From Acetobacter tropicalis (GTDB lineage: Bacteria > Pseudomonadota > Alphaproteobacteria > Acetobacterales > Acetobacteraceae), in the NCBI RefSeq assembly GCF_001580915.1, contig NZ_LHZQ01000222.1, forward strand, positions 62,001 to 126,000: 64,000 bases of DNA. The letters run 5' to 3'. Below are positions 1 to 64,000 of this stretch, in pieces (positions within the stretch are counted from its first letter, which is position 1; each line of letters starts with the position of its first letter). The translations under genes were made by a program, and so were the position numbers. The notes beneath the pieces are model-generated. The model was not told the DNA's origin. It made no database searches and saw nothing but the letters and a program-made list of their open reading frames with translations.

Positions 1-412
1 CCTGCCACTGCCCTTCAACTGGAAGAATGGAGAGACCGGACGGGAAGCGCGGGGTGATGGTAGTTTTTACAAACTCCTGCCATTCGTGCTGCGTAATATC
101 CGCCCCCTGAGGACGTTTTAGCCCAAACATCAGGGTAAGTGTCAGCGTGGGCTCAGCTTTCAGGGCAGAGCAGACAGTAGAGCGTGCTTGGCTCTCCTGC
201 TCAACGTTTTCGTGCGTGGCAGAAAAAACGTCTGGTGCGGTGTTGGGGGGATGAAAAGAATGTCCGCCAAGTTGCGTAGAGAGTGTGTGATGGGGATTAT
301 GCGGTGCAGGGTCATGCTGAGCGTTTTCCTCGGCACAGGCGCTCAACATGACTAACATGACGCTCCCTGCCAGAAGATGAGAAAGTAAATCTGATCTGAA
401 TCTGGCAGGCAC
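1..412 (-). CDS. DUF3574 lipoprotein, C-terminus cut by window edge
   Basis: I read this frame from the reverse strand. It opens with GTG at 412, only 10 bp after the cysteine synthase stop, so the two genes are probably co-transcribed. The first ~27 residues are a lipoprotein signal ending in VMLSAC, with the Cys as lipidation site. The end of the visible part has FGLKRP, then EWQEFV and ITPRFPSGL, and closes with VEGQW, which is the core pattern of the DUF3574 family. The function of that family is unknown to me. The gene continues beyond base 1, so length and C-terminus cannot be judged. The GTG start is inferred from the signal peptide. Confidence 0.75.
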   Translation of the reverse strand, partial: MPARFRSDLLSHLLAGSVMLVMLSACAEENAQHDPAPHNPHHTLSTQLGGHSFHPPNTAPDVFSATHENVEQESQARSTVCSALKAEPTLTLTLMFGLKRPQGADITQHEWQEFVKTTITPRFPSGLSILPVEGQWQ

Positions 413-422
413 AGTCTATCCT

Positions 423-1463
423 TTATCTATCAAGCCACGGTGCTACGGGCAGATCTTTGCCGCGCAGAAATTCCGGGTTGAACAGTTTAGACTGATAACG
501 CGCACCACCATCGCACAGGATGGTCACAATTGTGTGGCCCGGCCCCATTTTGCGTGCGGTACGAATGGCGGATGCCACGTTGATGCCGGATGATCCCCCA
601 ACAGAAAGTCCTTCATCAATGAGCAGGCTGTAGATAATTTCCAGCGCTTCAGGGTCAGGAATACGCTCGGCGTCATCAATAGGAGCCCCTTCCAGATTAC
701 CCGTAACACGAGATTGACCAATGCCTTCCGTAATGGAGGAACCGGTTACGGACAGATCATTGCTTTTAACCCAGCCATACAGGCCCGAACCTTCAGGGTC
801 AGCCAGCACAATACGGGGTGTTTTTACACCTGCCTTTTTAGCGGCTTCATGTAGCCCAATGGCCGTGCCAGCCAATGTGCCACCAGTTCCGCAGGCGCAG
901 GTAAAGGCATCAACCTTGCCGTCCAACTGATGCCAGATTTCCGGGGCGGTGGTCAGGCGATGCCCTTCACGGTTGGCAAGGTTGTCAAACTGGTTGGCCC
1001 ACACATATCCACCTTCTTCCGCCAGACGGCGGGAGACGTGCACATAATTGCCCGGATCTTTATAGGGTTTGGCCGGTACCAGTCGCAGGTCTGCGCCGAT
1101 CATGCGCAGAAAATCAATTTTTTCACGGCTCTGGGTTTCCGGCATAACAATAATGCAGCGGTATCCGCGTGCGTTGGCAACCAGTGTCAGCCCAATGCCT
1201 GTATTCCCCGCTGTGCCTTCTACCAAGGTGCCGCCGGGTTTCAGAATGCCCCGGCGTTCAGCATCTTCAATAATGGCAAGGGCAGCGCGGTCTTTCACGG
1301 ACCCACCAGGGTTCATGAATTCGGCCTTGCCGTAAATGTCGCATCCCGTAGCATCCGATGCCTTGCGCAGCCGGACCAGTGGCGTGCCACCAACGGCTGC
1401 GGGCATATCTGCGGAGGGTGATTCCCAGCCGGGAAGGGAGGCGGGAATTGCGCTTTCAGTCAT
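423..1463 (-). CDS. cysK: Cysteine synthase A-type, PLP-dependent
   Basis: Probable O-acetylserine sulfhydrylase, making cysteine from O-acetylserine and sulfide in the cytoplasm. The PLP-binding lysine is seen in NPGGSVKDRAA at about residue 57. The substrate-binding TAGNTG loop follows at about residue 84, and GGSSG near residue 290 matches the phosphate/active-site region of the family. The ~346-residue length is a little longer than the classic 310-330. I placed the start at the internal ATG at 1463 (MTESAIPAS). The frame is open to 1487, but the extra eight residues are not conserved in style. Cystathionine beta-synthase-like enzymes share this fold, so the sulfide-donor role is family-based. 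The DUF3574 lipoprotein follows 10 bp downstream. Confidence 0.9.
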   Translation of the reverse strand: MTESAIPASLPGWESPSADMPAAVGGTPLVRLRKASDATGCDIYGKAEFMNPGGSVKDRAALAIIEDAERRGILKPGGTLVEGTAGNTGIGLTLVANARGYRCIIVMPETQSREKIDFLRMIGADLRLVPAKPYKDPGNYVHVSRRLAEEGGYVWANQFDNLANREGHRLTTAPEIWHQLDGKVDAFTCACGTGGTLAGTAIGLHEAAKKAGVKTPRIVLADPEGSGLYGWVKSNDLSVTGSSITEGIGQSRVTGNLEGAPIDDAERIPDPEALEIIYSLLIDEGLSVGGSSGINVASAIRTARKMGPGHTIVTILCDGGARYQSKLFNPEFLRGKDLPVAPWLDR

Positions 1464-1582
1464 CCAGTTGCACCTTCTTTTTATCAACGGACTCAGGCTT
1501 CTTTCTCTCTCTAGCCCAAGGCTCTGCTTTTCCGTTCTTGAAAAAGTAGAACTGAGCAGACAGAGGCAGAGTCCACCATGTC

Positions 1583-2008
1583 ATGAAACAGGATACCACG
1601 ATGATTGAAGATGTCTCTCCCCAGTATGTGTGGGCAGAACTCGAAAAGAATGATCAGGCCGTACTGGTGGATGTGAGAACCATGGCGGAATGGCAACTGG
1701 TGGGGGTGCCTGATCTGGCATCACTAGGTCAAAGACTGGTGTTGGTCAGTTGGCAGGATCTGGATGGAACGCCAAATGTGCGCTTCGCGGAAGATTTGGA
1801 ACAGGTGGGCGTCAGAAAAGACGCGCCTGTCTATTTCATTTGCCGGTCAGGCGTGCGGAGCCTCTCTGCGGCGCAGGTTGCGCGGCAGGCGGGTTACCGG
1901 ACGGTCTATAATGTGGCGGATGGGTTTGAGGGACCATTAGATATCCATGGTCACCGTGGTTCTACTGCTGGTTGGAAAGCCTCAGCCCTGCCATGGCGGC
2001 AGAACTGA
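1583..2008 (+). CDS. Rhodanese-like domain protein
   Basis: A single rhodanese domain fills the 141 residues. It starts with the typical VLVDVRTMAEW segment near residue 30 and carries the active-site loop CRSGVRS at about residue 87, whose cysteine would hold the persulfide. The family transfers sulfane sulfur to thiol acceptors or acts as a carrier; the partner here is unknown. It is divergent from cysK with ~120 bp between them, so a link to sulfur metabolism is suggestive only. A second ATG at 1601 (MIEDVSPQY) is an equally reasonable start. No signal peptide is visible, so it is probably cytoplasmic. Confidence 0.85.
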   Translation: MKQDTTMIEDVSPQYVWAELEKNDQAVLVDVRTMAEWQLVGVPDLASLGQRLVLVSWQDLDGTPNVRFAEDLEQVGVRKDAPVYFICRSGVRSLSAAQVARQAGYRTVYNVADGFEGPLDIHGHRGSTAGWKASALPWRQN

Positions 2009-2022
2009 GGTTTTCAGTCCAG

Positions 2023-2043
2023 GCGCAGGGGCTGGCCCTGCGC
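2023..2043. terminator. Hairpin between convergent genes
   Basis: GCGCAGGG and CCCTGCGC form an 8-bp perfect stem with a 5-nt loop in the 41-bp gap between the rhodanese and the DUF2272 gene, which converge here. There is no long T tract on either side, so it would be a weak or bidirectional terminator. Confidence 0.5.
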
Positions 2044-2049
2044 TTCCGG

Positions 2050-2949
2050 TTACATGCCGGCGTCTGGTTCGGCTTCTGCGTCAAAGAGCACTTCCAGCAC
2101 GGCGCACCATGGGTAGCGCGTGTCATAGCTCTGGCCGGAAGGGGAGGAGATGCGGCCCTGTGTGTCTGTCGGCACGTGAGTCAGCGCAACGGCATCGTCA
2201 ATATTGCCGCCAATAATGCTCAGTTGCCTGCCAAAAGGCTGACCGTTCTGACCGGTTGCCACGACATACCCGCAATGGGCGGGAAAGCCGTAAGAGGTAG
2301 GGAGGCTGGAAAACCGGACCATGGTTTTGGCGCGTCCACGGGCAACGCAGATCAGGTCTCCCAGCTTGGGGGTGTAGCTGGCCGGATCATGCGCTCGCAG
2401 GATGGGAGACTGCCCGGAAGCTGCCGCATTGATATAGGTTGAATGATTCTGGGAGTAGGGAAAGCGGCTGTTGGCACCCGAAACCCGCATGACATAGGAA
2501 ATAAACGCGGCCGACCAAGCATAATTGCCATCCTGCACAAAGTTTGTGAGTTGGCCATTATTATCGTGCTTGCCTGTCCATGAGGCTTCTGATGTGCCCG
2601 GCTCCATGCCGATCCACCAATATTCACCCACCCGTTCCCACAGGCCGGGAGCACGTTCTGGTTTTACGGCGGCGGTCTGCGGTTCTGGGCGATCTTCCGG
2701 ATCATCGTCGTTTACCGGGCTGCCGAACAGACGCCATTCCCGCATGGCGATAGCCACGAGATCCTGCCGGTTGAAGGGTTCAAAATTACGGGTCGCGAAA
2801 TCTGGAACATGGCTGGCATAGCCATATGCACCGCCTGCCGCCCCATTTTGTCCACTGGCCGTTGGGGTGGCACCTGGCACCGAGGACTGGGTGGCGCAGG
2901 CTGCAAGGCATAAAGGGGCCAGCAGGGCAACAGAGAGCTTACGTGACAT
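2050..2949 (-). CDS. DUF2272 domain lipoprotein
   Basis: A 299-residue protein with an N-terminal lipoprotein signal (LLAPLCLAACA, Cys at ~18). The mature part has the hallmark WSAAFISYVMR near residue 145 followed by FPYSQNHSTYI, which I recognise as the DUF2272 family core. The conserved segment resembles the Cys/His papain-like CHAP layout only loosely and I do not assign catalysis. It is expected to be anchored in an envelope membrane, facing the periplasm. Neighbours are the convergent rhodanese and, upstream on the same strand, the Cys-tRNA deacylase, 156 bp away. Function is unknown. Confidence 0.8.
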   Translation of the reverse strand: MSRKLSVALLAPLCLAACATQSSVPGATPTASGQNGAAGGAYGYASHVPDFATRNFEPFNRQDLVAIAMREWRLFGSPVNDDDPEDRPEPQTAAVKPERAPGLWERVGEYWWIGMEPGTSEASWTGKHDNNGQLTNFVQDGNYAWSAAFISYVMRVSGANSRFPYSQNHSTYINAAASGQSPILRAHDPASYTPKLGDLICVARGRAKTMVRFSSLPTSYGFPAHCGYVVATGQNGQPFGRQLSIIGGNIDDAVALTHVPTDTQGRISSPSGQSYDTRYPWCAVLEVLFDAEAEPDAGM

Positions 2950-3105
2950 CTCGTCTCCATTCAGACACGTCGCCCCGGAGGGCCCGAAGCGTGCAGGAGC
3001 TCTCTTTATCAGCAGAGCCCGAATTTAATATCCATAAGCTGCTCTGCTGTCAGCGAAAAGAGGGGGCGTGTTTTTCCACTCTTTTCTCAGGCGCGGGCAA
3101 ATTGA

Positions 3106-3600
3106 TCAGGTGGCTTCAACAGTCAGGTCGGCAGTCTGGCCGTTTACGCTGGCAATGGCTTCCTTGGGGGAAAGCCCGACCACAATGCCCCGACCACCAC
3201 CGTTGATGTACATGACATCCTGCTTCAGGGCGGCGTTTTCAAACACAACGGGAACCTGTGTGCGTGCGCCAAATGGGCTGATACCGCCAACCTGAAAGCC
3301 GGTGAGGGCTTCGGCCTTTTCCGCGTTGAGCATGCGGGCATTCTTGCCCCCAAACAGGGCAGCAACCTTTTTGAGGTTCATTTTCTGATGAACGGGAATA
3401 ACCGCACAGACAATCTGCTTTTTATCGATTTCGACCATCAGGGTCTTGAAGACCTTTTCCTGATCAATTCCGATCCCTGCGGCTGCCTGTATGCCAATTT
3501 TACCAGGTTCGGAGACATACTCATAGTCATGCACAGTATAGGCAATACCGTGCGCCGTCAGAAAACGGGTTGAAGGTGTATCAATAGCTGTCTCTGACAT
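3106..3600 (-). CDS. ybaK: Cys-tRNA(Pro) deacylase, YbaK/EbsC family
   Basis: A trans-editing enzyme that hydrolyses cysteine mischarged on tRNA-Pro. The 164 residues are the usual YbaK size and hold one editing domain. Typical segments are FKTLMVEIDKK (~55), the KKVAALFGGKNARML stretch (~78, with the conserved lysine before the Ala pair) and the glycine-rich YINGGGRGIVVGL near residue 135. It is cytoplasmic with no signal sequence. The assignment to Cys-tRNA(Pro) rather than Ala-tRNA(Pro) editing (ProX/INS group) follows the N-terminal TPSTRFL segment and the central motif and is family-based. It appears to be transcribed alone, from the 433-bp gap upstream. Confidence 0.88.
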   Translation of the reverse strand: MSETAIDTPSTRFLTAHGIAYTVHDYEYVSEPGKIGIQAAAGIGIDQEKVFKTLMVEIDKKQIVCAVIPVHQKMNLKKVAALFGGKNARMLNAEKAEALTGFQVGGISPFGARTQVPVVFENAALKQDVMYINGGGRGIVVGLSPKEAIASVNGQTADLTVEAT

Positions 3601-4033
3601 AGCGCAGTCCTTTCAGAATGCTTCGACAGTACGGAACCGTAAAAAATCACGTTTTTCTTATCAGGCGGCGTATCTGGCCCGTCAAGAAAAGAGGTGCGCA
3701 TAGGCATATGCATGGCGTTTTACGGGGTGGTGGGGGCGCTGCTCTTGACGAAGTGTGGAGAGGAATAACAGCCCATAGGATACAAAAAACAGATGTAGAG
3801 AGCGTATGTTCTCAAAATGTTCTTATTTATTGGGCGGCTGGGTAGAGATGATCTGCCACCACGGCTGCGTGTGTCGCTTCCCAAATGAGAACAGACCTGA
3901 AAAGACGAGGACAGTTAAACCGTGTCAGATAGTGAGAGGCTCGAAAAAATAGTTGGTTGTTTCAATCTGATTTTGGGGAGGAGTCTGGTTTGCAGGCGGA
4001 GCGTTGTTCCGCCTGCAACAGAAGGAGAACGCG
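3601..4033. other. Intergenic stretch, no gene seen
   Basis: It lies upstream of ybaK and downstream of mtnA, both on the minus strand. The only structure I see is the hairpin at 3990-4018. Short open frames here have no credible ribosome-binding sites or recognisable products. Confidence 0.6.
3990..4018 (-). terminator. Hairpin downstream of mtnA
   Basis: An 11-bp perfect stem (TTGCAGGCGGA with TCCGCCTGCAA, 7-nt loop) starts 16 bp after the mtnA stop. On the minus strand no T run follows, so termination strength is uncertain. Confidence 0.5.
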
Positions 4034-5128
4034 TTATTGCTCGGGAAAAAGGCTGCGCAGGCCACTTTCTGTTGCCGGGCATAGGCCACGTTCCGTTATC
4101 AGGCCAGTTACAAGCCGTGCGGGTGTGACATCAAAAGCTGGGTTGGCGGCAGAACTCCCATCTGGTGTAATCTGCACTTTTGTCAGAATACCATTCTCCG
4201 TTCGGCCCGCAACATGGGTGATCTCGGACGTTGCGCGTTCTTCAATAGGAATTTCACGGATGCCATCTGCCACAGTCCAGTCAATGGTGGTGGAAGGCAG
4301 CGCGACCCAAAACGGTACTCCATTATCCTGCGCTGCCAGCGCTTTCAGGTAAGTTCCAATCTTGTTGGCCACATCTCCTGTGCGGGTTACGCGGTCCGTG
4401 CCGACAATAACCAGATCAACCTGCCCATGTTGCATCAGGTGGCCGCCAGCATTGTCTGCAATAACGGTGTGGGGCACGCCATGGCTACCCAGTTCCCATG
4501 CTGTCAGGGCAGCCCCCTGATTGCGTGGGCGTGTTTCATCAACCCATACATGCACGTTCAGGCCTTCATCATGTGCCATGTAAATGGGGGCAAGGGCGGT
4601 GCCCCAATCCACGGTTGCAATCCAGCCAGCGTTGCAGTGCGTCAAAAGGTTAATGCGCGCGCCAGGTGGGCGGCTTTTTGCAATATCCCTGATCAGGGAA
4701 AGACCATGGCGGCCAATAGCTTCGTTCTGTTCTGCATCTTCATCACAGATGCGGCCAGCTTCCGCGTAAGCGGCCTCTACGCGTTGTTCAGGCAAAAGCG
4801 GACGCAGGTGAGACAGCATACGCGCAATAGCCCAGCGCAGGTTTATGGCGGTAGGGCGTGTGGCCGCTAAAAGATTTGCCTGTTCCTCCATGGCGCGATC
4901 AGAACAGTTCTGCCTGAGCGCCAGAGCCAGCCCATAGGCAGCAACTGCACCTATAAGCGGTGCACCGCGCACCTGCATTGTGCGGATAGCATGTGCAACG
5001 TCTGCAGGCGTGGTGAGTTGCAGAATATCCAGAGAAAAAGGGAGGCGTGTCTGATCAAAAATGTGGATGGACCAGCCGTCTTTCTCATCCACCCATACAC
5101 TACGGTATGAAGTACCATCAATTTTCAT
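4034..5128 (-). CDS. mtnA: S-methyl-5-thioribose-1-phosphate isomerase
   Basis: Converts methylthioribose-1-phosphate to methylthioribulose-1-phosphate in methionine salvage. The N-terminal RTMQVRGAPLIGAVAAYG (about residues 50-67) is the family signature for phosphate binding. THCNAGWIAT (~165) carries the catalytic cysteine and IVGTDRVTRTGDVANKIGTY (~243) the catalytic aspartate. The ~364 residues are the normal length. I chose the ATG at 5128 (MKIDGTSYRS); an ATG three codons earlier is possible. No other methionine-salvage genes are in the window, so the rest of the pathway must be elsewhere. eIF2B-alpha-like relatives share the fold, but the active-site residues make the isomerase call strong. 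Confidence 0.93.
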   Translation of the reverse strand: MKIDGTSYRSVWVDEKDGWSIHIFDQTRLPFSLDILQLTTPADVAHAIRTMQVRGAPLIGAVAAYGLALALRQNCSDRAMEEQANLLAATRPTAINLRWAIARMLSHLRPLLPEQRVEAAYAEAGRICDEDAEQNEAIGRHGLSLIRDIAKSRPPGARINLLTHCNAGWIATVDWGTALAPIYMAHDEGLNVHVWVDETRPRNQGAALTAWELGSHGVPHTVIADNAGGHLMQHGQVDLVIVGTDRVTRTGDVANKIGTYLKALAAQDNGVPFWVALPSTTIDWTVADGIREIPIEERATSEITHVAGRTENGILTKVQITPDGSSAANPAFDVTPARLVTGLITERGLCPATESGLRSLFPEQ

Positions 5129-5433
5129 GTGTATCACCTGAGAGTTCGGAGCAAAACAAGACGGGATATAAGCGTCCTTTCCAATCTAGGCTACCATCTC
5201 TCAAGCGCAAGGAGGCGGGGGGAGATGAAGGGAAAGTAATGTCTGTTGTGACTATTCTTGAAAGCCGAAAGTATTTTTTGCATTTTTTGGCGTTTTTGTT
5301 ATGAAGGGCTGAAGTTCCAAGTGCAGAAGCATGTTTTTCAAGATGGTCCTGAAAGTGTCAGGATGAACAATCTTACGGAATATGCTTATATGTTCTTGTA
5401 TTTTTGAAATTTATAGAATTACAGGAGTTCTGA

Positions 5434-6114
5434 ATGAGTGAAGTGAAGAAGCGCCGCGCAGCCCCCCGCGCCAAGGTTGCCGCAACCCGTGCCACCCCTG
5501 TCACAACACGCCGCACGCGTGCGGCGGCTGTGAAAAAAGATGTGGTGGAGGAAGAAATTGCTCCAAAATCAGAAGCTCCGAAGACCCGTCGTAAGGCATT
5601 GAAGGTTCCTGCTACTCCTGCCAAGCCGGCACGGGCCGCTAAAGAAACAAAAGCTGTGACCGCCAAGAAAGCTGCCGTTGTGAGCGAAGAAAAGCCCAAG
5701 GCAACAAAGCGCGTTTCTCGCAAGGTGGCTGAGCCTGTAGAAGTGGCTCCCCGCAAGACCCGCCGTAAGGCTGCTGAGGTGGAAACAGTTGTAGCAACGC
5801 CTGCACCGCGTGGCCGTCGCCCCAAAGCTGCTGTGGTGGCGGAAGCTGCTCCGGTCAAAGCCACGCGCAAGGCTGCAAAGGTGGTTGCGGAAGCTCCTGT
5901 TAAGGCACGTGCAAAAAAAGCCGCTCCGGCTGAGAAAAAAGTGCGTTTGTCTGCTGTTGAAAAGCTGCGGATTGTGCAGGAAACACGCCGTCAGAAACGG
6001 TATGACCGTCTGGCTGCAGAGGCTGCTGAAACTGAAAAAGCAACCTCCAGCAAAGGCGCCCGTGGCCGTAAGGCAACCACAACGGCTCGCAAGCCGCGTG
6101 CACGCAAGGCATAA
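5434..6114 (+). CDS. Histone H1-like Lys/Ala/Arg-rich basic protein
   Basis: A 226-residue, strongly basic low-complexity protein. Repeated AAKKA/TRRKA-type tracts alternate with Val/Glu/Pro segments, resembling the C-terminal tail of histone H1 and bacterial H1-like proteins such as AlgP or HctB-like tails. It probably binds DNA or RNA in the cytoplasm through charge; this is inferred from composition only. The last ~75 residues are less repetitive (VEKLRIVQETRRQKRYDRLA) and look like a short helical domain. The start is well supported by ACAGGAG nine bases upstream. A strong terminator follows, so it is a single-gene unit, and no DNA-binding fold is recognisable. Confidence 0.85.
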   Translation: MSEVKKRRAAPRAKVAATRATPVTTRRTRAAAVKKDVVEEEIAPKSEAPKTRRKALKVPATPAKPARAAKETKAVTAKKAAVVSEEKPKATKRVSRKVAEPVEVAPRKTRRKAAEVETVVATPAPRGRRPKAAVVAEAAPVKATRKAAKVVAEAPVKARAKKAAPAEKKVRLSAVEKLRIVQETRRQKRYDRLAAEAAETEKATSSKGARGRKATTTARKPRARKA

Positions 6115-6152
6115 GCCTTTTTTCTGCCTTTAGACAGGTTCAGAAAAAGAAT

Positions 6153-6188
6153 AAGGCCGGGGAACAAGTATGTTCCCCGGCCTTTTTT
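6153..6188 (+). terminator. Strong rho-independent terminator
   Basis: A 14-bp perfect stem (AAGGCCGGGGAACA / TGTTCCCCGGCCTT) with an AGTA loop, followed by a T run. It ends the histone-like transcription unit. Confidence 0.92.
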
Positions 6189-6321
6189 GTGATCTCATGT
6201 GTGAAATCTGTATGGGTAGTGGCAGCATTCTGTGGATGGTGTCAGAAAGTTGCAAAGCCTGAGACGGTATTTAGTGGCACTGTGCCGCTGATTGTATCAG
6301 TTTTGAAAAATATAAAGAGAA

Positions 6322-6356
6322 CAAAAGAAAAACACCGCCCCATCAGGAGGGAGCGG
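6322..6356 (-). terminator. Terminator overlapping the asparaginase 3' end
   Basis: On the minus strand CCGCTCCC pairs with one bulge to GGGGCGG, and the tail reads TGTTTTTCTTTT. The left arm lies inside the last codons of the asparaginase gene. Confidence 0.55.
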
Positions 6357-7368
6357 ATGGATAATAGTCCTCAGCTAATGTGGCAGACGCTCTGAATTCT
6401 CCCACGCTTTGCCCGTTCCAGTTTTTCAGGTTCTGGCGCATGAAATGAGCCAGCTCCGGGTTATTTTCTGTCCCAAAACGGGCGATGAGTGCGGCAGCAG
6501 CCGCTTCAGCCGCGCGAACGCCGCCATCGCGGCATTTGATGGCAATGCCAAGACCTTTTTCAGGAAGCATGGCAATCATCACGCCTTCGGCCCCCATTTT
6601 GGTGAAAACACGCGGTGCAAGGGCTTGCATGACACGTGTGTCAAACTGGTTGGTTCCGGCAACCATAAAAGGATTGGCTGCCATGGCGGAGCGTAACCGG
6701 GTGGCAGCCTGTGCTCTTTCAGGTGTCAGGTTCTGGCCAGTTGCAAAGCGGGCGTAAGCTTTTGCCAGAGCATGAAGGGGCACAGCCCATGTGGGAATGG
6801 CGCAGCCATCGGTGCCCCGGTTATCATCCGTGTGGGGAACGCCTGTTACGTCTTCCAGTGTCCGGGCCACGGCTTGCATGACGGGATGCTCTGGCCGGGT
6901 GTAATGTTCCGGGTCGTGCCCCGTTGCGCAGGACAGGCAGACGAACCCGGCATGTTTGCCCGAACAGCAATTATGCAAGGCGGAGGCCTGTTCTCCACTG
7001 GCGGCCAGAGCGCGTGCCGCACGGGCATCCAGCGGCCAATGCGTGCCACATTCCAGAGAGGTTGCATCCCGCCCCGTGCGGGCCAGCATATCCGCTGCAA
7101 CGGCCACGTGGGCAGGTTCGCCTTGGTGGGAGGCACAGGCCAAGGCCAGAGCTTCTTGCCCCAAGTTATATTTGTCAGCAGCGCCCTCTGTCAGCAGTGG
7201 CAGGGCCTGCAATGCCTTGACGGTGGAACGGGGGTAAATGGGGGTTTCTACATCCCCGGCGGCAAAGACGGTTTTCCCGGTGGCGTCCACAACCACGGCA
7301 GCACCATAATGACGGGATTCCACCCGATTACCGCGGGTTGCTTCAGCCAAAAGTACATCGTGGGGCAT
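6343..7368 (-). CDS. L-asparaginase II family protein
   Basis: Member of the PF06089 asparaginase group (the rhizobial type II-like family, unrelated to E. coli AnsA/AnsB), predicted to hydrolyse asparagine to aspartate and ammonia. Family landmarks are RSTVKALQALPLL (~residue 43; Ser and Lys of the SxxK-like motif), CASHQGEPAH (~78), CSGKHAGF (~136) and DGCAIPTW (~185), the last two giving the conserved Ser-Lys and Cys/Asp residues. I placed the start at the ATG at 7368 (MPHDVLLAEATRG), 8 bp after the stop of the upstream unknown gene, which suggests co-transcription. No signal peptide. Substrate is inferred from family. Confidence 0.85.
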   Translation of the reverse strand: MPHDVLLAEATRGNRVESRHYGAAVVVDATGKTVFAAGDVETPIYPRSTVKALQALPLLTEGAADKYNLGQEALALACASHQGEPAHVAVAADMLARTGRDATSLECGTHWPLDARAARALAASGEQASALHNCCSGKHAGFVCLSCATGHDPEHYTRPEHPVMQAVARTLEDVTGVPHTDDNRGTDGCAIPTWAVPLHALAKAYARFATGQNLTPERAQAATRLRSAMAANPFMVAGTNQFDTRVMQALAPRVFTKMGAEGVMIAMLPEKGLGIAIKCRDGGVRAAEAAAAALIARFGTENNPELAHFMRQNLKNWNGQSVGEFRASATLAEDYYPSAPS

Positions 7369-7376
7369 TGCTGCGT

Positions 7377-7790
7377 TTACCTGTCCTGTTCTTGTGGGGC
7401 ACCGGTTAGCAGATAGCATTCTGCTGAAAATTCGGCGCTATGATCCGGGTCTGGTTCCAGCATGTCTGCCACCATGCTTCGGCGTAAGCGCAGAACACAG
7501 GGAGAGGCAGTTGCTGTTGCGGGGTCTTCTGCCAGTTTATCCCGCCACGCACAAACGCCATTGCGCTCTATCAGTAAAAGCGGCTCCGTTTTGGCCAGAT
7601 GCACACCACTGGAGAGAAGATGCTGAACGTTTTCTTTGTTGCTGACCAGATAAAGCCAGCTATCGGGCGTGATTTGGGGCGTGAAATGTTGGGGTGGGCT
7701 ATAGGAGAGCCGCAATTCTTCCGCAGTAAAATGCGTGCGGGGTGATGTGGGGAGGGGCGGAAAAGGGTAAAAAAACAGGTCCGTTTGATG
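7377..7790 (-). CDS. Unknown protein between zur and asparaginase
   Basis: A 137-residue protein starting at ATG 7790 (MHQTDLFFYPFPP). The frame stays open upstream to 7973, but that extension is Pro/Lys/Glu-rich and looks non-coding. The middle reads SWLYLVSNKENVQHLLSSGV followed by PLLLIERNGVCAW. This faintly recalls the opening of ADP-ribosyl/phosphotransferase (ART-like) folds, where a Tyr/His-x-x-x-Asn-helix-Gly pattern is common, and AECYLL near the end fits the same scheme. The usual catalytic residues are not evident, so this is only a resemblance. It ends 8 bp before the asparaginase start, and coupling is likely. Function unknown. Confidence 0.7.
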   Translation of the reverse strand, partial: HQTDLFFYPFPPLPTSPRTHFTAEELRLSYSPPQHFTPQITPDSWLYLVSNKENVQHLLSSGVHLAKTEPLLLIERNGVCAWRDKLAEDPATATASPCVLRLRRSMVADMLEPDPDHSAEFSAECYLLTGAPQEQDR

Positions 7791-7982
7791 CATGCTGCCC
7801 GATTGGACTGCCTCTATCGCAGCGGCTGGTGGTTTTTCCAAATTCTTTTCGGGGCACAGTTTTTCTGGCGAAAGAGGCCTGCGTTTCTTTTCAGGCAGGG
7901 CAACAGGCAACCGGAACTGGTTCTGGAGGGGAAGGGTGCTTGGCTTTGCACCGCGCCGGGTGTGTTTTGGCAAGTAACGCCG

Positions 7983-8546
7983 TTACAAATGGTGATGTGC
8001 AGGCGTTTTGCGTTGTGAGGCGCACTGAGCGCAAAGCCCTTCAATTTCTATGGATGTGCTTTGAATGACAAAACCTTGCTCCCGGCAGGTTGCCCGCACG
8101 GCCTCCAGAATGCTGGGGTTAGTGATTTCAATCACACTTTTACAGGATCGGCAGATAAGAAACTGGGCCGTGTGCAGGCAGATGCTGTCGTGATCGTGGT
8201 CATGATCGCACCCGGCTGCGTGGTCATCATGCAGAAGGTGGGTGCAGGGTACAAACGCAGACAGCCGCTCAATGCGGTGAATAAGTCCGTGTTCCAGCAG
8301 AAAATCCAACGCACGGTAGACTGTAGGCGGTGCGGGGCGGCGGTCGGGGCTTTTCATCTGTTCCAGCAGATCATAGGCCCCTACTGGCGCATTGACACTC
8401 AGGATCAGCCCCAGAATTTCGCGGCGCTGTTGTGTTAGTCGCGCGCCCTGATGTGTGCAAAGGGCTTCTGCCCTGTCCAGCAGAGCCTGCGTGGCGGGAG
8501 AAAGCGTTTCAGGAAAGATGAGTGCAGGCTGAGTGGCAGATTTCAT
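7983..8546 (-). CDS. zur: Fur-family zinc uptake regulator
   Basis: A 187-residue Fur-type repressor. The N-terminal winged helix spans about residues 20-100 (RLTQQRREILGLIL, then PPTVYRALDFLLEHGLIHRI). The C-terminal metal/dimer domain has LICRSCKSVIEI (CxxC) and a second pair CAQC near 175. A His/Asp-rich insert (CDHDHDHDS) at ~120 would bind zinc. Zinc rather than iron is inferred because znuA-znuC-znuB is encoded divergently 328 bp away, with a candidate operator between them. It would repress zinc import when zinc is plentiful. The ATG at 8546 is the natural start. Confidence 0.9.
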   Translation of the reverse strand: MKSATQPALIFPETLSPATQALLDRAEALCTHQGARLTQQRREILGLILSVNAPVGAYDLLEQMKSPDRRPAPPTVYRALDFLLEHGLIHRIERLSAFVPCTHLLHDDHAAGCDHDHDHDSICLHTAQFLICRSCKSVIEITNPSILEAVRATCREQGFVIQSTSIEIEGLCAQCASQRKTPAHHHL

Positions 8547-8874
8547 GATTACATCCGTTCTATCCGTATCTTAGCCATGCAGCACAGGGAAGGCAAAGCG
8601 TAGCAGGAGGAAGGTTTCTGCGGAGAAAGAGGTATGTTATAGTATCACACAACCTGATATGCAGTGTTGTCGGGCAGGTAGCTGGGGCGGAAGGGTGTTT
8701 TGGCGATCGGGGATGTGGCCAGTCTGACGCCACAAAACAAGAGGATCGGGCGGTAAAAAAGGCTTTGGTACGAGCAAGAACAAAGCCTTGCCAGAGTGGT
8801 CTGGCCGATTTTTCGGGCCTCTGTGAGGGTGCATGCGCCTTTATGCGGTATAACTGAGGGTGTGAGTCTGTTTT
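8547..8874. other. Divergent zur/znuA intergenic region
   Basis: 328 bp holding the promoters of zur (leftward) and znuA (rightward). Apart from the candidate Zur box at 8634-8650 I see no gene; a 65-codon minus-strand frame here looks spurious. Confidence 0.6.
8634..8650. promoter_or_regulatory. Candidate Zur operator
   Basis: ATGTTATAgTATCACAC is an inverted repeat in which 6 of 8 bases of the right arm match the complement of the left arm. It resembles the ATGTTATA-n-TATAACAT layout of alphaproteobacterial Zur boxes. It lies 88 bp before zur and 225 bp before znuA; a TATAGT hexamer overlaps it. Confidence 0.6.
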
Positions 8875-9750
8875 ATGCGTTTTGCCGTGTCAGTTTTCTC
8901 CTGCCTTATTGCCGCATGTGCGGGTAGTGTTGCTGTTCAGGCTGCTGAAGCCCCAACAATTGTTGCTGCGGAAAATACGTGGGGCGATCTGGCGGCTCAG
9001 GTGGCTGAGCCAGACATGCATGTCCATTCCATATTGGCCTCCCCCGCCCTTGATCCGCATCTTTATGAGCCCGGTCCGGCGGAAGGGCGGCTTGTGCATG
9101 ATGCAGCGCTGATTGTGGCCAATGGGGCCGGGTATGATGCGTGGATTGATCGACTGGCGCAGGCACGTGGAGGGAAATCAGCCCCCGTGGTGAGGGCGGA
9201 TGGCTGGAGCGGATGGCATGCCGGGGATAACGCTCATCTGTGGTATAATCTGGCGGCTGTTGCCTCTTTTGTGGGGCGGTTTGTTGTGGTGTGTCAGGAG
9301 GTTGATCCAGCCCATGCCCCCGCTTACGAAGCGCGCGGAAAGACCGTTCTTGCGGCAGTCAATCAGGTGCGGGAGCAGATTGCTGCGGTAAGGCCCAAAA
9401 CGGAAGGGCAGCCGGTAGCGGCAACAGAGCCCGTGTTTACCCCCTTGGCGGATAGTCTGGGCTTGCGCATGACTCAGCAGGCTTTTCAACAGGCTATTAT
9501 GAATGATGTTGAGCCCCCGGCCTCTGCCGTGGCGGCATTTGAACAGGATATCAGCCAGCATGCTATCAGGTTGGTGGCTTATAATGCGCAAGCCGACAGA
9601 CCGTCCGTCCAGCGTTTGATTGCACAGGCCCGGCAGCAAAACATACCGGTGCTGCCTGTGCTGGAAATTATGCCGCCCGATCAACACTGGCAGACATGGA
9701 TTCAGCAAACAGTCACGCAGGTTGCGCAGGCGCTCGGGCAAGACCAGTGA
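8875..9750 (+). CDS. znuA: Zinc ABC transporter substrate-binding protein
   Basis: Periplasmic metal-binding protein of the ZnuA/TroA cluster, 291 residues with a clear signal peptide cut near AVQA-AEAP (~24). Candidate metal ligands are the His of DPHLYEPGP (~62), the His of NAHLWYNL (~122) and a Glu in TEPVFTPLAD (~186) where classical ZnuA has His. The long His-rich loop of E. coli ZnuA is absent. It delivers metal to the ZnuBC transporter encoded immediately downstream. Its stop overlaps the znuC start. Zinc specificity rests on the neighbouring zur gene; the Glu ligand leaves manganese or another metal possible. Confidence 0.88.
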   Translation: MRFAVSVFSCLIAACAGSVAVQAAEAPTIVAAENTWGDLAAQVAEPDMHVHSILASPALDPHLYEPGPAEGRLVHDAALIVANGAGYDAWIDRLAQARGGKSAPVVRADGWSGWHAGDNAHLWYNLAAVASFVGRFVVVCQEVDPAHAPAYEARGKTVLAAVNQVREQIAAVRPKTEGQPVAATEPVFTPLADSLGLRMTQQAFQQAIMNDVEPPASAVAAFEQDISQHAIRLVAYNAQADRPSVQRLIAQARQQNIPVLPVLEIMPPDQHWQTWIQQTVTQVAQALGQDQ

Positions 9751-10559
9751 GTATTCCTGCTCTTGATCTCTCCCATGTCACGTTGACGCGTGGTGGCCAG
9801 ACTGTTCTGAAGGATATCAGTTTCAGTGTGCCGCCTGGCAGTTTTGTGGGGGTTCTGGGAGCCAACGGCGCGGGAAAAACTACGCTGTTCCGCGGGCTTC
9901 TGGGGCTGGAACCCGCGCAGGGTGGCGTCATCTGTGTGAATGGAGCTTCTGTAAGGCGTGGTAATAGATCCATAGGGTACATGCCCCAGATGCGTAAGCT
10001 GATAGGCGGGCAGTTAAGCGGGTGGAGCATGGTTGCAGCCGCACGGCGCGGGGAATGCTGGGGCCTGCCTTGGTGCGGGGCAAAGGGCCGAAAATCCGTG
10101 CAGGCGGCGTTGGAAGCAGTAGATGCGCTTGATCTGGCCCGCAAGCCTGTTGCCACTCTTTCCGGTGGGCAAAGGCAGCGATTGCTGTTGGCGCAGGCTC
10201 TGCTGGATGATCCTACTCTGTTATTGCTGGATGAGCCCTTGGCCAGTCTGGACCCGGCCCGAATGCGGGAGACAGCACTCAGAATCCATACTCTTGCGCG
10301 CTCTCGGGGCATGACGGTTCTGATGTCGGCTCATGATATCAATCCGTTGCTCGGGTTGATGGACCATGTTTTGTATCTGGCCCGCGGTAAGGCTCTGTTG
10401 GGTAAGGTAGAAGACGTACTGACCACCGAGGCATTGACCGCCCTGTACGGAGCACCCGTGGATGTGGTGCGCGCGGGAGGACGTGTGTTTGTGGTGGCGG
10501 AAGGTGGTGGCGCCATTCTGCAACCCCATGAGTGCTTGGGGGGCCACACGCATGCTTGA
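9747..10559 (+). CDS. znuC: Zinc ABC transporter ATP-binding protein
   Basis: ABC ATPase driving metal import. Walker A is GANGAGKTT (~residue 35), the signature is LSGGQRQRLLLAQ (~130) and Walker B is LLLLDEPLASLD (~155), followed by the His switch in SAHDINPL (~195). I set the start at the GTG at 9747, whose GTGA overlaps the znuA stop; the open frame further upstream lies inside znuA. The stop overlaps the start of the permease gene by 8 bp, so translation of all three is coupled. Located on the cytoplasmic face of the inner membrane. Confidence 0.9.
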   Translation: MSIPALDLSHVTLTRGGQTVLKDISFSVPPGSFVGVLGANGAGKTTLFRGLLGLEPAQGGVICVNGASVRRGNRSIGYMPQMRKLIGGQLSGWSMVAAARRGECWGLPWCGAKGRKSVQAALEAVDALDLARKPVATLSGGQRQRLLLAQALLDDPTLLLLDEPLASLDPARMRETALRIHTLARSRGMTVLMSAHDINPLLGLMDHVLYLARGKALLGKVEDVLTTEALTALYGAPVDVVRAGGRVFVVAEGGGAILQPHECLGGHTHA

Positions 10560-11400
10560 GTATGATTTCATGCGCACGGCCTTTCTGGCCGCCTTTCTGG
10601 TGGCGGTTGTATGTGGGCCGGTGGGCTGGTTTCTGGTTCTGCGCGGCCAGACATTTGCCAGTCATGCGCTTTCTCATGTGGGATTTGCAGGCGCTACAGG
10701 TGCGCTGCTGATAGGGCTTTCCCCTCTGACAGGCCTTACGGCGGGCGCGTTGGGTGCGGGTGTGCTGATGGGGCTGGCGGGAGACCGAGTGGCGGGGCGG
10801 GATGTCATGATTGGTCTTGTCCTGTCCGTCGCCATGGGGGCTGGTGCTCTTTTTCTGCATTTCCTGACCCATTCAGCCAGCGCGGCAACGGCCCTGCTGT
10901 TCGGGGATATTCTGGGTATCAGTTCTTCCATGCTGGGCTGGCTGGCCATATTGAGTGGGGGGTGCCTTCTGGCGTTGGGGGGTATGGCGCGCCCTCTGTT
11001 ATTTGCTTCCTTGCAGCCCGAACTGGCGGAAGCCAAAGGTGTGCGGACGGCATTGCTGGACGTGCTGTTTCTGGCTCTTGTTGCCATTGCTACGGCGGAA
11101 TGCGCCCAGATAACTGGCGTTTTACTGGTTTTCACGCTGATGGTTGCGCCTGCCGCGGCCATTCTCCGCCTGGGTCTGCCACCTTTTGTTGGGCTGCTGG
11201 CGGCTGCGGGTTTGGCTGTGGTGGAAGCGTGGGGGGGGCTTATGCTCTCATGGCAGACGGATTACCCAACATCCTTCTGGATTGCAGTGCTGGGAGGAGT
11301 AGGGTTCCTGTTGGCCGGGCTTGTTGCATCCTGGCTCAATGGGCACGCGCAACAGGCCGCCTCAGATCAAGCCGGGGCGCTGGATATGAATGATCTCTGA
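10552..11400 (+). CDS. znuB: Zinc ABC transporter permease
   Basis: ABC-3 family integral membrane subunit, 282 residues with about eight hydrophobic segments. The N-terminal MLEYDFMRTAFLAA and RGQTFASHALSHVGFAG (~35-51) are the characteristic cytoplasmic loop of this family, and the middle holds LFGDILGIS (~120). The start is the ATG at 10552, which overlaps the znuC stop (ATGCTTGA). It forms the translocation path together with ZnuC. No further genes follow on this strand, so the operon is znuA-znuC-znuB. Confidence 0.9.
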   Translation: MLEYDFMRTAFLAAFLVAVVCGPVGWFLVLRGQTFASHALSHVGFAGATGALLIGLSPLTGLTAGALGAGVLMGLAGDRVAGRDVMIGLVLSVAMGAGALFLHFLTHSASAATALLFGDILGISSSMLGWLAILSGGCLLALGGMARPLLFASLQPELAEAKGVRTALLDVLFLALVAIATAECAQITGVLLVFTLMVAPAAAILRLGLPPFVGLLAAAGLAVVEAWGGLMLSWQTDYPTSFWIAVLGGVGFLLAGLVASWLNGHAQQAASDQAGALDMNDL

Positions 11401-11668
11401 CAGCGCAGTTTTTAGGCTATCGGGTATCGGATGAAGAGGCAGCCGCCCGGTGGTTTGTCGTAAAATTTTGGAGGATGAGAAGGCCTGTCTGAAAGCGCGA
11501 TGGCGTGATGCTGGTCTGAAAATCAGGGAGCTTCCTGTCGAAAAAATGGCGGAAACTGCGCCGAGCGTGTTTGAAGGCGTAATCTTTACCCAGTTCCGGC
11601 AGCACCATAGCAGGGGTGCCCATGGGGGCGCGCACGTAGCCAGAAGCAGTGTGGGAGTAAAAAATCTC

Positions 11669-11800
11669 TTACTGGGGCAGAGACCAGTCCAGCCATCCCC
11701 AGAACAGTAAAAAGAGAGCCAGCCCCACATGGATAAGGATCAACCCTTTGAGGGTGATGACTGGAACGTCTGACAAATCTTTTTTGGGCGGCGGTGCCAT
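11669..11800 (-). CDS. 43-residue single-pass membrane protein
   Basis: I read this short frame directly from the reverse strand: ATG at 11800, TAA at 11669-11671. The peptide starts MAPPPKKDLSDVPVITLKG, continues with one hydrophobic helix (LILIHVGLALFLLFWGWL, ~residues 20-37) and ends in DWSLPQ. The positive N-terminus and single helix fit a small inner-membrane protein. A purine-rich AGGCAGGA sits about nine bases before the start. The same frame stays open for 84 more codons after the TAA, as far as 11417. I do not recognise a family and no function is assigned. Confidence 0.6.
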   Translation of the reverse strand: MAPPPKKDLSDVPVITLKGLILIHVGLALFLLFWGWLDWSLPQ

Positions 11801-11885
11801 GGGCGATAATCCTGCCTGTTTGCCGGAAAGAGTGAAGCGACCGACAAAGCTGTAAACTCATAAAAACGGATGCCGTTGCTTCTTG

Positions 11886-12380
11886 TCAGGAGGCTATATG
11901 CGGCAGAGAATGATAGGCGCGGTTAAAATATACCAGCCCGCCCACATGCTGGTTGATGCGGAGCGCTTCAACAATCCCGAACATGACGCTATGGGTGCCC
12001 ACTTCCACAATCTGGCTGATGCGGCAGTCAAACGTGGCCACAGCTTCTTCCAGCACCGGAGCCCCGGTTGCCAGTGTTGTCCAGTGGCCTATGGCAAACC
12101 GGTCTTCCATGGTGGTCGGGCCGGAAAAATGGCTGGATAACGCCTGCTGTGCGGAGGAAAGGACATTCACGCATAAAGGGCCGCCTTCCGTAAAAGCAGG
12201 CCTGACCCGGCTTTCGCGTTTCAGGCAGACCAGCAATGTGGGAGGGGTATCTGTAACGGAGCATACGGCAGAGGCCGTAAAACCAACCGGGTGTGCCTGC
12301 GTTCCTGTAGTCACAATATTCACAGCCGCTCCAAGTTTGGCCATGGCATCGCGGAAGGCGCTGGTCTCCAGAGCCAACAT
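11886..12380 (-). CDS. Flavin reductase domain protein
   Basis: A 164-residue NAD(P)H:flavin oxidoreductase of the HpaC/RutF type, normally supplying reduced FMN or FAD to a partner monooxygenase. The FMN-binding region shows VGFTASAVCSVTDTPPTLLV (~33-52), then a conserved FCVNVLS-like segment (PLCVNVLSS) and the late HVGGLVYFNRAYH. I chose the ATG at 12380 because AAGGAGAGC lies just before it; the frame is open to 12422. No monooxygenase gene is adjacent, so its physiological partner is unknown. It is divergent from the enoyl-CoA hydratase-family gene. Confidence 0.83.
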   Translation of the reverse strand: MLALETSAFRDAMAKLGAAVNIVTTGTQAHPVGFTASAVCSVTDTPPTLLVCLKRESRVRPAFTEGGPLCVNVLSSAQQALSSHFSGPTTMEDRFAIGHWTTLATGAPVLEEAVATFDCRISQIVEVGTHSVMFGIVEALRINQHVGGLVYFNRAYHSLPHIAS

Positions 12381-12440
12381 CTGCTCTCCTTCAAACATGT
12401 TCAGACAGAGTGTTTTGTGCATGAATAAAGAAGGAAAGCA

Positions 12441-13460
12441 ATGACTGAGGACGTTCTTTCAGGCACGCCCAGTGTCAAAACCCGGCGTGCAGGCCATCTG
12501 GGCCGTATCATTCTGGATCGTCCCAACCGCTTGAATGCGGTGGATCTGGACATGGCACAGGGCATAGCCCGTGTGCTGGATGCGTGGCAGGAAGATGCAT
12601 CCGTACAGCATGTGCTGCTGGAAGGGTCTGCTCCGCGAGCATTCTGTGCCGGCGGGGATCTGAAAAAAATCTGTGAACTGCTCCAGATAGAAGGCGCAGA
12701 TGAAGCCTTCCGGCAGTTGAACCGCGTGTATGAGATCATGCAGCAGATTGCGGCTTACCCCAAACCCACCATCTCGTTCATGGACGGAGTAGCCATGGGC
12801 GGCGGCATTGGGTTGGGCGGCCATGCGCGTTATCGGGTTGTGACGGAGCGTTCTGTTGTTGCCATGCCGGAAACGGGGATCGGCCTGACGCCTGATGCTG
12901 GAGGCTCCTGGATTCTCAGCCGTGCCCCCGGTTTGTCCGGATTGAGGTTGGCCGTTACAGGAAACCGTATGAATGGGGTAGGCGCAGTCATGATCGGCTT
13001 TGCCGATAGACTTGTGCCTTCTGAGAGCCTGCCCGACTTGCTGGGGCTGCTCGAAACGCGCTCGGCCGAGGATGTGTTCGCCCTTATCAACCCGTTGCCT
13101 CAGTTGGCCAATGTGCAAGAGATGGACGCCTGTTACGATGCCCCGGATCTGGCGCATGTGGTGCGTAATCTTGCTGAAAACGGAAGCGAACAGGCCAGAC
13201 AGGATCTGCTTGCGTTATCCTGTGCCTGCCCGTTTTCCGTGCAACTGACATGGGAGGCATGGCATCGAGCACGAGATTTGTCCTCTCTAACCGCAGTTTT
13301 TCAGCAGGAAGGGACACTGGTCAATCATCTTGTCCGGCGCGCTGATTTTGCCGAGGGTATAAGAGCCCGCCTGATTGACCGGGATAACCAGCCGCGCTGG
13401 ACACCGGGGACTTTGGCAGAAGTCAATCTGGATGAGGTTCGGGCCTGCTTTCAGGATTAA
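12441..13460 (+). CDS. Enoyl-CoA hydratase/isomerase family, 3-hydroxyisobutyryl-CoA hydrolase-like
   Basis: A 339-residue crotonase-fold protein. The oxyanion-hole segments are AFCAGGDLKKI (~67) and FMDGVAMGGGIGLGGHARYR (~113-132), followed by MPETGIGLTPDAGGSWILS (~141). The length, the LGGHARYRVVTE stretch and the C-terminal extension match the ECH_2 group that includes 3-hydroxyisobutyryl-CoA hydrolase (valine degradation) rather than short hydratases. AGAAGGAAA precedes the ATG. Substrate is not provable from sequence. Its last 38 bp overlap tail to tail with the NPDV-repeat gene on the other strand. Confidence 0.82.
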   Translation: MTEDVLSGTPSVKTRRAGHLGRIILDRPNRLNAVDLDMAQGIARVLDAWQEDASVQHVLLEGSAPRAFCAGGDLKKICELLQIEGADEAFRQLNRVYEIMQQIAAYPKPTISFMDGVAMGGGIGLGGHARYRVVTERSVVAMPETGIGLTPDAGGSWILSRAPGLSGLRLAVTGNRMNGVGAVMIGFADRLVPSESLPDLLGLLETRSAEDVFALINPLPQLANVQEMDACYDAPDLAHVVRNLAENGSEQARQDLLALSCACPFSVQLTWEAWHRARDLSSLTAVFQQEGTLVNHLVRRADFAEGIRARLIDRDNQPRWTPGTLAEVNLDEVRACFQD

Positions 13461-13914
13461 CGGAAGGCGTAGTGCGGGCGGCGCAGGGTGAAAGAAGACG
13501 CTGCCACAGAGCATATGTTGGCTGAGCCTGCGGTGAGGGGCTCCGCCATTCTGTTTTGCCGTGGGTCTGATAATGGGCCTGACCAGATGGCCAATCCCCC
13601 AGTTGTACGGCAATGGCTACATCCGGATTCTGTTGCAGATACCAGTGCTCTGAAAAAGCGGGTTGGTGTCCTTCCCGCTCTTCCTGATAACCGCGTTGGA
13701 GAAAATGCTGCTGGCCGGAACTGAACTCTCCTCTCCCCACAGCCAAGGCGACATCCGGGTTGGCGTGCAGATAGCTGGCTTCATTAAACGGTTCGTGCGC
13801 CATGTACTGTTGCACAAGGAACAGCAGAAGAGCGTGAGGGACCGGGACGTTCTCCTGTTCCACAGCAAAAATATTGTAACCCAGCGCGTGGGAAAGAAGA
13901 GAGCAGGGAATCAT
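13423..13914 (-). CDS. Two-copy 'YLxxNPDVA' repeat protein
   Basis: A 163-residue protein with two tandem ~38-residue repeats at about 43-80 and 87-124. Both read FNE/FSE-x(3)-YL-x(2)-NPDVA-x-AV, then GxF/W-x-SGQxHY/F, then RGYQEER or HGKTEWR. I know this repeat from alphaproteobacterial proteins linked to glycosyltransferases and secreted polysaccharide genes; its biochemical role is not established to me. A GT61-type glycosyltransferase starts divergently 147 bp away, which fits. The C-terminal 35 residues are Pro/Ser-rich. The start could be 13914 or an internal ATG at 13803. No signal peptide is clear. Confidence 0.7.
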   Translation of the reverse strand: MIPCSLLSHALGYNIFAVEQENVPVPHALLLFLVQQYMAHEPFNEASYLHANPDVALAVGRGEFSSGQQHFLQRGYQEEREGHQPAFSEHWYLQQNPDVAIAVQLGDWPSGQAHYQTHGKTEWRSPSPQAQPTYALWQRLLSPCAARTTPSVNPESRPEPHPD

Positions 13915-14061
13915 TGTTGTCGCAAAAATGTTAATAAAGTCTTAATTTAATCTGTACAAAAGCTTTATGCCCGTCAACCTTCCCCACTGACCATGCGGGG
14001 TGTTGGGGAAGAGGCCCTACTGCCTTACTATTTGAAAAACGGGCGAGGCAGGGAATGCGGC

Positions 14062-15114
14062 ATGGTGGATTATACTGATCTGGAAAATGTGCATCGACAC
14101 GTGGTGGCAACCATCGTCTCGCCCAGTTTTAGTGTGCCGGTTCCGCGTGTGCAGAACGTGCATCTTGTCCCAAAGCCGGTTCTGGAAGCCATGCGTGCAG
14201 GCTGGCTGACAGGCACACACGCTGAACGGCCGATCACGGTGACAAAGCTGTTTGATGTGTATGTGACAGAAGAAGGTCTGGTTTTTACGCACGACAAGAA
14301 GCTGATTGCCCAGACCATTGCGCAGCATAGTTCAGAGGAATGTCAGCGTGCTTTTGAGCGTCTTCATGCCGTGACGGATGTGGTTGAAGTAACTGAGTCT
14401 AGTTTGTTGCTGCGGAAACGGGGAGACCATAATTACGGACACTGGATGGTGGAGCTGCTTCCCAGATTATGGCTGGCGGAGCAGTTCATGACGCCGCAGC
14501 GTCTGGTTGTTCCAGATGCAGGAAACGCTATGACCCACGTGATCCGGGATTCCATAGCGTTATCTTCCACCCAGCCGCATCAGTTTCTGGCACTGGACAA
14601 TCAAGCCGTGTGTTTTTTCAAGGATCTGAGCATTGTGGAGGGGCTGACTGACCACGGCGTTTATATGTCTCCCCTTGTCTTTGCCCAAACGGATGCTATG
14701 CGGGCCTGTGTTCCAGAAGTGGCATCGCAACGTCTTTATGTTGTCCGGTCCGGCAGCCCTCGGGCCGTAGTACAGGAGCCAGAAATCCGCGCGCTGTTAC
14801 AGCATTACAGGTTTCGGGTGGTAAACCCGGCTGAACTGACATTTCTGGAGCAGGTGCAGCTTTTTAAAAGTGCGGAATGTGTGGTGGGGGTGATGGGGGC
14901 AGGTATGACCAACACCCTTTTCTGCCCGCGTGGGGCCAAGGTTATAACTCTTGCACCTGCCACCATGCCTGATACTTTTTTTGCGTTTATCGCCAGGTTG
15001 CGGGGCCTATACTATCATGAAATCCGTGGACAGATGATGGAGGCCGATACCACCCAGTGGGATGGACCATTCTCCATCATGCCAGCCCAGCTTGCAGCCC
15101 TGCTGGAGGGGTAG
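14062..15114 (+). CDS. Glycosyltransferase family 61 (DUF563) protein
   Basis: A cytoplasmic-looking 350-residue protein with the GT61/DUF563 signature NYGHWMVELLPRLWLAE (~about residue 115-131). Near the C-terminus VGVMGAGMTNTLFCPRGAKVI (~270-290) is the nucleotide-sugar-side motif seen in this family. Such enzymes in bacteria modify capsular or lipopolysaccharide-type glycans; donor and acceptor here are unknown. The frame opens at 13993, but I favour the ATG at 14062 (MVDYTDLENVH), preceded by GGCAGGGA. It converges on the FUSC gene with a 7-bp gap and is divergent from the NPDV-repeat gene. Confidence 0.8.
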   Translation: MVDYTDLENVHRHVVATIVSPSFSVPVPRVQNVHLVPKPVLEAMRAGWLTGTHAERPITVTKLFDVYVTEEGLVFTHDKKLIAQTIAQHSSEECQRAFERLHAVTDVVEVTESSLLLRKRGDHNYGHWMVELLPRLWLAEQFMTPQRLVVPDAGNAMTHVIRDSIALSSTQPHQFLALDNQAVCFFKDLSIVEGLTDHGVYMSPLVFAQTDAMRACVPEVASQRLYVVRSGSPRAVVQEPEIRALLQHYRFRVVNPAELTFLEQVQLFKSAECVVGVMGAGMTNTLFCPRGAKVITLAPATMPDTFFAFIARLRGLYYHEIRGQMMEADTTQWDGPFSIMPAQLAALLEG

Positions 15115-15121
15115 CAGACTG

Positions 15122-17350
15122 TTATCCAAACACCGGGTTGCGGTGGGGAACAGCGGCAGTAACGCCCGCATTGGCTCCGGGAATATCACGGGAAAGCTGT
15201 AACGGGCCGTACCGATGGAAAAAGCCCGGAACGGATGAGATGATATAAGCTGCCTGTTCCAGACAGGAGACGACCCGTTCCCGTGCAAGGCAGGCTGCTT
15301 CCGGGTGTGGGATGGTGCTGATGATACGCGCAGTTTTCAGAAGTTCAGCAGCAGTCTGCTCCGGTGCGTGGTGTAATGTTTTGAAAGATTTGAGTGCATC
15401 CAGCAGGGCGGTATGGGCAGAGGGGGCCAGAACGGTATGGCCAGCGTTCCAGCGAAGGCGTACAATCAATCGTCCAAGAGAGAGTGAGGCAAACGCGGCG
15501 TCTGTATAGCCTTTGCGGTCAACAGTTTCATCAAGAAACGAAAGGCGCATCATCAGGCGCGCAATTTTCTGTAATTGCAGGCTTTCCCACACCACCCATA
15601 AAATAGGCCGTTTTTGTGGGGCAGCGGCAAGGTGTTGCACACTGCGGGTAAGGGAAGAGACAAGCCGGGCAGCATCCAGCCTATGATCCGCCGGAAGAAT
15701 AACGCGGAAGACCAGAACCAGCAGGACGCAGGCTGCAACCATGGTCATCCAGTTATTGGTCAGCGTCATGTCATCATACACAATAGGGTTGGTGACAGAG
15801 AGCATCATGGTGAAGAAAACGGCATAGCCAAACGCGCCAATACTGTAGCGCGGGTGGAATTGCAGCCACACGCCCGGCAGAAGAAAGAGGCACACCGTCA
15901 TCCATAACAACGGATACCCGTCTATTCTGGGCAGGCCGATAACATGGCACAGAAAACTCGCTGGAATGGCAAGGGCCGTGCCCATAGCCATAAGGGGACT
16001 GGTTTTTGCGGCTGAAGGTGTCGTGGAGAGCAGGCTTGATGCGGCAACCACGTATAGCATCAGCATGGGCCCCGCGCTCCAGTGCAGAACATACCATAAC
16101 ATGCCAGCTAGCAGGGCAATAAACATGCCACGGGTGCCGTTGCGCAATGCCATGGGCCATTCCAGATAGGTGGCCATCTTCACAGAGGTTCTGCCCGGGC
16201 GGCGGGTTGTGATGTCATGCAGTGCCATATCGAGTTGCACCAGGACATCACGTGTGTTGTCCAGCGATGCCAGAACAGTTGGCGTGGGGTTCTGATGTTC
16301 CAGAAAATCCAGTTTTCTCAATGTTGCGTGGATACAGTCTGAAACGGGTTTGGGGTTATCCTGCCATCCGGGCTGCTCTGTCAGATCCAGAATATTTTTG
16401 AGGGTCTGTGCCACTTCCTGATGAACCTGACAGGAGGCACCGTTGGCAAGCGAAAGGTTGAGCCAATACGGGTGATAAGTCACAATCAGGCCGGTCAGGC
16501 GGCTTAGTCCAATACGCAGGCGGCTGACACGCGCCTGCATGTCCCGATCATCAGCTGCGGCATATTCAATGGCGGGGCCAAGGCCCGTCATGCGTGCCAG
16601 CAGGCGGCCTCTGCTGTCATATAATGGTTGGGGCAGGCCACGGAAGGCGGGCGTGGAAGAGGTATTTTCCAGTCCAGGCATCTGGTCTTCCATGGCCTCT
16701 GCGGCTTGAGCCGGAGAAGAGCGGTTACTTTCAGCAGAATGGAAAGAAAGTGCGTGGCGTACGGTTTCCCGAAAGGCGTCTCCCAAAGTGCTCAGAACCT
16801 GAGAGGGCTTGCGGGGTGTTGTCACCATGAACACAAAGGCGGTGACCACAACGCCTGTTGTGACAGCGGAGAGACGGCCCATTGCCGCCAGAAAAATGGA
16901 GTCCGGGTGCGCAAATGCTGGCGAGGACACAATAACAATGGTGTAGCCGGTCAGAACCGCAGCGTAGGCCCGGAACAGCCGCAGAAATGTGGCCACCATA
17001 CAGGCCAGGCCCACAAAAAAGGCGAGTGCTGCATAATATAGCACAGGAGACTGCACGAATGCCGCCATGACACCTACGCTGATGCTTGCCCCAATAATCG
17101 TGCCAATGACACGCCACATGCTTTTGGAAACCATGGCCCCAACAGTGGGGTTTGCCACAATCAGAACAGTTGTGGCGGCGCTCATGGGAGACTGAAGCTG
17201 AAAGGTGAACGCCAGAAACAGGGCAATCCCGATCGCCAGAAAAACACGGGCTGTATAGGCAGCAGTGGCCAGCGTTGCGCGCCAGCGCTCATCATTCGTA
17301 AAAATGCTGGGGAACCAAGGGCGTATCAAAGTGGAGAGGGTGTCTGTCAT
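15122..17350 (-). CDS. FUSC-family inner-membrane exporter
   Basis: A 742-residue protein with the two-halves plan of the FUSC/AaeB family: an N-terminal membrane bundle (about 35-175), a long soluble region, a second bundle (about 400-540), and a soluble C-terminal tail. The N-terminal LQSPMSAATTVLIVANPT is the typical first-helix motif. The family is proposed to export aromatic acids or similar small organic compounds, usually with a membrane-fusion partner; no partner gene is adjacent. Its start is 13 bp after the MarR stop, so the two form an operon in which the regulator probably responds to the exported compound. Confidence 0.85.
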   Translation of the reverse strand: MTDTLSTLIRPWFPSIFTNDERWRATLATAAYTARVFLAIGIALFLAFTFQLQSPMSAATTVLIVANPTVGAMVSKSMWRVIGTIIGASISVGVMAAFVQSPVLYYAALAFFVGLACMVATFLRLFRAYAAVLTGYTIVIVSSPAFAHPDSIFLAAMGRLSAVTTGVVVTAFVFMVTTPRKPSQVLSTLGDAFRETVRHALSFHSAESNRSSPAQAAEAMEDQMPGLENTSSTPAFRGLPQPLYDSRGRLLARMTGLGPAIEYAAADDRDMQARVSRLRIGLSRLTGLIVTYHPYWLNLSLANGASCQVHQEVAQTLKNILDLTEQPGWQDNPKPVSDCIHATLRKLDFLEHQNPTPTVLASLDNTRDVLVQLDMALHDITTRRPGRTSVKMATYLEWPMALRNGTRGMFIALLAGMLWYVLHWSAGPMLMLYVVAASSLLSTTPSAAKTSPLMAMGTALAIPASFLCHVIGLPRIDGYPLLWMTVCLFLLPGVWLQFHPRYSIGAFGYAVFFTMMLSVTNPIVYDDMTLTNNWMTMVAACVLLVLVFRVILPADHRLDAARLVSSLTRSVQHLAAAPQKRPILWVVWESLQLQKIARLMMRLSFLDETVDRKGYTDAAFASLSLGRLIVRLRWNAGHTVLAPSAHTALLDALKSFKTLHHAPEQTAAELLKTARIISTIPHPEAACLARERVVSCLEQAAYIISSVPGFFHRYGPLQLSRDIPGANAGVTAAVPHRNPVFG

Positions 17351-17363
17351 GGTGAGACGGTTT

Positions 17364-17843
17364 TCATGAAAGGTCGGGCCGAGCGGAGTGGGTGTTCAGA
17401 AGCTGGTCGAGTTGCCCGATAAGGCTGCGGATATCCTCGGAGGGAAGTCCTTGCGTAATGGTCTTTTCCTCCTGTGCTGAAATATCATGAAACAGCGCAC
17501 ATTTTTTCTGGCCCTGTGAGGTCAGAATAAGCCGTTTTGCGCGGCGGTCTCCTGCGTCGGTCTGGCGGGAGATCAGCCCTTCTTTCTCCAGAAGATCCAG
17601 AACCCGAACAAGAGCGGAGCAGTCTGTATCCATGGCGTTTGCCAGATCACGCTGGGTTGCGCCATCAGGCATCATCATAAGGTACGCCATGGGGCGCATC
17701 AGAGCCACTGTCATGCCATGGGGGCGCAGGGCGCGCTCCAGTTTGGTGCGCCATATTGCCGCCAGCCGCATGACACGAAATGTCAGCGCCATGTCCTGAA
17801 AGCGCGTTTCATCAAGAGCGGAAAGGCCACGCAGGGCTTCCAT
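17364..17843 (-). CDS. MarR-family transcriptional regulator
   Basis: A 159-residue winged-helix regulator. The DNA-binding part is visible as DGATQRDLANAMDTDCSALVR (~residues 77-97) followed by LEKEGLISRQTDAGDRRAKRLILT, a textbook MarR wing. Flanking helices would form the dimer. It lies 13 bp upstream of the FUSC exporter in the same operon and has palindromic sites directly upstream of its start (17868-17905), so autoregulation plus control of the exporter is the natural reading. The inducing ligand is unknown; phenolic acids are common for such pairs. Confidence 0.88.
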   Translation of the reverse strand: MEALRGLSALDETRFQDMALTFRVMRLAAIWRTKLERALRPHGMTVALMRPMAYLMMMPDGATQRDLANAMDTDCSALVRVLDLLEKEGLISRQTDAGDRRAKRLILTSQGQKKCALFHDISAQEEKTITQGLPSEDIRSLIGQLDQLLNTHSARPDLS

Positions 17844-17867
17844 TGTGCGGCTCCATAGTTAGCATAG

Positions 17868-17905
17868 ATATATTTGACATGAAAAATATATTGATATGAA
17901 TATAT
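17868..17905. promoter_or_regulatory. Candidate MarR operator, overlapping palindromes
   Basis: Two AT-rich inverted repeats share their middle arm. The first is ATATATTT...AAATATAT (arms 17868-17875 and 17884-17891); the second is ATATATT...AATATAT (17886-17892 and 17899-17905). Both are perfect and begin 25 bp upstream of the marR start codon. Confidence 0.65.
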
Positions 17906-18023
17906 CAGAACCGCCAGAACGGTCAACGACCTTACATTTTTCCACAATTCGGCCACACTCCGCGCCGGTGAAAAGAGCTATGCAGAAGGTGGTCGAACCC
18001 GTTTTTACATTGCCTCCCTCACG

Positions 18024-18055
18024 AAAAAGGCCCTTATGCGTCATACATAAGGGCC
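18024..18055 (-). terminator. Terminator of the RND efflux operon
   Basis: GGCCCTTATG pairs with CATAAGGGCC over 10 bp with a 7-nt loop. On the minus strand the stem is followed by TTTTTC. It lies 40 bp after the stop of the outer-membrane factor gene. Confidence 0.9.
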
Positions 18056-18094
18056 GTGTACATCAGAGATGCTTCTGCGGGTGCAAGTGCCGCC

Positions 18095-19708
18095 TCACCC
18101 CTTTTGAGGAGCAGCCGAAGCGGGATCAGAAATATCCAATCCTGCAGCGCGTGGGGAGGGGGCTGGTCCGGGCCTGTCCAGATTTTCATACTGTTCGGGA
18201 GTGGATGGGACATCAATGCCGCCAGAGGGTGTTGGATGCCGTAACCCCTCATACTGGAAGCCGGTAAAGGTCATGGTCTGGTTTGGCGTGGGCAGCAGTT
18301 TGTCCTGCCAGCCGCCACCAAGAGCCCGCACCAGTCCGACAGAAGCTTGAAGGGAACGCGCTTGAATCTGCGCCTGCTCAATCCGGGCATCAAGTGTATT
18401 CACTTGGGCAATCAAGGCATCCAGATATCCGTCCGCGCCTCCTTTATAAAGAGTCATCGTTAGGTTCTGAGACTGCATGGCCGCCTCAACCGCCTGTTTG
18501 AGTCGTGCGTTTTCCGCCCGCAGCCGTGCGGTAAGGGAGAGGCCATTCTCAACATCCCTGAAAGCGGAGAGTACCGTTATACGGTAGTGATCCCGCTTTT
18601 CACGATAAGCGGACCATGTGCGTTGTAACTGCGCGCGCCGCAGTCCTCCTTCAAACAGAGGCATGGTGGCGGAGGCTCCGTAAGACCACATACTGTTTGC
18701 CAGATTGGCCAGATCAAAGCCGTTGCCATCAAAGCCCCCGTTGGCGTTGAAGGAAACGTGGGGATAAAATGCTGCACGGGCAATGCCGATTGTACGGTTT
18801 GCCTGCGCCATTTCGCGTTCAGAAACGGCAATATCCGGTCGCCTTTGCAATAGCTCAGAGGGAAGGCCTAGCGGCACAGTCGGTTCAGCATCGTCCTGCT
18901 GCGCAACAGCAGGAATATGGAAAGAGGAAGGGGAGGCGTTGACCAGTACGGCCAAGGCATGTTCCAGCACTTCGCGTTGTGCCTGTACGTCAAGCTGGCG
19001 AGCCTGTGTCATGTAAAGCTGGTTTTTGGCGCGGGCGACATCAATGCCCGTAGCGTCCTGATTATCAAGCCGTGTCTGGGTCACATGCAGCGCCTGCTGA
19101 TAATAGCTGATGGACTGGCTATAAATCGCGTTCTGTGCATCCAGCCCACGAAGGGCAAAATAATCCGTTGCCACTTCAGCCTGAAGGCTCAGGCGCGCTG
19201 CTGCGTATTGGGCGGCCTGTTCCTGTGCATAATATTTCTGCGCCCGCACACGGTTACGAATAGCGGACCAGATATCAGGCTCCCAGCTTGCCAGACCACC
19301 ATAATATTCATCAGTTGCAGTGATAGGACCTTTGTATCGGAAGAGCCTGTCCGCTGAACTCTTATTATCGCTTGACCCGAATGCCAGCGCAAAATGGGGT
19401 AACAGATCAGACCGTGCTTCCATAACAATGGCGCGGGCCTGAATAAAACGTTCAGCGGCGGCCTGAAGGTCCGCATTGCTCTCTGTGGCCTGTGTTTCCA
19501 GCGTTGTCAGGGTGGGGTCCGCAAACAGGGTCCACCAGTCAGACCGCAGGACTGTATCCTGCGGCTGGGCTTCCCGAAATAATCCTTGCCCATGCCATGA
19601 GGCCGGCACAATAAAATGCGGAGCCTGATAGGTGGGGGCCAGATCACAGGCGCTCAGGACTGTCAGCGCGGCAAGGGTGGTGCCTTTTAGAAGGATGTGC
19701 TTGCTCAT
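18095..19708 (-). CDS. RND efflux outer-membrane lipoprotein, NodT/OprM type
   Basis: Outer-membrane channel of the tripartite pump. The N-terminus is a lipoprotein signal with lipobox VLSACD (~21). Two OEP repeat domains follow. The first starts near SDWWTLFADPTLTTL (~54) and contains YYGGLASWEPDIWSAIRNR (~134). The second contains GLPSELLQRRPDIAVSEREM (~281), a strongly conserved family segment. The final 65 residues after LVRALGGGW are Pro/Ser-rich and probably disordered. At 537 residues it is slightly longer than usual because of that tail. Its ATGA overlaps the adaptor stop, giving the order permease-adaptor-channel. Confidence 0.92.
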   Translation of the reverse strand: MSKHILLKGTTLAALTVLSACDLAPTYQAPHFIVPASWHGQGLFREAQPQDTVLRSDWWTLFADPTLTTLETQATESNADLQAAAERFIQARAIVMEARSDLLPHFALAFGSSDNKSSADRLFRYKGPITATDEYYGGLASWEPDIWSAIRNRVRAQKYYAQEQAAQYAAARLSLQAEVATDYFALRGLDAQNAIYSQSISYYQQALHVTQTRLDNQDATGIDVARAKNQLYMTQARQLDVQAQREVLEHALAVLVNASPSSFHIPAVAQQDDAEPTVPLGLPSELLQRRPDIAVSEREMAQANRTIGIARAAFYPHVSFNANGGFDGNGFDLANLANSMWSYGASATMPLFEGGLRRAQLQRTWSAYREKRDHYRITVLSAFRDVENGLSLTARLRAENARLKQAVEAAMQSQNLTMTLYKGGADGYLDALIAQVNTLDARIEQAQIQARSLQASVGLVRALGGGWQDKLLPTPNQTMTFTGFQYEGLRHPTPSGGIDVPSTPEQYENLDRPGPAPSPRAAGLDISDPASAAPQKG

Positions 19709-20904
19709 TCGTCATCATCCCCATCGGTCTGGCTGTCCGCCGTTGCCAGATAGCCTTTTTCCGGCACGCTGAGCCGAACACTTTCTCCTTCCAGAAGATC
19801 CGCAGGAGGGTTGTTGATGATACGATCCTGCGGGCTCAGGCCTGCATCCACTTCCGTATAGGCATCAGACATACGGCCCACGGTAATTGCCTTGTAATGC
19901 GCCTTGTTTTGCGCATCGACCGTGACCACCTGCATACCTTTTTCTTCAAAAACCAGCGCCCCTGTGGGAATGGTGTAAATGCCCCCTTCCGCCGGTGCGG
20001 AAAGAGCGACAGAAGCAAAGGTGCCAGGCCAGAGTTTCTGGTCTGCGTTATCAATGGTGAATTCCGTTACTGCCGTGCGGGTATTGGGATCATACCCTTT
20101 GGCAATGGTCAGGAAACTGGCCGTAACAACCTGATTAGGGTACTGCGGCACGGTGACACGTGCTTTCAAACCCGGTTTCAGAACGTAGGAAAACACCTCT
20201 GGCACCGAGACAAAAAGCCGCATTTCGTGTGTGTCCGCCACGGTAAAGAGCTCGCTGGCTGTGCCGTTGGCGTTCAGGTTCCCCCCGCCCGCCGCAACAT
20301 AGTCCCCAACGCTGATGTTTCTGGCGGTCACAACACCATCAAAGGGCGCTATGATGGTTTTGAATTTTTCCAACGCATCATAATGGTCCACATTGTGCTG
20401 CGCGGCTTCCAGCGCAGCGCGGGCGGATTGTTCATTGGCGTTCTGCACGGACACGGATTGCCCTGAAACAGCCTGTGATTTCCCCATGGACCGCCAGCGG
20501 TCAGCCGTAACGGTTGCCAGCCCATATTTGGCCTGTGCTACCTGAAGGTCCGCTTTGGCCTGAGCATATTGTGCATCCAGTCCGGGTGCGTTGATTTCAG
20601 CCAGAACATCCCCTTTTTTGACCGGGGCACCGTAGTCCTTATACCACATTTTCACATAGCCTGAGACCTGCGCATAAATGGGGGCTTCGTACCATGCGCT
20701 GATATTACCCGGCAGTGTCATGGACAACGTGGATGGGGCAGGTTTGGGCTGCACAACAGCAACATCCGGCACGCTGGCGTGTGTGGCATCCGCTTGCAGC
20801 GCAACTTCATTGTGCAGATGCTGGATTTCCAGATAGCCAACATACACAACCAGAGTGCAGAGCAGGGCGCCGACAAAAAGACGTTTTTTGGTAAGGGTGG
20901 ACAT
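19705..20904 (-). CDS. RND efflux periplasmic adaptor
   Basis: Membrane-fusion protein of the tripartite pump, 399 residues from the ATG at 20904 (MSTLTKKRLFVGALLC). A single N-terminal hydrophobic anchor (~8-24) is followed by the first biotinyl-lipoyl half (YAQVSGYVKMWYKDYGAPVKKG, key residues at ~77-98), a coiled-coil hairpin (about 110-190) and the second lipoyl half (IIAPFDGVVTARNISVGDYV, ~197-216). The start ATG shares its A with the permease stop (TAATG), and the stop overlaps the next start. The longer frame upstream of 20904 is inside the permease gene. The C-terminus is Asp-rich (DGDDDE). Confidence 0.92.
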   Translation of the reverse strand: MSTLTKKRLFVGALLCTLVVYVGYLEIQHLHNEVALQADATHASVPDVAVVQPKPAPSTLSMTLPGNISAWYEAPIYAQVSGYVKMWYKDYGAPVKKGDVLAEINAPGLDAQYAQAKADLQVAQAKYGLATVTADRWRSMGKSQAVSGQSVSVQNANEQSARAALEAAQHNVDHYDALEKFKTIIAPFDGVVTARNISVGDYVAAGGGNLNANGTASELFTVADTHEMRLFVSVPEVFSYVLKPGLKARVTVPQYPNQVVTASFLTIAKGYDPNTRTAVTEFTIDNADQKLWPGTFASVALSAPAEGGIYTIPTGALVFEEKGMQVVTVDAQNKAHYKAITVGRMSDAYTEVDAGLSPQDRIINNPPADLLEGESVRLSVPEKGYLATADSQTDGDDDE

Positions 20905-23900
20905 TATGCAGCCTCCTTCCCGTTCTCGTGGCCCGTATCTGTCGGGCGGCGGGGTTTGGTGTGAGAGGTATTGTGAAAAATTGCGTAAACACAGGGAACA
21001 AACAGCAGAGTGGAGACTGTTGCAAAAATAAGTCCACCAATCACCGCTTTGCCCAAAGGTGCGTTTTGTGAATTGCTGGTCGCCATGGGCACCATGCCAA
21101 TCACCATGGCGGATGCGGTCATGATCACAGGACGGATGCGGCCAAAACCAGCTTCTACGGCGGCAGAAAGTGCGTTGCCATGCAGGGCCAGACGTTCCTT
21201 GGCAAAAGAGACCACCAGAATGGAGTTGGCGGTGGCCGTGCCCATGCACATGATGGCCCCTGTCAGCGCCGGAACGGAAAGACGGGTCTGGGTCAGGAAC
21301 AGGCTCCAGGCAATGCCAGCAAGGGCACCGGGAAGTGCGGAGATAATAATGAAAGGATCAAGCCAAGACTGGAAATTGATCACAATCAGCATGTAGATCA
21401 GCACAATGGAGACTACTAACCCTGCTATCAGTTCCACATAGGCACCATGCATGGTAACGGCCTGACCGCGGATATCCACAGCAGCGGTTGAGGGAAGATC
21501 AGCCTTGCTGTCAGCAACAGTTTTCTTGACACGGGCCAGAACGGAGCCAAGGTCAGTGCCTTCTGTTGAAACATACACATCAATTTCCGGCATGGAATTA
21601 TAGTGTGAAACCTGCCCCGGTGTGCCGGTTGGCGTTACGGTGCTGATGCTGCCAAGAAGCTGCATGTCTGTGCCCTTGGGGTCATTATCTCCTTTATCAA
21701 CCGGAATGGTCAGCAGATCATTGTAATGTGTGAGTTGGTCTTGCGAGACATAGACATTCAGTGGGAATGTAATGCCGCTTTTGGGGTCCAGCCAGTATTG
21801 CGGATCAACCGTCTGGCTGCCTGAAAGAGTCATCAGTTCATTATTGGCAATATCAGCTTCCGTCATGCCGGTCGCCTGTCCGAAGGTGCGGTTGCCCTGC
21901 ACAAACAACGTGGGCGTTTTCATGGTTTGCTGAACAACCACATCCACCGCGCCGGGAATGGCACGCAGTTTGTTTACCAACAGACGTGCGTATTGGTAAT
22001 TGTCACGAATATCCGGGCCAGAGACCTGAATATCAATGGGAGCAGGAGACCCAAAATTCAGAATCTTTTCAGTCAGGTCTGCAGGCTGAAAGGTGAAGAC
22101 AGAGCCGGGAAATCTGGCAGAAAGATCCGTACGCAGCAGTTTGCGATAATTCCAGACAGGCGACGTTTCATCTTTGAGGGAGATAGTGAGGTCACAATCC
22201 TGCGTGCCAATGGATGGAGTAGGAATAAATGCCTGATTATGCGGGCCTTCCGGCAAGCCACAGTTATTGATAATACCCGAGACTTTTCCGGGCAGAATCT
22301 GCTCAATCCTGTCATCCACCAGAGCCACGATGCGCCCGGTTGTTTCAATGCGCATACCCAGCGGTGTGCGCATGTGCATCTGCATCGTGCCGGATTTGAC
22401 TTCGGGAAAGAAATCCTGTCCCGCCATAAGGAACAGGCCCAGAGAGAGCACGGATGCGCCCAGAAAACAGGCTGCAAACAAGCCGCGCCGCACAATAATC
22501 CGTTCCAGAAGTCTCCCGTAACTTATGCGGAAATTATGAAAGGCATGTTCGAATTTGTTCTGGAAACGTCCCAGAACACCTTTCGGTAACGCCAGATGTT
22601 CATCACTATGCAAGCCCGGATGCACCTGTCCGGCCAGAAGATATTTGGCCATGGTTGGCACCAGAGTGCGGGAGAGAATGAAGGAGGCCAGCATGGCGAA
22701 AACAATGGCTTCCGCCATGGGCATGAACAGCCACCCTGCCACGCCACTCAGGCGGAAAAGGGGTGTCCACACAATGCAGATACACAGGGTTGAGACCAGC
22801 GTGGGAATAACAATCTGGTTGGCTGCATCAATAATGGCAGGCTCCAGTTCTTTCCCTTCTTCAAGGTGCGTATCAATGTTTTCGATCATCACCGTGGCAT
22901 CATCCACCAGAATCCCCACGGCCAGAGCCAGGCCGCCCAGAGTCATGACGTTGATGGTCTGACCAGCCATCAGAAGGCAGATAATGGCGGTCAGAATAGC
23001 CAGCGGTATGGATGTGGCGATAATGAGCGTGGACCGCCACGAACCCAAAAACAGAAGCACGACAAGGCCGGTCAGAACGGCTGCGGTCGCCATTTCCCGC
23101 ACCACATCCTGAATGGCGTCTTTCACGAAAATCGAGGCATCACTCAATATGGAAATATGCACGTCTGGCGGAACAAGTTTCTGAATGCGCGGGAGGAGTT
23201 CCTTGGTGCGTGCCACGACATCCAGCGTGGAGGCATCACCACTTTTCATGACCACTACTTCCACCCCCTGCCGGCCTTTGACCAGAACAAGGTTTGTCTG
23301 TGGGTGCCCGCCACGGTAAACCTGTGCAACATCATGCACGTAAATAACCGCATTCCCCACACGTTTTACGGGAATGTCTCCCAGTTCCTTCATGGAGCGC
23401 GGGGTGGCGTTGGTCTGCACCATCCAGTCCGTCGTGGCGATTTTCTGATCCCCGGCGGGCAGAACAATATTCTGCTTACGCAAGGCGTTCTGCACATCCA
23501 TGGCGGATAGATGATGGGCCTGTAGCTGCTTCTGGTTAAGCGCCACCATGATAAAACTGTCCATGCCACCATAAGGATGTGGCAGAACGGCCCCTGGCAC
23601 GGTCACCAGAATGGGGCGGATGCGTGTCATGGCAATTTTATACAGATCAGACGGTGTCTGTTTTTCAGAGGTGATCTGAAGCGCCAGCACAGGCACGGAA
23701 GATGCTTCCAGCCGCATGACCATGGGGGCAGGTATATTATCAGGAAGCTGTTTGATAACAGTTTGTGAAATGGCGGTTACTTCCGCCTCAGCTTCACCAA
23801 TATCCGTGCCCGGCTGGAAATAGATGTTTACAATGCTCCTGCCGTAATAGGAGCTGCTTTCCATATGTTCTATGCCCTCCACTGTGGAGGTTACGGCCAG

Positions 23901-24107
23901 TTCATAATTGTAGGTGATACGGCCAGCAAACTCTTCAGGCAGCATCCCGCCGTAAGTCCATACCACGGACACAACGGGAATCCGGATATTGGGAAACACA
24001 TCAGTCGGCGCCTGAAAAAGGGACAGTACGCCAAAAGCGAGAATAAGCAGCGAGAGGACGACAAATGTATAAGGTCGCTTCAGCGCCGTCACGACGATGG
24101 CGTTCAT
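20904..24107 (-). CDS. RND efflux inner-membrane transporter
   Basis: A 1067-residue proton-driven exporter with the full RND layout: an N-terminal helix, a large periplasmic loop (~45-330), six helices, a second periplasmic loop (~560-870) and six helices. ALAVGILVDDATVMIENID (~400-418) is the TM4 segment with the paired Asp residues needed for proton transfer. AEVTAISQTVIKQLPDN (~108) is the typical porter-domain segment. It is first in a three-gene operon with tight overlaps. Substrates cannot be told from sequence; it belongs to the broad drug/solvent-type group (HAE1-like) rather than the metal-type CusA group, in my reading. No dedicated regulator is adjacent. Confidence 0.92.
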   Translation of the reverse strand: MNAIVVTALKRPYTFVVLSLLILAFGVLSLFQAPTDVFPNIRIPVVSVVWTYGGMLPEEFAGRITYNYELAVTSTVEGIEHMESSSYYGRSIVNIYFQPGTDIGEAEAEVTAISQTVIKQLPDNIPAPMVMRLEASSVPVLALQITSEKQTPSDLYKIAMTRIRPILVTVPGAVLPHPYGGMDSFIMVALNQKQLQAHHLSAMDVQNALRKQNIVLPAGDQKIATTDWMVQTNATPRSMKELGDIPVKRVGNAVIYVHDVAQVYRGGHPQTNLVLVKGRQGVEVVVMKSGDASTLDVVARTKELLPRIQKLVPPDVHISILSDASIFVKDAIQDVVREMATAAVLTGLVVLLFLGSWRSTLIIATSIPLAILTAIICLLMAGQTINVMTLGGLALAVGILVDDATVMIENIDTHLEEGKELEPAIIDAANQIVIPTLVSTLCICIVWTPLFRLSGVAGWLFMPMAEAIVFAMLASFILSRTLVPTMAKYLLAGQVHPGLHSDEHLALPKGVLGRFQNKFEHAFHNFRISYGRLLERIIVRRGLFAACFLGASVLSLGLFLMAGQDFFPEVKSGTMQMHMRTPLGMRIETTGRIVALVDDRIEQILPGKVSGIINNCGLPEGPHNQAFIPTPSIGTQDCDLTISLKDETSPVWNYRKLLRTDLSARFPGSVFTFQPADLTEKILNFGSPAPIDIQVSGPDIRDNYQYARLLVNKLRAIPGAVDVVVQQTMKTPTLFVQGNRTFGQATGMTEADIANNELMTLSGSQTVDPQYWLDPKSGITFPLNVYVSQDQLTHYNDLLTIPVDKGDNDPKGTDMQLLGSISTVTPTGTPGQVSHYNSMPEIDVYVSTEGTDLGSVLARVKKTVADSKADLPSTAAVDIRGQAVTMHGAYVELIAGLVVSIVLIYMLIVINFQSWLDPFIIISALPGALAGIAWSLFLTQTRLSVPALTGAIMCMGTATANSILVVSFAKERLALHGNALSAAVEAGFGRIRPVIMTASAMVIGMVPMATSNSQNAPLGKAVIGGLIFATVSTLLFVPCVYAIFHNTSHTKPRRPTDTGHENGKEAA

Positions 24108-24679
24108 GCGTTTCCTTCCTTGCTGGAATCAGTGGAATTCCGCGCAAGATAGAATTGGACTTATGCAATAATCTTTTAAAAAAAATATTATCCTGTTAAA
24201 AAGAGTTTTATGAAAAGAACTCTATAAGAAATAGTTTTTATGAAGCGGAATTTACAGAATTACCGTGAACGTGATTTCCACTTTGCAGTTTTGGTTTTTC
24301 TTTCTTGTTTTCTGAAACTGCCGGTCTAAAACATTCCGCAATTCTATTGCTGCCGTCAGAACGTTAAGGGGATAACTGCTCTGGTTGGGGTAACCGTTTT
24401 TTCTTCCCTATGGTGAGAAGGGGTGTGTGTGAGGAGCCGTTTCTACTTGGAAAGGACACTAACCCCCAACCGTGTGATGAGCGCGCCTCTACCTAAGGAC
24501 GGAAATAACCCCTTATCCCCGGTAAACCTTATGCAATCTCGCACGTTCACCATGGAGAAACTGCGGGTTGGTCGTTATGTCTCTTGTGATTGCAGGTAGG
24601 CGTTAGCTTTTCTTGTGGCGTGGATGTGAAATGGGCGGTCCCGTTATTATCCTTCTGAACCAATGAGCAGGACAAAACC
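24108..24679. other. 572-bp divergent intergenic region, no gene seen
   Basis: It separates the RND operon (leftward) from cobW (rightward). The first ~150 bp are AT-rich and include AGAGTT...AACTCT (24202-24223), probably part of the RND promoter. I looked for a cobalamin riboswitch core or B12-box sequence ahead of cobW and did not find one. Confidence 0.6.
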
Positions 24680-25729
24680 ATGAGTGCTGCATCTGCCAAA
24701 CGGGTTCCTGTCTCTCTGATTACAGGCTTCTTGGGGGCAGGAAAAACAACCCTGATGCGTCATATTCTTCAGAATGTGCGGGGACATCGGGTAGCGATTG
24801 TGGTGCAGGCTGATGGGGCAATCGGCAGTGATACGGATTTCCTGCAGAAATGCGGCATGGAGGGATGTTGTGGGGAAGAGATTATAGAACTTCCCAACGG
24901 CTGCCTGTGTTGTACTGTGCGAGAGGATTTCCTTCCTATTCTGGAAGCCCTTTTGGATCTTGAGCACCCTCCTGAACATGTTGTGATTGAAACATCGGGT
25001 CTGGCTTTGCCGAGATCACTTCTGAAGGCTTTTGGTTCGCCTACCGTGCGTAATCGCGTCACGGTTGATGGAGTCATAACTGTATTGGATGCGTTTGCCG
25101 TGGCGTCTGGTCGTTTTGGAGACAGACCCGCCAAGGAGAGCAGGGCGACAGTCGCCGCAAAAGCCTCCCATCATGATGACCCTGTGGTGGCTATTTTTGA
25201 AGACCAATTAAGTGCGGCAGATCTGATTGTGCTGAACAAAACGGATTTGTTGGATGCGGCCGGGATAGATACGGTGGAAAAAGCCATCAGGCAGGTTGCG
25301 CCTCCGGCTGCCAGAATATTGCGCGCGAGCGAGGGGAAAGTAGATCCTGCCATCCTGCTGGGTGTGGGCGCAGATGCGAAGGCTGATCCCGGCGCATACT
25401 CTGCTTTTTCAGAGGGAGATGGCCACGTATTTGCACATGACGATTTTGAAAGGTTTGTGATCAAGGTGCCAGAGCAATCCAGTGTGGAGGGGTTTTTGAC
25501 ACTTTTGCAGGCCGTGGCCCGTAAATATGATGTGCTGCGCACAAAAGGCTATGCGGCGGTGCAGGGGCAATCCAAACGGTTGGCCGTGCAAGGGGTCGGC
25601 ACGCGCTTTCGGCACGAGTTTGACCGTTCTTTAGCCGCAGGGGCCGATCGGATGGGACGTATTGTCATGATCGGTCAGAAAGGATTGAAGGAAGCTGTGC
25701 TGCGGGCAGCGTTGGTGGATGCGGGTTAA
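24680..25729 (+). CDS. cobW: CobW-type G3E GTPase, cobalamin-linked
   Basis: P-loop GTPase of the COG0523/G3E group, 349 residues. Walker A is GFLGAGKTT (~16), the metal-binding CxCC is in NGCLCCTVREDF (~73), preceded by MEGCCGEE. The guanine-specificity motif is LNKTDL (~184). The C-terminal CobW domain covers ~250-345. CobW proteins are thought to load cobalt during aerobic cobalamin synthesis; placement ahead of cobC-like, cobO and cobQ supports that over a zinc-chaperone role. A 418-bp gap separates it from the next gene, so it may be transcribed separately. GAGCAGGA lies upstream of the start. Confidence 0.87.
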   Translation: MSAASAKRVPVSLITGFLGAGKTTLMRHILQNVRGHRVAIVVQADGAIGSDTDFLQKCGMEGCCGEEIIELPNGCLCCTVREDFLPILEALLDLEHPPEHVVIETSGLALPRSLLKAFGSPTVRNRVTVDGVITVLDAFAVASGRFGDRPAKESRATVAAKASHHDDPVVAIFEDQLSAADLIVLNKTDLLDAAGIDTVEKAIRQVAPPAARILRASEGKVDPAILLGVGADAKADPGAYSAFSEGDGHVFAHDDFERFVIKVPEQSSVEGFLTLLQAVARKYDVLRTKGYAAVQGQSKRLAVQGVGTRFRHEFDRSLAAGADRMGRIVMIGQKGLKEAVLRAALVDAG

Positions 25730-26147
25730 TCCGTACGCTGAAATGTGAGTGGAGTATATCGGGCCGAGAGAAAAGCCTTCCCCCAACGTTGTGGCTGTTA
25801 CATGAGGCTTGCTGAGAACGTCCCTCCATACAATATGATAGAGCGGTCTAAGGATGGAAGAAGCATGGGAGGGCATGGTGTGCGGCATAGTCTCTTAATA
25901 TGCGGTAGGTGCCAGCATACGGTTCCGAATAGCGAGCGCGGCTTTCCCGAAAAGGTAAGACCCTCCTCCCTTTTGAAAAGGGGAGGACACAGTTACGTGT
26001 GGTTCCGCCTTTCTGCCTCATATCCGCTTTGCCAAAAAAGCAGGCGCTGAACGGGTATGATCCTGTTGTATGGGGCCGTAAGATAACTCTACGCCAGAGT
26101 ATGGGCAGCGGTTGAATGAGATGGGCCGAAAGCCCAAGGAGAGAAGA
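25730..26147. other. Intergenic stretch between cobW and the phosphatase
   Basis: 418 bp without a credible gene. A C/G-rich inverted segment (CCTCC-CCC with GGGGAGG, 25971-25987) is present. No cobalamin riboswitch signature is recognisable. A 101-codon frame here has atypical composition and I do not accept it. Confidence 0.55.
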
Positions 26148-26735
26148 ATGGCGCAGTCTTTCCCTGTTTTATTGGTTCGGCATGCTCCGGTCCTGTTGCC
26201 GGAAGGGGTATGTTACGGACGGCAGGATGTTGCCCTCCGGCCCGGGTGGGAAGGGCTTGCCTCAGGGTTGGCTGTGCTGGCACAGGGGGCAGTATGCCGC
26301 ATAATATACAGTTCGCCCGCCATGCGCTGCCGGGAGATGGCGCAGAAACTGGCCACCGCCACAGGTATGGAACTGAAAATTGATGAGCGTTTGGCCGAAC
26401 TGAATTTCGGCTACTGGGAGGGTATGAACTGGCAGGAAATCAGCCGCGCTCAACTGGATGAATGGGCGGCAGATCCCGCCCGCTTTGCCCCGCCGGGCGG
26501 GGAAAGTGGCATGGCGCTTAGTCAGCGTGCCCGCGCTTTCTGGCAGGATATCAAGCAAGCTGGTGTGCCCGCCTGTGTTCTGTCTCATGGTGGTCCGCTG
26601 CGCGTGCTTAGCGCATTGGCGGAAGGAAAACAGCCGGAACTGCTGGCTCCGTCCATGCCGCAGGGGTCTGCGCGCCTGTTTATGGTGGCGCACCAGCAGG
26701 AACTTTTGGCGGAAGCCAGTTGTGCAGCAGAATAA
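26148..26735 (+). CDS. Histidine phosphatase, probable alpha-ribazole phosphatase
   Basis: A 195-residue branch-1 histidine phosphatase. The phospho-acceptor motif LVRHAPV (~9) has Ala where RHG is usual. GVCYGRQDVAL (~20) resembles the CobC/alpha-ribazole phosphatase signature, and LSHGGPLRVL (~145) holds the second catalytic His. CobC removes phosphate from alpha-ribazole phosphate in the lower-ligand branch of cobalamin synthesis. The role is inferred from the motif and the following cobO-cobQ genes. The ATG at 26148 has CAAGGAGAGAAG directly before it; an in-frame upstream ATG (26112) lacks this. A general phosphoglycerate mutase-like role cannot be excluded. Confidence 0.8.
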   Translation: MAQSFPVLLVRHAPVLLPEGVCYGRQDVALRPGWEGLASGLAVLAQGAVCRIIYSSPAMRCREMAQKLATATGMELKIDERLAELNFGYWEGMNWQEISRAQLDEWAADPARFAPPGGESGMALSQRARAFWQDIKQAGVPACVLSHGGPLRVLSALAEGKQPELLAPSMPQGSARLFMVAHQQELLAEASCAAE

Positions 26736-26931
26736 AAGGGTATGAGGGGGCAGTGGCAGGAGACGGATCAAGACGGTGCCATTGTGGATAGTATGGCATG
26801 ATGGGGAGTTATGATATCCGGAAGCCTCTCCCCGTTCTGTGCTCCTGGCAGAAATCTCACAGATTTTTAAGGCTTCTGTCAGAGAGATTCTATGAAAAAT
26901 ACAGATAAGACAAAAGAGACCATAAAAACTC

Positions 26932-27558
26932 ATGCCAGATCAACCGATTGAACAAGAGCAAGCTGCACAGGCGCGCCATCGTGAGAAAATGCAGAAACGC
27001 AAGAAAATGCAGGATCAGGAAGTGGCCTCAAAATCCATAGAAAAGGGATTATTGATGGTCAACACCGGGCCGGGCAAAGGGAAATCAACCGCTGCATTTG
27101 GAATGGTGCTGAGAACATTAGGCTATGGCCAGCATGTAGTGGTGGTGCAGTTCATTAAAGGGGCATGGGATACAGGTGAACGTCGCGCCTTGGAGCGGTT
27201 TGATGATCTGGTGGAATGGCATGCCTTGGGCGAAGGATTTACGTGGGAAACACAGGATCGGAACCGGGATATTGCCGCGTGTGAGCGCGCATGGGCCGTA
27301 GCCAGACAGGCGTTTGCACGGCCCGATGTGGCGCTTGTGGTGCTGGATGAACTGAATGTGGCGCTCCGGTATGATTATTTGCCCATAAAGCAGGTGTTGG
27401 CAGATATTGCAGCGCGCGTGCCCGGCCAGCATGTGGTGGTGACAGGGCGGAATGCAAAACCAGACCTGATGGAGGCTGCTGATCTGGTAACAGAAATGGG
27501 GGCAGTGAAACATCACTTTAAAAATGGGGTGAAAGCGCAGCAGGGCGTGGAGTTTTGA
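26932..27558 (+). CDS. cobO: Corrinoid adenosyltransferase CobO
   Basis: Transfers the adenosyl group of ATP to cob(I)yrinic acid a,c-diamide. The 208 residues contain the P-loop [14 protein letters not shown] at 44-57, [15 protein letters not shown] (~70) and [12 protein letters not shown] (~136), all diagnostic for the CobO/BtuR family. The first ~35 residues are Gln/Lys/Arg-rich, as is common in CobO. The stop overlaps the proposed TTG start of cobQ (TTGA), so the two are translationally coupled. It is cytoplasmic. Confidence 0.93.
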
Positions 27559-29141
27559 CAGCACGCGTTCTTATGGTGCAGGGCACGGGCTCAAGCGTTG
27601 GAAAATCAACCTTAGTGGCCGGGTTGGCGCGGGCGTTTACGCGGCGTGGATTAAAGGTTCTTCCCTTCAAACCTCAGAATATGTCCAACAATGCGGCAGT
27701 TACGCCCAATGGGGGAGAGATTGGGCGGGCGCAGGCGTTGCAGGCGCGAGCGTGTGGGGTGTTGCCAGATGTGGACATGAACCCCGTTCTGCTCAAGCCG
27801 CAGGGTGAGACGGGGGCGCAACTTATTGTGCAGGGGCGCAGGCAGGATACGGTTGCCGCACGCGCGTATCAGAAACAGAAAGGAAAACTTCTTCCTGCTG
27901 TATTGGAGAGTTTTTACAGACTGGCGGCGCGTGCGGACCTGATAGTGGTGGAGGGGGCAGGCTCAGCTTCAGAAATTAATCTGCGGGCGCGGGATATCGC
28001 CAATATGGGTTTTGCTCAGGCGGTCAATGCGCCGGTTGTGCTGGTAGGAGATATAGACCGTGGTGGTGTTATTGCCAGTCTGGTTGGCACTCAGGTTGTG
28101 CTCGCCCCAGAAGATGCTGCCAGAATAAAAGGGTTTATTGTCAACAGAATGCGTGGTGATATCACGCTGTTTCATGATGGTATGGATTTTATAGCCCAGC
28201 GGACAGGCTGGGCTCCTCTTGGGTTGGTGCCTGATCTTCCTGCCGTGAGAACTCTGCCCGCCGAAGATGCAGCTGATCTGATGGTTAATCTGGCCTCCGT
28301 TGCTTCAGATGGGGCGCAGGTTGATGGTAACGGGAGGGGGCGTCCTGCCCCTCTTCTTCGCATTGCGGTGCCTCTTCTGCCGCTGATTGCCAATTTTGAT
28401 GACCTTGATCCTCTTCGCTCGGAACCGGGTGTCACACTTTTGCCCGTAAAACGGGGGGAACGCCTGCCCGAATGCGATCTGGTGCTCTTGCCAGGATCAA
28501 AAGGAACTATAGCTGATCTGGCTGTTTTGCGTGCGGAAGAATGGGATAAGGATATTTTATCTCATGTTGCGCGGGGAGATCATGTCATGGGTGTGTGTGG
28601 CGGGTATCAGATGCTCGGGCGGACGATTGCTGATCCTTCTGGCACGGAAGGAGAACCCGGATCTGTGGCAGGCCTTGGGCTTCTGGACGTGGAAACCGTC
28701 TTGAGCCATGAAAAAAATCTTGAAGAAACAAGCGGCTTTATTGAAGGCACACATACAGCTGTCTCCGGTTATGAAATGCATATGGGGCGGACGTTTGGCG
28801 TGGGCAGAGAGCGGCCTTTATTGCGCCTGAAAACACAGCCGGAAGGGGCAGTTTCAGCAAGCGGGCAGATATACGGCACTTATCTGCATGGCGTGTTTGC
28901 AAACCGTGCTGCACGCCTTGCGTTGTTGGCCCGTTCTGGTGGAGCGGATTTTGCGCCCGGTGGCCAGTGGTATGAAATTGGTCGTGGAAGAAGCGGAGGC
29001 TGCGTGCCGGATCATCATGACGCAGCCATAGAGCAGGCTCTGGATGCATTGGCTGCTCATATGGAAATGTATGTGGATTTGGATGCCGTTCTGGCGCTAG
29101 CTGTGCCACCGTGTTCAGCCCATGTTGCGGAGAAAGTGTAA
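27555..29141 (+). CDS. cobQ: Cobyric acid synthase
   Basis: Amidates the b, d, e and g side chains of adenosylcobyrinic acid a,c-diamide with glutamine nitrogen. The N-terminal synthetase part has the P-loop-like [17 protein letters not shown] (~8-24) and KPQNMSNNA (~37). The C-terminal glutamine amidotransferase domain has [11 protein letters not shown] (~346; nucleophile Cys) and the catalytic His in YLHGVF (~446). 528 residues is slightly above the usual ~490. The first in-frame start is TTG at 27555 overlapping the cobO stop; an ATG at 27573 is the alternative. Other late cobalamin genes (cobP, cobS, cobD) are not in the window. Confidence 0.93.
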
Positions 29142-29356
29142 AAAGCTTGGGCTGGAAAGACGCAGGTCTATCGGCCTCTCAGACTTCATGGGTGACCGTT
29201 TTCGGGTGAACGCCTCTTCCAGCTTTGGTCATTTCTGCTGGATGTCCGCCCGGTAAGCGCCTCTGTTCAGAGTTCGGCCTGAAAATGAGGGGGTGATTGC
29301 GGCATGCGGCTCCAATGCTAAGGTGATGCATGACGTTCACTCAGAGGAGATCATTC

Positions 29357-30124
29357 ATGGCGCATCCGCTTAAAACGGTTCTGGTTACCGGAGCTACGGC
29401 CGGTTTTGGTCATGCCATTGCATTGCGGCTGGTAAAGGAAGGGTTTCGGGTTATTGCGACCGGCCGCCGGCAGGAACGGTTGGAGGCTTTAGCCAGGGAG
29501 GCAGGCGAAAACCTGCTGCCTTTCAAGCTGGACATGACCGATCTGGATGCCGTGAAAGCTCTGCCGGGCAGTCTGCCTGCTGAATGGCAGCAGGTGGATG
29601 TTTTGGTGAATAATGCCGGATTGGCTCTGGGGCTTGAAAAAGCATGGGAGACCAATCCTTCTGACTGGGAGCAGATGATTGCGACCAACGTGACCGGGTT
29701 GGTTGAAATTACCCGTGCCTTGCTGCCCGGCATGGTGGAACGCAACGCAGGCCATGTGATCTCGCTGGGCAGTACGGCGGGTATCTATCCTTATCCGGGG
29801 GCCAATGTGTATGGGGCCACCAAGGCGTTTGTGGATCAATTCATGCGGAATCTGCGCAGTGATCTGCTGGGCAAACAGGTGCGGGCAACCAATATTGCCC
29901 CTGGTCTGTGTGGAGGGAGCGAGTTCAGTCAGGTGCGGCTGGGTGACAGCCAGAAAGCGGCAGCAGTGTATGATAAGACGCAGCCTCTTCTGCCGGAAGA
30001 CATTGCAGAAACGGTGGCCTGGGTGCTGAAACTGCCGCCGCATGTGAATATCAATATGGTTGAAATGATGCCAACCTGTCAGGCTTCAGCCGGGCTGGCT
30101 GTTGATCGGACCATGGCTGGTTAA
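29357..30124 (+). CDS. Short-chain dehydrogenase, YdfG-like
   Basis: A 255-residue classical SDR. The cofactor-binding TGATAGFGHAIAL (~11-23; TGxxxGxG) is followed by the NNAG motif (VLVNNAGLALG, ~82). Catalytic residues are the Ser of SLGSTAG (~138) and YGATKAF (~151; Tyr and Lys). The Arg in ATGRRQERLE (~36) favours NADP. It resembles YdfG, which oxidises L-allo-threonine and 3-hydroxy acids, including 3-hydroxypropionate; the substrate here is inferred. The start at 29357 follows AGAGGAGATC, a strong ribosome-binding site; the open frame upstream of it is ignored. Confidence 0.88.
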   Translation: MAHPLKTVLVTGATAGFGHAIALRLVKEGFRVIATGRRQERLEALAREAGENLLPFKLDMTDLDAVKALPGSLPAEWQQVDVLVNNAGLALGLEKAWETNPSDWEQMIATNVTGLVEITRALLPGMVERNAGHVISLGSTAGIYPYPGANVYGATKAFVDQFMRNLRSDLLGKQVRATNIAPGLCGGSEFSQVRLGDSQKAAAVYDKTQPLLPEDIAETVAWVLKLPPHVNINMVEMMPTCQASAGLAVDRTMAG

Positions 30125-30135
30125 GGGCGATAATA

Positions 30136-30166
30136 AACCCGGTATGGCATCCTGCGGTGCCGGGTT
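30136..30166. terminator. Hairpin between convergent SDR and tyrA-like genes
   Basis: AACCCGG pairs with CCGGGTT around an inner GGCA/TGCC step, 12 bp after the SDR stop. Only a short T run follows on the minus strand, so the strength is doubtful. Confidence 0.5.
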
Positions 30167-30252
30167 GCAGGCGCGAAAGAGGCATACAAATCCTTTGACC
30201 ACGCTGTTAAGTTGCTGTGTAGAGCAAGGCAGAGAAGGAGCGGTTGCGCGGC

Positions 30253-31026
30253 TTAGGCGGGGGTGAGCGTATCCAGTTTTTTGTCCAGAGTATTCAGTAG
30301 GCCAAGATACTGCTTGCGCATAGAAGAGGCGTAAGGATTGAGGCATTCTATAGCTTCAAAGACCTGTGGAGCATCTTTTTCTACCATTTTCATGGCGTCT
30401 CGGAGCAGATCGAAACTGCGTGTTGTCAGGTGGGGGGAGAAAGGTTCAAGTGTTTTCAGGCCTTGAGCCAGCCAATGTGTAAGTGCCTGCGTAACGGCCA
30501 TGTTCTGATCATGGTATTCTGGCGTGCAGATAATAACGTTCAGCCGGAGAGTCTTGCGCAAAAAGGCCGCTACTGTGTGATAGGGGCCGCGTGCAGGGCA
30601 CAGTACGATTTTCAAACCTGTTGTTGTCTGGCCAGCACTCTGTGGGCCGAACAAGGGATGCGTGCCAATAATGCTGACAGTGGATGGCAACAGACTGACC
30701 ATTATCTCTACTGGTTTGACTTTTACGGAACCAACATCAATCACCAGCGCATCGGGCCTGAGTAAGGGGGCAATGCTTTCAAGCACATCAGCCATTGCCT
30801 GAACAGGAACGGCTAGAATGATAATCCGACACCGGGCAACAGATCTTAGGTCAGTCAGTTGGACGCCAAGTGCCTGTGCGGTGTCTTCAAGCGAGTTTCG
30901 ACTATCATGAGCGAAGACCGGCGCGTACGGGGCAATATGGCGCGCGACTAATTGCCCGAAGGCACCAAAGCCGATGAGGCCAACGGATGGTGGTTCATCA
31001 TGGGGCAAGGGAAGAGAGTGTCTCAT
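30253..31026 (-). CDS. Prephenate dehydrogenase family protein
   Basis: A 257-residue NAD(P)-dependent enzyme of the TyrA family that would convert prephenate or arogenate in tyrosine synthesis. The Rossmann motif is GLIGFGAFGQLVA (~16-28). The catalytic-His region is IIGTHPLFGPQSAG (~120) and the dimer helical domain covers ~165-255. It lacks the C-terminal ACT domain of longer forms, so feedback control by tyrosine may differ. It resembles the short form seen beside chorismate mutase genes, but none is adjacent. Prephenate versus arogenate preference cannot be told. Confidence 0.82.
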   Translation of the reverse strand: MRHSLPLPHDEPPSVGLIGFGAFGQLVARHIAPYAPVFAHDSRNSLEDTAQALGVQLTDLRSVARCRIIILAVPVQAMADVLESIAPLLRPDALVIDVGSVKVKPVEIMVSLLPSTVSIIGTHPLFGPQSAGQTTTGLKIVLCPARGPYHTVAAFLRKTLRLNVIICTPEYHDQNMAVTQALTHWLAQGLKTLEPFSPHLTTRSFDLLRDAMKMVEKDAPQVFEAIECLNPYASSMRKQYLGLLNTLDKKLDTLTPA

Positions 31027-31271
31027 AAACGAACATTCCTTAGCGTGCCGACAACAGCCAAGGGTGTTCGAGAAACATCGTCAACCGCTGGCAGGGCGGC
31101 GGTTGACCAATAATAGACAACATTCACCGCTATGTGCGCGGTGAATAATACAGTCCACTGTTGTGTGTGAGCGTTGCCATGACCAAGAGCCTGCAGGAAA
31201 ATACTGTGGGAGTCAAATTGCTCCATAAGGGGAGGACGCAGTATATGCTCCCTCTGTAGTGAGGGAGGGGC

Positions 31272-32243
31272 TCAGGGTTTGGAGGCGGCAGCAGCTTGTT
31301 TGCTTGCCTGCTTTGCCGCCAGTTTGGCTGCCTTTTTGGCTTTTTGCCGTTCCAGTCGTTCTTTTAAGGCCATGCGTTCGTACCGGATACGCTGACGCAC
31401 CCAGTTGAGCATACCGGAGAACGTGAGCACGATAATCCCCACAAAAGTCCAGCTATCCAGCGGCTGATGAAACACCACATAACTGAGCACGACTCCCCAG
31501 ACCATCTGGCTGTACTGGGGCAGAGCGACGCGGTTGGCGGGCGCGCGTGCTGTGGCGAGCATCATAAGAAGCTGACCGAGCGCTGCCAGAAAACCATACC
31601 CAAACAGATACACCCAGGAGCTAACGGTTGGGGGCCAGGTAGCGTGTAGCCCCATAAGTAGACCATTACCAATCAACGGCCCGATCAGGCTGGAGCCAAA
31701 GAGGGAAAGCCGAACGGTTTCCTTGCTGGCAAGGCGGTAGGCAATCACGCTACCTGCGTTGGCAAATGCTGCCACCAGTGCGCACAGGTGACCCAGATGA
31801 AGCGCGCGTACACCCGGCCGAAGCACAATCAGCACGCCTACAAATCCCAGCACAACTGCCAGCCACGCCCAGGCCGTTACTTTTTCTTTCAGCAACACAA
31901 CAGAAAGAATGGTGACAAACAGGGGCATCAGAAACATGAGCGAAAGTGCTTCTGGCATGGGAAGCAGCATGAAGGCTTCCACGCTGGCGGCTGTAGCCAG
32001 AAAAACACAGAAGGCGCGTAACACCCACATGGCCCGCTGTTGTGGACGGAAGATATCCAGATAGGATTCATGCGGCTTGCGAAGAAAGGGAAGAATCAGA
32101 AATCCGAAGACACCGCCGGAAAACGCAACTTCAAACGGATTTAATTGGCCCGCCAGAAGTTTGGAGAAGGCATCGCTGATAGCGAAGGAGGCGTAAGCCC
32201 CAAAGGCCAGCGCCATGCCGGAGAAAAGGGTTTTGGGGTCCAT
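31272..32243 (-). CDS. EamA-family (DMT) transporter
   Basis: A ten-helix inner-membrane transporter with two EamA repeats (~15-140 and ~150-285). I set the start at the ATG at 32243 (MDPKTLFSGMALAFGAY), since the frame upstream is not typical. The N-terminal AYASFAISDAFSKLLAG and RPGV before the second repeat are common in this family. The last ~45 residues form a Lys/Ala-rich cytoplasmic tail (AKKAAKLAAKQASKQ). Substrates of this family are various metabolites, often amino acids; nothing here narrows it down. Confidence 0.83.
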   Translation of the reverse strand: MDPKTLFSGMALAFGAYASFAISDAFSKLLAGQLNPFEVAFSGGVFGFLILPFLRKPHESYLDIFRPQQRAMWVLRAFCVFLATAASVEAFMLLPMPEALSLMFLMPLFVTILSVVLLKEKVTAWAWLAVVLGFVGVLIVLRPGVRALHLGHLCALVAAFANAGSVIAYRLASKETVRLSLFGSSLIGPLIGNGLLMGLHATWPPTVSSWVYLFGYGFLAALGQLLMMLATARAPANRVALPQYSQMVWGVVLSYVVFHQPLDSWTFVGIIVLTFSGMLNWVRQRIRYERMALKERLERQKAKKAAKLAAKQASKQAAAASKP

Positions 32244-32491
32244 TACCGTAAAAGCCGTATCAGTGGTGCCAAAGAGGCAGGATGTCTGGCTCGTCCCTTT
32301 ATGGTGACGCGCTGCGCAGGGGAGGGCCAATACCTCCAAAACACATAAAGTAAAAGGAGTTTGTTTTTACATGTTTTTTGACTGCGGCAGGACTGTTCTG
32401 GCGGGATGGGCGGCCGAGCAGCCTTTTATGTGACGGTACAAGCAGGCAGCAGGGCAGTGCGGAGGACGAAGATTTTCTGGTGCGTGTTTGC

Positions 32492-32520
32492 TTGAGCACT
32501 TGCTTTCTCTGCCCTATAAG
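32492..32520 (+). promoter_or_regulatory. Probable promoter of the crcB riboswitch transcript
   Basis: TTGAGC (32492-32497... within CTTGAGCAC) and TATAAG (32515-32520) are spaced by about 17 bp, near the sigma-70 ideal. Transcription would start just before the fluoride aptamer. Confidence 0.6.
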
Positions 32521-32524
32521 GCGC

Positions 32525-32584
32525 GGCACAGGGGATGGGGTTCCCCCTTATAACCGCCCGCTCGGGGCTGATGACTCCTGCCGT
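32525..32584 (+). ncRNA. Fluoride riboswitch (crcB motif)
   Basis: The aptamer reads AGGGGATGGGG, TTCCCCC, then TATAACCGCCC and GGGGCTGATGACTCCT. All conserved blocks of the fluoride riboswitch are here in order: the GATG after P1, the P2 hairpin GGGG/CCCC, the ACCGCC loop and the CTGATG before the closing strand. AGG (32530-32532) pairs with CCT (32577-32579) as P1. It lies ~95 bp upstream of crcB, whose product exports fluoride. The expression platform is not clear; a hairpin at 32634-32656 could be part of it. Confidence 0.9.
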
Positions 32585-32645
32585 TATAACCGTGGTGGAA
32601 GCCGGGGCCTTGGGCTGCGTCTATCGCCATAACGGCGGGAGAGAC

Positions 32646-32678
32646 ATGGCCCGCCGCAAGAAAGAGGGTCGGGTGTGA
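32646..32678 (+). CDS. Ten-residue leader peptide coupled to crcB
   Basis: A tiny frame ATG...TGA reads MARRKKEGRV. It is preceded by GGCGGGAGAGAC, a good ribosome-binding site, and its TGA shares the A with the crcB ATG (TGATG). The peptide is highly basic. Its start lies in the loop end of a possible GGCGGG/CCCGCC hairpin (32634-32656). The arrangement suggests translational coupling, with ribosomes finishing the leader re-initiating at crcB. That it is translated is inferred from context only. Confidence 0.5.
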   Translation: MARRKKEGRV

Positions 32679-33112
32679 TGTCTTTTTATACCTGTCTTAT
32701 TGTTATGCTGGGCGGTGCGTTGGGCACACTGGCGCGGTATGTTGTGTCCGTGCTGACTGGCCCATACAGCCGGATGATGCCATGGGGTACCATACTCGCC
32801 GTGAATATGGTGGGGTCTTTCATCATCGCATTTTTTGGAACGTTGACACTGGCTGGCGGGCGTTATCCTGTTTCTGAAAACATGCGGCTGTTTGTCATGA
32901 TCGGCCTGTGCGGTGGTTACACCACCTTTTCGTCCTTCAGCCTGCAAACGCTTGATCTGCTGCGTATCGGGGCCTGGGGGCGGGCTCTGCTGACTATAGG
33001 GCTGTCAGTTTTCTTGTGCGTAGGGGCCGCGTCTGTGGGGCATGTTCTGGCATCCCGCCTGAACCACCATGCCATTATGGTTGCTCAGGCGGATATTGAA
33101 GAAGAAGTGTAA
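32678..33112 (+). CDS. crcB: Fluoride channel CrcB (Fluc)
   Basis: A 144-residue four-helix inner-membrane protein that lets fluoride leave the cell as a dual-topology dimer. Family marks are GGALGTLARYVVS (~12-24), the TGPYSR...PWGTILAVNMVGSFIIAF segment (~27-52, with the conserved Asn), and GLCGGYTTFSSFSLQ (~75-90), whose Thr and Phe residues line the pore. The ATG at 32678 overlaps the leader-peptide stop; a GTG one codon earlier is possible. A fluoride riboswitch lies upstream, in full agreement with the function. Confidence 0.95.
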   Translation: MSFYTCLIVMLGGALGTLARYVVSVLTGPYSRMMPWGTILAVNMVGSFIIAFFGTLTLAGGRYPVSENMRLFVMIGLCGGYTTFSSFSLQTLDLLRIGAWGRALLTIGLSVFLCVGAASVGHVLASRLNHHAIMVAQADIEEEV

Positions 33113-33140
33113 GAAAGTTTCCTCTCTATAAGGATGCGCC

Positions 33141-33527
33141 TCAGGCGCTCGGCATTTTATACATGGCGCACAGTTTGTTGCCGTCTGGGTCCCGCAGATA
33201 GGCCAGATACAAGTCTCCCATTGCCGTGTGGCGCACTCCGGGCGGATTTTCGATGGTTTTTCCGCCATTTTCCACACCTGCCTTATGCCAGGCTTCAACC
33301 TGCTCTGCGCTGGTCATGGCAAAGCCGATTGTGCCGCCATTGGCTGCCGTGGCGGGTTGGCCATCCAGCGGCGTGGTGATCACCAGGCGTTCGCCGTCAT
33401 GCGTATAGGTCAGGCGGCCTTTGGCGTTAGGGGTTGCGGGCTCACAGCCCAGAACACCCAGCGTTGCATCGTAGAATTTTTTGGAGCGGGCAATGTCGTT
33501 GCTGCCCAACATGATGTGACTGAACAT
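33141..33527 (-). CDS. VOC-family (glyoxalase-like) protein
   Basis: A 128-residue protein with the paired beta-alpha-beta-beta-beta units of the vicinal oxygen chelate superfamily. MFSHIMLGSNDIARSKKFYD at the start and GDLYLAYLRDPDGNKLCAMY at the end (with the conserved DPDGN) are typical. Metal ligands would include His4 and a Glu near the second repeat. The reaction is unknown; it may be a lactoylglutathione lyase relative or a resistance-type protein. It converges with crcB across a 28-bp gap. Confidence 0.82.
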   Translation of the reverse strand: MFSHIMLGSNDIARSKKFYDATLGVLGCEPATPNAKGRLTYTHDGERLVITTPLDGQPATAANGGTIGFAMTSAEQVEAWHKAGVENGGKTIENPPGVRHTAMGDLYLAYLRDPDGNKLCAMYKMPSA

Positions 33528-34046
33528 GAAAAATCGTCATTCCGTGTAACGTTCAGGAAGACGCCACCTTACCCCTCTGTTTAAAGACGTCAAATGCAGG
33601 CCGCTTATGAACGGGCATTCTTTATGACAGGGTGGATTTGTTAAAGTTCTGAGAAAACACCAGAAAGACATTGCGGGACGGCCCGGTATTTTTCTAGCGA
33701 TAGAAGGGCCTGTCAGATGGGGTGTTAAAACGATGCAGGATCATGACCAGCTAACGTCTTTTTTCTTCTTCCAGCACTAGCGTAAAAAAATGCAACACTG
33801 TTGCGGATAAGTACCATCCGTCCTTCTGGAACGGTCATGAAATTTTTTTCTGATGCTATAGGCATTATATTTTTGAACTCGGTTTTATCTTGTTTTTAAT
33901 ACTGGTGTTGTTCCCGTCAGGAAACAGGGCCTTATGCGCCAACAGATGTCTGGACAGAGACTGGATATAAAATTAAGTGCTCTGCCCCTTCGGCCTGATG
34001 TTGTGAACGCCGCTTTCCCCTTGCCCTTAAATGATAAGAGACACAC
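33528..34046. other. 519-bp region upstream of a TonB receptor
   Basis: Divergent promoters of the VOC gene and the TonB receptor must be here. I see AT-rich stretches near 33840-33900 but no convincing Fur box, riboswitch or gene. Confidence 0.55.
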
Positions 34047-36596
34047 GTGAGCAAAAGACCTGTTTCCCTTTATACGCCCCTTGTGTGCCGTAAACGTTCT
34101 TTGTGTTCTGTCCGTTCGTATTCTACTGCGTTGGTCGGGGCTTTTTCTGTTTGGGCCTGTGTGTCGGGCTATGCAGGCGCGGCTTTTGCAGCAGGGGAGA
34201 GCGTGGAAAAACGTTCATCAGGCAAACTGCATGCTGCTCAGGCACCGGGGAAACAGGAAGCCTCCACACGGCAGGTTTCTCAGCCGCATAAGAAGCCCAA
34301 GGCGGAATCCGCAGCAGGGGCCATGGAAGCGGTGACGGTAACCTCCACCCGTCGCACCACCTCCATCATGCGTGTGCCGGTCAGTGTTGCCGCGTATAAT
34401 CAGGCGTATCTGGATATGAAGGGCGCCAAAACCATTCAGGATGTGCTCCGCTTTACGCCGGGCCTGACATTTGACCCCACATCCAAAACGCCGGTTGTGC
34501 GTGGTCTGGCATCCAGCGCAGGGTCAGCCACCACCGGAATTTATCTGGATGATACACCCATCCAGATCCGTAATCTGGGTTTCAGTGCGGAAAACACGGT
34601 GCCGCAACTGTTTGATATGGAACGGGTAGAAGTGTTGCGCGGCCCGCAGGGCACCCTGTTTGGGGCCGGTGCGGAAGGCGGAGCTGTGCGTTACATCACG
34701 CCCGCACCGAACCTGCATAAATATACATCCTATGCCCGTGCGGATGTCTCAGCATCACAGTACGGAGCGCCGACATATGATCTGGGCGTGGCGCTTGGCG
34801 GGCCGATCATCAAGGACAAGCTGGCGTTTCGCGTCAGTGCGGAACGGCAGGGGCAGGGCGGTTATATCGACCACCTTGATTACCGAACCGGGAAAAAGAC
34901 AGACAAAAACACCAATAATGATGATGTGAACGTGTTTCGTGGTTCTGTTCTGGTCAAACCGATTGAAAACCTGAGCATTACGCCGTCCATCATGTATCAA
35001 CAGCGTCTGGTGGGGGATAGTGATACCTATTTTGCGGGTCTTTCCAATCCTGGTAAAAGTGAATACCGCACCAATTCGCCCGAATGCCAGCAGAACACGG
35101 ACCGTTTTTATCTGCCGTCTTTGAATATCAAATATGATATCGGGAATGTCTCGCTGATTTCGAACACGGCCTATCTGCACCGTAACAATATTACGGGCTA
35201 TAACGGCACGCTTTATCAGCTTTCCTATTATAATGAATTTCTGGATGGCAGCAGCCCGTACTATCCCTTGCTGACCCAGCAAGGGATCAACCCCAACACG
35301 CCATATTATTATGGTCCTTCACGCGTGTTGAACCAGCAGCGTAATTTTACCGAGGAATTTCGTGTGCAGTCCCGCAATCCGGTGGCTAACCGCCTGATGT
35401 GGGTGGCCGGTGTATACTATCAGAACGACAAGCAGATGAGTTCCGAGCAATTGCAGGAACCCAACGCAAACGTTTTGACACAGGCGTTGTTTGATATGTC
35501 TGCTTCCGATTTCTGGGGCGGCTGGCCCAATGCAGGGCAGAACGCCTACATCAACCAGACACGCGCCACGGATGAGCAGGTTGCCGTTTTTGCCAACGCG
35601 ACGGTGGAAATTATCAAAGGGCTGAAGTTTGATGCAGGTGTGCGGTATGCCAATGCCAATTATCACTTCCACAACTTTGCAGATGGCAGCCATAATGGTG
35701 ACCGCACAACAGCCAGTGGTCAGATTACTGAAAACCCGGTGACCCCCAAATTTACCTTGAGTTACCAGATTGACCGCCACTCCATGGTGTATGCGGGCTG
35801 GGGCAAAGGGTGGCGTGTGGGCGGTGCCAACGCGCCCGTGCCACAGCTTTTGTGCCAGAATGATCTGAATAATTTTGGCATGACCTCGGCACCCAGAAAA
35901 TACAAATCAGACACGGTAAAAAGCTGGGAAGTTGGGTCAAAGAACCAGTTTTTCCATAATCGTCTGCAAATTTCAGGAAGCCTGTATTACATCAACTGGT
36001 CCAACATTCAGCAGAATGCCTATCTGCCGGGATGCGGCGTGCAGTACACGACTAATCTGGGTGAAGCGGTTAGCAAAGGGTTTGATCTTCAGGCCACATT
36101 GTATCCGTTTGATGGCCTCTCGATCGATACCACGCTTGGCTATACAGATGCGCATTATACCAAAAATGCGTATGTGGGCACCAACCAGAACGGCCTGCTT
36201 GCCCGTAAAGGCGATACACTGGGCACACCGGGTTGGAGCTATAGCCTTGGGGTTCAGTACAATATTCCCAAGAACATCATCTCCATTGGTCATGGACAAT
36301 TGTATGTGCGGACGGATTACCAGTATATCAGCCGCCCCAGTGGCACCACACCCATTCGGGATTCAGAAACGCTGATGTACAATTCGGGCTATTACCTGAC
36401 ACAGGCCCAGCATTACCTGACCCTGCGTGTGGGGGCCCGGTTCAATAATAATATGAACCTGTCTTTCTATGTGAATAATCTGCCCAATCTGCACCCCATG
36501 GTCACAAGTTCAAACGAGGTACAGGGGTCTCTGCTGCAACTGAACTCTACCATGCGGCCGCGTTATGCTGGCGTCTTGTTGACGTATAACCGCTGA
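34047..36596 (+). CDS. TonB-dependent outer-membrane receptor
   Basis: An 849-residue receptor with a long N-terminal signal (cut near FAAGESVE, ~residue 48) and a low-complexity linker. A TonB-box-like MEAVTVTSTRR lies at ~92. The plug domain (~95-205) has VPVSVAAYNQAYL, LRFTPGLTFD, YLDDTPIQIR and LRGPQGTLFGAGAEGGAVRY. The 22-strand barrel follows, with YAGWGKGWRVGG near 582. The last residues (LLTYNR) do not end in Phe/Tyr, unlike most barrels. The start is a GTG at 34047. Sequence style matches the alphaproteobacterial receptors whose ligands can be iron chelates or other nutrients; the ligand is unknown. It is first in a receptor-lipase-receptor run. Confidence 0.9.
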   Translation: MSKRPVSLYTPLVCRKRSLCSVRSYSTALVGAFSVWACVSGYAGAAFAAGESVEKRSSGKLHAAQAPGKQEASTRQVSQPHKKPKAESAAGAMEAVTVTSTRRTTSIMRVPVSVAAYNQAYLDMKGAKTIQDVLRFTPGLTFDPTSKTPVVRGLASSAGSATTGIYLDDTPIQIRNLGFSAENTVPQLFDMERVEVLRGPQGTLFGAGAEGGAVRYITPAPNLHKYTSYARADVSASQYGAPTYDLGVALGGPIIKDKLAFRVSAERQGQGGYIDHLDYRTGKKTDKNTNNDDVNVFRGSVLVKPIENLSITPSIMYQQRLVGDSDTYFAGLSNPGKSEYRTNSPECQQNTDRFYLPSLNIKYDIGNVSLISNTAYLHRNNITGYNGTLYQLSYYNEFLDGSSPYYPLLTQQGINPNTPYYYGPSRVLNQQRNFTEEFRVQSRNPVANRLMWVAGVYYQNDKQMSSEQLQEPNANVLTQALFDMSASDFWGGWPNAGQNAYINQTRATDEQVAVFANATVEIIKGLKFDAGVRYANANYHFHNFADGSHNGDRTTASGQITENPVTPKFTLSYQIDRHSMVYAGWGKGWRVGGANAPVPQLLCQNDLNNFGMTSAPRKYKSDTVKSWEVGSKNQFFHNRLQISGSLYYINWSNIQQNAYLPGCGVQYTTNLGEAVSKGFDLQATLYPFDGLSIDTTLGYTDAHYTKNAYVGTNQNGLLARKGDTLGTPGWSYSLGVQYNIPKNIISIGHGQLYVRTDYQYISRPSGTTPIRDSETLMYNSGYYLTQAQHYLTLRVGARFNNNMNLSFYVNNLPNLHPMVTSSNEVQGSLLQLNSTMRPRYAGVLLTYNR

Positions 36597-36606
36597 TCGG
36601 CGAGAG

Positions 36607-36640
36607 CAGGAAGCGGAGGGAAAATCCGCTTCCTGTTTAA
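36607..36640 (+). terminator. Terminator after the first TonB receptor
   Basis: An 11-bp perfect stem (CAGGAAGCGGA / TCCGCTTCCTG) with a GGGAAAA loop, followed by TTTAATTAAAT. It separates the receptor from the lipase gene. Confidence 0.85.
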
Positions 36641-36716
36641 TTAAATGCAAGCCCTGGCTGATTTTTGCGGTCAGTCATGGTTTTATAGCGTTCTCGAAAC
36701 AGAAATGGCGTAGGTT

Positions 36717-38036
36717 ATGTCCTTCACTCACCCCGAAATTCTTTCTGAAAAACGTAACCTTCTGGCGCAGTGTCTGAAAAAGGCGGCGGTACCCAAAAAT
36801 GGTGCGGTGCGTAAGGTGCTTCTGGCCGGGGCGGGTGTGGCTGCCATGGCATGTGGTGTGTCGCAGGCTGCCTTTGCTCAGGCTGACCTCCCCAAAACCA
36901 TCCCCGAGGGCTTGAAGCTGGAGGCAGCACAGGCGCTTCCCATTACGCCTTTCTATACAGATGCTCCATCGGCTGATGCGCCCACATGGCCCGGTGGACT
37001 GATCCGGGCGGAAAAGGTCACGGATTATGCCATCCCGGCGGGGATGACGGTATGGCGTATTCTGTACCACTCTCTGGATGCGGAACGGCATGATGTTGTG
37101 ACATCTGGTTTCGTGCTGTTGCCTGCGGGGCCAGCGCCTGCTGGTGGATGGCCTGTGGTGGCGTGGGCCCACGGCACCAGCGGTGTGGCGCAACCTTGCG
37201 CGCCTTCTCTGATGAAAGATCTCTATTACGGGGATGAAGGGTTGTTTGAATTTCCCAAAGCGGGGCTGGCTGTTGTGGCGACGGACTATCATGGGCAAGG
37301 CACGCCCGGCGCACACCAGTATATGAACAAGCTGGCTCAGGGGTATGATGTCATTTATTCCGTGGCGGCAGCCCATGCGGCGTTGCCGGGTGTGCTGAGC
37401 AAGCAGTGGGTGGCGGATGGCCATTCACAGGGAGGTATGGCATCCTGGAGTGTGGGGGAAATGGAGCAGCAGATGAACAACTCGGATTATCTGGGTACGG
37501 TTTCTGTGTCTGGTACAGTGGATATGCTTGATTTTATTGACCCCAAGCCAGAAGAAGTGGGGGCTCCGTTTTACTTCCCTATGGTGGCATATGGCCTGAA
37601 GGCCCGTTATCCGGACTTTGATGTAAAGAGTGTCCTGACCAAGGAAGGCTATGAACATTACCCGTTGATTGCCACCAAGGGGTGCTGGTTTACGGGGTAT
37701 GCGGCGTATCTGGGCAAAACCAGCGCACAGATCATGAAACCGAACTGGACCAAAGTACCTGCGGTTCAGGCCATGCTGAAGGAAGATATTATTGGCGATA
37801 AGCCGGTAAAAGGTCCGCTGATGGTGCTGACGGGAGGAGGAGATGTGTCCGTGCCACCCGGCGGTGTGAAAAAAACGGCTCAGAAAGCCTGTAAAAATGG
37901 CATCAAGCTATTCTTTCACCTCTATCCCGGCCTGGATCATGATCCGACCATGATCAATTCCACTCAGGATCAAATTGTCTGGATCAAGGATCGCTTTGCA
38001 GGCAAACCATTTGAGCAGAACTGCAACACGCTCTGA
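36717..38036 (+). CDS. Secreted lipase-family alpha/beta hydrolase
   Basis: A 439-residue exported hydrolase of the secretory lipase (LIP) group. A signal sequence (~38-58, LLAGAGVAAMACGVSQAAFA) ends near AQADL; the stretch before it is long and basic. The nucleophile elbow is GHSQGG with Ser237. Candidate acid and His are in GGGDVSVPPG (~375) and LDHDPTM (~408). The HGTSG motif (~142) provides the oxyanion hole. Members cleave esters and acyl lipids in the periplasm or outside. It sits between two TonB receptors but is separated from the first by a strong terminator. Substrate is unknown. Confidence 0.83.
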   Translation: MSFTHPEILSEKRNLLAQCLKKAAVPKNGAVRKVLLAGAGVAAMACGVSQAAFAQADLPKTIPEGLKLEAAQALPITPFYTDAPSADAPTWPGGLIRAEKVTDYAIPAGMTVWRILYHSLDAERHDVVTSGFVLLPAGPAPAGGWPVVAWAHGTSGVAQPCAPSLMKDLYYGDEGLFEFPKAGLAVVATDYHGQGTPGAHQYMNKLAQGYDVIYSVAAAHAALPGVLSKQWVADGHSQGGMASWSVGEMEQQMNNSDYLGTVSVSGTVDMLDFIDPKPEEVGAPFYFPMVAYGLKARYPDFDVKSVLTKEGYEHYPLIATKGCWFTGYAAYLGKTSAQIMKPNWTKVPAVQAMLKEDIIGDKPVKGPLMVLTGGGDVSVPPGGVKKTAQKACKNGIKLFFHLYPGLDHDPTMINSTQDQIVWIKDRFAGKPFEQNCNTL

Positions 38037-38435
38037 AACTGTAACGACGGACTCGGAGAGAGTCCGTCCTACTGCATGACGGCTTCAATTTAGGCCGGAC
38101 AAAGCAAAAACGGCTGTTTGCGGCATATGCCAGCCAGGGTGATTGCGGGTGTGTCCCGTCCTTTCTTCCCCAAAACGTTTCAAGGCGAATGAGAGAGACT
38201 GAGCAGCTTGGGCGAGGGCTATCGCCACAGGAAGACTGTTCTGTCCGTTTTTGTGAAACATGAAGGACAAGAAGGTTCCTCTCTGTAGAAGATTTGTTGT
38301 AACAGAGAGTATGTTGCAAAAAGACAACAAATCTTCCAAACAGATACGGGATCGTAACTTTGGAATTGCAAAAAACACGTGGCTGATATCCCATGAGTGG
38401 GCAACACACTCAAATGCAGTAGGGATTGGCGGCAC
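38037..38435. other. Region between lipase and second TonB receptor
   Basis: About 400 bp with the GACGGACTC/GAGTCCGTC hairpin (38046-38068), a 9-bp stem without a T tract just after the lipase stop. The rest probably holds the receptor promoter; no gene or clear regulator site is seen. Confidence 0.55.
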
Positions 38436-41060
38436 ATGACATCCCGGAAAATATTATTTTCTGCTACTATTCTGGCAGTTCCCATGTTGGGAATGGCATC
38501 ACAGGCGTTTGCTGCTACCGTGCCCCAGGGCACCCAGCATAAATCTCCCCACAAAAAAGCGACAGTACGCGATCTCCCCCATACAGCCGGTGCGGCAACC
38601 GCTACCCGGCCTGCTGTACCGGCCCGCTCTCTCCCACGTCCAAGCCATCGTGTGGCGGATTCCGGTGAAAATGTGATTGTTACTGGCACACACTCAGAAA
38701 ATCGTCATGCACGGCAGAGCATGAGCCCGGTTAAAGTGGTAAGCGGCGCGGTATTGCGCCGGTCTGGCCAGATGAACCTGGCTGATGCCTTGACCCGCAC
38801 TTATGCGTCCGTCAACGTGGAAGCCATGGGCACAGATGCGGCGGCCCTTGTTTCCTCCATTCATATGCGGGGGCTGAGCTCCAACCAGGTTCTGGTGCTG
38901 GTGGATGGAAAACGCCGCCATACAACAACAACGTTTACAGCCACTTCCGGCCCGAACTTTGGTACGACCGGCGTTGATCTCAACATGATTCCCGCCAACA
39001 TGATTGATCATATTGAAGTGCTGGAAGATGGCGCGGCGGCCATGTATGGGTCAGACGCCATTGCCGGTGTGATCAACATCATTACCAAAAAGCAGGATCA
39101 TGGCCTGAATGTTTCAGCGCAGACAGGGGCCAATGCTTATAACGGGGATGGCTGGCAGTATCAGTTCAATGCCGATGGGGGCATGAAACTGGGGAATGAT
39201 GGCTACCTGCATCTTTCCGGCCAGATGTACCATACGGACCACATGGTGCCCAAAAACGTGCGCGATCATCGTCTGGTAGGGGAACAACCGGCTGATCATG
39301 ATGTGGCATCCTATGTCAGCACCGGCGCGCATATTCCTGCTACTTCCAATAAAGTGTTGAGCACAGCAGAAGAAACGCGGGAAAGCTTTGGTCTGGACTG
39401 GGGTAAGCCGCTGAATGAAAATGTGATGTTCTATGGCAGCATCACTTACGCGCACCGTCATGCTGAAACGTATCAGAACTATCGTGTGCCAAACGTAGGG
39501 GGTGGTGTTGCGCTTCCTTACTGGCCATGGGGTTTTACACCGATTGAAACAGCGGAAGAAAATGATTACGCCGCAACTGTAGGAGCCAAGGGCGACCATC
39601 TTCTCGGTTTCCAGTGGGACATTTCTTCCACCTACGGCGCGGACTATAACAAGATTGGGAACAAGAACACCGTTAATACCGGCGTTCTACAGTCCACCTG
39701 TTCAACTGACCCCAATGCAGGTGCAAATTTTTCTCCTGCCGGATGCGGAACCAGCCCAACGGATGTACGGGCTGAAAGCTTCAATATGGCGCAGTGGACA
39801 AACAATCTTGATCTGCGGCGTAATTTCAAGATTGCAGATACGGTTCCCGTGGTGCTGGCATTTGGTGGTGAACACCGTATGGAATCCTATCAAATCTGGG
39901 CTGGAAATCCCTATTCCTATGCGCTTGGTGGAACACAGGGGTTTGCTGGTCTGGCCCCGCAGAACGCGGGCAAGTGGTATCGTAACATCTGGGCCGCTTA
40001 TGTGGATGGTGATTTCCATCTTCTCAAGAACTGGGAACTGGATTTTGCAGGGCGGTTTGAACACTATACAGACGTAGGCAATACGGAAAACGGCAAGGTT
40101 TCCACCCGGTACGACATTACCAAACGGATTGCCCTGCGCGGTACAATCAGCACCGGTTTCCGCGCGCCCACGCTGGCTGAAGAGCACTACAGCGCCATGA
40201 ACGTTTCCCCCAACGGGGCTTCCGGGTTGCTGGCGGCTGACTCTGCAGCGGCGCGTAGTCTTGGGGCACCTGGGCTGAAGCCGGAACGTTCAACCAACGT
40301 GTCAGGCGGGATTGTGGTTGAGCCTGTTCGTGGCTTCCACGTGGAAGTGGATGTTTATCAGATCAATATTCGTGACCGCATTGTGCAGGGTGGAACAGTG
40401 AGCGGCCTGTCTGCTGTCTCGGCCATTCAGTCCATGGGCTTCACGCCCCCGGCGAACGATGCGTCACTGGACAACATTCAGGCCTATTACCTGTCAAACG
40501 GTGCCAGCACCCGTACGCAGGGGTTGGATATCAACGCGGACTACACGTTCCGTATGGGAAAATATGGCACCCTGACAACAACCATGGCGTTGGACCTCAA
40601 CCGCACACGCCTGCATCATAACGGTCTGGGCACCAATGGGGAGGAACTGCTGAACGCCCAGAACATTGGTTACATCACCACAGCTTATCCGCGTAGCAAG
40701 ATCATTCTGAATGCCTTCTACACGGTCGGAAACTGGGATGTGAATATTCGCCAGACCCGTTACGGTGAAACCACAAACATGCTCCAGTATCAGGATTGGG
40801 GTCCAAAGGCGCTGCAATATAGTGTGACCGATTTCTACCAGTTCAAAAATTCGCCCCGCTGGCTGACAGATCTGGAAATTGGGTATCGGGTCAACAAGAA
40901 CTGGCATGTGGCAGTAGGTGGTAACAACCTGTTCAATATCCGCCCCCGGCGCGTGCCGCAAAGTGTGAACTACCTTGGTGCCTACATCTATGATCAGTCA
41001 TCCTCTCAGGTGCCAATGACGGGTGGTTATTACTACGGACGCGTGAACGCGACGTTCTAA
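38436..41060 (+). CDS. TonB-dependent outer-membrane receptor
   Basis: An 874-residue receptor from the ATG at 38436 (MTSRKILFSATILAVP). The signal peptide is cut near AFA-ATVPQ (~27), then a Lys/Pro/Arg-rich linker and a TonB-box region (NVIVTGTHS, ~69). The plug shows QVLVLVDGKRRH (~150) and EVLEDGAAAMYGSDAIAGVINIITK (key residues at ~198-222), the hallmark of iron-complex and vitamin receptors. The barrel ends in YYYGRVNATF with a terminal Phe, matching the outer-membrane assembly signal. The plug motifs resemble siderophore and cobalamin receptors. The ligand is unknown. A terminator follows at 41074. Confidence 0.9.
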   Translation: MTSRKILFSATILAVPMLGMASQAFAATVPQGTQHKSPHKKATVRDLPHTAGAATATRPAVPARSLPRPSHRVADSGENVIVTGTHSENRHARQSMSPVKVVSGAVLRRSGQMNLADALTRTYASVNVEAMGTDAAALVSSIHMRGLSSNQVLVLVDGKRRHTTTTFTATSGPNFGTTGVDLNMIPANMIDHIEVLEDGAAAMYGSDAIAGVINIITKKQDHGLNVSAQTGANAYNGDGWQYQFNADGGMKLGNDGYLHLSGQMYHTDHMVPKNVRDHRLVGEQPADHDVASYVSTGAHIPATSNKVLSTAEETRESFGLDWGKPLNENVMFYGSITYAHRHAETYQNYRVPNVGGGVALPYWPWGFTPIETAEENDYAATVGAKGDHLLGFQWDISSTYGADYNKIGNKNTVNTGVLQSTCSTDPNAGANFSPAGCGTSPTDVRAESFNMAQWTNNLDLRRNFKIADTVPVVLAFGGEHRMESYQIWAGNPYSYALGGTQGFAGLAPQNAGKWYRNIWAAYVDGDFHLLKNWELDFAGRFEHYTDVGNTENGKVSTRYDITKRIALRGTISTGFRAPTLAEEHYSAMNVSPNGASGLLAADSAAARSLGAPGLKPERSTNVSGGIVVEPVRGFHVEVDVYQINIRDRIVQGGTVSGLSAVSAIQSMGFTPPANDASLDNIQAYYLSNGASTRTQGLDINADYTFRMGKYGTLTTTMALDLNRTRLHHNGLGTNGEELLNAQNIGYITTAYPRSKIILNAFYTVGNWDVNIRQTRYGETTNMLQYQDWGPKALQYSVTDFYQFKNSPRWLTDLEIGYRVNKNWHVAVGGNNLFNIRPRRVPQSVNYLGAYIYDQSSSQVPMTGGYYYGRVNATF

Positions 41061-41073
41061 AGGGTTCTTACTG

Positions 41074-41101
41074 GAAGCGGCTGATAAAAGCCGCTTCTTT
41101 T
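41074..41101 (+). terminator. Terminator of the second TonB receptor
   Basis: GAAGCGGC / GCCGCTTC stem with an eight-base loop and a following TTTT. Confidence 0.85.
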
Positions 41102-41171
41102 CAGAGGATGGCGTCAGGAAACACTTTGAAGGCCATTTTTTGAAAACCCGTTTATCGTGCAGGATAAAGGA

Positions 41172-41205
41172 AAGGCCATCTCTGTTAACGGAGATGGCCT
41201 TTTTT
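41172..41205 (+). terminator. Second terminator, bidirectional
   Basis: AAGGCCATCTC / GAGATGGCCTT, an 11-bp perfect stem with a TGTTAACG loop and a T run on the plus strand. It could back up the upstream terminator or end a short transcript starting in between. Confidence 0.85.
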
Positions 41206-41298
41206 GTGACCCTTTGCACAGTCCGTAAAGAGGGGATGGCGTGGGGTCATTGAAACCGGCAAGACAGGTTTGAGATCTTGGCGCAAGGATAACAGGAT

Positions 41299-41334
41299 AA
41301 AAGCCGTTTCCTGTCCGTGGAGGAAACGGCTTCT
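41299..41334 (-). terminator. Terminator of the SDR gene
   Basis: On the minus strand AAGCCGTTTCC pairs with GGAAACGGCTT (11 bp) and TTTT completes the tail, 50 bp beyond the SDR stop. Confidence 0.85.
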
Positions 41335-41382
41335 TGCAGGCTTTTAAAGCTGCGTCATCCACGCAAGGGGCAATTTCTCGGA

Positions 41383-42423
41383 TTAGGGGAGGCCCACACC
41401 GCCATTTGCCCCCACAACCTGGCCAGTAAGGTAGCTGCTCTCACTGGATGCCAGCATCACATAGACCGGGGCGAGTTCTACTGGCTGGCCCGGGCGCTTC
41501 ATGGGAACAGTTTCACCAAATTTCTCGACATTTTCCATGGTCTGGCCACCACTGACCTGAAGGGCCGTCCAGAATGGACCGGGTGCTATGGCGTTCACCC
41601 GAATACCTTTTTCAACCAGTTGCTTGGCGAGCCCTTTGGCAAAATTGGAGATGCCTGCCTTTGTAATTGAATAGTCCAGAATATTGACCGAGGGTTCGTA
41701 AGCATTGGTGGAGGAAGTGAAGATCATGGCTGAGCCCGGCTTCATGAGCGGAATGGCCGCTTTGCTGAGCCAGAACAGCGCGTAAAGATTGGTTTTAAGT
41801 GTCCAGTCGAACGCTTCGGTTGTCACATCCAGAATGCTGTCATGTGTTTGTTGGCGTCCGGCACAATTGACGAAAATATCCAGTCCACCAAGCTCTTCTG
41901 CAGCCCGCTTTACCAGATCCTGACAGAATTTTTCATGACGCAGATCCCCGGGCAGTGCGACGAATTTGCGCCCTTCCTTGCGCACCAGTTCTGCCACTTC
42001 TTTGGCGTCCGCTTCTTCTTGCGGCAGATAGTTGATGGCGACATCCGCACCTTCGCGTGCGTAAGCAATGGCTGCGGCGCGGCCTAGACCGGAATCTCCG
42101 CCTGTAATCAGCGCTTTGCGTCCGGCGAGGCGTCCGCTGCCTTTATAGCTCTTTTCCCCGTGGTCTGGCAGTGGCGTCATTTTGGATGCAAGGCCGGGCC
42201 ATTCCTGTGGCTGTGCCTTGAACGGCGCATGTGGATACAGGGAGCGCGGGTCTTCCAGCGGGGTATTGGAGGCGTTGGGCATGGAAGCTCCTGTTTTCTG
42301 GGATGGCGCGGCAGAAGTGGAAAATGGCAAGGATGATGCCCCGGCAGCGGCGGCAATGCCGGCAACTTTAAAAAGGCGGCGGCGCACCGGATCATACTCG
42401 GGGGTATGCGTGTTATCCGTCAT
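41383..42423 (-). CDS. SDR oxidoreductase, YghA-like, with N-terminal Tat-type signal
   Basis: A 346-residue classical SDR similar to E. coli YghA. From the first ATG the N-terminus carries a twin-arginine-like signal (DPVRRRLFKVAGIAAAAGA, ~11-29). The SDR core has TGGDSGLGRAAAIAYAREG (~103; TGxxxGxG), NCAGRQ (~181) and LDYSITKAG (~247; Tyr and Lys). ASP-type substrate specificity is unknown. A second in-frame ATG at 42282 (MPNASNTPL) has AGGAG five bases before it and would give a leaderless ~298-residue enzyme matching YghA. The upstream start also has AGGAG eight bases before it. See findings for the dual-start idea. Confidence 0.85.
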   Translation of the reverse strand: MTDNTHTPEYDPVRRRLFKVAGIAAAAGASSLPFSTSAAPSQKTGASMPNASNTPLEDPRSLYPHAPFKAQPQEWPGLASKMTPLPDHGEKSYKGSGRLAGRKALITGGDSGLGRAAAIAYAREGADVAINYLPQEEADAKEVAELVRKEGRKFVALPGDLRHEKFCQDLVKRAAEELGGLDIFVNCAGRQQTHDSILDVTTEAFDWTLKTNLYALFWLSKAAIPLMKPGSAMIFTSSTNAYEPSVNILDYSITKAGISNFAKGLAKQLVEKGIRVNAIAPGPFWTALQVSGGQTMENVEKFGETVPMKRPGQPVELAPVYVMLASSESSYLTGQVVGANGGVGLP

Positions 42424-42836
42424 GACGACTTCTCCTCTCTGAAAAAGCTGGGGGCAGGCAAGGAGCCAAGAGAGACTGTAAAAGTCTCCATCCCTTAGGC
42501 GGGGCCATGTCTTGTGTAGACAGACGCGGGTGGTGCCAGGAAGTTCCGTTTTTATTGAAAGCAGAGGGGAAGAATATCTGTAATGAATATCGTGTATAAA
42601 TTGAAATAGGGAGCTGGATTATTCTTTAATTTGGCTCGTTCAATGTTATGAGAAACCCAGAAGAAGATAAATAAGTATTCACTCACGCTGCTAGCGATTA
42701 GAAACTGTTGGTGTCTGGTCTCTTTTGCGTTGCGTAATTTAAGAGACAGGACGGAACATGCCTGCGGTGAGCACGGTGGCCGCTCGCAGGTTTTTTTCTG
42801 TTGCTTCGTGCGTGGAGGCTCTGAAAAGCAGGAATG
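42424..42836. other. 413-bp intergenic region, no gene seen
   Basis: It lies upstream of the SDR and downstream of the ferritin-like gene (both minus). AT-rich around 42560-42660, probably the SDR promoter. I see no recognisable gene, RNA or repeat. Confidence 0.55.
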
Positions 42837-43661
42837 CTAAGTGAGCCCCACCATGCGGGCGAATTTCTTCTGGCGGCTGAAAAACAGTTTTTCAGCAACA
42901 TAAAAGGCAAGATCCTGCAATTTGCTGTGCGGGGTCAGGCCGATGGTCTTGAAGATCATGCCCGTTACTCGTTTCAGGTGTTTGGGCTGATAGGTCTTCA
43001 TGGCGCGGGCCATATAGTTGGCAATGCAGCGGTTGTGATCGTAAGGCATGCCCGCCGGTTCATTGGTTGTATGATAGGCGGAGGCGAGTTCATCATCCTC
43101 GCTTTCTGTCACGCGGCCAAGGGCGATGCGGGCGCGCTGTAGCGTACTGATCTTCTCACGCTTCAGATAGCGGTGCATGTGGTCATAAAACAGCTTGAAG
43201 TGGCGGAATTCATCCGCTGCAATCTGTTTGCACAGGGCCTTCAGCACAGGTTCGTCCGTTGCATCCGCCAGCGCCGTATAGAAGGAGGACGTGCCGGTTT
43301 CCACCATGCAGCGCGCAATCAGTTCACCCGTGCGGGAGCCACGGATGGACTGATCAACATCCAACTGAATCTTGTAGAAATCACGGTAGCGCTGGAAGGC
43401 CTCCTGATAGTCCCACTCAGGGTCAGCCAGCATGGCCCAGCGGCCCAGTGCATCCCCATGCTGAATTTCTTCCACGGCCCAATGATCGGCCGCCTGCCGG
43501 AAATCCGGATCATCATAGAACACGTTATTCAGATACTGGGCGTAGTCCACGCTGTTGCGTTCCACAACAGAGGCTGCCTTCACGGCCTTCACCAGTTCAG
43601 GGTCCACCTTGGAGGGATCAAAGCTGTCCCACGGTAACTGATCAATCTGCCAATGTTTCAT
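42837..43661 (-). CDS. Diiron ferritin-like domain protein
   Basis: A 274-residue, alpha-helical protein. The paired iron-binding motifs EEIQHGD (~64; ExxH) and DEFRHFK (~152; ExxRH-like) sit in the right spacing for a four-helix diiron bundle, with Glu in VETGTSSFY (~120) as a further ligand. This pattern is shared by ferritin-like, acyl-ACP desaturase-like and AurF-type oxygenase proteins, so iron-dependent oxidation rather than storage is likely. No signal peptide is seen. It is preceded by a region with a striking palindrome (43839-43865). Substrate is unknown. Confidence 0.75.
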   Translation of the reverse strand: MKHWQIDQLPWDSFDPSKVDPELVKAVKAASVVERNSVDYAQYLNNVFYDDPDFRQAADHWAVEEIQHGDALGRWAMLADPEWDYQEAFQRYRDFYKIQLDVDQSIRGSRTGELIARCMVETGTSSFYTALADATDEPVLKALCKQIAADEFRHFKLFYDHMHRYLKREKISTLQRARIALGRVTESEDDELASAYHTTNEPAGMPYDHNRCIANYMARAMKTYQPKHLKRVTGMIFKTIGLTPHSKLQDLAFYVAEKLFFSRQKKFARMVGLT

Positions 43662-44120
43662 ACGCGCCCGGTCTCCCGTCCTGACTGCTTGCTACCCTGC
43701 CATCCAGCCTGTGGTTAAAAGGCTGGCCGTGCAGAAACCACCCCGCAAGAGAGAATTTGCGCGGCGGCTGATCCTTAGCCTTTGCTCTTCCAGACGCAAG
43801 AGGGCTGGACTCCTGATGCGCTCCGCCACAGGGCGAAATCTCTACCGTTAACGTAACGGTAGAGAGGGAAGATGGATGCCTGATGACACACTCAGGCTGA
43901 CACTCAACCTGATGTCTGCCAACGCTCTAGCTTAAATCCGGGCCGGACGGAATGCTCTGCCGCAAAAAAGAAGTCCAGAAGCGATCGGGAAAATAGATGG
44001 CAGGATAGCGCGGGCTGCTTCGCCCGATTATGGGCCGCGACGGACCAAACAGGGTTTGCGCGCAGGGGAGAAGGAGAGGCATCCCGGTAACCTTGGGCAG
44101 TGGCTACCGGGATTACGGCC
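43662..44120. other. 459-bp region with an orphan perfect palindrome
   Basis: It lies upstream of the ferritin-like gene and downstream of the thioesterase gene. The 27-bp palindrome at 43839-43865 is the only structure; I see no gene here. Confidence 0.6.
43839..43865. promoter_or_regulatory. Perfect 12-bp inverted repeat, candidate operator
   Basis: TCTCTACCGTTA-ACG-TAACGGTAGAGA, two exact 12-bp arms with a 3-nt spacer. It lacks a T tract, so a terminator is unlikely. The site is ~180-205 bp upstream of the ferritin-like gene. The core resembles operator palindromes of MerR-type regulators, but no such regulator is encoded nearby. Confidence 0.6.
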
Positions 44121-44549
44121 TCAGATTTCAGGATTGACGGGGGCGTCGCCCGGTTTGATGGGGGGCAGGGACCGAGGCCGGCGGTTGGCGTCAAGGGCGA
44201 CGAACGTGAAATCCCCCTCCGTCACCTTGGAGGTAAGATGCGTATGGCGGGCGCGCCGCCATGTTTGCACATGAATGGTCATGGATGTGCGGCCTTCACG
44301 GGTGATTTCCGTATAGATGCTCACCTCATCACCCACGGCCACGGGCTCAAGGAACACCAGCCCGTTGATGGCGACCGTAGCGGCACGCCCGTTGGCCCGG
44401 AAGGCTGCGGTGGTGCCTGCGGCAAGATCCATCTGGGAAATGATCCAGCCACCAAACACGTCCCCTGCCGGGTTGGTGTCCGTTGGCATGGCGACAACGC
44501 GGATGGTAGGAACCCCTTCAGGGATGGTGGAAGGTGTGGCGCTAGGCAT
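44121..44549 (-). CDS. Acyl-CoA thioesterase, YciA-like hotdog fold
   Basis: A 142-residue single-hotdog protein that hydrolyses acyl-CoA thioesters. The hotdog helix PAGDVFGGWIISQMDLAAG (~27-45) carries the conserved Asn/Asp and Gly residues of YciA/BACH-type enzymes, and VEPVAVGDEVSIYTE-like segments (FLEPVAVGDEVSIYTEI, ~66) follow. It is 46 bp downstream of AMP nucleosidase on the same strand and may be co-transcribed. Chain-length preference is unknown. The ATG at 44549 is the natural start. Confidence 0.87.
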   Translation of the reverse strand: MPSATPSTIPEGVPTIRVVAMPTDTNPAGDVFGGWIISQMDLAAGTTAAFRANGRAATVAINGLVFLEPVAVGDEVSIYTEITREGRTSMTIHVQTWRRARHTHLTSKVTEGDFTFVALDANRRPRSLPPIKPGDAPVNPEI

Positions 44550-44595
44550 ACAGTTCAGGCCCTTTCCAGGCTCGTTGCAGTTTGTTCATTGTCCA

Positions 44596-46059
44596 TTACC
44601 GGAACGGGGGCTCATCAAACCCGCGCAGTTTGCGTGAATGCAGGCGGGCAACGCCTTCCTCACGCAACATATGCATGGTTTCAATGCCGACCATCAGGTG
44701 CTGGCTCACTCTCTCACGATAAAACGCATTTGCCATGCCGCGCAGCTTCAGTTCTCCGTGAAGAGGCTTGTCTGAAACGCAGAGCAAGGTGCCGTATGGC
44801 ACGCGAAAGCGGAAGCCATTGGCCGCAATGGTGGCGGATTCCATGTCCACCGCTATGGCGCGGCTCATGTTGATCTGTGTGAAGAGCTGACGCAGCCGCA
44901 GTTCCCAATTCCGGTTGTCCGTGGTCATGACCGTGCCGGTGCGCAGGCGAGTCTTGATTTCCGACTCGTGCAGGCCGGTGATACGGGCGGTGGCTTCCTG
45001 CATGGCCACCTGAACTTCGGCAATAGGGGGCACGGGCACCCATGGCGGGAGATCGTCGTCCAGCACGTGGTCGTCCCGAACATAGCCGTGGGCCAGCACA
45101 TAATCGCCCAGAATCTGGGAGCGGCGCAGGCCCGCGCAATGGCCGACCATGATCCAGCAATGGGGGCGCAGAACGGCCAGGTGGTCTGTAATGGTTTTGG
45201 CGTTGGAGGGACCGACCCCAATATTGACCAGTGTAATGCCATCCCCATCCGGGCGGCACAGATGGTAGGCGGGCATCTGTGGCAGGCTGGTAAGCGGCGT
45301 GAACGTTTCCGCGCTGTCCGGCCCGGTGTAGATCTGTTCTCCCGGTTCGACATAGGCGGTGTAGGGGCTGTTCGGATCATCGACCTGCGTGCGTGCGTAA
45401 TCGCGGAAGGTGTCTACATAGCGTTGGTAGTTGGTCAGCAGAATGAAGCGCTGGAAGTGACGCGGTTTGGTGCCCGTATAATGATGCAGCCGTGCAAGGG
45501 AGTAGTCCGTGCGTTCCGCTGTGAAGAGCGCCAGAGGCCGTGGGCGGGTGGGGTCTGGCAGCAATTCACAATTGGCGATGCTGTCATCCGTGTAATGGAG
45601 ATCAGGCAGCACAAACTGTTCTTGCAGCAGCCGCAGGTCTGTCTCTGTCAGGCCGGTTACGGCTTCTTCCATGACGTAAGGCAGCGGCACAGGCCGGTGT
45701 GAACAGCCAACCAGAACAGGCTGGCCATAGTGGTGCAGCAGCAGGCCGATCTGTTCGCGCAGATAATCCCGGAACAGGGCGGGTTGCGTGATGGTGGAGC
45801 AATAAAACCCCGGCTCCAGCATCACATCAAACGGGGGACGCCCTTTGATGGCAGTTCCCGCGGGCAATTCCAAAGCCAGACAGGGGTATGTGGCTTCATG
45901 CGGAGGGCACCCCTGCCGCGCCGCAAACTGGGTATGCAGGCGTTGTGTGCTGTTTTTGTAAAGGGCGCAGAGCTGATCCACAGCGGCATCGGCCGAAGTA
46001 AACGCTTCAAAGTTTGTGCCAGCGGCTTCACGAAGGGCCGCCATGTTTGTGTGAGCCAT
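44596..46059 (-). CDS. amn: AMP nucleosidase
   Basis: Splits AMP into adenine and ribose-5-phosphate, regulating the AMP pool in the cytoplasm. The start is the ATG at 46059, preceded by TAAGGAGTAGA, giving 487 residues, the normal length. The N-terminal regulatory domain (~1-165) is followed by the nucleoside-phosphorylase-like catalytic domain with NIGVGPSNAKTITDHLAV (~280), IMVGHCAGLRRSQ (~305) and VDMESATIAANGFRFRVPYG (~405-424), where the Glu-x-Ser segment binds the substrate. The frame upstream to 46134 is ignored. Divergent from the aspartic protease gene. Confidence 0.92.
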   Translation of the reverse strand: MAHTNMAALREAAGTNFEAFTSADAAVDQLCALYKNSTQRLHTQFAARQGCPPHEATYPCLALELPAGTAIKGRPPFDVMLEPGFYCSTITQPALFRDYLREQIGLLLHHYGQPVLVGCSHRPVPLPYVMEEAVTGLTETDLRLLQEQFVLPDLHYTDDSIANCELLPDPTRPRPLALFTAERTDYSLARLHHYTGTKPRHFQRFILLTNYQRYVDTFRDYARTQVDDPNSPYTAYVEPGEQIYTGPDSAETFTPLTSLPQMPAYHLCRPDGDGITLVNIGVGPSNAKTITDHLAVLRPHCWIMVGHCAGLRRSQILGDYVLAHGYVRDDHVLDDDLPPWVPVPPIAEVQVAMQEATARITGLHESEIKTRLRTGTVMTTDNRNWELRLRQLFTQINMSRAIAVDMESATIAANGFRFRVPYGTLLCVSDKPLHGELKLRGMANAFYRERVSQHLMVGIETMHMLREEGVARLHSRKLRGFDEPPFR

Positions 46060-46207
46060 TCTACTCCTTACCGGACTGATCAGAGTCTTCCTTTTTGTAA
46101 TTGGAATTAAGCCGCGGTAGGCGATCGTGTGCAAGGGGCAAGAGTGTTGGTCCAGCTACATCTAAAAACCCAAGGTATAAAATTTGTGGTAATTGGATGT
46201 GTATTTT

Positions 46208-46223
46208 ATAGAATCAATTCTAT
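46208..46223. promoter_or_regulatory. Small AT-rich palindrome before the aspartic protease
   Basis: ATAGAAT-CA-ATTCTAT, perfect 7-bp arms, about 50 bp upstream of the protease start in an AT-rich promoter region. It overlaps a second partial repeat (TCAAT...ATTGA). Confidence 0.4.
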
Positions 46224-46272
46224 GATTGAATTAAGGTAAAAGTGTATTTTTAATTCTGGATTGTCTATTATT

Positions 46273-47637
46273 ATGATGTATCGTTATTTTTCAAGAATGC
46301 CTGCTTGGAAAGCTCTTGGTGTCGTGTGTCTATGGATGGCGGTTTCGGTCGCGGCAGAGGCTCAGACAATTTCACCAGAGTTCATGCGGACCATAAGACA
46401 CAACCCCGATGGAAGTGTAACGTTGGGTATGGGGGATAAGGCGGGTATTGTTCAAGGGATGCATGCGGGGGACCCGCGCGCGGTGCAGACAATGCTGGCG
46501 AGCCAAACTCCCTTTTGGTCGTTACTGGCTGCATCAGTGCTTGCACGCATGCAGGGCGACTTTACACAATCGGACAAACAGGCAAACCGTATGGTGGCGT
46601 ATCTGGAGCGCGAGGGAGGGCTCCGTGATCTTGAACCGCTTGTTATGTATGCTGAGATTCTAAAGGCTGGAAATGCTGGTTTGGCTGGATCATGGAAAGA
46701 CTGGCTTGTGGCCTTGCATGGTCTGCAAGGAAAATATGAGAAGCCTTTAAGGGATTTCTTCCGTATTCCATCACTAAAATTTATAAATATGGATCATATT
46801 ACCCTCAATGTCCCGACAGAAGATTTACCAACGCCTTCTGTTGATTGGGCACCCGTTAACCATGTGGATTACGTAAAAACCTTACAAAGAAAAGCCGTGC
46901 CTGGTATCAATCCGGTTGTACCGGTATTGATCAATCAGCAAAAGGTTGATGCCGTTCTGGATACCGGTGCATTTATCAGTATATTACCAAACGAGTATCT
47001 TAAATCAGGCGGGTTTAAGAGTATTGGAAAAGTATCTAACTCTTTTGATGCTGAAGGTCGATCAGATACTGGTCCGCTTGTTGTGGTGGATAATCTGACG
47101 ATTGGGAAAACTGTTTTTCATAATATCATTTTTCAGACAACGACGGCGAAAAAGACAATTCTTGGCTTGCAGATTTTAAAACAGTTTCCTCATTTTCATA
47201 TGACCGATACTGCGGTGACTTTCGGCCCGGCAGCGGAGTATGATTGTCACAGGCCAATGCTTCTTTCGAGTGATCCGTCTGCAAACTCGGCATATCTGGT
47301 TTTTCCTGTCGTTTCAGATCAGTCGGTGCGCTATGCATACTTGGATAGCGGTAATATTGGTGACGCTTTATTTTTTGAGCATGTGCCGTATTTTTCTCCA
47401 GAAGAACAAAAACAGGCAACATCTTTCAGGGCTCTGACAACTACGGGAGCAGGGACGTTTCTTGCCGTATACCGGCCCATGACAGCTACGGTTGATGGCG
47501 TAAAACTGACGGGAAAGGTCCAGAAAGCCCTCCGGCATATTCCAAGCCTCATACCGGACTTTTTGCTGACTTCGGCACTCTTGCAGCATGGATCGTTTTA
47601 CTTCGATTTTCCCACCCACACATTATGTTACAAATAA
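46273..47637 (+). CDS. Secreted two-lobed retropepsin-like aspartic protease
   Basis: A 454-residue exported protein. The signal peptide (~8-30) is cut near AEAQT. A helical repeat-like region (~60-160) is followed by two retropepsin-type lobes. The first has VDAVLDTGAFISILP with Asp230; the second has YAYLDSGNIGDALFF with Asp358. Two catalytic Asp-Thr/Ser-Gly triads in one chain would form a complete active site, as in eukaryotic pepsins, instead of needing a dimer. Tandem PF13650-type domains occur in alphaproteobacteria. Substrate is unknown. The coding and upstream DNA is more AT-rich than the neighbours, hinting at transfer. Start ATG at 46273 (a TTG at 46261 is open too). Confidence 0.8.
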   Translation: MMYRYFSRMPAWKALGVVCLWMAVSVAAEAQTISPEFMRTIRHNPDGSVTLGMGDKAGIVQGMHAGDPRAVQTMLASQTPFWSLLAASVLARMQGDFTQSDKQANRMVAYLEREGGLRDLEPLVMYAEILKAGNAGLAGSWKDWLVALHGLQGKYEKPLRDFFRIPSLKFINMDHITLNVPTEDLPTPSVDWAPVNHVDYVKTLQRKAVPGINPVVPVLINQQKVDAVLDTGAFISILPNEYLKSGGFKSIGKVSNSFDAEGRSDTGPLVVVDNLTIGKTVFHNIIFQTTTAKKTILGLQILKQFPHFHMTDTAVTFGPAAEYDCHRPMLLSSDPSANSAYLVFPVVSDQSVRYAYLDSGNIGDALFFEHVPYFSPEEQKQATSFRALTTTGAGTFLAVYRPMTATVDGVKLTGKVQKALRHIPSLIPDFLLTSALLQHGSFYFDFPTHTLCYK

Positions 47638-47703
47638 ACCTCCCTCATTTCGCAATCTGGGTTACAAGGCCCCAGCGTTGGTACGTAGAGATGAGTATGG
47701 TGA

Positions 47704-49224
47704 ATGAGTGCATGTACACCCGAGCAGTTGGCAATTCTGGCCAAGAGCCCCACAAGCAGTTTCAAGGTGGTGGCCGGAGCCGGGTGTGGCAAGACAACCA
47801 CGCTGGTGCTGTTCAGTGAAAAATGGGCGGGATATAAAGGGCTCTATCTGGCCTTCAACAGTGCCATTGCACGCGAAGCCCGTAGCCGGTTTCCGCGGCA
47901 TATTGAGGCCCGCACCGCCCATAGTTATGCTTATCAGGACCTGAATATTCGTGCCTTGGAGCGCGAGCGCATCATTCCGCGCTACACGACCCGGCATATC
48001 AGGCAGCTTGAACAGGAACTGCGGATGACCGCCCCCGCCGGAAGTGCGGAAACGGTGCTGAAAACACTGACGGCTTTTCTCATCAGTGGGGGCACCAAAC
48101 TGACGCAGGCTCACTGTCCGGAAAAGGATGCCAAACGGAACCGCGCTATCCGCACTTTTGTGGCGCAGGCTTTCAAATATATTATTCGGTTTGAAAACAC
48201 CACCTTTCCTATAACGCATGATGTGTATCTCAAGCGGTTTGAAATGGACCGCAAAATCACGGGTTATGACTATATCATGGTGGATGAAGCGCAGGATCTG
48301 AACCCTGTGCTGTTCTCCATTCTGGAAAAATCCGGTTTGCCTGTTGTGGCGGTAGGGGACCCGCATCAGTCCATTTATGCGTTCCGGGGAGCCATTGATG
48401 CCATGGGAGCGCTGAAGGTGCAGGAATTGCCTTTAACGCAAAGCTGGCGGTTTGGGGAAGACATTGCCCGCCTTTCAAACGCGACCCTGGCCCAGCATTC
48501 CAGACCAGTGCGGCATCGGCTACGCGGAAACCCGGCGCAGCCGAGCACAATCCGTCATTACACCGGGAAAATCCGTCCTGCGCGGAATACGCTGGTTCTG
48601 GCACGTACCAATGCGCGCCTGTTTGAAAGCCTTGTAAACATCCAGACGCCTTTTCATGTTCTGGGCGGTGTTCTGGATATGATGCAGGAAATTCGGGCAG
48701 CGCTGACATTATACCGGCGCCACACCAACCCTATGGCCAGAGGGACGGAAGGCGCGCTGCCATTTGGATCATGGAAGGAACTGCTTGCCGCCAAGGATGG
48801 TGAAAATGCGGACCCAACCGCCAAGCGACTTTTTACCATTATAGACAGGCATAATCATGATCTGGATACGAAGGTGAAGGCCATTCAGGCGTTGCACCGT
48901 GAAAGCCCGGACGATGTTAGCCTTGTTTGCTCAACGGCGCATAAAGCTAAGGGCCGCGAGTTTGACACCGTTATCATGCTGGATGATTTTCAAGCGCCTT
49001 CAGAATGGGCTGCCCGACGGGAGCGTGCTTTGGCGCGTCTGTTGAAACTGGAGGAGCAGGAAGACCTTTCTGAAAAGTTCTTGGCCCGCCAGAAGGAGAA
49101 GCTTCTTCGACGCGTGGAAGAGTGTGATCAGGAAATCAACCTTCTCTATGTGGCGTGTACCCGTGCACGCAACCTTCTGTATGTTCCAGAACCTGTCTAT
49201 AAATTTTGGCAGGAACGTGCCTGA
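47704..49224 (+). CDS. Compact UvrD/Rep-like superfamily 1 helicase
   Basis: A 506-residue SF1 helicase, shorter than UvrD (~720). Motif I is VAGAGCGKTTTL (~24-35), motif II VDEAQDLNP (~185), motif III GDPHQSIYAFRGA (~213), motif V TAHKAKGREFDTV (~404) and motif VI LLYVACTRARNLLYV (~482). The 1B and 2B inserts appear reduced, which resembles the FBH1-like or phage-type small helicases. It starts at the ATG at 47704; overlapping in-frame alternatives exist just upstream. It would unwind DNA 3' to 5'. Role in repair, replication restart or defence cannot be told; it is unlinked in function to the adjacent protease as far as I can see. Confidence 0.87.
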   Translation: MSACTPEQLAILAKSPTSSFKVVAGAGCGKTTTLVLFSEKWAGYKGLYLAFNSAIAREARSRFPRHIEARTAHSYAYQDLNIRALERERIIPRYTTRHIRQLEQELRMTAPAGSAETVLKTLTAFLISGGTKLTQAHCPEKDAKRNRAIRTFVAQAFKYIIRFENTTFPITHDVYLKRFEMDRKITGYDYIMVDEAQDLNPVLFSILEKSGLPVVAVGDPHQSIYAFRGAIDAMGALKVQELPLTQSWRFGEDIARLSNATLAQHSRPVRHRLRGNPAQPSTIRHYTGKIRPARNTLVLARTNARLFESLVNIQTPFHVLGGVLDMMQEIRAALTLYRRHTNPMARGTEGALPFGSWKELLAAKDGENADPTAKRLFTIIDRHNHDLDTKVKAIQALHRESPDDVSLVCSTAHKAKGREFDTVIMLDDFQAPSEWAARRERALARLLKLEEQEDLSEKFLARQKEKLLRRVEECDQEINLLYVACTRARNLLYVPEPVYKFWQERA

Positions 49225-49546
49225 ATAAGGGCAGTTTACGACAGGAATAGCATTTATCTATGCCTGGATGTGTCATGGCCTGTACCGTGTATTGATTTGA
49301 TACGGTCATGTGAAAATAAAACATGATGCCTTTTTGGATGTGATTTACGTGTCGTTTGAGAAACAGAGAGTAAATGGGGTGGTGTGGAAAATATATTTGT
49401 AGGGATCATGAAAATAGTATCCTGAGATGAGCATAATAAAAAAGGCGTCCTCTTCGTGGGACGCCTTTTGATGTATCTGGGGAAGCCACAGGACGTTTTC
49501 TTTTCCTGAAAAATCAGATCAGTGAACGCTGGCTTTCCCAAAAATA
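49225..49546. other. Gap between convergent helicase and TonB receptor
   Basis: 322 bp without a gene. The bidirectional terminator at 49438-49469 is its main feature. Confidence 0.7.
49438..49469. terminator. Bidirectional terminator
   Basis: AAAGGCGTCC pairs with GGACGCCTTT, with a TCTTCGTG loop. T runs follow on both strands (TTTT plus, six T on minus), suiting the convergent helicase and TonB-receptor genes. Confidence 0.9.
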
Positions 49547-51916
49547 TTAGTAAGTAAAGTTCAGTTTGGCCCCCACAAAGCGCGGGTTTCCGGGAATAAC
49601 GGAGTAGAAAGTGGACTGTGTGCCGCCAGACAGCCAGTAACGACGATCCGCCAGATTCTGCCCATACACGGTGACGGACCAATGCTGTTTGGGTGATGCA
49701 AAGGTCAGGAAGCTGTTGACAAGAAAATAGGCGGGCGCACGGTAATATCCGCCAAGCCCAATATATTGCGGCTGTGTTTGCGCACCGCGATAGCTGTAGT
49801 CCACGTCAAACGTCATCTGATAGTCACGCAGAACCTTCCACGTATACATGGCGGACCCGCTGAGGGTCAGATTGGCCAGCCCCATATCGACGCCGTTATA
49901 GTTGGTGTAGAACGCCGACCACTGGCCAGTCTGGTTATAATGGGCTGTGGTTGCGGAACGGTCCACGCCCTGAAACTGGCTGTAAACACCATGCTGGTAG
50001 CCAAAATTCTGGGTCAGTGTCAGGCCACGGAAGGGGCGGATCTGGGCGTTGAATTCCGCACCATAAATATAGGACCGTGGGGCGTTAACATATGCGCCCT
50101 GCACGCCATAAACAGGCACCACAATACTGCCAAGAAGTTGCTGGTCTCGGTAGTCATAATAAAAACCGGCCGCATTGAAGCGGAGTTTATCGTTCAGGAA
50201 GAAGGTTTTGAAACCGCCTTCATAGGTCAGAACCTGTTCCGGTTTGAAGGGTTTAAGTTGTTCGGGCACGCTGGTCATGTTGGCAGAGAACCCACCAGGC
50301 TTAAAGCCACGGCGGAAGTCAACATAGGTGAGGATGTGCGGTGTTACCTGATATTCCAGCCCCACCCGGCCTGAGAACTGGTTGGCCAGCGCACCGCTTG
50401 AGCCAAATACGGTGGACGTTGTGGCTTTGGCCCCGCTGTAGGTTGTGCCAACCAGATTGAGCAACTGGCGATCATCAGATTCATGGCTGATGGCGCCAAT
50501 CAGACGCAATCCCTTGATCAGCCGGTAGGAAACCTGTGCATATTGGTTGAAGGTTTGCTGGTTCTGTCCGTATGCCGTTTTGTAGAAATACAGCCCGTTA
50601 TCTGTGGAGGCATAACGGTCTGACATGTCATACCAGAAATTAGAATTGGTTCTGCCGCGGTTGTAATACATGCCAACAGCCCATTGCAGGCGGTCTGCCA
50701 TGTTGTTGGATGCCAGTTTTACTTCCTGCGAGAAGAAGTTGGTCTGATTGTTGCGGTACATGTTGCCATAGGCCCCAACTGTGTTGGTCTGGTCTGACAG
50801 TTCATGTTCGTCCATGCTTTCATAGGCGCTGACAGTGGTCAGTCTTCCCCATGAGAAATCCTTGGTGAAGCGGACATTCGCGCCCCAGAACAGATTGTCT
50901 TCCCGTGGTTTCTGATTGCTGGCGCTGATACCAATGGCGTTGGCAAATTGCTGGCTTAGCCCCCAGTTGGTGGCCATGATGTCATTCTGGTTGGTGGGAA
51001 TGCCGTAGCTGTTGGTCATGATGGCGCCCGCGGGGGCGTCGGACTGGTCACTTGTCCAGTGGCCGCCAATATCCAACCGGGTGGTATCATCTATCTGCCA
51101 GCGCAGCTTGCCCCGTAACGCGCCCAGATCCGCATTACCAAAACCTTTGCCTTGCGTGTTGTGCTGAAATCCGCCGCCGGTAAGGGACTGGCCGGAGACA
51201 CGATAGGAGAGTGATTTGCCAATGGGGCCGGACAGATAACCTTCAACCCGGTTGCGGCCATAGCTGGCAATATCTTCTGTAATGCCAGCATGGAAAGTGC
51301 GGGTCGGGTCTGCGGTATGGAAGTTGATTTCCCCGCCGGTTGTAACCTGCCCATGTGTCAGGCCGGATTGGCCGGGATTGACGGTCACATTGTCCATATC
51401 AAACATGATGCCGGAGGTCATGATGCTGATGGGCATGGCCACATCATCCACATACGGCATCACGGAGGGCAGGTTGTTCTGGGTCAGGTCCGCCATGCCT
51501 ACGCCGCGCAGGGCAAAGTTCAGCCCGGCCGATCCGTTGGAGGGCTGGACGGTGAGGTTGGGTGCAACGCGGATCAGATCAGTCATCTGCCTTACGTTGC
51601 GTTCCTGCAAATCCTTGCCGGTCAAGCGGGTGGCGGAATCAGGCACATGCTGCTGATTGCGGAAAGGATCACGATGAATGCTGACCTGCACATCTTCGCC
51701 CTGAGACGCGGTGAGCGGCCCGGTGTTGCGGCGTGCGTGGGTGGGTTTTCTGGCCGTGGGGCCTGCATGGTGCGTGCTTGCCTGCACGGTGCGGGGCGCA
51801 GCATGATGCGAAGGCGTTGTGGCCGCCATTGTTTCAAAAAGCGGAATGGCGCTCAGGCAGGTGCAGGAGAGAACAAGTTTCAGGCAAAGCTTGGGCGTTG
51901 GCGCACGAAGAGACAT
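49547..51916 (-). CDS. TonB-dependent outer-membrane receptor, operon with dctA
   Basis: A 789-residue receptor from the ATG at 51916 (MSLRAPTPKLCLK). The signal peptide (~10-30, LVLSCTCLSAIPLFETMAA) is followed by a His/Thr/Arg-rich linker (SHHAAPRTVQASTHHAG). The plug has DSATRLTGKDLQERNVRQMT (~93-112), LNFALRGVGMADLTQ (~135) and YVDDVAMPIS (~160). The barrel ends RFVGAKLNFTY with a terminal aromatic residue. It begins 62 bp after the dctA stop on the same strand, so a shared transcript controlled by the divergent GntR is likely. The association with dctA suggests uptake of a dicarboxylate-related compound or iron-organic acid complex; this is inference. The terminator is at 49438. Confidence 0.9.
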   Translation of the reverse strand: MSLRAPTPKLCLKLVLSCTCLSAIPLFETMAATTPSHHAAPRTVQASTHHAGPTARKPTHARRNTGPLTASQGEDVQVSIHRDPFRNQQHVPDSATRLTGKDLQERNVRQMTDLIRVAPNLTVQPSNGSAGLNFALRGVGMADLTQNNLPSVMPYVDDVAMPISIMTSGIMFDMDNVTVNPGQSGLTHGQVTTGGEINFHTADPTRTFHAGITEDIASYGRNRVEGYLSGPIGKSLSYRVSGQSLTGGGFQHNTQGKGFGNADLGALRGKLRWQIDDTTRLDIGGHWTSDQSDAPAGAIMTNSYGIPTNQNDIMATNWGLSQQFANAIGISASNQKPREDNLFWGANVRFTKDFSWGRLTTVSAYESMDEHELSDQTNTVGAYGNMYRNNQTNFFSQEVKLASNNMADRLQWAVGMYYNRGRTNSNFWYDMSDRYASTDNGLYFYKTAYGQNQQTFNQYAQVSYRLIKGLRLIGAISHESDDRQLLNLVGTTYSGAKATTSTVFGSSGALANQFSGRVGLEYQVTPHILTYVDFRRGFKPGGFSANMTSVPEQLKPFKPEQVLTYEGGFKTFFLNDKLRFNAAGFYYDYRDQQLLGSIVVPVYGVQGAYVNAPRSYIYGAEFNAQIRPFRGLTLTQNFGYQHGVYSQFQGVDRSATTAHYNQTGQWSAFYTNYNGVDMGLANLTLSGSAMYTWKVLRDYQMTFDVDYSYRGAQTQPQYIGLGGYYRAPAYFLVNSFLTFASPKQHWSVTVYGQNLADRRYWLSGGTQSTFYSVIPGNPRFVGAKLNFTY

Positions 51917-51978
51917 CGTCAACCTCAGGGGAAAACAGAACGGGTGGGGAAAGGATGGGGGCGCGGAAGCGTTACATC

Positions 51979-53319
51979 TCATTCTCCCCCGATATCGTCG
52001 TTAGGGATGTTTTTCAGAGTATGCGTGTTGGTTCGTCTGGTGTTTTCTGAGGTAGACGCATGGGCCAGCGTTTTGCGAACATGCTGTAGGTCTATGTCTT
52101 TTTCCCATGTTGCGACCACAATGGCGGCGGCGCAATTGCCCACAATATTGCCAAAGGCGCGGGCAATTCCCACAAACCAGTCCACAGACACCAGAAGCAC
52201 AAGGCCAACGGTAGGAATTTCAGGAACCAGAGACACAGTGGCGGCAAGAATGACAATTGCCACCCCCGGTACGCCATGAGCCCCCTTGGATGTTATGAGT
52301 GCCATGCCAATCACCAGAAGCAACTGGGGCCAGCTCAGCGTAACCTGCGCAACCTGTGCCAGAAAAAGAATGGAAAGGCCCAGGTAAATGGAGAGCGCAT
52401 CAAGATTGAAGGAATAACCGGCGGGAATGACAATCCCCACCGTTTTGCGGCCCACGCCCATATCAATCAGCTTCTGCATGATCTGGGGGAGAACTGCATC
52501 AGACGATGTTGTGGCCAGCACGATGCTCATTTCTTCACGCAGATAGAGCAGCAGAGAGATGATATTGACGCCGCAATACCAGCGTAGCAGGCCGCCCAGT
52601 ATCAGCCCAATAAACAGAATGACGGCCAGAAAATAGACAAACAGGAAGCGGAGCAGAGGCTCGATAGAGCCAAGACCGTAATGGCTGATGGTGTAGCTGA
52701 TGCCCCCAAACACCCCCAGAGGTGCAAAGCGGACGATAATACCCATGATACGGAAGAAGATGGTGCTGAGCGCCTGAACAAGGCGTGTCACGGGGGCTGC
52801 CTGTTCCCCGGCGAGGAGCAGGGCGCACCCGAAGATAAGCGCAAAAACCAGCACCTGCATGACATCATTATGCACAAAGGCATCAGCAGGGTTTTTGGGG
52901 ATAAGGTGCAGAATGAACGCGTCCACGCCACCTGTCTTCAGGGCAGAGGCTTGCTGATGTGCCTGCTGGGCGGCTTGAGAAAGATCCTGCTGCGGCAGGG
53001 ATAGGCCTGTTCCGGGATGCAGGGTGACGGCAGCCAGAAGCCCCACACCTAACGCCACAGTTGTCATGGCCTCAAAATACAGAAGCGCCTTGCTGCCCAG
53101 CCGCCCGACCGTGCGGATGGTGCCTGCCCCCTGCATGCCCTGCACAATCACGCAGAAAACAAGCGGAGAGACAATCATGGAGATCAATTTGAGGAAGACA
53201 TCACTCAGCAGCTTGAAATGCTGAGCGGCGTGCGGCGTGAATACGCCTGCAAGCACACCGAGCACTGTCATGACCACAATCTGCAGGAACAGGGAGCGCA
53301 TGGGAAAAAAGGCTTTCAC
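51979..53319 (-). CDS. dctA: DctA-type C4-dicarboxylate/cation symporter
   Basis: A 446-residue inner-membrane symporter of the DAACS family taking up succinate, fumarate and malate, and relatives. Eight membrane helices are visible. The family signatures are FLKLISMIVSPLVFCVIVQGM (key residues ~43-63), VLATTSSDAVLPQIMQKL (~270; the SSxxxLP re-entrant loop) and GYSFNLDALSIYLGLSILF (~302; the NLDG-like motif). GAHGVPG near 346 closes the transport domain. It is divergent from the GntR gene by 323 bp containing twin operators. Glutamate/aspartate carriers (GltP) are relatives; dicarboxylate preference is family-based. Confidence 0.9.
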   Translation of the reverse strand: MKAFFPMRSLFLQIVVMTVLGVLAGVFTPHAAQHFKLLSDVFLKLISMIVSPLVFCVIVQGMQGAGTIRTVGRLGSKALLYFEAMTTVALGVGLLAAVTLHPGTGLSLPQQDLSQAAQQAHQQASALKTGGVDAFILHLIPKNPADAFVHNDVMQVLVFALIFGCALLLAGEQAAPVTRLVQALSTIFFRIMGIIVRFAPLGVFGGISYTISHYGLGSIEPLLRFLFVYFLAVILFIGLILGGLLRWYCGVNIISLLLYLREEMSIVLATTSSDAVLPQIMQKLIDMGVGRKTVGIVIPAGYSFNLDALSIYLGLSILFLAQVAQVTLSWPQLLLVIGMALITSKGAHGVPGVAIVILAATVSLVPEIPTVGLVLLVSVDWFVGIARAFGNIVGNCAAAIVVATWEKDIDLQHVRKTLAHASTSENTRRTNTHTLKNIPNDDIGGE

Positions 53320-53402
53320 AATGACAGACCCATAGCGTTGGCGTGTTGGGCACCATGATGCTCAACGGGATGCTTTCTGCCTCTCTCAGCCATGGTGAAC
53401 AC

Positions 53403-53414
53403 CTTGCATACAAG
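53403..53414. promoter_or_regulatory. GntR-type operator, copy 1
   Basis: CTTGCATACAAG, near-palindromic (CTTG-CATA-CAAG), 84-95 bp upstream of dctA. Identical to the copy at 53449. It matches the TTG-n4-CAA style of FCD-type GntR operators. Confidence 0.75.
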
Positions 53415-53448
53415 AACCTTATGAAACGTAACATAACTGCAATTATTT

Positions 53449-53460
53449 CTTGCATACAAG
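53449..53460. promoter_or_regulatory. GntR-type operator, copy 2
   Basis: Second identical CTTGCATACAAG, 46 bp centre to centre from the first. The spacing is 4-5 helical turns and would let two dimers bind on similar faces. Confidence 0.75.
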
Positions 53461-53642
53461 CGAAATGATCTGATTGAGCAATAAAAAAGACGGCCTTTCC
53501 GGCGTGCAATCCGCTGCAAAATCTCTTTGCATGGAAAAACAGAGACTTATCAGAAACGGATGGAGCAGGCTTTTCTGATGGCATGAAGGCACAGCCACGC
53601 AGCAGGCTTGTCTAAACCCTGAAAACGGGGCCATAAATTGGT

Positions 53643-54344
53643 ATGACCGAGTCTTCAGAACCCGCTTCGCACCACCAGCCTCATGTGATTGAGAACCGCA
53701 TCGTCTATGCGGCTCTCTCTGGATACATCGCGCCCGGTGAACGGCTTGGCGAGAAGGAACTCTCTGAGATTTTCAAGGTCTCCCGCACCCTTGTGCGGGA
53801 AGCCATGATCCGTTTGCAGGCACGGGGCATTGTGGAAGTCATGCCGCGCCGGGGATGGTTTGTGATCGAACCAACGGTGGAGGAAGCCAGAAACACCATC
53901 AATGCCCGTCGCGCGCTGGAAGTGGGCATGCTGGCCACGGCGGATCACGTAACGCCGGAAAAAATAGCTATCCTGCGCGAGCATGTAAGGAACGAGCAGC
54001 GGGCGCTGGAGGAAGATGACCGTGCACAGCGCAGTTATCTGCTGGGGCATTTTCATGTCTGTCTGGCGGAAACCATTGGTAACCCGGTGCTAGGCTCCAT
54101 TCTACAGGACCTGACCACCAGAACCGTGCTGATTGCCGCCCTGTATCAGTCCACTCACGATGCGCATGAATCCTGCGATGAGCACAGCCAGATTATTGAT
54201 GCACTGGAAGCCGGAGAGCCTATGGAAGCTGTCAGGCTGATGGACATGCACCTCAAACATGTTGAAAAGGCGCTCAATTATCGGGATGTCGCCAGCCGGA
54301 TGGAAAGCCTGAAATCCGTTTTGCAAAAAGGCCCCTCTCTTTAA
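53643..54344 (+). CDS. GntR-family regulator, FCD (FadR-like) type
   Basis: A 233-residue regulator. The N-terminal winged helix is clear: YIAPGERLGEKELSEIFKVS (~24-43), then VREAMIRLQARGIVEVMPRRGWFV. The C-terminal FCD domain (~75-220) has the metal/ligand-binding pattern with Asp/His residues: LLGHFHVCLAETIGN (~133) and DEHSQIIDALEAGE (~178). FCD regulators usually bind organic or sugar acids, and here the divergent dctA fits a C4-dicarboxylate or related acid as effector. The two identical operators in the intergenic region support control of both dctA and itself. A terminator lies at its 3' end. Confidence 0.9.
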   Translation: MTESSEPASHHQPHVIENRIVYAALSGYIAPGERLGEKELSEIFKVSRTLVREAMIRLQARGIVEVMPRRGWFVIEPTVEEARNTINARRALEVGMLATADHVTPEKIAILREHVRNEQRALEEDDRAQRSYLLGHFHVCLAETIGNPVLGSILQDLTTRTVLIAALYQSTHDAHESCDEHSQIIDALEAGEPMEAVRLMDMHLKHVEKALNYRDVASRMESLKSVLQKGPSL

Positions 54345-54359
54345 AAATCGGGGCTTTTC
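54325..54359 (+). terminator. Terminator at the GntR 3' end
   Basis: AAAAG-GCCCC pairs with GGGGC-TTTT (one bulge) and a T run follows. The left arm overlaps the last codons of the regulator. Confidence 0.6.
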
Positions 54360-54419
54360 TATTGGGCTGAGGCAGGATGCTGTTGTGGGACTTCCTGCTG
54401 CGTTCGGTTTCTGCCGTCC

Positions 54420-55571
54420 TTAGTGTCGGATCAGGATGTAGTTGATCGTCAGGTCAATATCGAAATGGTTGCCCTTCATGTCTGGTGGCACGGGGGGGAG
54501 CTGCGCCCCGTGGAACATGCCGGATGTGGCGGCATCGAGATAATAGGAGCCTGATGATCCTGTCTGGTACACAGATTTCACACGGCCATTACGATCCAGC
54601 ACAACATGCACGGAAGAAGGACCTTCCTCCCCATTACGGGCGGCTTCTTCCGGATAATACATGTGGCGCATGATCCACGCATTGATTTCCTGCCCGTAAT
54701 CATCACTCACGCCGCGAACGGACGTGCGGGAGGTATAGTGCGCGTTGATCTGTCCGTTTTCCACGACTGGACCAACGGAAAGATCAATGGGGCCACCTGA
54801 ACCGCCCGGCCTGCCATGGCGATGCCGCCGGGGTGCCGGAGCTTCGTTGAAAGACAGGTCCATCGGGTTATCAAAGGGCGAGGCAGCGTGACGGTTGGCG
54901 TGCGGCTGCGGTTTGCTGCGGGGAACCGGACGTGCCTTGGCGTTGGCCTCTGGCTTTTGACCGGAGGGAGGACGCGCGGGTTTGACCGTTTTGTGCTCTT
55001 CCGGCGTGGGTTTTGGTAGTCCGTCATCCGACTGCGGTAGCGGCGGAGCTGTGGGCGTATCTTCCGATGGAACGGCTGGCCCGGGCGCGGCTTCCGCGGG
55101 TGAGGGTTCGGCTTGTCCGGCGGCGCTGGGGTTTTTGCCAGAGTTGCCTTCCCCCGCATCGGGTGATTGCGGGCCAACCATGCCACTGGTGGCCTGTGGC
55201 TGCGCAAACACCATCTCCACAGGAGAGGGCTGTGCACCGTCTGGTGTGCCGTGGGGCTGGTGGTGCGTGGCTTGCCACAGCAAGGCTGTCAGAAGTGCAA
55301 AATGGGCAAACAGAGAGCCTGTCAGCACCGGGCCGAGTGTAGGCTCTGCGTAGACTTCTTTACGGATAAGGGGAGTGGATGTGCCCTTTACCCGTTTGTA
55401 ATTATTGGGACGTGCAATTGGCCACGCAGAGGGTTTCAGGCTCTCCCGGTTGCTCTCGGAAAGGGGGATGGCCCCTGAATCAGGGAGGACTCTTCCTGCA
55501 TCGGACGGTGGAACCAGACGCGGTTCCTGTGCTTCTGTCCGGCGTGAAGAGCGACTGAGCATAGCCTTCAT
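54420..55571 (-). CDS. TonB-like energy transducer with long N-terminal extension
   Basis: A 383-residue TonB-family protein. The single membrane anchor is at ~79-99 (GPVLTGSLFAHFALLTALLW), so ~78 residues of Ser/Arg/Pro-rich sequence precede it in the cytoplasm, which is unusual for TonB. A Pro-rich periplasmic spacer (~105-260; SEDTPTAPPLPQSDDG, KPTPEEHKTVKPARPPSG) follows. The C-terminal TonB domain (~280-383) has QEINAWIMRHMYYPEEAARN (~296-315) and GRVKSVYQTGSSG. It would transmit the proton-motive force to the TonB receptors, three of which are in this window. No exbB or exbD is nearby. Confidence 0.85.
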   Translation of the reverse strand: MKAMLSRSSRRTEAQEPRLVPPSDAGRVLPDSGAIPLSESNRESLKPSAWPIARPNNYKRVKGTSTPLIRKEVYAEPTLGPVLTGSLFAHFALLTALLWQATHHQPHGTPDGAQPSPVEMVFAQPQATSGMVGPQSPDAGEGNSGKNPSAAGQAEPSPAEAAPGPAVPSEDTPTAPPLPQSDDGLPKPTPEEHKTVKPARPPSGQKPEANAKARPVPRSKPQPHANRHAASPFDNPMDLSFNEAPAPRRHRHGRPGGSGGPIDLSVGPVVENGQINAHYTSRTSVRGVSDDYGQEINAWIMRHMYYPEEAARNGEEGPSSVHVVLDRNGRVKSVYQTGSSGSYYLDAATSGMFHGAQLPPVPPDMKGNHFDIDLTINYILIRH

Positions 55572-55670
55572 GAAGTGCCCGTTCTCTCCTCTGCCCGGAC
55601 AGGGCTGTGTTTGGGCCAGTTGCTTTCCCTAGTGTGCCATTGCTTGAGCATTGTTTCCAGTCAGAACTTG

Positions 55671-57524
55671 TTATTCCGTTGCCTGTCCGCCGGAATGTAA
55701 AGCGGGTGCGGCAGCGGAACGGCTGTTAGGCGCAGCAGAGGGAGGGTGGGGAGGAGTGTCTGGCGCCGGCGGAACGAAGGATGTGCCGCTGTTTATGGCT
55801 GCTCCAGAGGGCGTGGGCTGGGACGGAGCAGGGAGCGCTGCACGTTTTTCCGGAGGCTGAACAGGGCTGGGCGGGGCGATCTGCGTTTGAGAAGGGCTCA
55901 GACGCGCACGCATGTGCCGAACGTCCACATCTGTCACGGCCGGGGCATTATTGCCCCACGCATGCCGGACAAAGGTGCCCACAGCGGCAATCTGGGCATC
56001 TGTCAGGCGGGCTGCAAAACTTGGCATGCTGAAGGCAGAAGGCGCGCTCTGCGTGCCATGGAGGGTGACCCCAGTCAGAATAATATGGATGACCGAATCT
56101 GGAGCCGGGTTCATGACCACGGGATTATCTGCCAGCGGCGGAAAGGTGGTGGGATATCCGGCCCCGTTGGAGCGGTGACACGCGGCGCAGTTATCCAGAT
56201 ATACGCGCTGCCCTAAAGTAAGGTGGCCGCCGGATTGCAGTGCCTTGGTGGCGGCTGCATCCCGCTTCCAGCCTGTTTGCTGTGGCGTTGCGGCTGGCAG
56301 GCTTTTCAGGTATCGCGCCATGGCAGTCAGGTCAGCCTCGGACAGATATTGCGTGCCGTGGTGTACGGCGCTGTCCATGTTGCCGAAGGCACTGCCTCTG
56401 TTGTTGCGGCCAGTTTTCAGGAATGCGGTGATTTCTGCCACACGCCATGTACCAAGGCCGGTACGTGGCTCACCGCGTAATGAGGGCGGAGTCCAGCTAT
56501 CCACCGCCTTACCGCCAGCCAGATAACGGGGGCCATCCTGTGCGGTCAGGGCTTCTTCCTGCATGGCAATGCCACGCTGGGTATGGCAGGCCCCGCAATG
56601 CCCCGGCCCTTCCACCAGATAGGCTCCGCGCGCCAGTTCCGCATTGGCAAAGGGGCGGCCTGTAGCCTGCCGTGCGGCCTGAGGGGAAGGCGCAAATGCC
56701 CAGCGCCAAAAGGTTAAGGGGAAACGCATGGAAAGTGGCCAGGGAATAGCGTTGGCTTTTACTGATTGGGCCACAGGCTGCACGTCCTGCATGAAATACA
56801 CATACAGCGCGTGCAGGTCCTCATCTGTCATGCGGGCGTATGAGGGATAAGGCATGGCAGGATACAGGGTGGCCCCGTCTGGCCGGATACCTTCCCGCAC
56901 GGCACTGACAAACTGTGCTTCCGTCCAGTTGCCGATACCATGGGTTTTATCCGGCGTGATGTTGGAAGCGTAGAGGGTGCCAATGGGCAATTCGAACGCA
57001 TAACCGCCCGCGTATGGAGCCTTCTGGTTTGTGGTATGGCAGGCCGCGCAATCAGCCGCTGCGGCGACGTAGCGGCCTCGTTCAATCCATTCCTGCGGGG
57101 TGCGAGGTGTTTCGGATGAAAGGAAGGCATCCTTAGACTCCGGCCCTGAATGTGCGGGAGAGGAAGACGCTTCCTGTGATGGTGGGTTCTGCTGTGCTCT
57201 TGATGTCAAAGGGTCTTCGGGCTGGACCGTGCCAGTAGCTGGGCCAGCAGGAGAAGTGGCCGATGCTGCTACGGCAGGGTGAGCCAGGCAGAAAGGAAGG
57301 CTGCCCAGAGCGAAAGCCGCCACGCCGTATGACAGCATCGACAGGTATCGCTTTCCACCCAAGATGCACGCCAATAGCAGGCCTGCCGAACGTGGGGTTA
57401 CCGTTTTTTCAAAAGAGACGGTGGTCTTTGCAAGAGCCTTGCGGGGAATATCGGTTGCGGGATGCTGTGCCGAAGCCGAGCGTGGGAGGTGCGTGGAGGC
57501 GGCAGTAAAGGCAGGCTGTCTCAT
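55671..57524 (-). CDS. Cytochrome c subunit of the FAD dehydrogenase complex
   Basis: A three-heme membrane-anchored cytochrome c that carries electrons from the GMC flavoprotein to ubiquinone. CxxCH motifs are CAACHTT (~154), CGACHTQ (~302) and CAACHRS (~442). The start 57524 overlaps the GMC stop (ATGA). The ~617 residues exceed the usual ~440-480: an N-terminal ~150 residues includes a hydrophobic signal/anchor near ~65-90 and a Pro/Ser-rich linker, and a Pro/Ala/Ser-rich tail (~530-617) follows the last domain. An internal ATG at 57338 (MLSYGVAAFAL) begins a classic signal peptide and is an alternative start. Relatives are gluconate, sorbitol and 2-ketogluconate dehydrogenase cytochromes. 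Confidence 0.88.
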   Translation of the reverse strand: MRQPAFTAASTHLPRSASAQHPATDIPRKALAKTTVSFEKTVTPRSAGLLLACILGGKRYLSMLSYGVAAFALGSLPFCLAHPAVAASATSPAGPATGTVQPEDPLTSRAQQNPPSQEASSSPAHSGPESKDAFLSSETPRTPQEWIERGRYVAAAADCAACHTTNQKAPYAGGYAFELPIGTLYASNITPDKTHGIGNWTEAQFVSAVREGIRPDGATLYPAMPYPSYARMTDEDLHALYVYFMQDVQPVAQSVKANAIPWPLSMRFPLTFWRWAFAPSPQAARQATGRPFANAELARGAYLVEGPGHCGACHTQRGIAMQEEALTAQDGPRYLAGGKAVDSWTPPSLRGEPRTGLGTWRVAEITAFLKTGRNNRGSAFGNMDSAVHHGTQYLSEADLTAMARYLKSLPAATPQQTGWKRDAAATKALQSGGHLTLGQRVYLDNCAACHRSNGAGYPTTFPPLADNPVVMNPAPDSVIHIILTGVTLHGTQSAPSAFSMPSFAARLTDAQIAAVGTFVRHAWGNNAPAVTDVDVRHMRARLSPSQTQIAPPSPVQPPEKRAALPAPSQPTPSGAAINSGTSFVPPAPDTPPHPPSAAPNSRSAAAPALHSGGQATE

Positions 57525-59302
57525 GGCGTTACCAACGGGCCGCCGTTGCCCTTCAGCCATTGCGTGCGGATATGATGAGCGGACCAGTAGGCCAAGGCGG
57601 CGACCAGCCCCGTAGGATTATAGCCCATACCCTGCGGGAAGGCGTTGGCTCCTACCACAAACACGTTCGGTACATCCCAGCTTTGCAGGTAGCGGTTCAG
57701 GGCGGATGTGTTGGGGTCATCCCCCATGACGGCCCCGCCGCAGAGATGGGTTGTCTGGTAGTCACGCACGTCAAACGGTTTGCCCGGTTCGCGCATGCTG
57801 TAGTGCACATCACGCGCGCCAAGGGCTTTGACCACGCCATCCAGCTTGCTGACAACGTGGCGGTTCATGCGGATATCGTTGTCTTTCCAGTCAAACGTCA
57901 TGCGCAGCAGCGGCTGGCCGTAAACATTGGTCCAGGTGGGATCAAGGTCCAGATACACATCACGGTAGGCCATGTTGGAGCCCTGCGCATTGATGGTGAA
58001 GGCATGGCGATAGGTGTCAACGGCCTGTTTTTTCCATGCGCTGCCCCATCGTGGAGCGCCGGGAAAAGTGGCTTTGGCTCCGCCAATAGGTTTAACGCCC
58101 GCCTGATTGACCCATAGCGGTGAACCGCCAATAAAGCCCAGCGGCCCGTGATCAAAGTTGTCACAGTTGAAATCATCAATTGCCACACCGCCTGCCGAGC
58201 CGATGAACTGGTCCGTGCTGCGGGTGGGGGGCATCAGCACCGTGGTGTTGGTGATGTTCTGATACGTGAAGTTGCGCCCTACCGTGCCGGAATTGCTGTG
58301 CGGATCATATGGTTTTCCAATACCTGACAGCAGCATCAGATGCACGTTATGGAACTGGAAGGCCGCCAGAATAACCAGCCCTGCAGGTTGGGTAATGTGG
58401 TTGCCTTCCGCATCCTGATACACAACGCCAGTTGCTTTCTTGCCTGTGGAATCCAGAAGCACTTTCAGCACATGTGCGTTGCTGCGCAGCGTGAAGTTGG
58501 CGTGCTGTCGCAGGGCGGGCAGGATGTTCACATTCGGCGAGGCCTTGGCGTACATGTAGCACGCATAATCCGAGCAATAGCCGCAGAAATTGCACGGCCC
58601 CATCTGGGCCCCATACGGGTTTGTATAGGGGTGGGACGCATTGGCCGCAGGCATGGCGTAGGGGTGAAACCCGGCCTCGGTCGCGGCCTTGCGGAACAGA
58701 TGGGCGGTATAAACATCCCGCAGGGGCGGAAGCGGGAAATCATCTGACCGATCCGGTGCAAACGGGTTGCCTTTGCCCACCACCTTTCCGTCCACGGTGT
58801 AGGCTTCGCCCGATGTGCCAAATACTTTTTCCGCACGGTCAAAGAAGGGCTCAAGTTCTTCATATGTGACGCCGTAATCCTGCAGGTTCATGCCATCAGG
58901 AATGAACGTCTTGCCATAGCGTTCAGTAATATGGCTGCGCAGGCGCAAATCCTGTGGCATGGCGCGGAAATGTACACCCGTCCAATGCAGGCCTGCGCCC
59001 CCTACGCCTTCGCCCGGCAGAAAGGCGGCCAGGCGGCGGTAAGGCAGGGCCTCCTGATCCAACCTGTTGCGGACCGTCACGGTGGTCTGCGCAGGGTTCT
59101 GGAACAGCTTGTACCGGGTAGCACCTTCCAGTTCATCAATGGAGGCAGGATAGGCGCCATCTTTGGCGGTGGAGCGTCGGCCGCCGCGTTCCAGCATCAC
59201 CACGGAAAGGCCTGCTTCACAAAGCTCCTTGGCCATGATGCTGCCGGCCCAGCCAGCACCCACCACAACGGCATCTACAGGGGGGAGAGTTTTTTCCGCC
59301 AT
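57521..59302 (-). CDS. GMC flavoprotein, large subunit of membrane FAD dehydrogenase
   Basis: A 593-residue GMC oxidoreductase that oxidises a sugar or sugar acid in the periplasm. The FAD-binding motif is VVVGAGWAGSIMAKELCEAG (~12-31; GxGxxG) followed by LERGG. The Cys cluster CNFCGYCSDYAC (~236) matches the [3Fe-4S] ligands described in FAD-glucose dehydrogenase. C-terminal catalytic segments are HLCGGAVMGDDP (~540) and NPTGLVAALAYW. No own signal peptide is seen; export would use the Tat signal of the small subunit. It starts 3 bp after the small-subunit stop. The substrate is not defined: gluconate, sorbitol and 2-ketogluconate enzymes share this pattern. Confidence 0.88.
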   Translation of the reverse strand: MAEKTLPPVDAVVVGAGWAGSIMAKELCEAGLSVVMLERGGRRSTAKDGAYPASIDELEGATRYKLFQNPAQTTVTVRNRLDQEALPYRRLAAFLPGEGVGGAGLHWTGVHFRAMPQDLRLRSHITERYGKTFIPDGMNLQDYGVTYEELEPFFDRAEKVFGTSGEAYTVDGKVVGKGNPFAPDRSDDFPLPPLRDVYTAHLFRKAATEAGFHPYAMPAANASHPYTNPYGAQMGPCNFCGYCSDYACYMYAKASPNVNILPALRQHANFTLRSNAHVLKVLLDSTGKKATGVVYQDAEGNHITQPAGLVILAAFQFHNVHLMLLSGIGKPYDPHSNSGTVGRNFTYQNITNTTVLMPPTRSTDQFIGSAGGVAIDDFNCDNFDHGPLGFIGGSPLWVNQAGVKPIGGAKATFPGAPRWGSAWKKQAVDTYRHAFTINAQGSNMAYRDVYLDLDPTWTNVYGQPLLRMTFDWKDNDIRMNRHVVSKLDGVVKALGARDVHYSMREPGKPFDVRDYQTTHLCGGAVMGDDPNTSALNRYLQSWDVPNVFVVGANAFPQGMGYNPTGLVAALAYWSAHHIRTQWLKGNGGPLVTP

Positions 59303-59305
59303 GGG

Positions 59306-60064
59306 TCAGCCTGTCTCCCCGCTAATGGAAACCGGGCCATAAGGGTAGGGGGTTTCGTACCGGTCTACCCAATCCATGTAATCGGCGCGGGCACCGGGGA
59401 AGCCCATCATTTTCCAACCGCCCATGTGACGATTGCCTCCATGGGTGGGGTCTGCAAACGCGCCTTCAATCGTGTCAGAACGAAGCTGCTCAAAAAAGGC
59501 GCTGGCGGGCAGGGCGTCAAACTGGGTGGCGTTGTGTTCAAGAGCCGTCAGGATAGCGTCCTGCGTGGTGGGAGGCAGGCTTTCAAAGGGGGCGTTATGC
59601 TGCTGACGCACCCAGGCCTGCGTTCCGGCAATACCTATGCGGTAGATTTGCCGAGGGCTGTAAGGGAGCTGATAACCCAGATTGTCGGGGCCGGTACGGT
59701 GCGGGCCGCTCATGAACCATTTTTCGCCACGGCCCCAAGGGGTGTTCATCTGGCCTTCAATAAAGTCCGGCACCCCAAGCATGGTGGCACCCGGCCCCAT
59801 ATCATCTTCCGGGAACAGCCGTTCACAGGCGGCCGTCAGAAAGGCAAACTCGGCGGCGGTGAAAAAGCGTGTTGAGGTGCCAGCTTCCTGATGATGCGCT
59901 GTAGCGGCGGGTGACTGTTCAGAAGAGGCTGCTTCAGCCGTTTGCGTTGCCAGTCCACCAAGCGAGAGCGCCGCCATACTGGTTCCCAGCCCTTGCACCA
60001 CACGGCGACGTTTGGGCGTGAACGCGGAGGAAGGCAGCGGAGCGATGGCAGCATCGTGAGCCAT
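59306..60064 (-). CDS. Gluconate 2-dehydrogenase subunit 3 family, small subunit
   Basis: The small subunit needed for folding and export of the flavoprotein. I start at the ATG at 60064 (MAHDAAIAPL), preceded by GCGAGGAACAT. A Tat signal follows (KRRRVVQGLGTSMAALSLGGL, key residues ~18-35). The body (~65-250) has FFTAAEFAFLTAACERLFPED (~65-85), the conserved PGATMLGVPDFIEGQMNTPWG (~90-110) and FPGARADYMDWVD near the end, all typical for the family (PF13618). The frame stays open upstream to 60484 with 140 further codons, but their composition is not protein-like in style. It begins a three-gene operon: small, large, cytochrome. Confidence 0.86.
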   Translation of the reverse strand: MAHDAAIAPLPSSAFTPKRRRVVQGLGTSMAALSLGGLATQTAEAASSEQSPAATAHHQEAGTSTRFFTAAEFAFLTAACERLFPEDDMGPGATMLGVPDFIEGQMNTPWGRGEKWFMSGPHRTGPDNLGYQLPYSPRQIYRIGIAGTQAWVRQQHNAPFESLPPTTQDAILTALEHNATQFDALPASAFFEQLRSDTIEGAFADPTHGGNRHMGGWKMMGFPGARADYMDWVDRYETPYPYGPVSISGETG

Positions 60065-60502
60065 ATGTTCCTCGCCCCTTACCTGCTGTTTAACGTGGCT
60101 GGGTGCGGACGCATTAGTTTTGGAGGATGTCATCGGATAAGCCGCCGGAGAGCCGTCAGGAGTGGGGAGGCTGAGAGGAGCCATTGCTGCCGAGGTATTC
60201 GCGGCTGGTTTTGCGCAAGAAACAGGGCTGGCTGGGCGTCGGGGCGTATGGGGCGCGTCGGTCATCGGGGGGCTCGTTACCGTGAACAGGGAGCGGCGAC
60301 CACAAATCGGTCCTCGCGGCCGCTTCAGCGCAGTGCGCGCGACCATGCGGGCCTTGGTTAGCGGAGAGACGGCCCTGAAACAAGCATGGCCCGCACAAGG
60401 CGAGCCATGAGAGGGACTTGAAAGTCCGTTCTGGAAGGGAAAAGAGCGGCGGTAACCCGCAGACTCTCGCTCTTTTCCATCCAAAGTGTAAAACCGGATT
60501 TA
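60065..60502. other. Upstream region of the dehydrogenase operon
   Basis: 438 bp containing the operon promoter and the hairpin that ends the M13 peptidase gene. A minus-strand frame continuous with the small subunit crosses most of it; I regard it as untranslated. Confidence 0.5.
60438..60478 (-). terminator. Terminator after the M13 peptidase
   Basis: GGAAAAGAGCG pairs with CGCTCTTTTCC over 11 bp, with a small inner GCGG/CCGC stem. T-rich on the minus strand within the arm; 25 bp after the peptidase stop. Confidence 0.6.
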
Positions 60503-62611
60503 TTACCAGATTTTAACGCGCTGTTTCGGGGACAGATACAGCTTTTCACCAGCTTTCACATTCCATGCCTTGTACCAAGCGTCCAGATTGTGCATGGGAA
60601 TGTTCACGCGGGCCTGCGGCGGGGAGTGCGGATCTGTCACCACCAGTTGCTTGACGGTGTCATCACGTAGTTTTTCCCGCCATACCTGCGCCCAGCCAAG
60701 GAATACGCGCTGATCGCCCGTCAGGCCATCAATCACCGGAGCAGGCTGGCCGTTCAGGGAGGCATGGTAGGCGTCAAGCGCCAGTGTCAGGCCACCCAGA
60801 TCGGCAATGTTTTCGCCCATGGTCAGCTTGCCGTTTACATGCACGCCCGGCAGGACCTCAAACGCATCATACTGAGCACCGAGGCGGTCAGCCAGTTTCT
60901 GGAAACGGTCTGCGTCAGCTTTGGTCCACCAGTCACGCAGGCGGCCATGTTCGTCAAACTTACGGCCTTCATCATCAAACGAATGGGTCATTTCATGACC
61001 AATTACGCCACCAATGGCCCCGTAGTTTACAGCCATATCTGCCTTGGCGTTGAAGAACGGCGGCTGCAGAATGGCAGCCGGGAACACAACCTGATCAAAC
61101 AGCGGGTTGTTGTAGGCGTTCACGGTCTGGGGAGTCATATCCCATTCGTTACGGTTAACGGGCTTGTCCAGACGGGCTACCCAGTAGTTCCATTCAAACC
61201 GGATGCCGTTTTTGGCGTTGCCGTAAACATCCCCTTTTTTCACGACGAGATCAGAATAATCACGCCATTCGCTGGGGTAGCCAACCTGCACTTCAAAGTT
61301 TTCCAGCTTGCGCAGGGCGGCTTCACGCGTGGGTTTGCTCATCCATGTGTTGTGCTGTAGGCGGATGCGGAAGGCATCTTTCAGATCGCCGGTCAGCTTC
61401 TGCATGGCGGTGCGGTTTTCTGCGGGGAAGTAGCGTTCCACATACACCTTGCCCAATGCCATGCCCATGGCGGAGCTTGTGGCCTGCACACCGCGCTTCC
61501 AGCGGGCCGGAAGGGCTGGCTGGCCTGTCAGCGCCTTGGAGAATTCAAAGCGGGCCTGCACAAAAGCGTCCGGCAGGTTGCTGGTGGCGTTTTCTATCGT
61601 ATGGAAGGCTTCCCATGCCTGTAGAAGCCCGACATCGGCATTGGCCAGCAGGGCTGCGCCGCCCGTAATGGCGGAGGGTTCACCAACAATAACCGTACGG
61701 TTTTCAAGCCCTTCTGTGGGCAGGCCAGCAGCGGTCAGCCACGTGGTCCAGTCAAAACCGGGGGCGGCTTTGGCCAGATCAGCCACCGTCATGGGGTTGT
61801 AGGTTTTTTCCGGGTTGCGCAGGTCTGCACGTGCCCAGTGGGTTTCAGCCAGTTTGGTTTCAAAGGCGACAATGGCAGCAGCAGCCTGCTCGGGTTGCGG
61901 CCATTTGATAAGGCTCAGCGCCTTGGTGATGTAGGTCTGATACGCAGCCTTCTTCGCGGCAAATTCCGGCTTCAGGTAGTAATCACGGTCCGGCAGCCCC
62001 AGTCCGTCCTGATCAATGTTCAGGGCGTAATGGGTGGGGTCTTTCGCATCCGGGTTGATACCCAGAGAGAAAGGAGAGGTTGCAAAGCTGCCTGAAGCCG
62101 CACCTGCAACGGTAGCAAACGTCTTGGCGTCAGTTATTTTGCGGATGCTTTCCAGATCGCCTTTCAGGGGCTTGGTGCCCTGTTTTTCCACGGATTTTTC
62201 ATCCATGAAAGAGGCGTAGTACGTGCCCAGCTTTTCCTCGATAGTGGTCGGATGCTTGACCGGGTGAGCAGAAAGCTCGTTCAGGATGGTCTGAACACGC
62301 TGGCGCGAAAGTTCAGCCAGCGCATTGAACGGGCCATAGCTGGTCATGTCTGACGGAATGGTCAGATTGTCCAGATAGGTGCCATTGGCATAGCGGAAAA
62401 AGTCATTTCCAGGTTTGACCGACGTATCACGGCCCGCAAGATCAACACCCCAGGCCCCGAAGGTGGCGGGGGGAACGGCTGCCGGTGCCGTTACAGGTGC
62501 AGCAGCTTGCGCGGTGGCGGCATGGGCTGCCCCGGCCACACTGGTCAGGCCGATGGCAGCAGACAGAAGAAGCCCGACCCGCAGTGACACTTTATTATTA
62601 TGCTTAAGCAT
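60503..62611 (-). CDS. M13-family metallopeptidase (PepO/neprilysin-like)
   Basis: A 702-residue exported zinc peptidase. The start is the ATG at 62611 (MLKHNNKVSLRV), with GGAG twelve bases upstream; a TTG at 62629 is also open. The signal peptide is cut near AHAATAQ (~33), then an Ala/Pro linker. The N-terminal PPGNDFF-like segment (VKPGNDFFRYANGTY, ~66) is typical of M13. The zinc site is VIGHEMTHSFDDEGRKFDEH (~497-516; HExxH), and the third ligand is the Glu of ENIADLGG (~559). Such enzymes degrade peptides in the periplasm. No partner gene is linked. Confidence 0.9.
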   Translation of the reverse strand: MLKHNNKVSLRVGLLLSAAIGLTSVAGAAHAATAQAAAPVTAPAAVPPATFGAWGVDLAGRDTSVKPGNDFFRYANGTYLDNLTIPSDMTSYGPFNALAELSRQRVQTILNELSAHPVKHPTTIEEKLGTYYASFMDEKSVEKQGTKPLKGDLESIRKITDAKTFATVAGAASGSFATSPFSLGINPDAKDPTHYALNIDQDGLGLPDRDYYLKPEFAAKKAAYQTYITKALSLIKWPQPEQAAAAIVAFETKLAETHWARADLRNPEKTYNPMTVADLAKAAPGFDWTTWLTAAGLPTEGLENRTVIVGEPSAITGGAALLANADVGLLQAWEAFHTIENATSNLPDAFVQARFEFSKALTGQPALPARWKRGVQATSSAMGMALGKVYVERYFPAENRTAMQKLTGDLKDAFRIRLQHNTWMSKPTREAALRKLENFEVQVGYPSEWRDYSDLVVKKGDVYGNAKNGIRFEWNYWVARLDKPVNRNEWDMTPQTVNAYNNPLFDQVVFPAAILQPPFFNAKADMAVNYGAIGGVIGHEMTHSFDDEGRKFDEHGRLRDWWTKADADRFQKLADRLGAQYDAFEVLPGVHVNGKLTMGENIADLGGLTLALDAYHASLNGQPAPVIDGLTGDQRVFLGWAQVWREKLRDDTVKQLVVTDPHSPPQARVNIPMHNLDAWYKAWNVKAGEKLYLSPKQRVKIW

Positions 62612-62982
62612 CTGTTGATGTTTCTCCAAATAAATGCCGGGAAAGATAAAATGATGTCTTCTTTCCCTGTTAGTTCTTTAGATACCGTTCTTTAGGTGAT
62701 GGTAGGTTAAGCATGCCCAGCATAGAATGACTACCCCACCGGAATGATTTTTAATTCAACAGGCCATCCCTTTGTTACGTGACGTAGAGCCAAGCAGTGT
62801 GAAGGCCGCAGCTTTGATGGCGGGCGTATTTTTCTCCTTGTAAATGCCTCTTGCCCATTGTTCACGCATGGAAGTGCAGGCACTCTTGATGTGAGTGTGA
62901 CACAGTTGTTTGTTGGGGCTGCGGAGCGCAGCCTTGAGTGGTGGCACTTCATTTTCCGGCGGTATCAGGGAGAGCTGAAGGC
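62612..62982. other. Divergent promoter region of pepO-like and ghrA-like genes
   Basis: 371 bp. Apart from upstream extensions of the two neighbouring frames I see no gene, RNA or clear operator. Confidence 0.55.
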
Positions 62983-63930
62983 ATGGCGTGTCTGGTGGTG
63001 AAGGCTGGAGGACGGTCTGTCTTTCCGGAGTGGAAAGCTCTGTTTGCTGAACTCATGCCCCAACTCGATGTAAGAGATTGGTACGATCCATCTCTTGATC
63101 CGACGGAGGTGACTTATGCACTGGTATGGGAACCGGATGCCGGTCGGCTGGCCCAGATGCCTTACTTGAAAGCGGTTCTGAGTGTTGCCGTGGGGGTTGA
63201 TCATATTACGGCAGATCCGAACAGGCCGCGTCAAGTGCCCATTATCCGTATGGGTGGAGCAGAGACCGCCATTCAGATGGCGGATTATGTGCAGTGGGCC
63301 GTATTTTCTCTGCTGCGGGAAGCACCGCGTTGGCATACAGGGCAGCAGGAAAGAAAATGGACGCGGCGTGGTATGCCGCAAACCCGGCTTTCTACAGAAA
63401 CACGCGTGGGCGTTATGGGTCTGGGCAGTTTGGGCGGCCATGTGGCGCAAAGGCTGGTACAGACAGGTTTTCAGGTTTCCGGCTGGGCACGGCATGAAAA
63501 ATATATTGAAGGCGTAACCTGCCATACCGGGCCGGAGGGCTTACCGGCTTTTTTGGGCGAGTGCGACACACTGGTATGTCTCTTGCCGGAAACAGCGGAA
63601 ACGCGCGGTATCATTACATATGATGTTCTGACCCAACTTAAAAAACCTTCGGGCTTTGTTAATGTAGGGCGCGGGGCGCTGGTGGTTGAAGCGGACCTTT
63701 TGCGGGCGTTGCAGGATGAAACCCTCCATGGTGCCGTGCTGGATGTGTTTTCTACAGAACCCTTACCGGAAACCTCGCCTCTCTGGGGGCAACCGGGCGT
63801 GCTGATTACCCCGCATGTGGCATCCGAAGCCTCACGCGCAACGCGGGCACGGTATGTTGTGTCTGTTATTCAGGCACTTGAGCAGGGGCAGGATGTGCCG
63901 CTGCGGTATGATGCGGAGCGTGGATATTAG
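62983..63930 (+). CDS. Glyoxylate/hydroxypyruvate reductase A-type dehydrogenase
   Basis: A 315-residue D-2-hydroxyacid dehydrogenase. The start is the ATG at 62983 (MACLVVKAGGR), after GGGAGAGCTGAAGG; the GTG at 62938 is open but weaker. The Rossmann motif VGVMGLGSLGGHVAQRL (~141-157; GxGxxG) is preceded by the family's MGGAETAIQMADYVQWAV segment. Catalytic residues are Arg in NVGRGALVVEADL (~222), Glu in FSTEPLPE (~252) and His in ITPHVAS (~271). The sequence resembles the GhrA group, reducing glyoxylate and hydroxypyruvate with NADPH. Substrate range is inferred. Confidence 0.87.
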   Translation: MACLVVKAGGRSVFPEWKALFAELMPQLDVRDWYDPSLDPTEVTYALVWEPDAGRLAQMPYLKAVLSVAVGVDHITADPNRPRQVPIIRMGGAETAIQMADYVQWAVFSLLREAPRWHTGQQERKWTRRGMPQTRLSTETRVGVMGLGSLGGHVAQRLVQTGFQVSGWARHEKYIEGVTCHTGPEGLPAFLGECDTLVCLLPETAETRGIITYDVLTQLKKPSGFVNVGRGALVVEADLLRALQDETLHGAVLDVFSTEPLPETSPLWGQPGVLITPHVASEASRATRARYVVSVIQALEQGQDVPLRYDAERGY

Positions 63931-63937
63931 AGGGGGT

Positions 63938-64000
63938 TTGACGCTTCTGGAAAGAGAGCGTGCACGGCGCGCTTGGGCAGTTTGGTGGGGTTTTTGGAAA
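63938..64000 (+). CDS. Possible start of the next gene, cut by window edge
   Basis: A TTG at 63938 is preceded by GAGGGGG and opens a frame reading MTLLERERARRAWAV and on to the window end, 8 bp after the dehydrogenase stop. 21 codons are too few to recognise. Start and coding status are guesses. Confidence 0.35.
   Translation, partial: MTLLERERARRAWAVWWGFWK

Follow-up and report, generated by a model that had tools for sequence, protein, structure and literature searches.

Organization of the SDR locus

The window, that is, the whole stretch of 64,000 nucleotides of Acetobacter tropicalis DNA analysed here, carries an SDR gene for which two in-frame start codons can be proposed, with the features presented in Table 1. 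The N terminus encoded from the long start, MTDNTHTPEYDPVRRRLFKVAGIAAAAGASSLPFSTSAAPSQ, has what we take to be a typical twin-arginine layout, and the AGGAG-N5-ATG of the gene spans 42292-42280, with ATG 42282 in frame. The coordinates and strand of the open reading frame, both ATGs, the RRRLFKVAG motif and the AGGAG five bases before ATG 42282 were all as the preliminary description had them. Its statement that both ribosome-binding sites are strong applies to the long start and has to be lowered for the internal one, since the predicted anti-SD pairing is -9.1 kcal/mol (strong) for the former versus -6.6 kcal/mol (moderate only) for the latter.

Table 1. Features of the SDR gene, in window coordinates.
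Feature	Position	Strand	Remarks
SDR gene, long form, Tat-signal precursor	41383..42423	-	346 aa
GAGGAG ribosome-binding site of long start	42432..42437	-	8 nt before ATG, -9.1 kcal/mol
Predicted Tat signal peptide	42307..42423	-	residues 1 to ~39, probable cleavage near SAA
Twin-arginine motif RRRLFKVAG	42358..42384	-	residues 14-22
AGGAG upstream of internal ATG	42288..42292	-	-6.6 kcal/mol; synonymous-resampling p 0.18
Possible internal ORF from ATG 42282 (M48), signal-less	41383..42282	-	299 aa, candidate start
YghA-type SDR fold	41386..42258	-	residues 56-346; TGGDSG 107-112, N212, S238, Y251, K255

Family, fold and active site

The SDR protein exceeds the Pfam gathering cut-offs of PF13561 (189.4 bits, cut-off 27) and PF00106 (147.7 bits, cut-off 26.6), while its nearest NCBIfam families are PRK06128 and PRK07985, the match beginning at residue 54-56. 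PRK06128 is still the best family match at 466.2 bits, a score below its equivalog cut-off of 481 bits. The best matches among solved structures are PDB 3r3s, the Salmonella YghA (Z 47.0, rmsd 1.1 over 292 residues, 59% identity), and PDB 5jyd from Burkholderia cenocepacia (Z 47.6, 63% identity). With these YghA-type SDRs the fold is shared over residues 55/56-346, and relative to them the Acetobacter protein is extended by about 50 residues and has a Tat signal. The protein expected from the internal ATG is thus of the YghA type, as first proposed, given the PRK06128/PRK07985 match from residue 54-56 and the 59% identity to 3r3s. Membership of the Gfo/Idh/MocA family was considered and rejected, the four Pfam matches all being of the SDR type. 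The AlphaFold model, made with a 30-row alignment, exhibits a mean pLDDT of 81.9, with much of residues 1-50 at low confidence (below 50 for residues 19-50) and the later part confident.

The active site is highly conserved, with G108, D110, S111, G112, N212, S238, Y251 and K255 identical in all 66 Tat rows and all 35 other rows of the residue-contrast alignment, and within the glycine motif TGGDSG, T107 is kept in 65 of the 66 Tat rows and G109 in 23 of the 35 others. Both the glycine motif and the Asn-Ser-Tyr-Lys catalytic residues that define an SDR are therefore present. Over the compared residues 100-346, no cofactor-locking signature was observed that splits Tat from other rows, and only R162, Q335 and P346 passed the contrast, all weakly. 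The genome holds a single YghA-type SDR gene, its next best SDR being 33% identical, and a 99% identical copy of the gene occurs in A. senegalensis LMG 23690.

Distribution and conservation of the twin-arginine signal

The best ORF was taken from each of 145 loci, some of which represent the same gene from two collections. The Tat class, set by pattern as RR followed by a hydrophobic stretch, comprised 90 of the 145 extracted ORFs, including L157, which on inspection was a false call and was removed by hand from later counts, and 70 Tat-class representatives were retained at <95% identity without L157. The tree was built from 102 rows at <93% identity with the signal region excluded (67 Tat, own gene included, and 35 not); L020, L021, L045, L170, rows with a score <700 or a core <240 residues, and copies >93% identical were dropped. 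The residue-contrast alignment holds 66 of the 67 Tat rows, one row without a candidate start being absent.

The Tat state required 6 changes on the 102-row tree, against a mean of 29.3 for shuffled states. All 67 Tat rows fall within one 80-row side, together with 13 signal-less rows, at a split with weak support (30), and the signal-less L103, L110 and L115 sit within Tat groups. The RR lines up in one column in all 66 Tat-class rows, a count that holds by construction because the class itself was set by RR, so that the informative evidence is the alignment in a single column and the clustering on the tree. Alignment A1, with 30 chosen Tat-class rows, likewise showed no variation at R14 and R15. 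The Tat rows derive from Acetobacteraceae, other Pseudomonadota, and plasmids of Paraburkholderia, Burkholderia, Rhizobium, Azospirillum, Deinococcus, Nostoc and Gloeothece, and the RR with its hydrophobic stretch is kept across Pseudomonadota, Deinococcota and Cyanobacteriota, whereas the surrounding N-terminal sequence is not. The Tat type is not general in the genus Acetobacter, being found in 14 of 49 genomes. Among eight plasmid records, taken from the top of 1500 listed with matches, six are annotated from the signal-bearing start; the remaining two are L085, without a signal, and L086, whose annotated start lies inside the signal. In L086 (Azospirillum brasilense, 2971-3924) the signal is in frame and Tat-like, with SRRRMVGGIGSG upstream of the annotated start, and no ATG, GTG or TTG was found in the 45 codons before the RR.

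Generic Tat models responded weakly to the signal segment of the window, with TIGR02811 missing its cut-off (E 0.0014, 18.9 of 48.45 bits), TIGR01412 reaching 12.6 of 428 bits and no Pfam match, PF10518 included; seven relatives scanned matched PF10518 or TIGR01409 below cut-off only. The terms 'short-chain' and 'SDR' occur 0 times in the available text of the validated P. aeruginosa Tat-substrate list (PMC6085387). TatC is encoded in the genome (238.9 bits), and a conserved twin-arginine motif stands before the hydrophobic stretch. On this comparison, export of the SDR through Tat appears very probable.

Several minor features were observed among the relatives. In several genomes of about 2 Mb, among them G032, G066, G070, G136 and G173, no YghA-like match other than the Tat form was found (limit 1e-60, 7 candidates per genome), with G214 (2.2 Mb) as an exception whose sole YghA-like match, L122, is signal-less. 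Interrupted-looking frames occur as well: L020 and L021 match only from residue 86, the ORF of L045 loses the N-terminal match, and in L061 (A. persici) a single stop falls within the match.

Conservation of the possible internal start

In 19 rows aligned around the Acetobacter clade, the ATG with GGAG occurs in four (L001, L038, L009 and L040), and the five A. persici-like rows (L044 and L051-L054) have an ATG at the site with weak pairing (-3.7); the other ten contain linker ATGs only in L013 (PLMDP, -2.7) and L060 (beyond the DP motif). Three lineages retain GGAG-N5-ATG, namely the A. senegalensis type (L001, L038 and L050), A. cibinongensis (L009 and L039) and A. orientalis (L040 and L056, which are the same gene). 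Any linker ATG, counted with the linker from RR+16 as in the pairing and resampling counts below, was found in 30 of the 70 Tat representatives, and one pairing at -5 or better in 13 of the 70 (L157 left out of both counts). These 13 are the three Acetobacter lineages plus L028, L029, L034, L092, L098, L099, L100, L147, L152 and L170, and some of their ATGs fall inside the signal. Across the orthologues, then, the long start is the conserved one and a second start with its ribosome-binding site is not conserved, so the dual localisation from two starts suggested in the preliminary description is left unsupported.

Counted internal starts were ATG only, and one GTG falls outside these counts: L041 (Gluconacetobacter tumulisoli) has a linker GTG (VAQAAPLADPRG) with AGGAG 3 bases before it and a pairing of -6.2 kcal/mol. 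Outside Acetobacteraceae, L152 and L170 (family code f8) have AAGGA/AAGGAG before a linker ATG (-5.9 and -9.0, with resampling p of 0.085 and 0.063), and may represent a second place where an internal start is kept.

Strength of the possible internal start and its expectation by chance

The median pairing is -6.5 kcal/mol for first starts (n=69), against -4.0 for linker ATGs (n=35, including two in L157) and -3.8 for core ATGs (n=349); the value for first starts is flattered, pairing energy having been among the criteria by which they were chosen. Pairing at linker ATGs is better than at other linker codons (p 0.0003), and shows no clear gain over core ATGs (p 0.15). Synonymous resampling with the amino acids kept gave p values of 0.18, 0.19 and 0.15 for the three lineages, so that in none of them was the ribosome-binding site stronger than the encoded amino acids predict. 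Among 33 linker ATGs, eight reached a resampling p <=0.2, versus 13% of 342 core ATGs (rank test p 0.08).

The own-genome background, which includes the SDR gene itself and uses starts chosen by a heuristic, covered 397 kb with 258 ORFs and 231 in-frame ATGs at codons 25-75. Pairing at -6.5 or better was observed for 21 of the 231 ATGs and GGAG-N4-8-ATG for three, with at least one of these two features present in 20 of the 258 ORFs; a single internal site of this sort in a 64-kb window is unremarkable by itself. Neither start stands out in mRNA accessibility, and the openness of the internal SD (0.32) does not exceed that seen at core ATGs (mean 0.41, sd 0.18). A scan of 41300-42840 detected no Sigma-70-type promoter within the gene for a short transcript. 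Given its conservation, its strength, the resampling and the own-genome background, ATG 42282 may be regarded as a possible, unproven second start, and an internal start of any importance is most probably lacking in this gene.

Relation to cytosolic paralogues

The dual-start idea predicts a link to the presence or absence of a paralogue, since an internal start supplying the cytosolic enzyme would be expected where a cytosolic YghA-like paralogue is absent. A paralogue was taken as any further YghA-like match, Tat or not, under mixed E-value limits (1e-70 for the genus and 1e-60 for the family, where only 7 candidates per genome were scored), the linker was counted from RR+24, and G029 and G116 contributed no rows, since in each the further match is, or resembles, a second copy of the Tat type. 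Linker ATGs at -5 or better were observed in 5 of 15 rows without a paralogue versus 3 of 47 with one (Fisher p 0.016), and at -6.5 in 4 of 15 versus 1 of 47 (p 0.010). With kinship counted, however, only four independent pairs on supported branches remain and the difference is not significant (sign test median p 1), and A. senegalensis G328 carries a paralogue alongside the internal start. The higher frequency of internal starts where no YghA-like paralogue is present is a lead for the dual-start idea.

Proposed mode of export and alternative explanations

Enzymes that depend on NAD(P) normally stay within the cell, and an export signal on one of them is unusual. The locus combines an SDR with an intact active site, a conserved RR signal and a TatC gene in the same genome, all read from the sequence. 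The reading that we favour by a modest degree is that the gene has one main product, exported through Tat folded around NAD(P), with the internal ATG minor at most. Most of the YghA-type SDR would be synthesised as a single long precursor bearing a Tat signal, which would fold in the cytoplasm, take up NAD(P) there and be exported through Tat as a folded protein. In the periplasm, the carried NAD(P) would serve as a non-dissociating group that a second substrate re-oxidises or re-reduces, in the manner of glucose-fructose oxidoreductase (GFOR), and the internal ATG would yield no more than a minor cytosolic form, and this in a few species of Acetobacter. The substrate might, at a guess from the E. 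coli listing, be an aldehyde or a ketone, E. coli YghA being given as an NADP+-dependent aldehyde reductase in a table within the available part of PMC10100675.

Precedents for single steps were found in the accessible text of several papers. Tat exports folded proteins, often loaded with a cofactor (PMC5936819, PMC7317946), and according to the title of Halbig 1999, as cited in both, NADP-containing GFOR relies for its export on the RR motif and on the binding of the cofactor. The Zymomonas GFOR and the related Caulobacter CC1225 aldose-aldose oxidoreductase are, like the Acetobacter protein, NAD(P)-type with a Tat signal, as far as the available text of PMC4628093 goes. Both belong to Gfo/Idh/MocA, whereas the Acetobacter protein is an SDR, for which, by analogy, a carried cofactor has about an even chance. 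No paper on a Tat-exported YghA-type SDR or its internal start, and no localisation or proteomic data, turned up in the open-access literature searched, and the tables of released proteins of Asaia bogorensis, in the accessible part of PMC12502724, give several SDR or oxidoreductase names, none linkable to the SDR gene.

Cytosolic enzyme could also arise by incomplete export, if the long precursor were active before cleavage and part of it stayed behind. The Zymomonas GFOR shows activity whether or not it carries its signal (PMC4628093, citing Loos 1993, in the text available), and the Tat-class rows share their active site with signal-less relatives; we nonetheless consider this explanation unlikely. 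A second way to the same outcome is that the two starts give an exported and a cytosolic enzyme, the internal start replacing a missing cytosolic YghA-like paralogue. An M48 start would lose no part of the enzyme because the fold begins at about residue 56, GGAG-N5-ATG recurs in A. senegalensis-like, A. cibinongensis and A. orientalis genes despite their differing linkers, and the comparisons with other linker codons and with paralogue-less rows point the same way. Salmonella PagC and OmpX offer a parallel, with N-terminal proteoforms from an in-frame second start that removes the signal peptide (PMC11005335, in its accessible text), where the pairs were found by ribosome profiling, whereas the Acetobacter start is proposed from its sequence. 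Against this stand the 4 of 19 Acetobacter-clade rows with GGAG and ATG, the resampling results, the lack of a clear difference from core ATGs in pairing or resampling rank, the four independent pairs, the A. senegalensis genome that keeps both internal start and paralogue, and an SD no more open than those of core ATGs, which together leave the two-start explanation quite unlikely.

It is very unlikely that the Tat pathway makes no use of the signal-like N terminus (failed or Sec-type), leaving the SDR cytosolic or otherwise placed. The Tat profile scores below cut-off and the 13 signal-less rows on the Tat side of the tree, including the three within Tat groups, are consistent with such a loss of use, but the RR and hydrophobic stretch are kept across three phyla, unlike the N terminus around them. 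Of the original proposal, the Tat-exported SDR gained from the wide RR signal and the intact SDR active site, and the two-start dual localisation found no support in the conservation of the internal start or the strength of its ribosome-binding site. If the exported SDR preferred here is indeed broadly conserved, redox reactions in the periplasm that run on a carried nicotinamide would be more common than the handful of GFOR-like cases implies. The broader combination, in which Tat-signal YghA-type SDRs would be widespread unnamed periplasmic nicotinoproteins and an internal start would supply the cytosolic enzyme in paralogue-less Acetobacter, is highly doubtful.

Gene neighbourhood and upstream regions

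The SDR gene seems to stand alone, without a conserved partner gene, as no neighbour cluster was present in more than 8 of 76 loci when flanking ORFs were compared, mostly within 1.5 kb flanks and with the same gene represented twice at some loci. The 274-aa protein encoded upstream (window 42837-43661, minus strand) exhibits weak FA_desaturase_2 and rubrerythrin matches, and a relative lies upstream of the SDR gene in L009 (A. cibinongensis) as well as in L054, and at a greater distance in L044 (A. persici). An EcfG-type promoter before the SDR gene was sought and is not supported, there being no strict match and only a loose GGAAC-N16-CGTC. The strict pattern (GGAAC-N15-18-[CG]GTT) was found in 2 of 70 Tat rows (expected 0.5) and in 5 of 37 signal-less rows, namely L171, L173, L174, L122 and L166 (expected 0.2), with expectations from a block shuffle of single bases, and the signal-less relatives may thus have a closer tie to the general stress response than the exported forms have.
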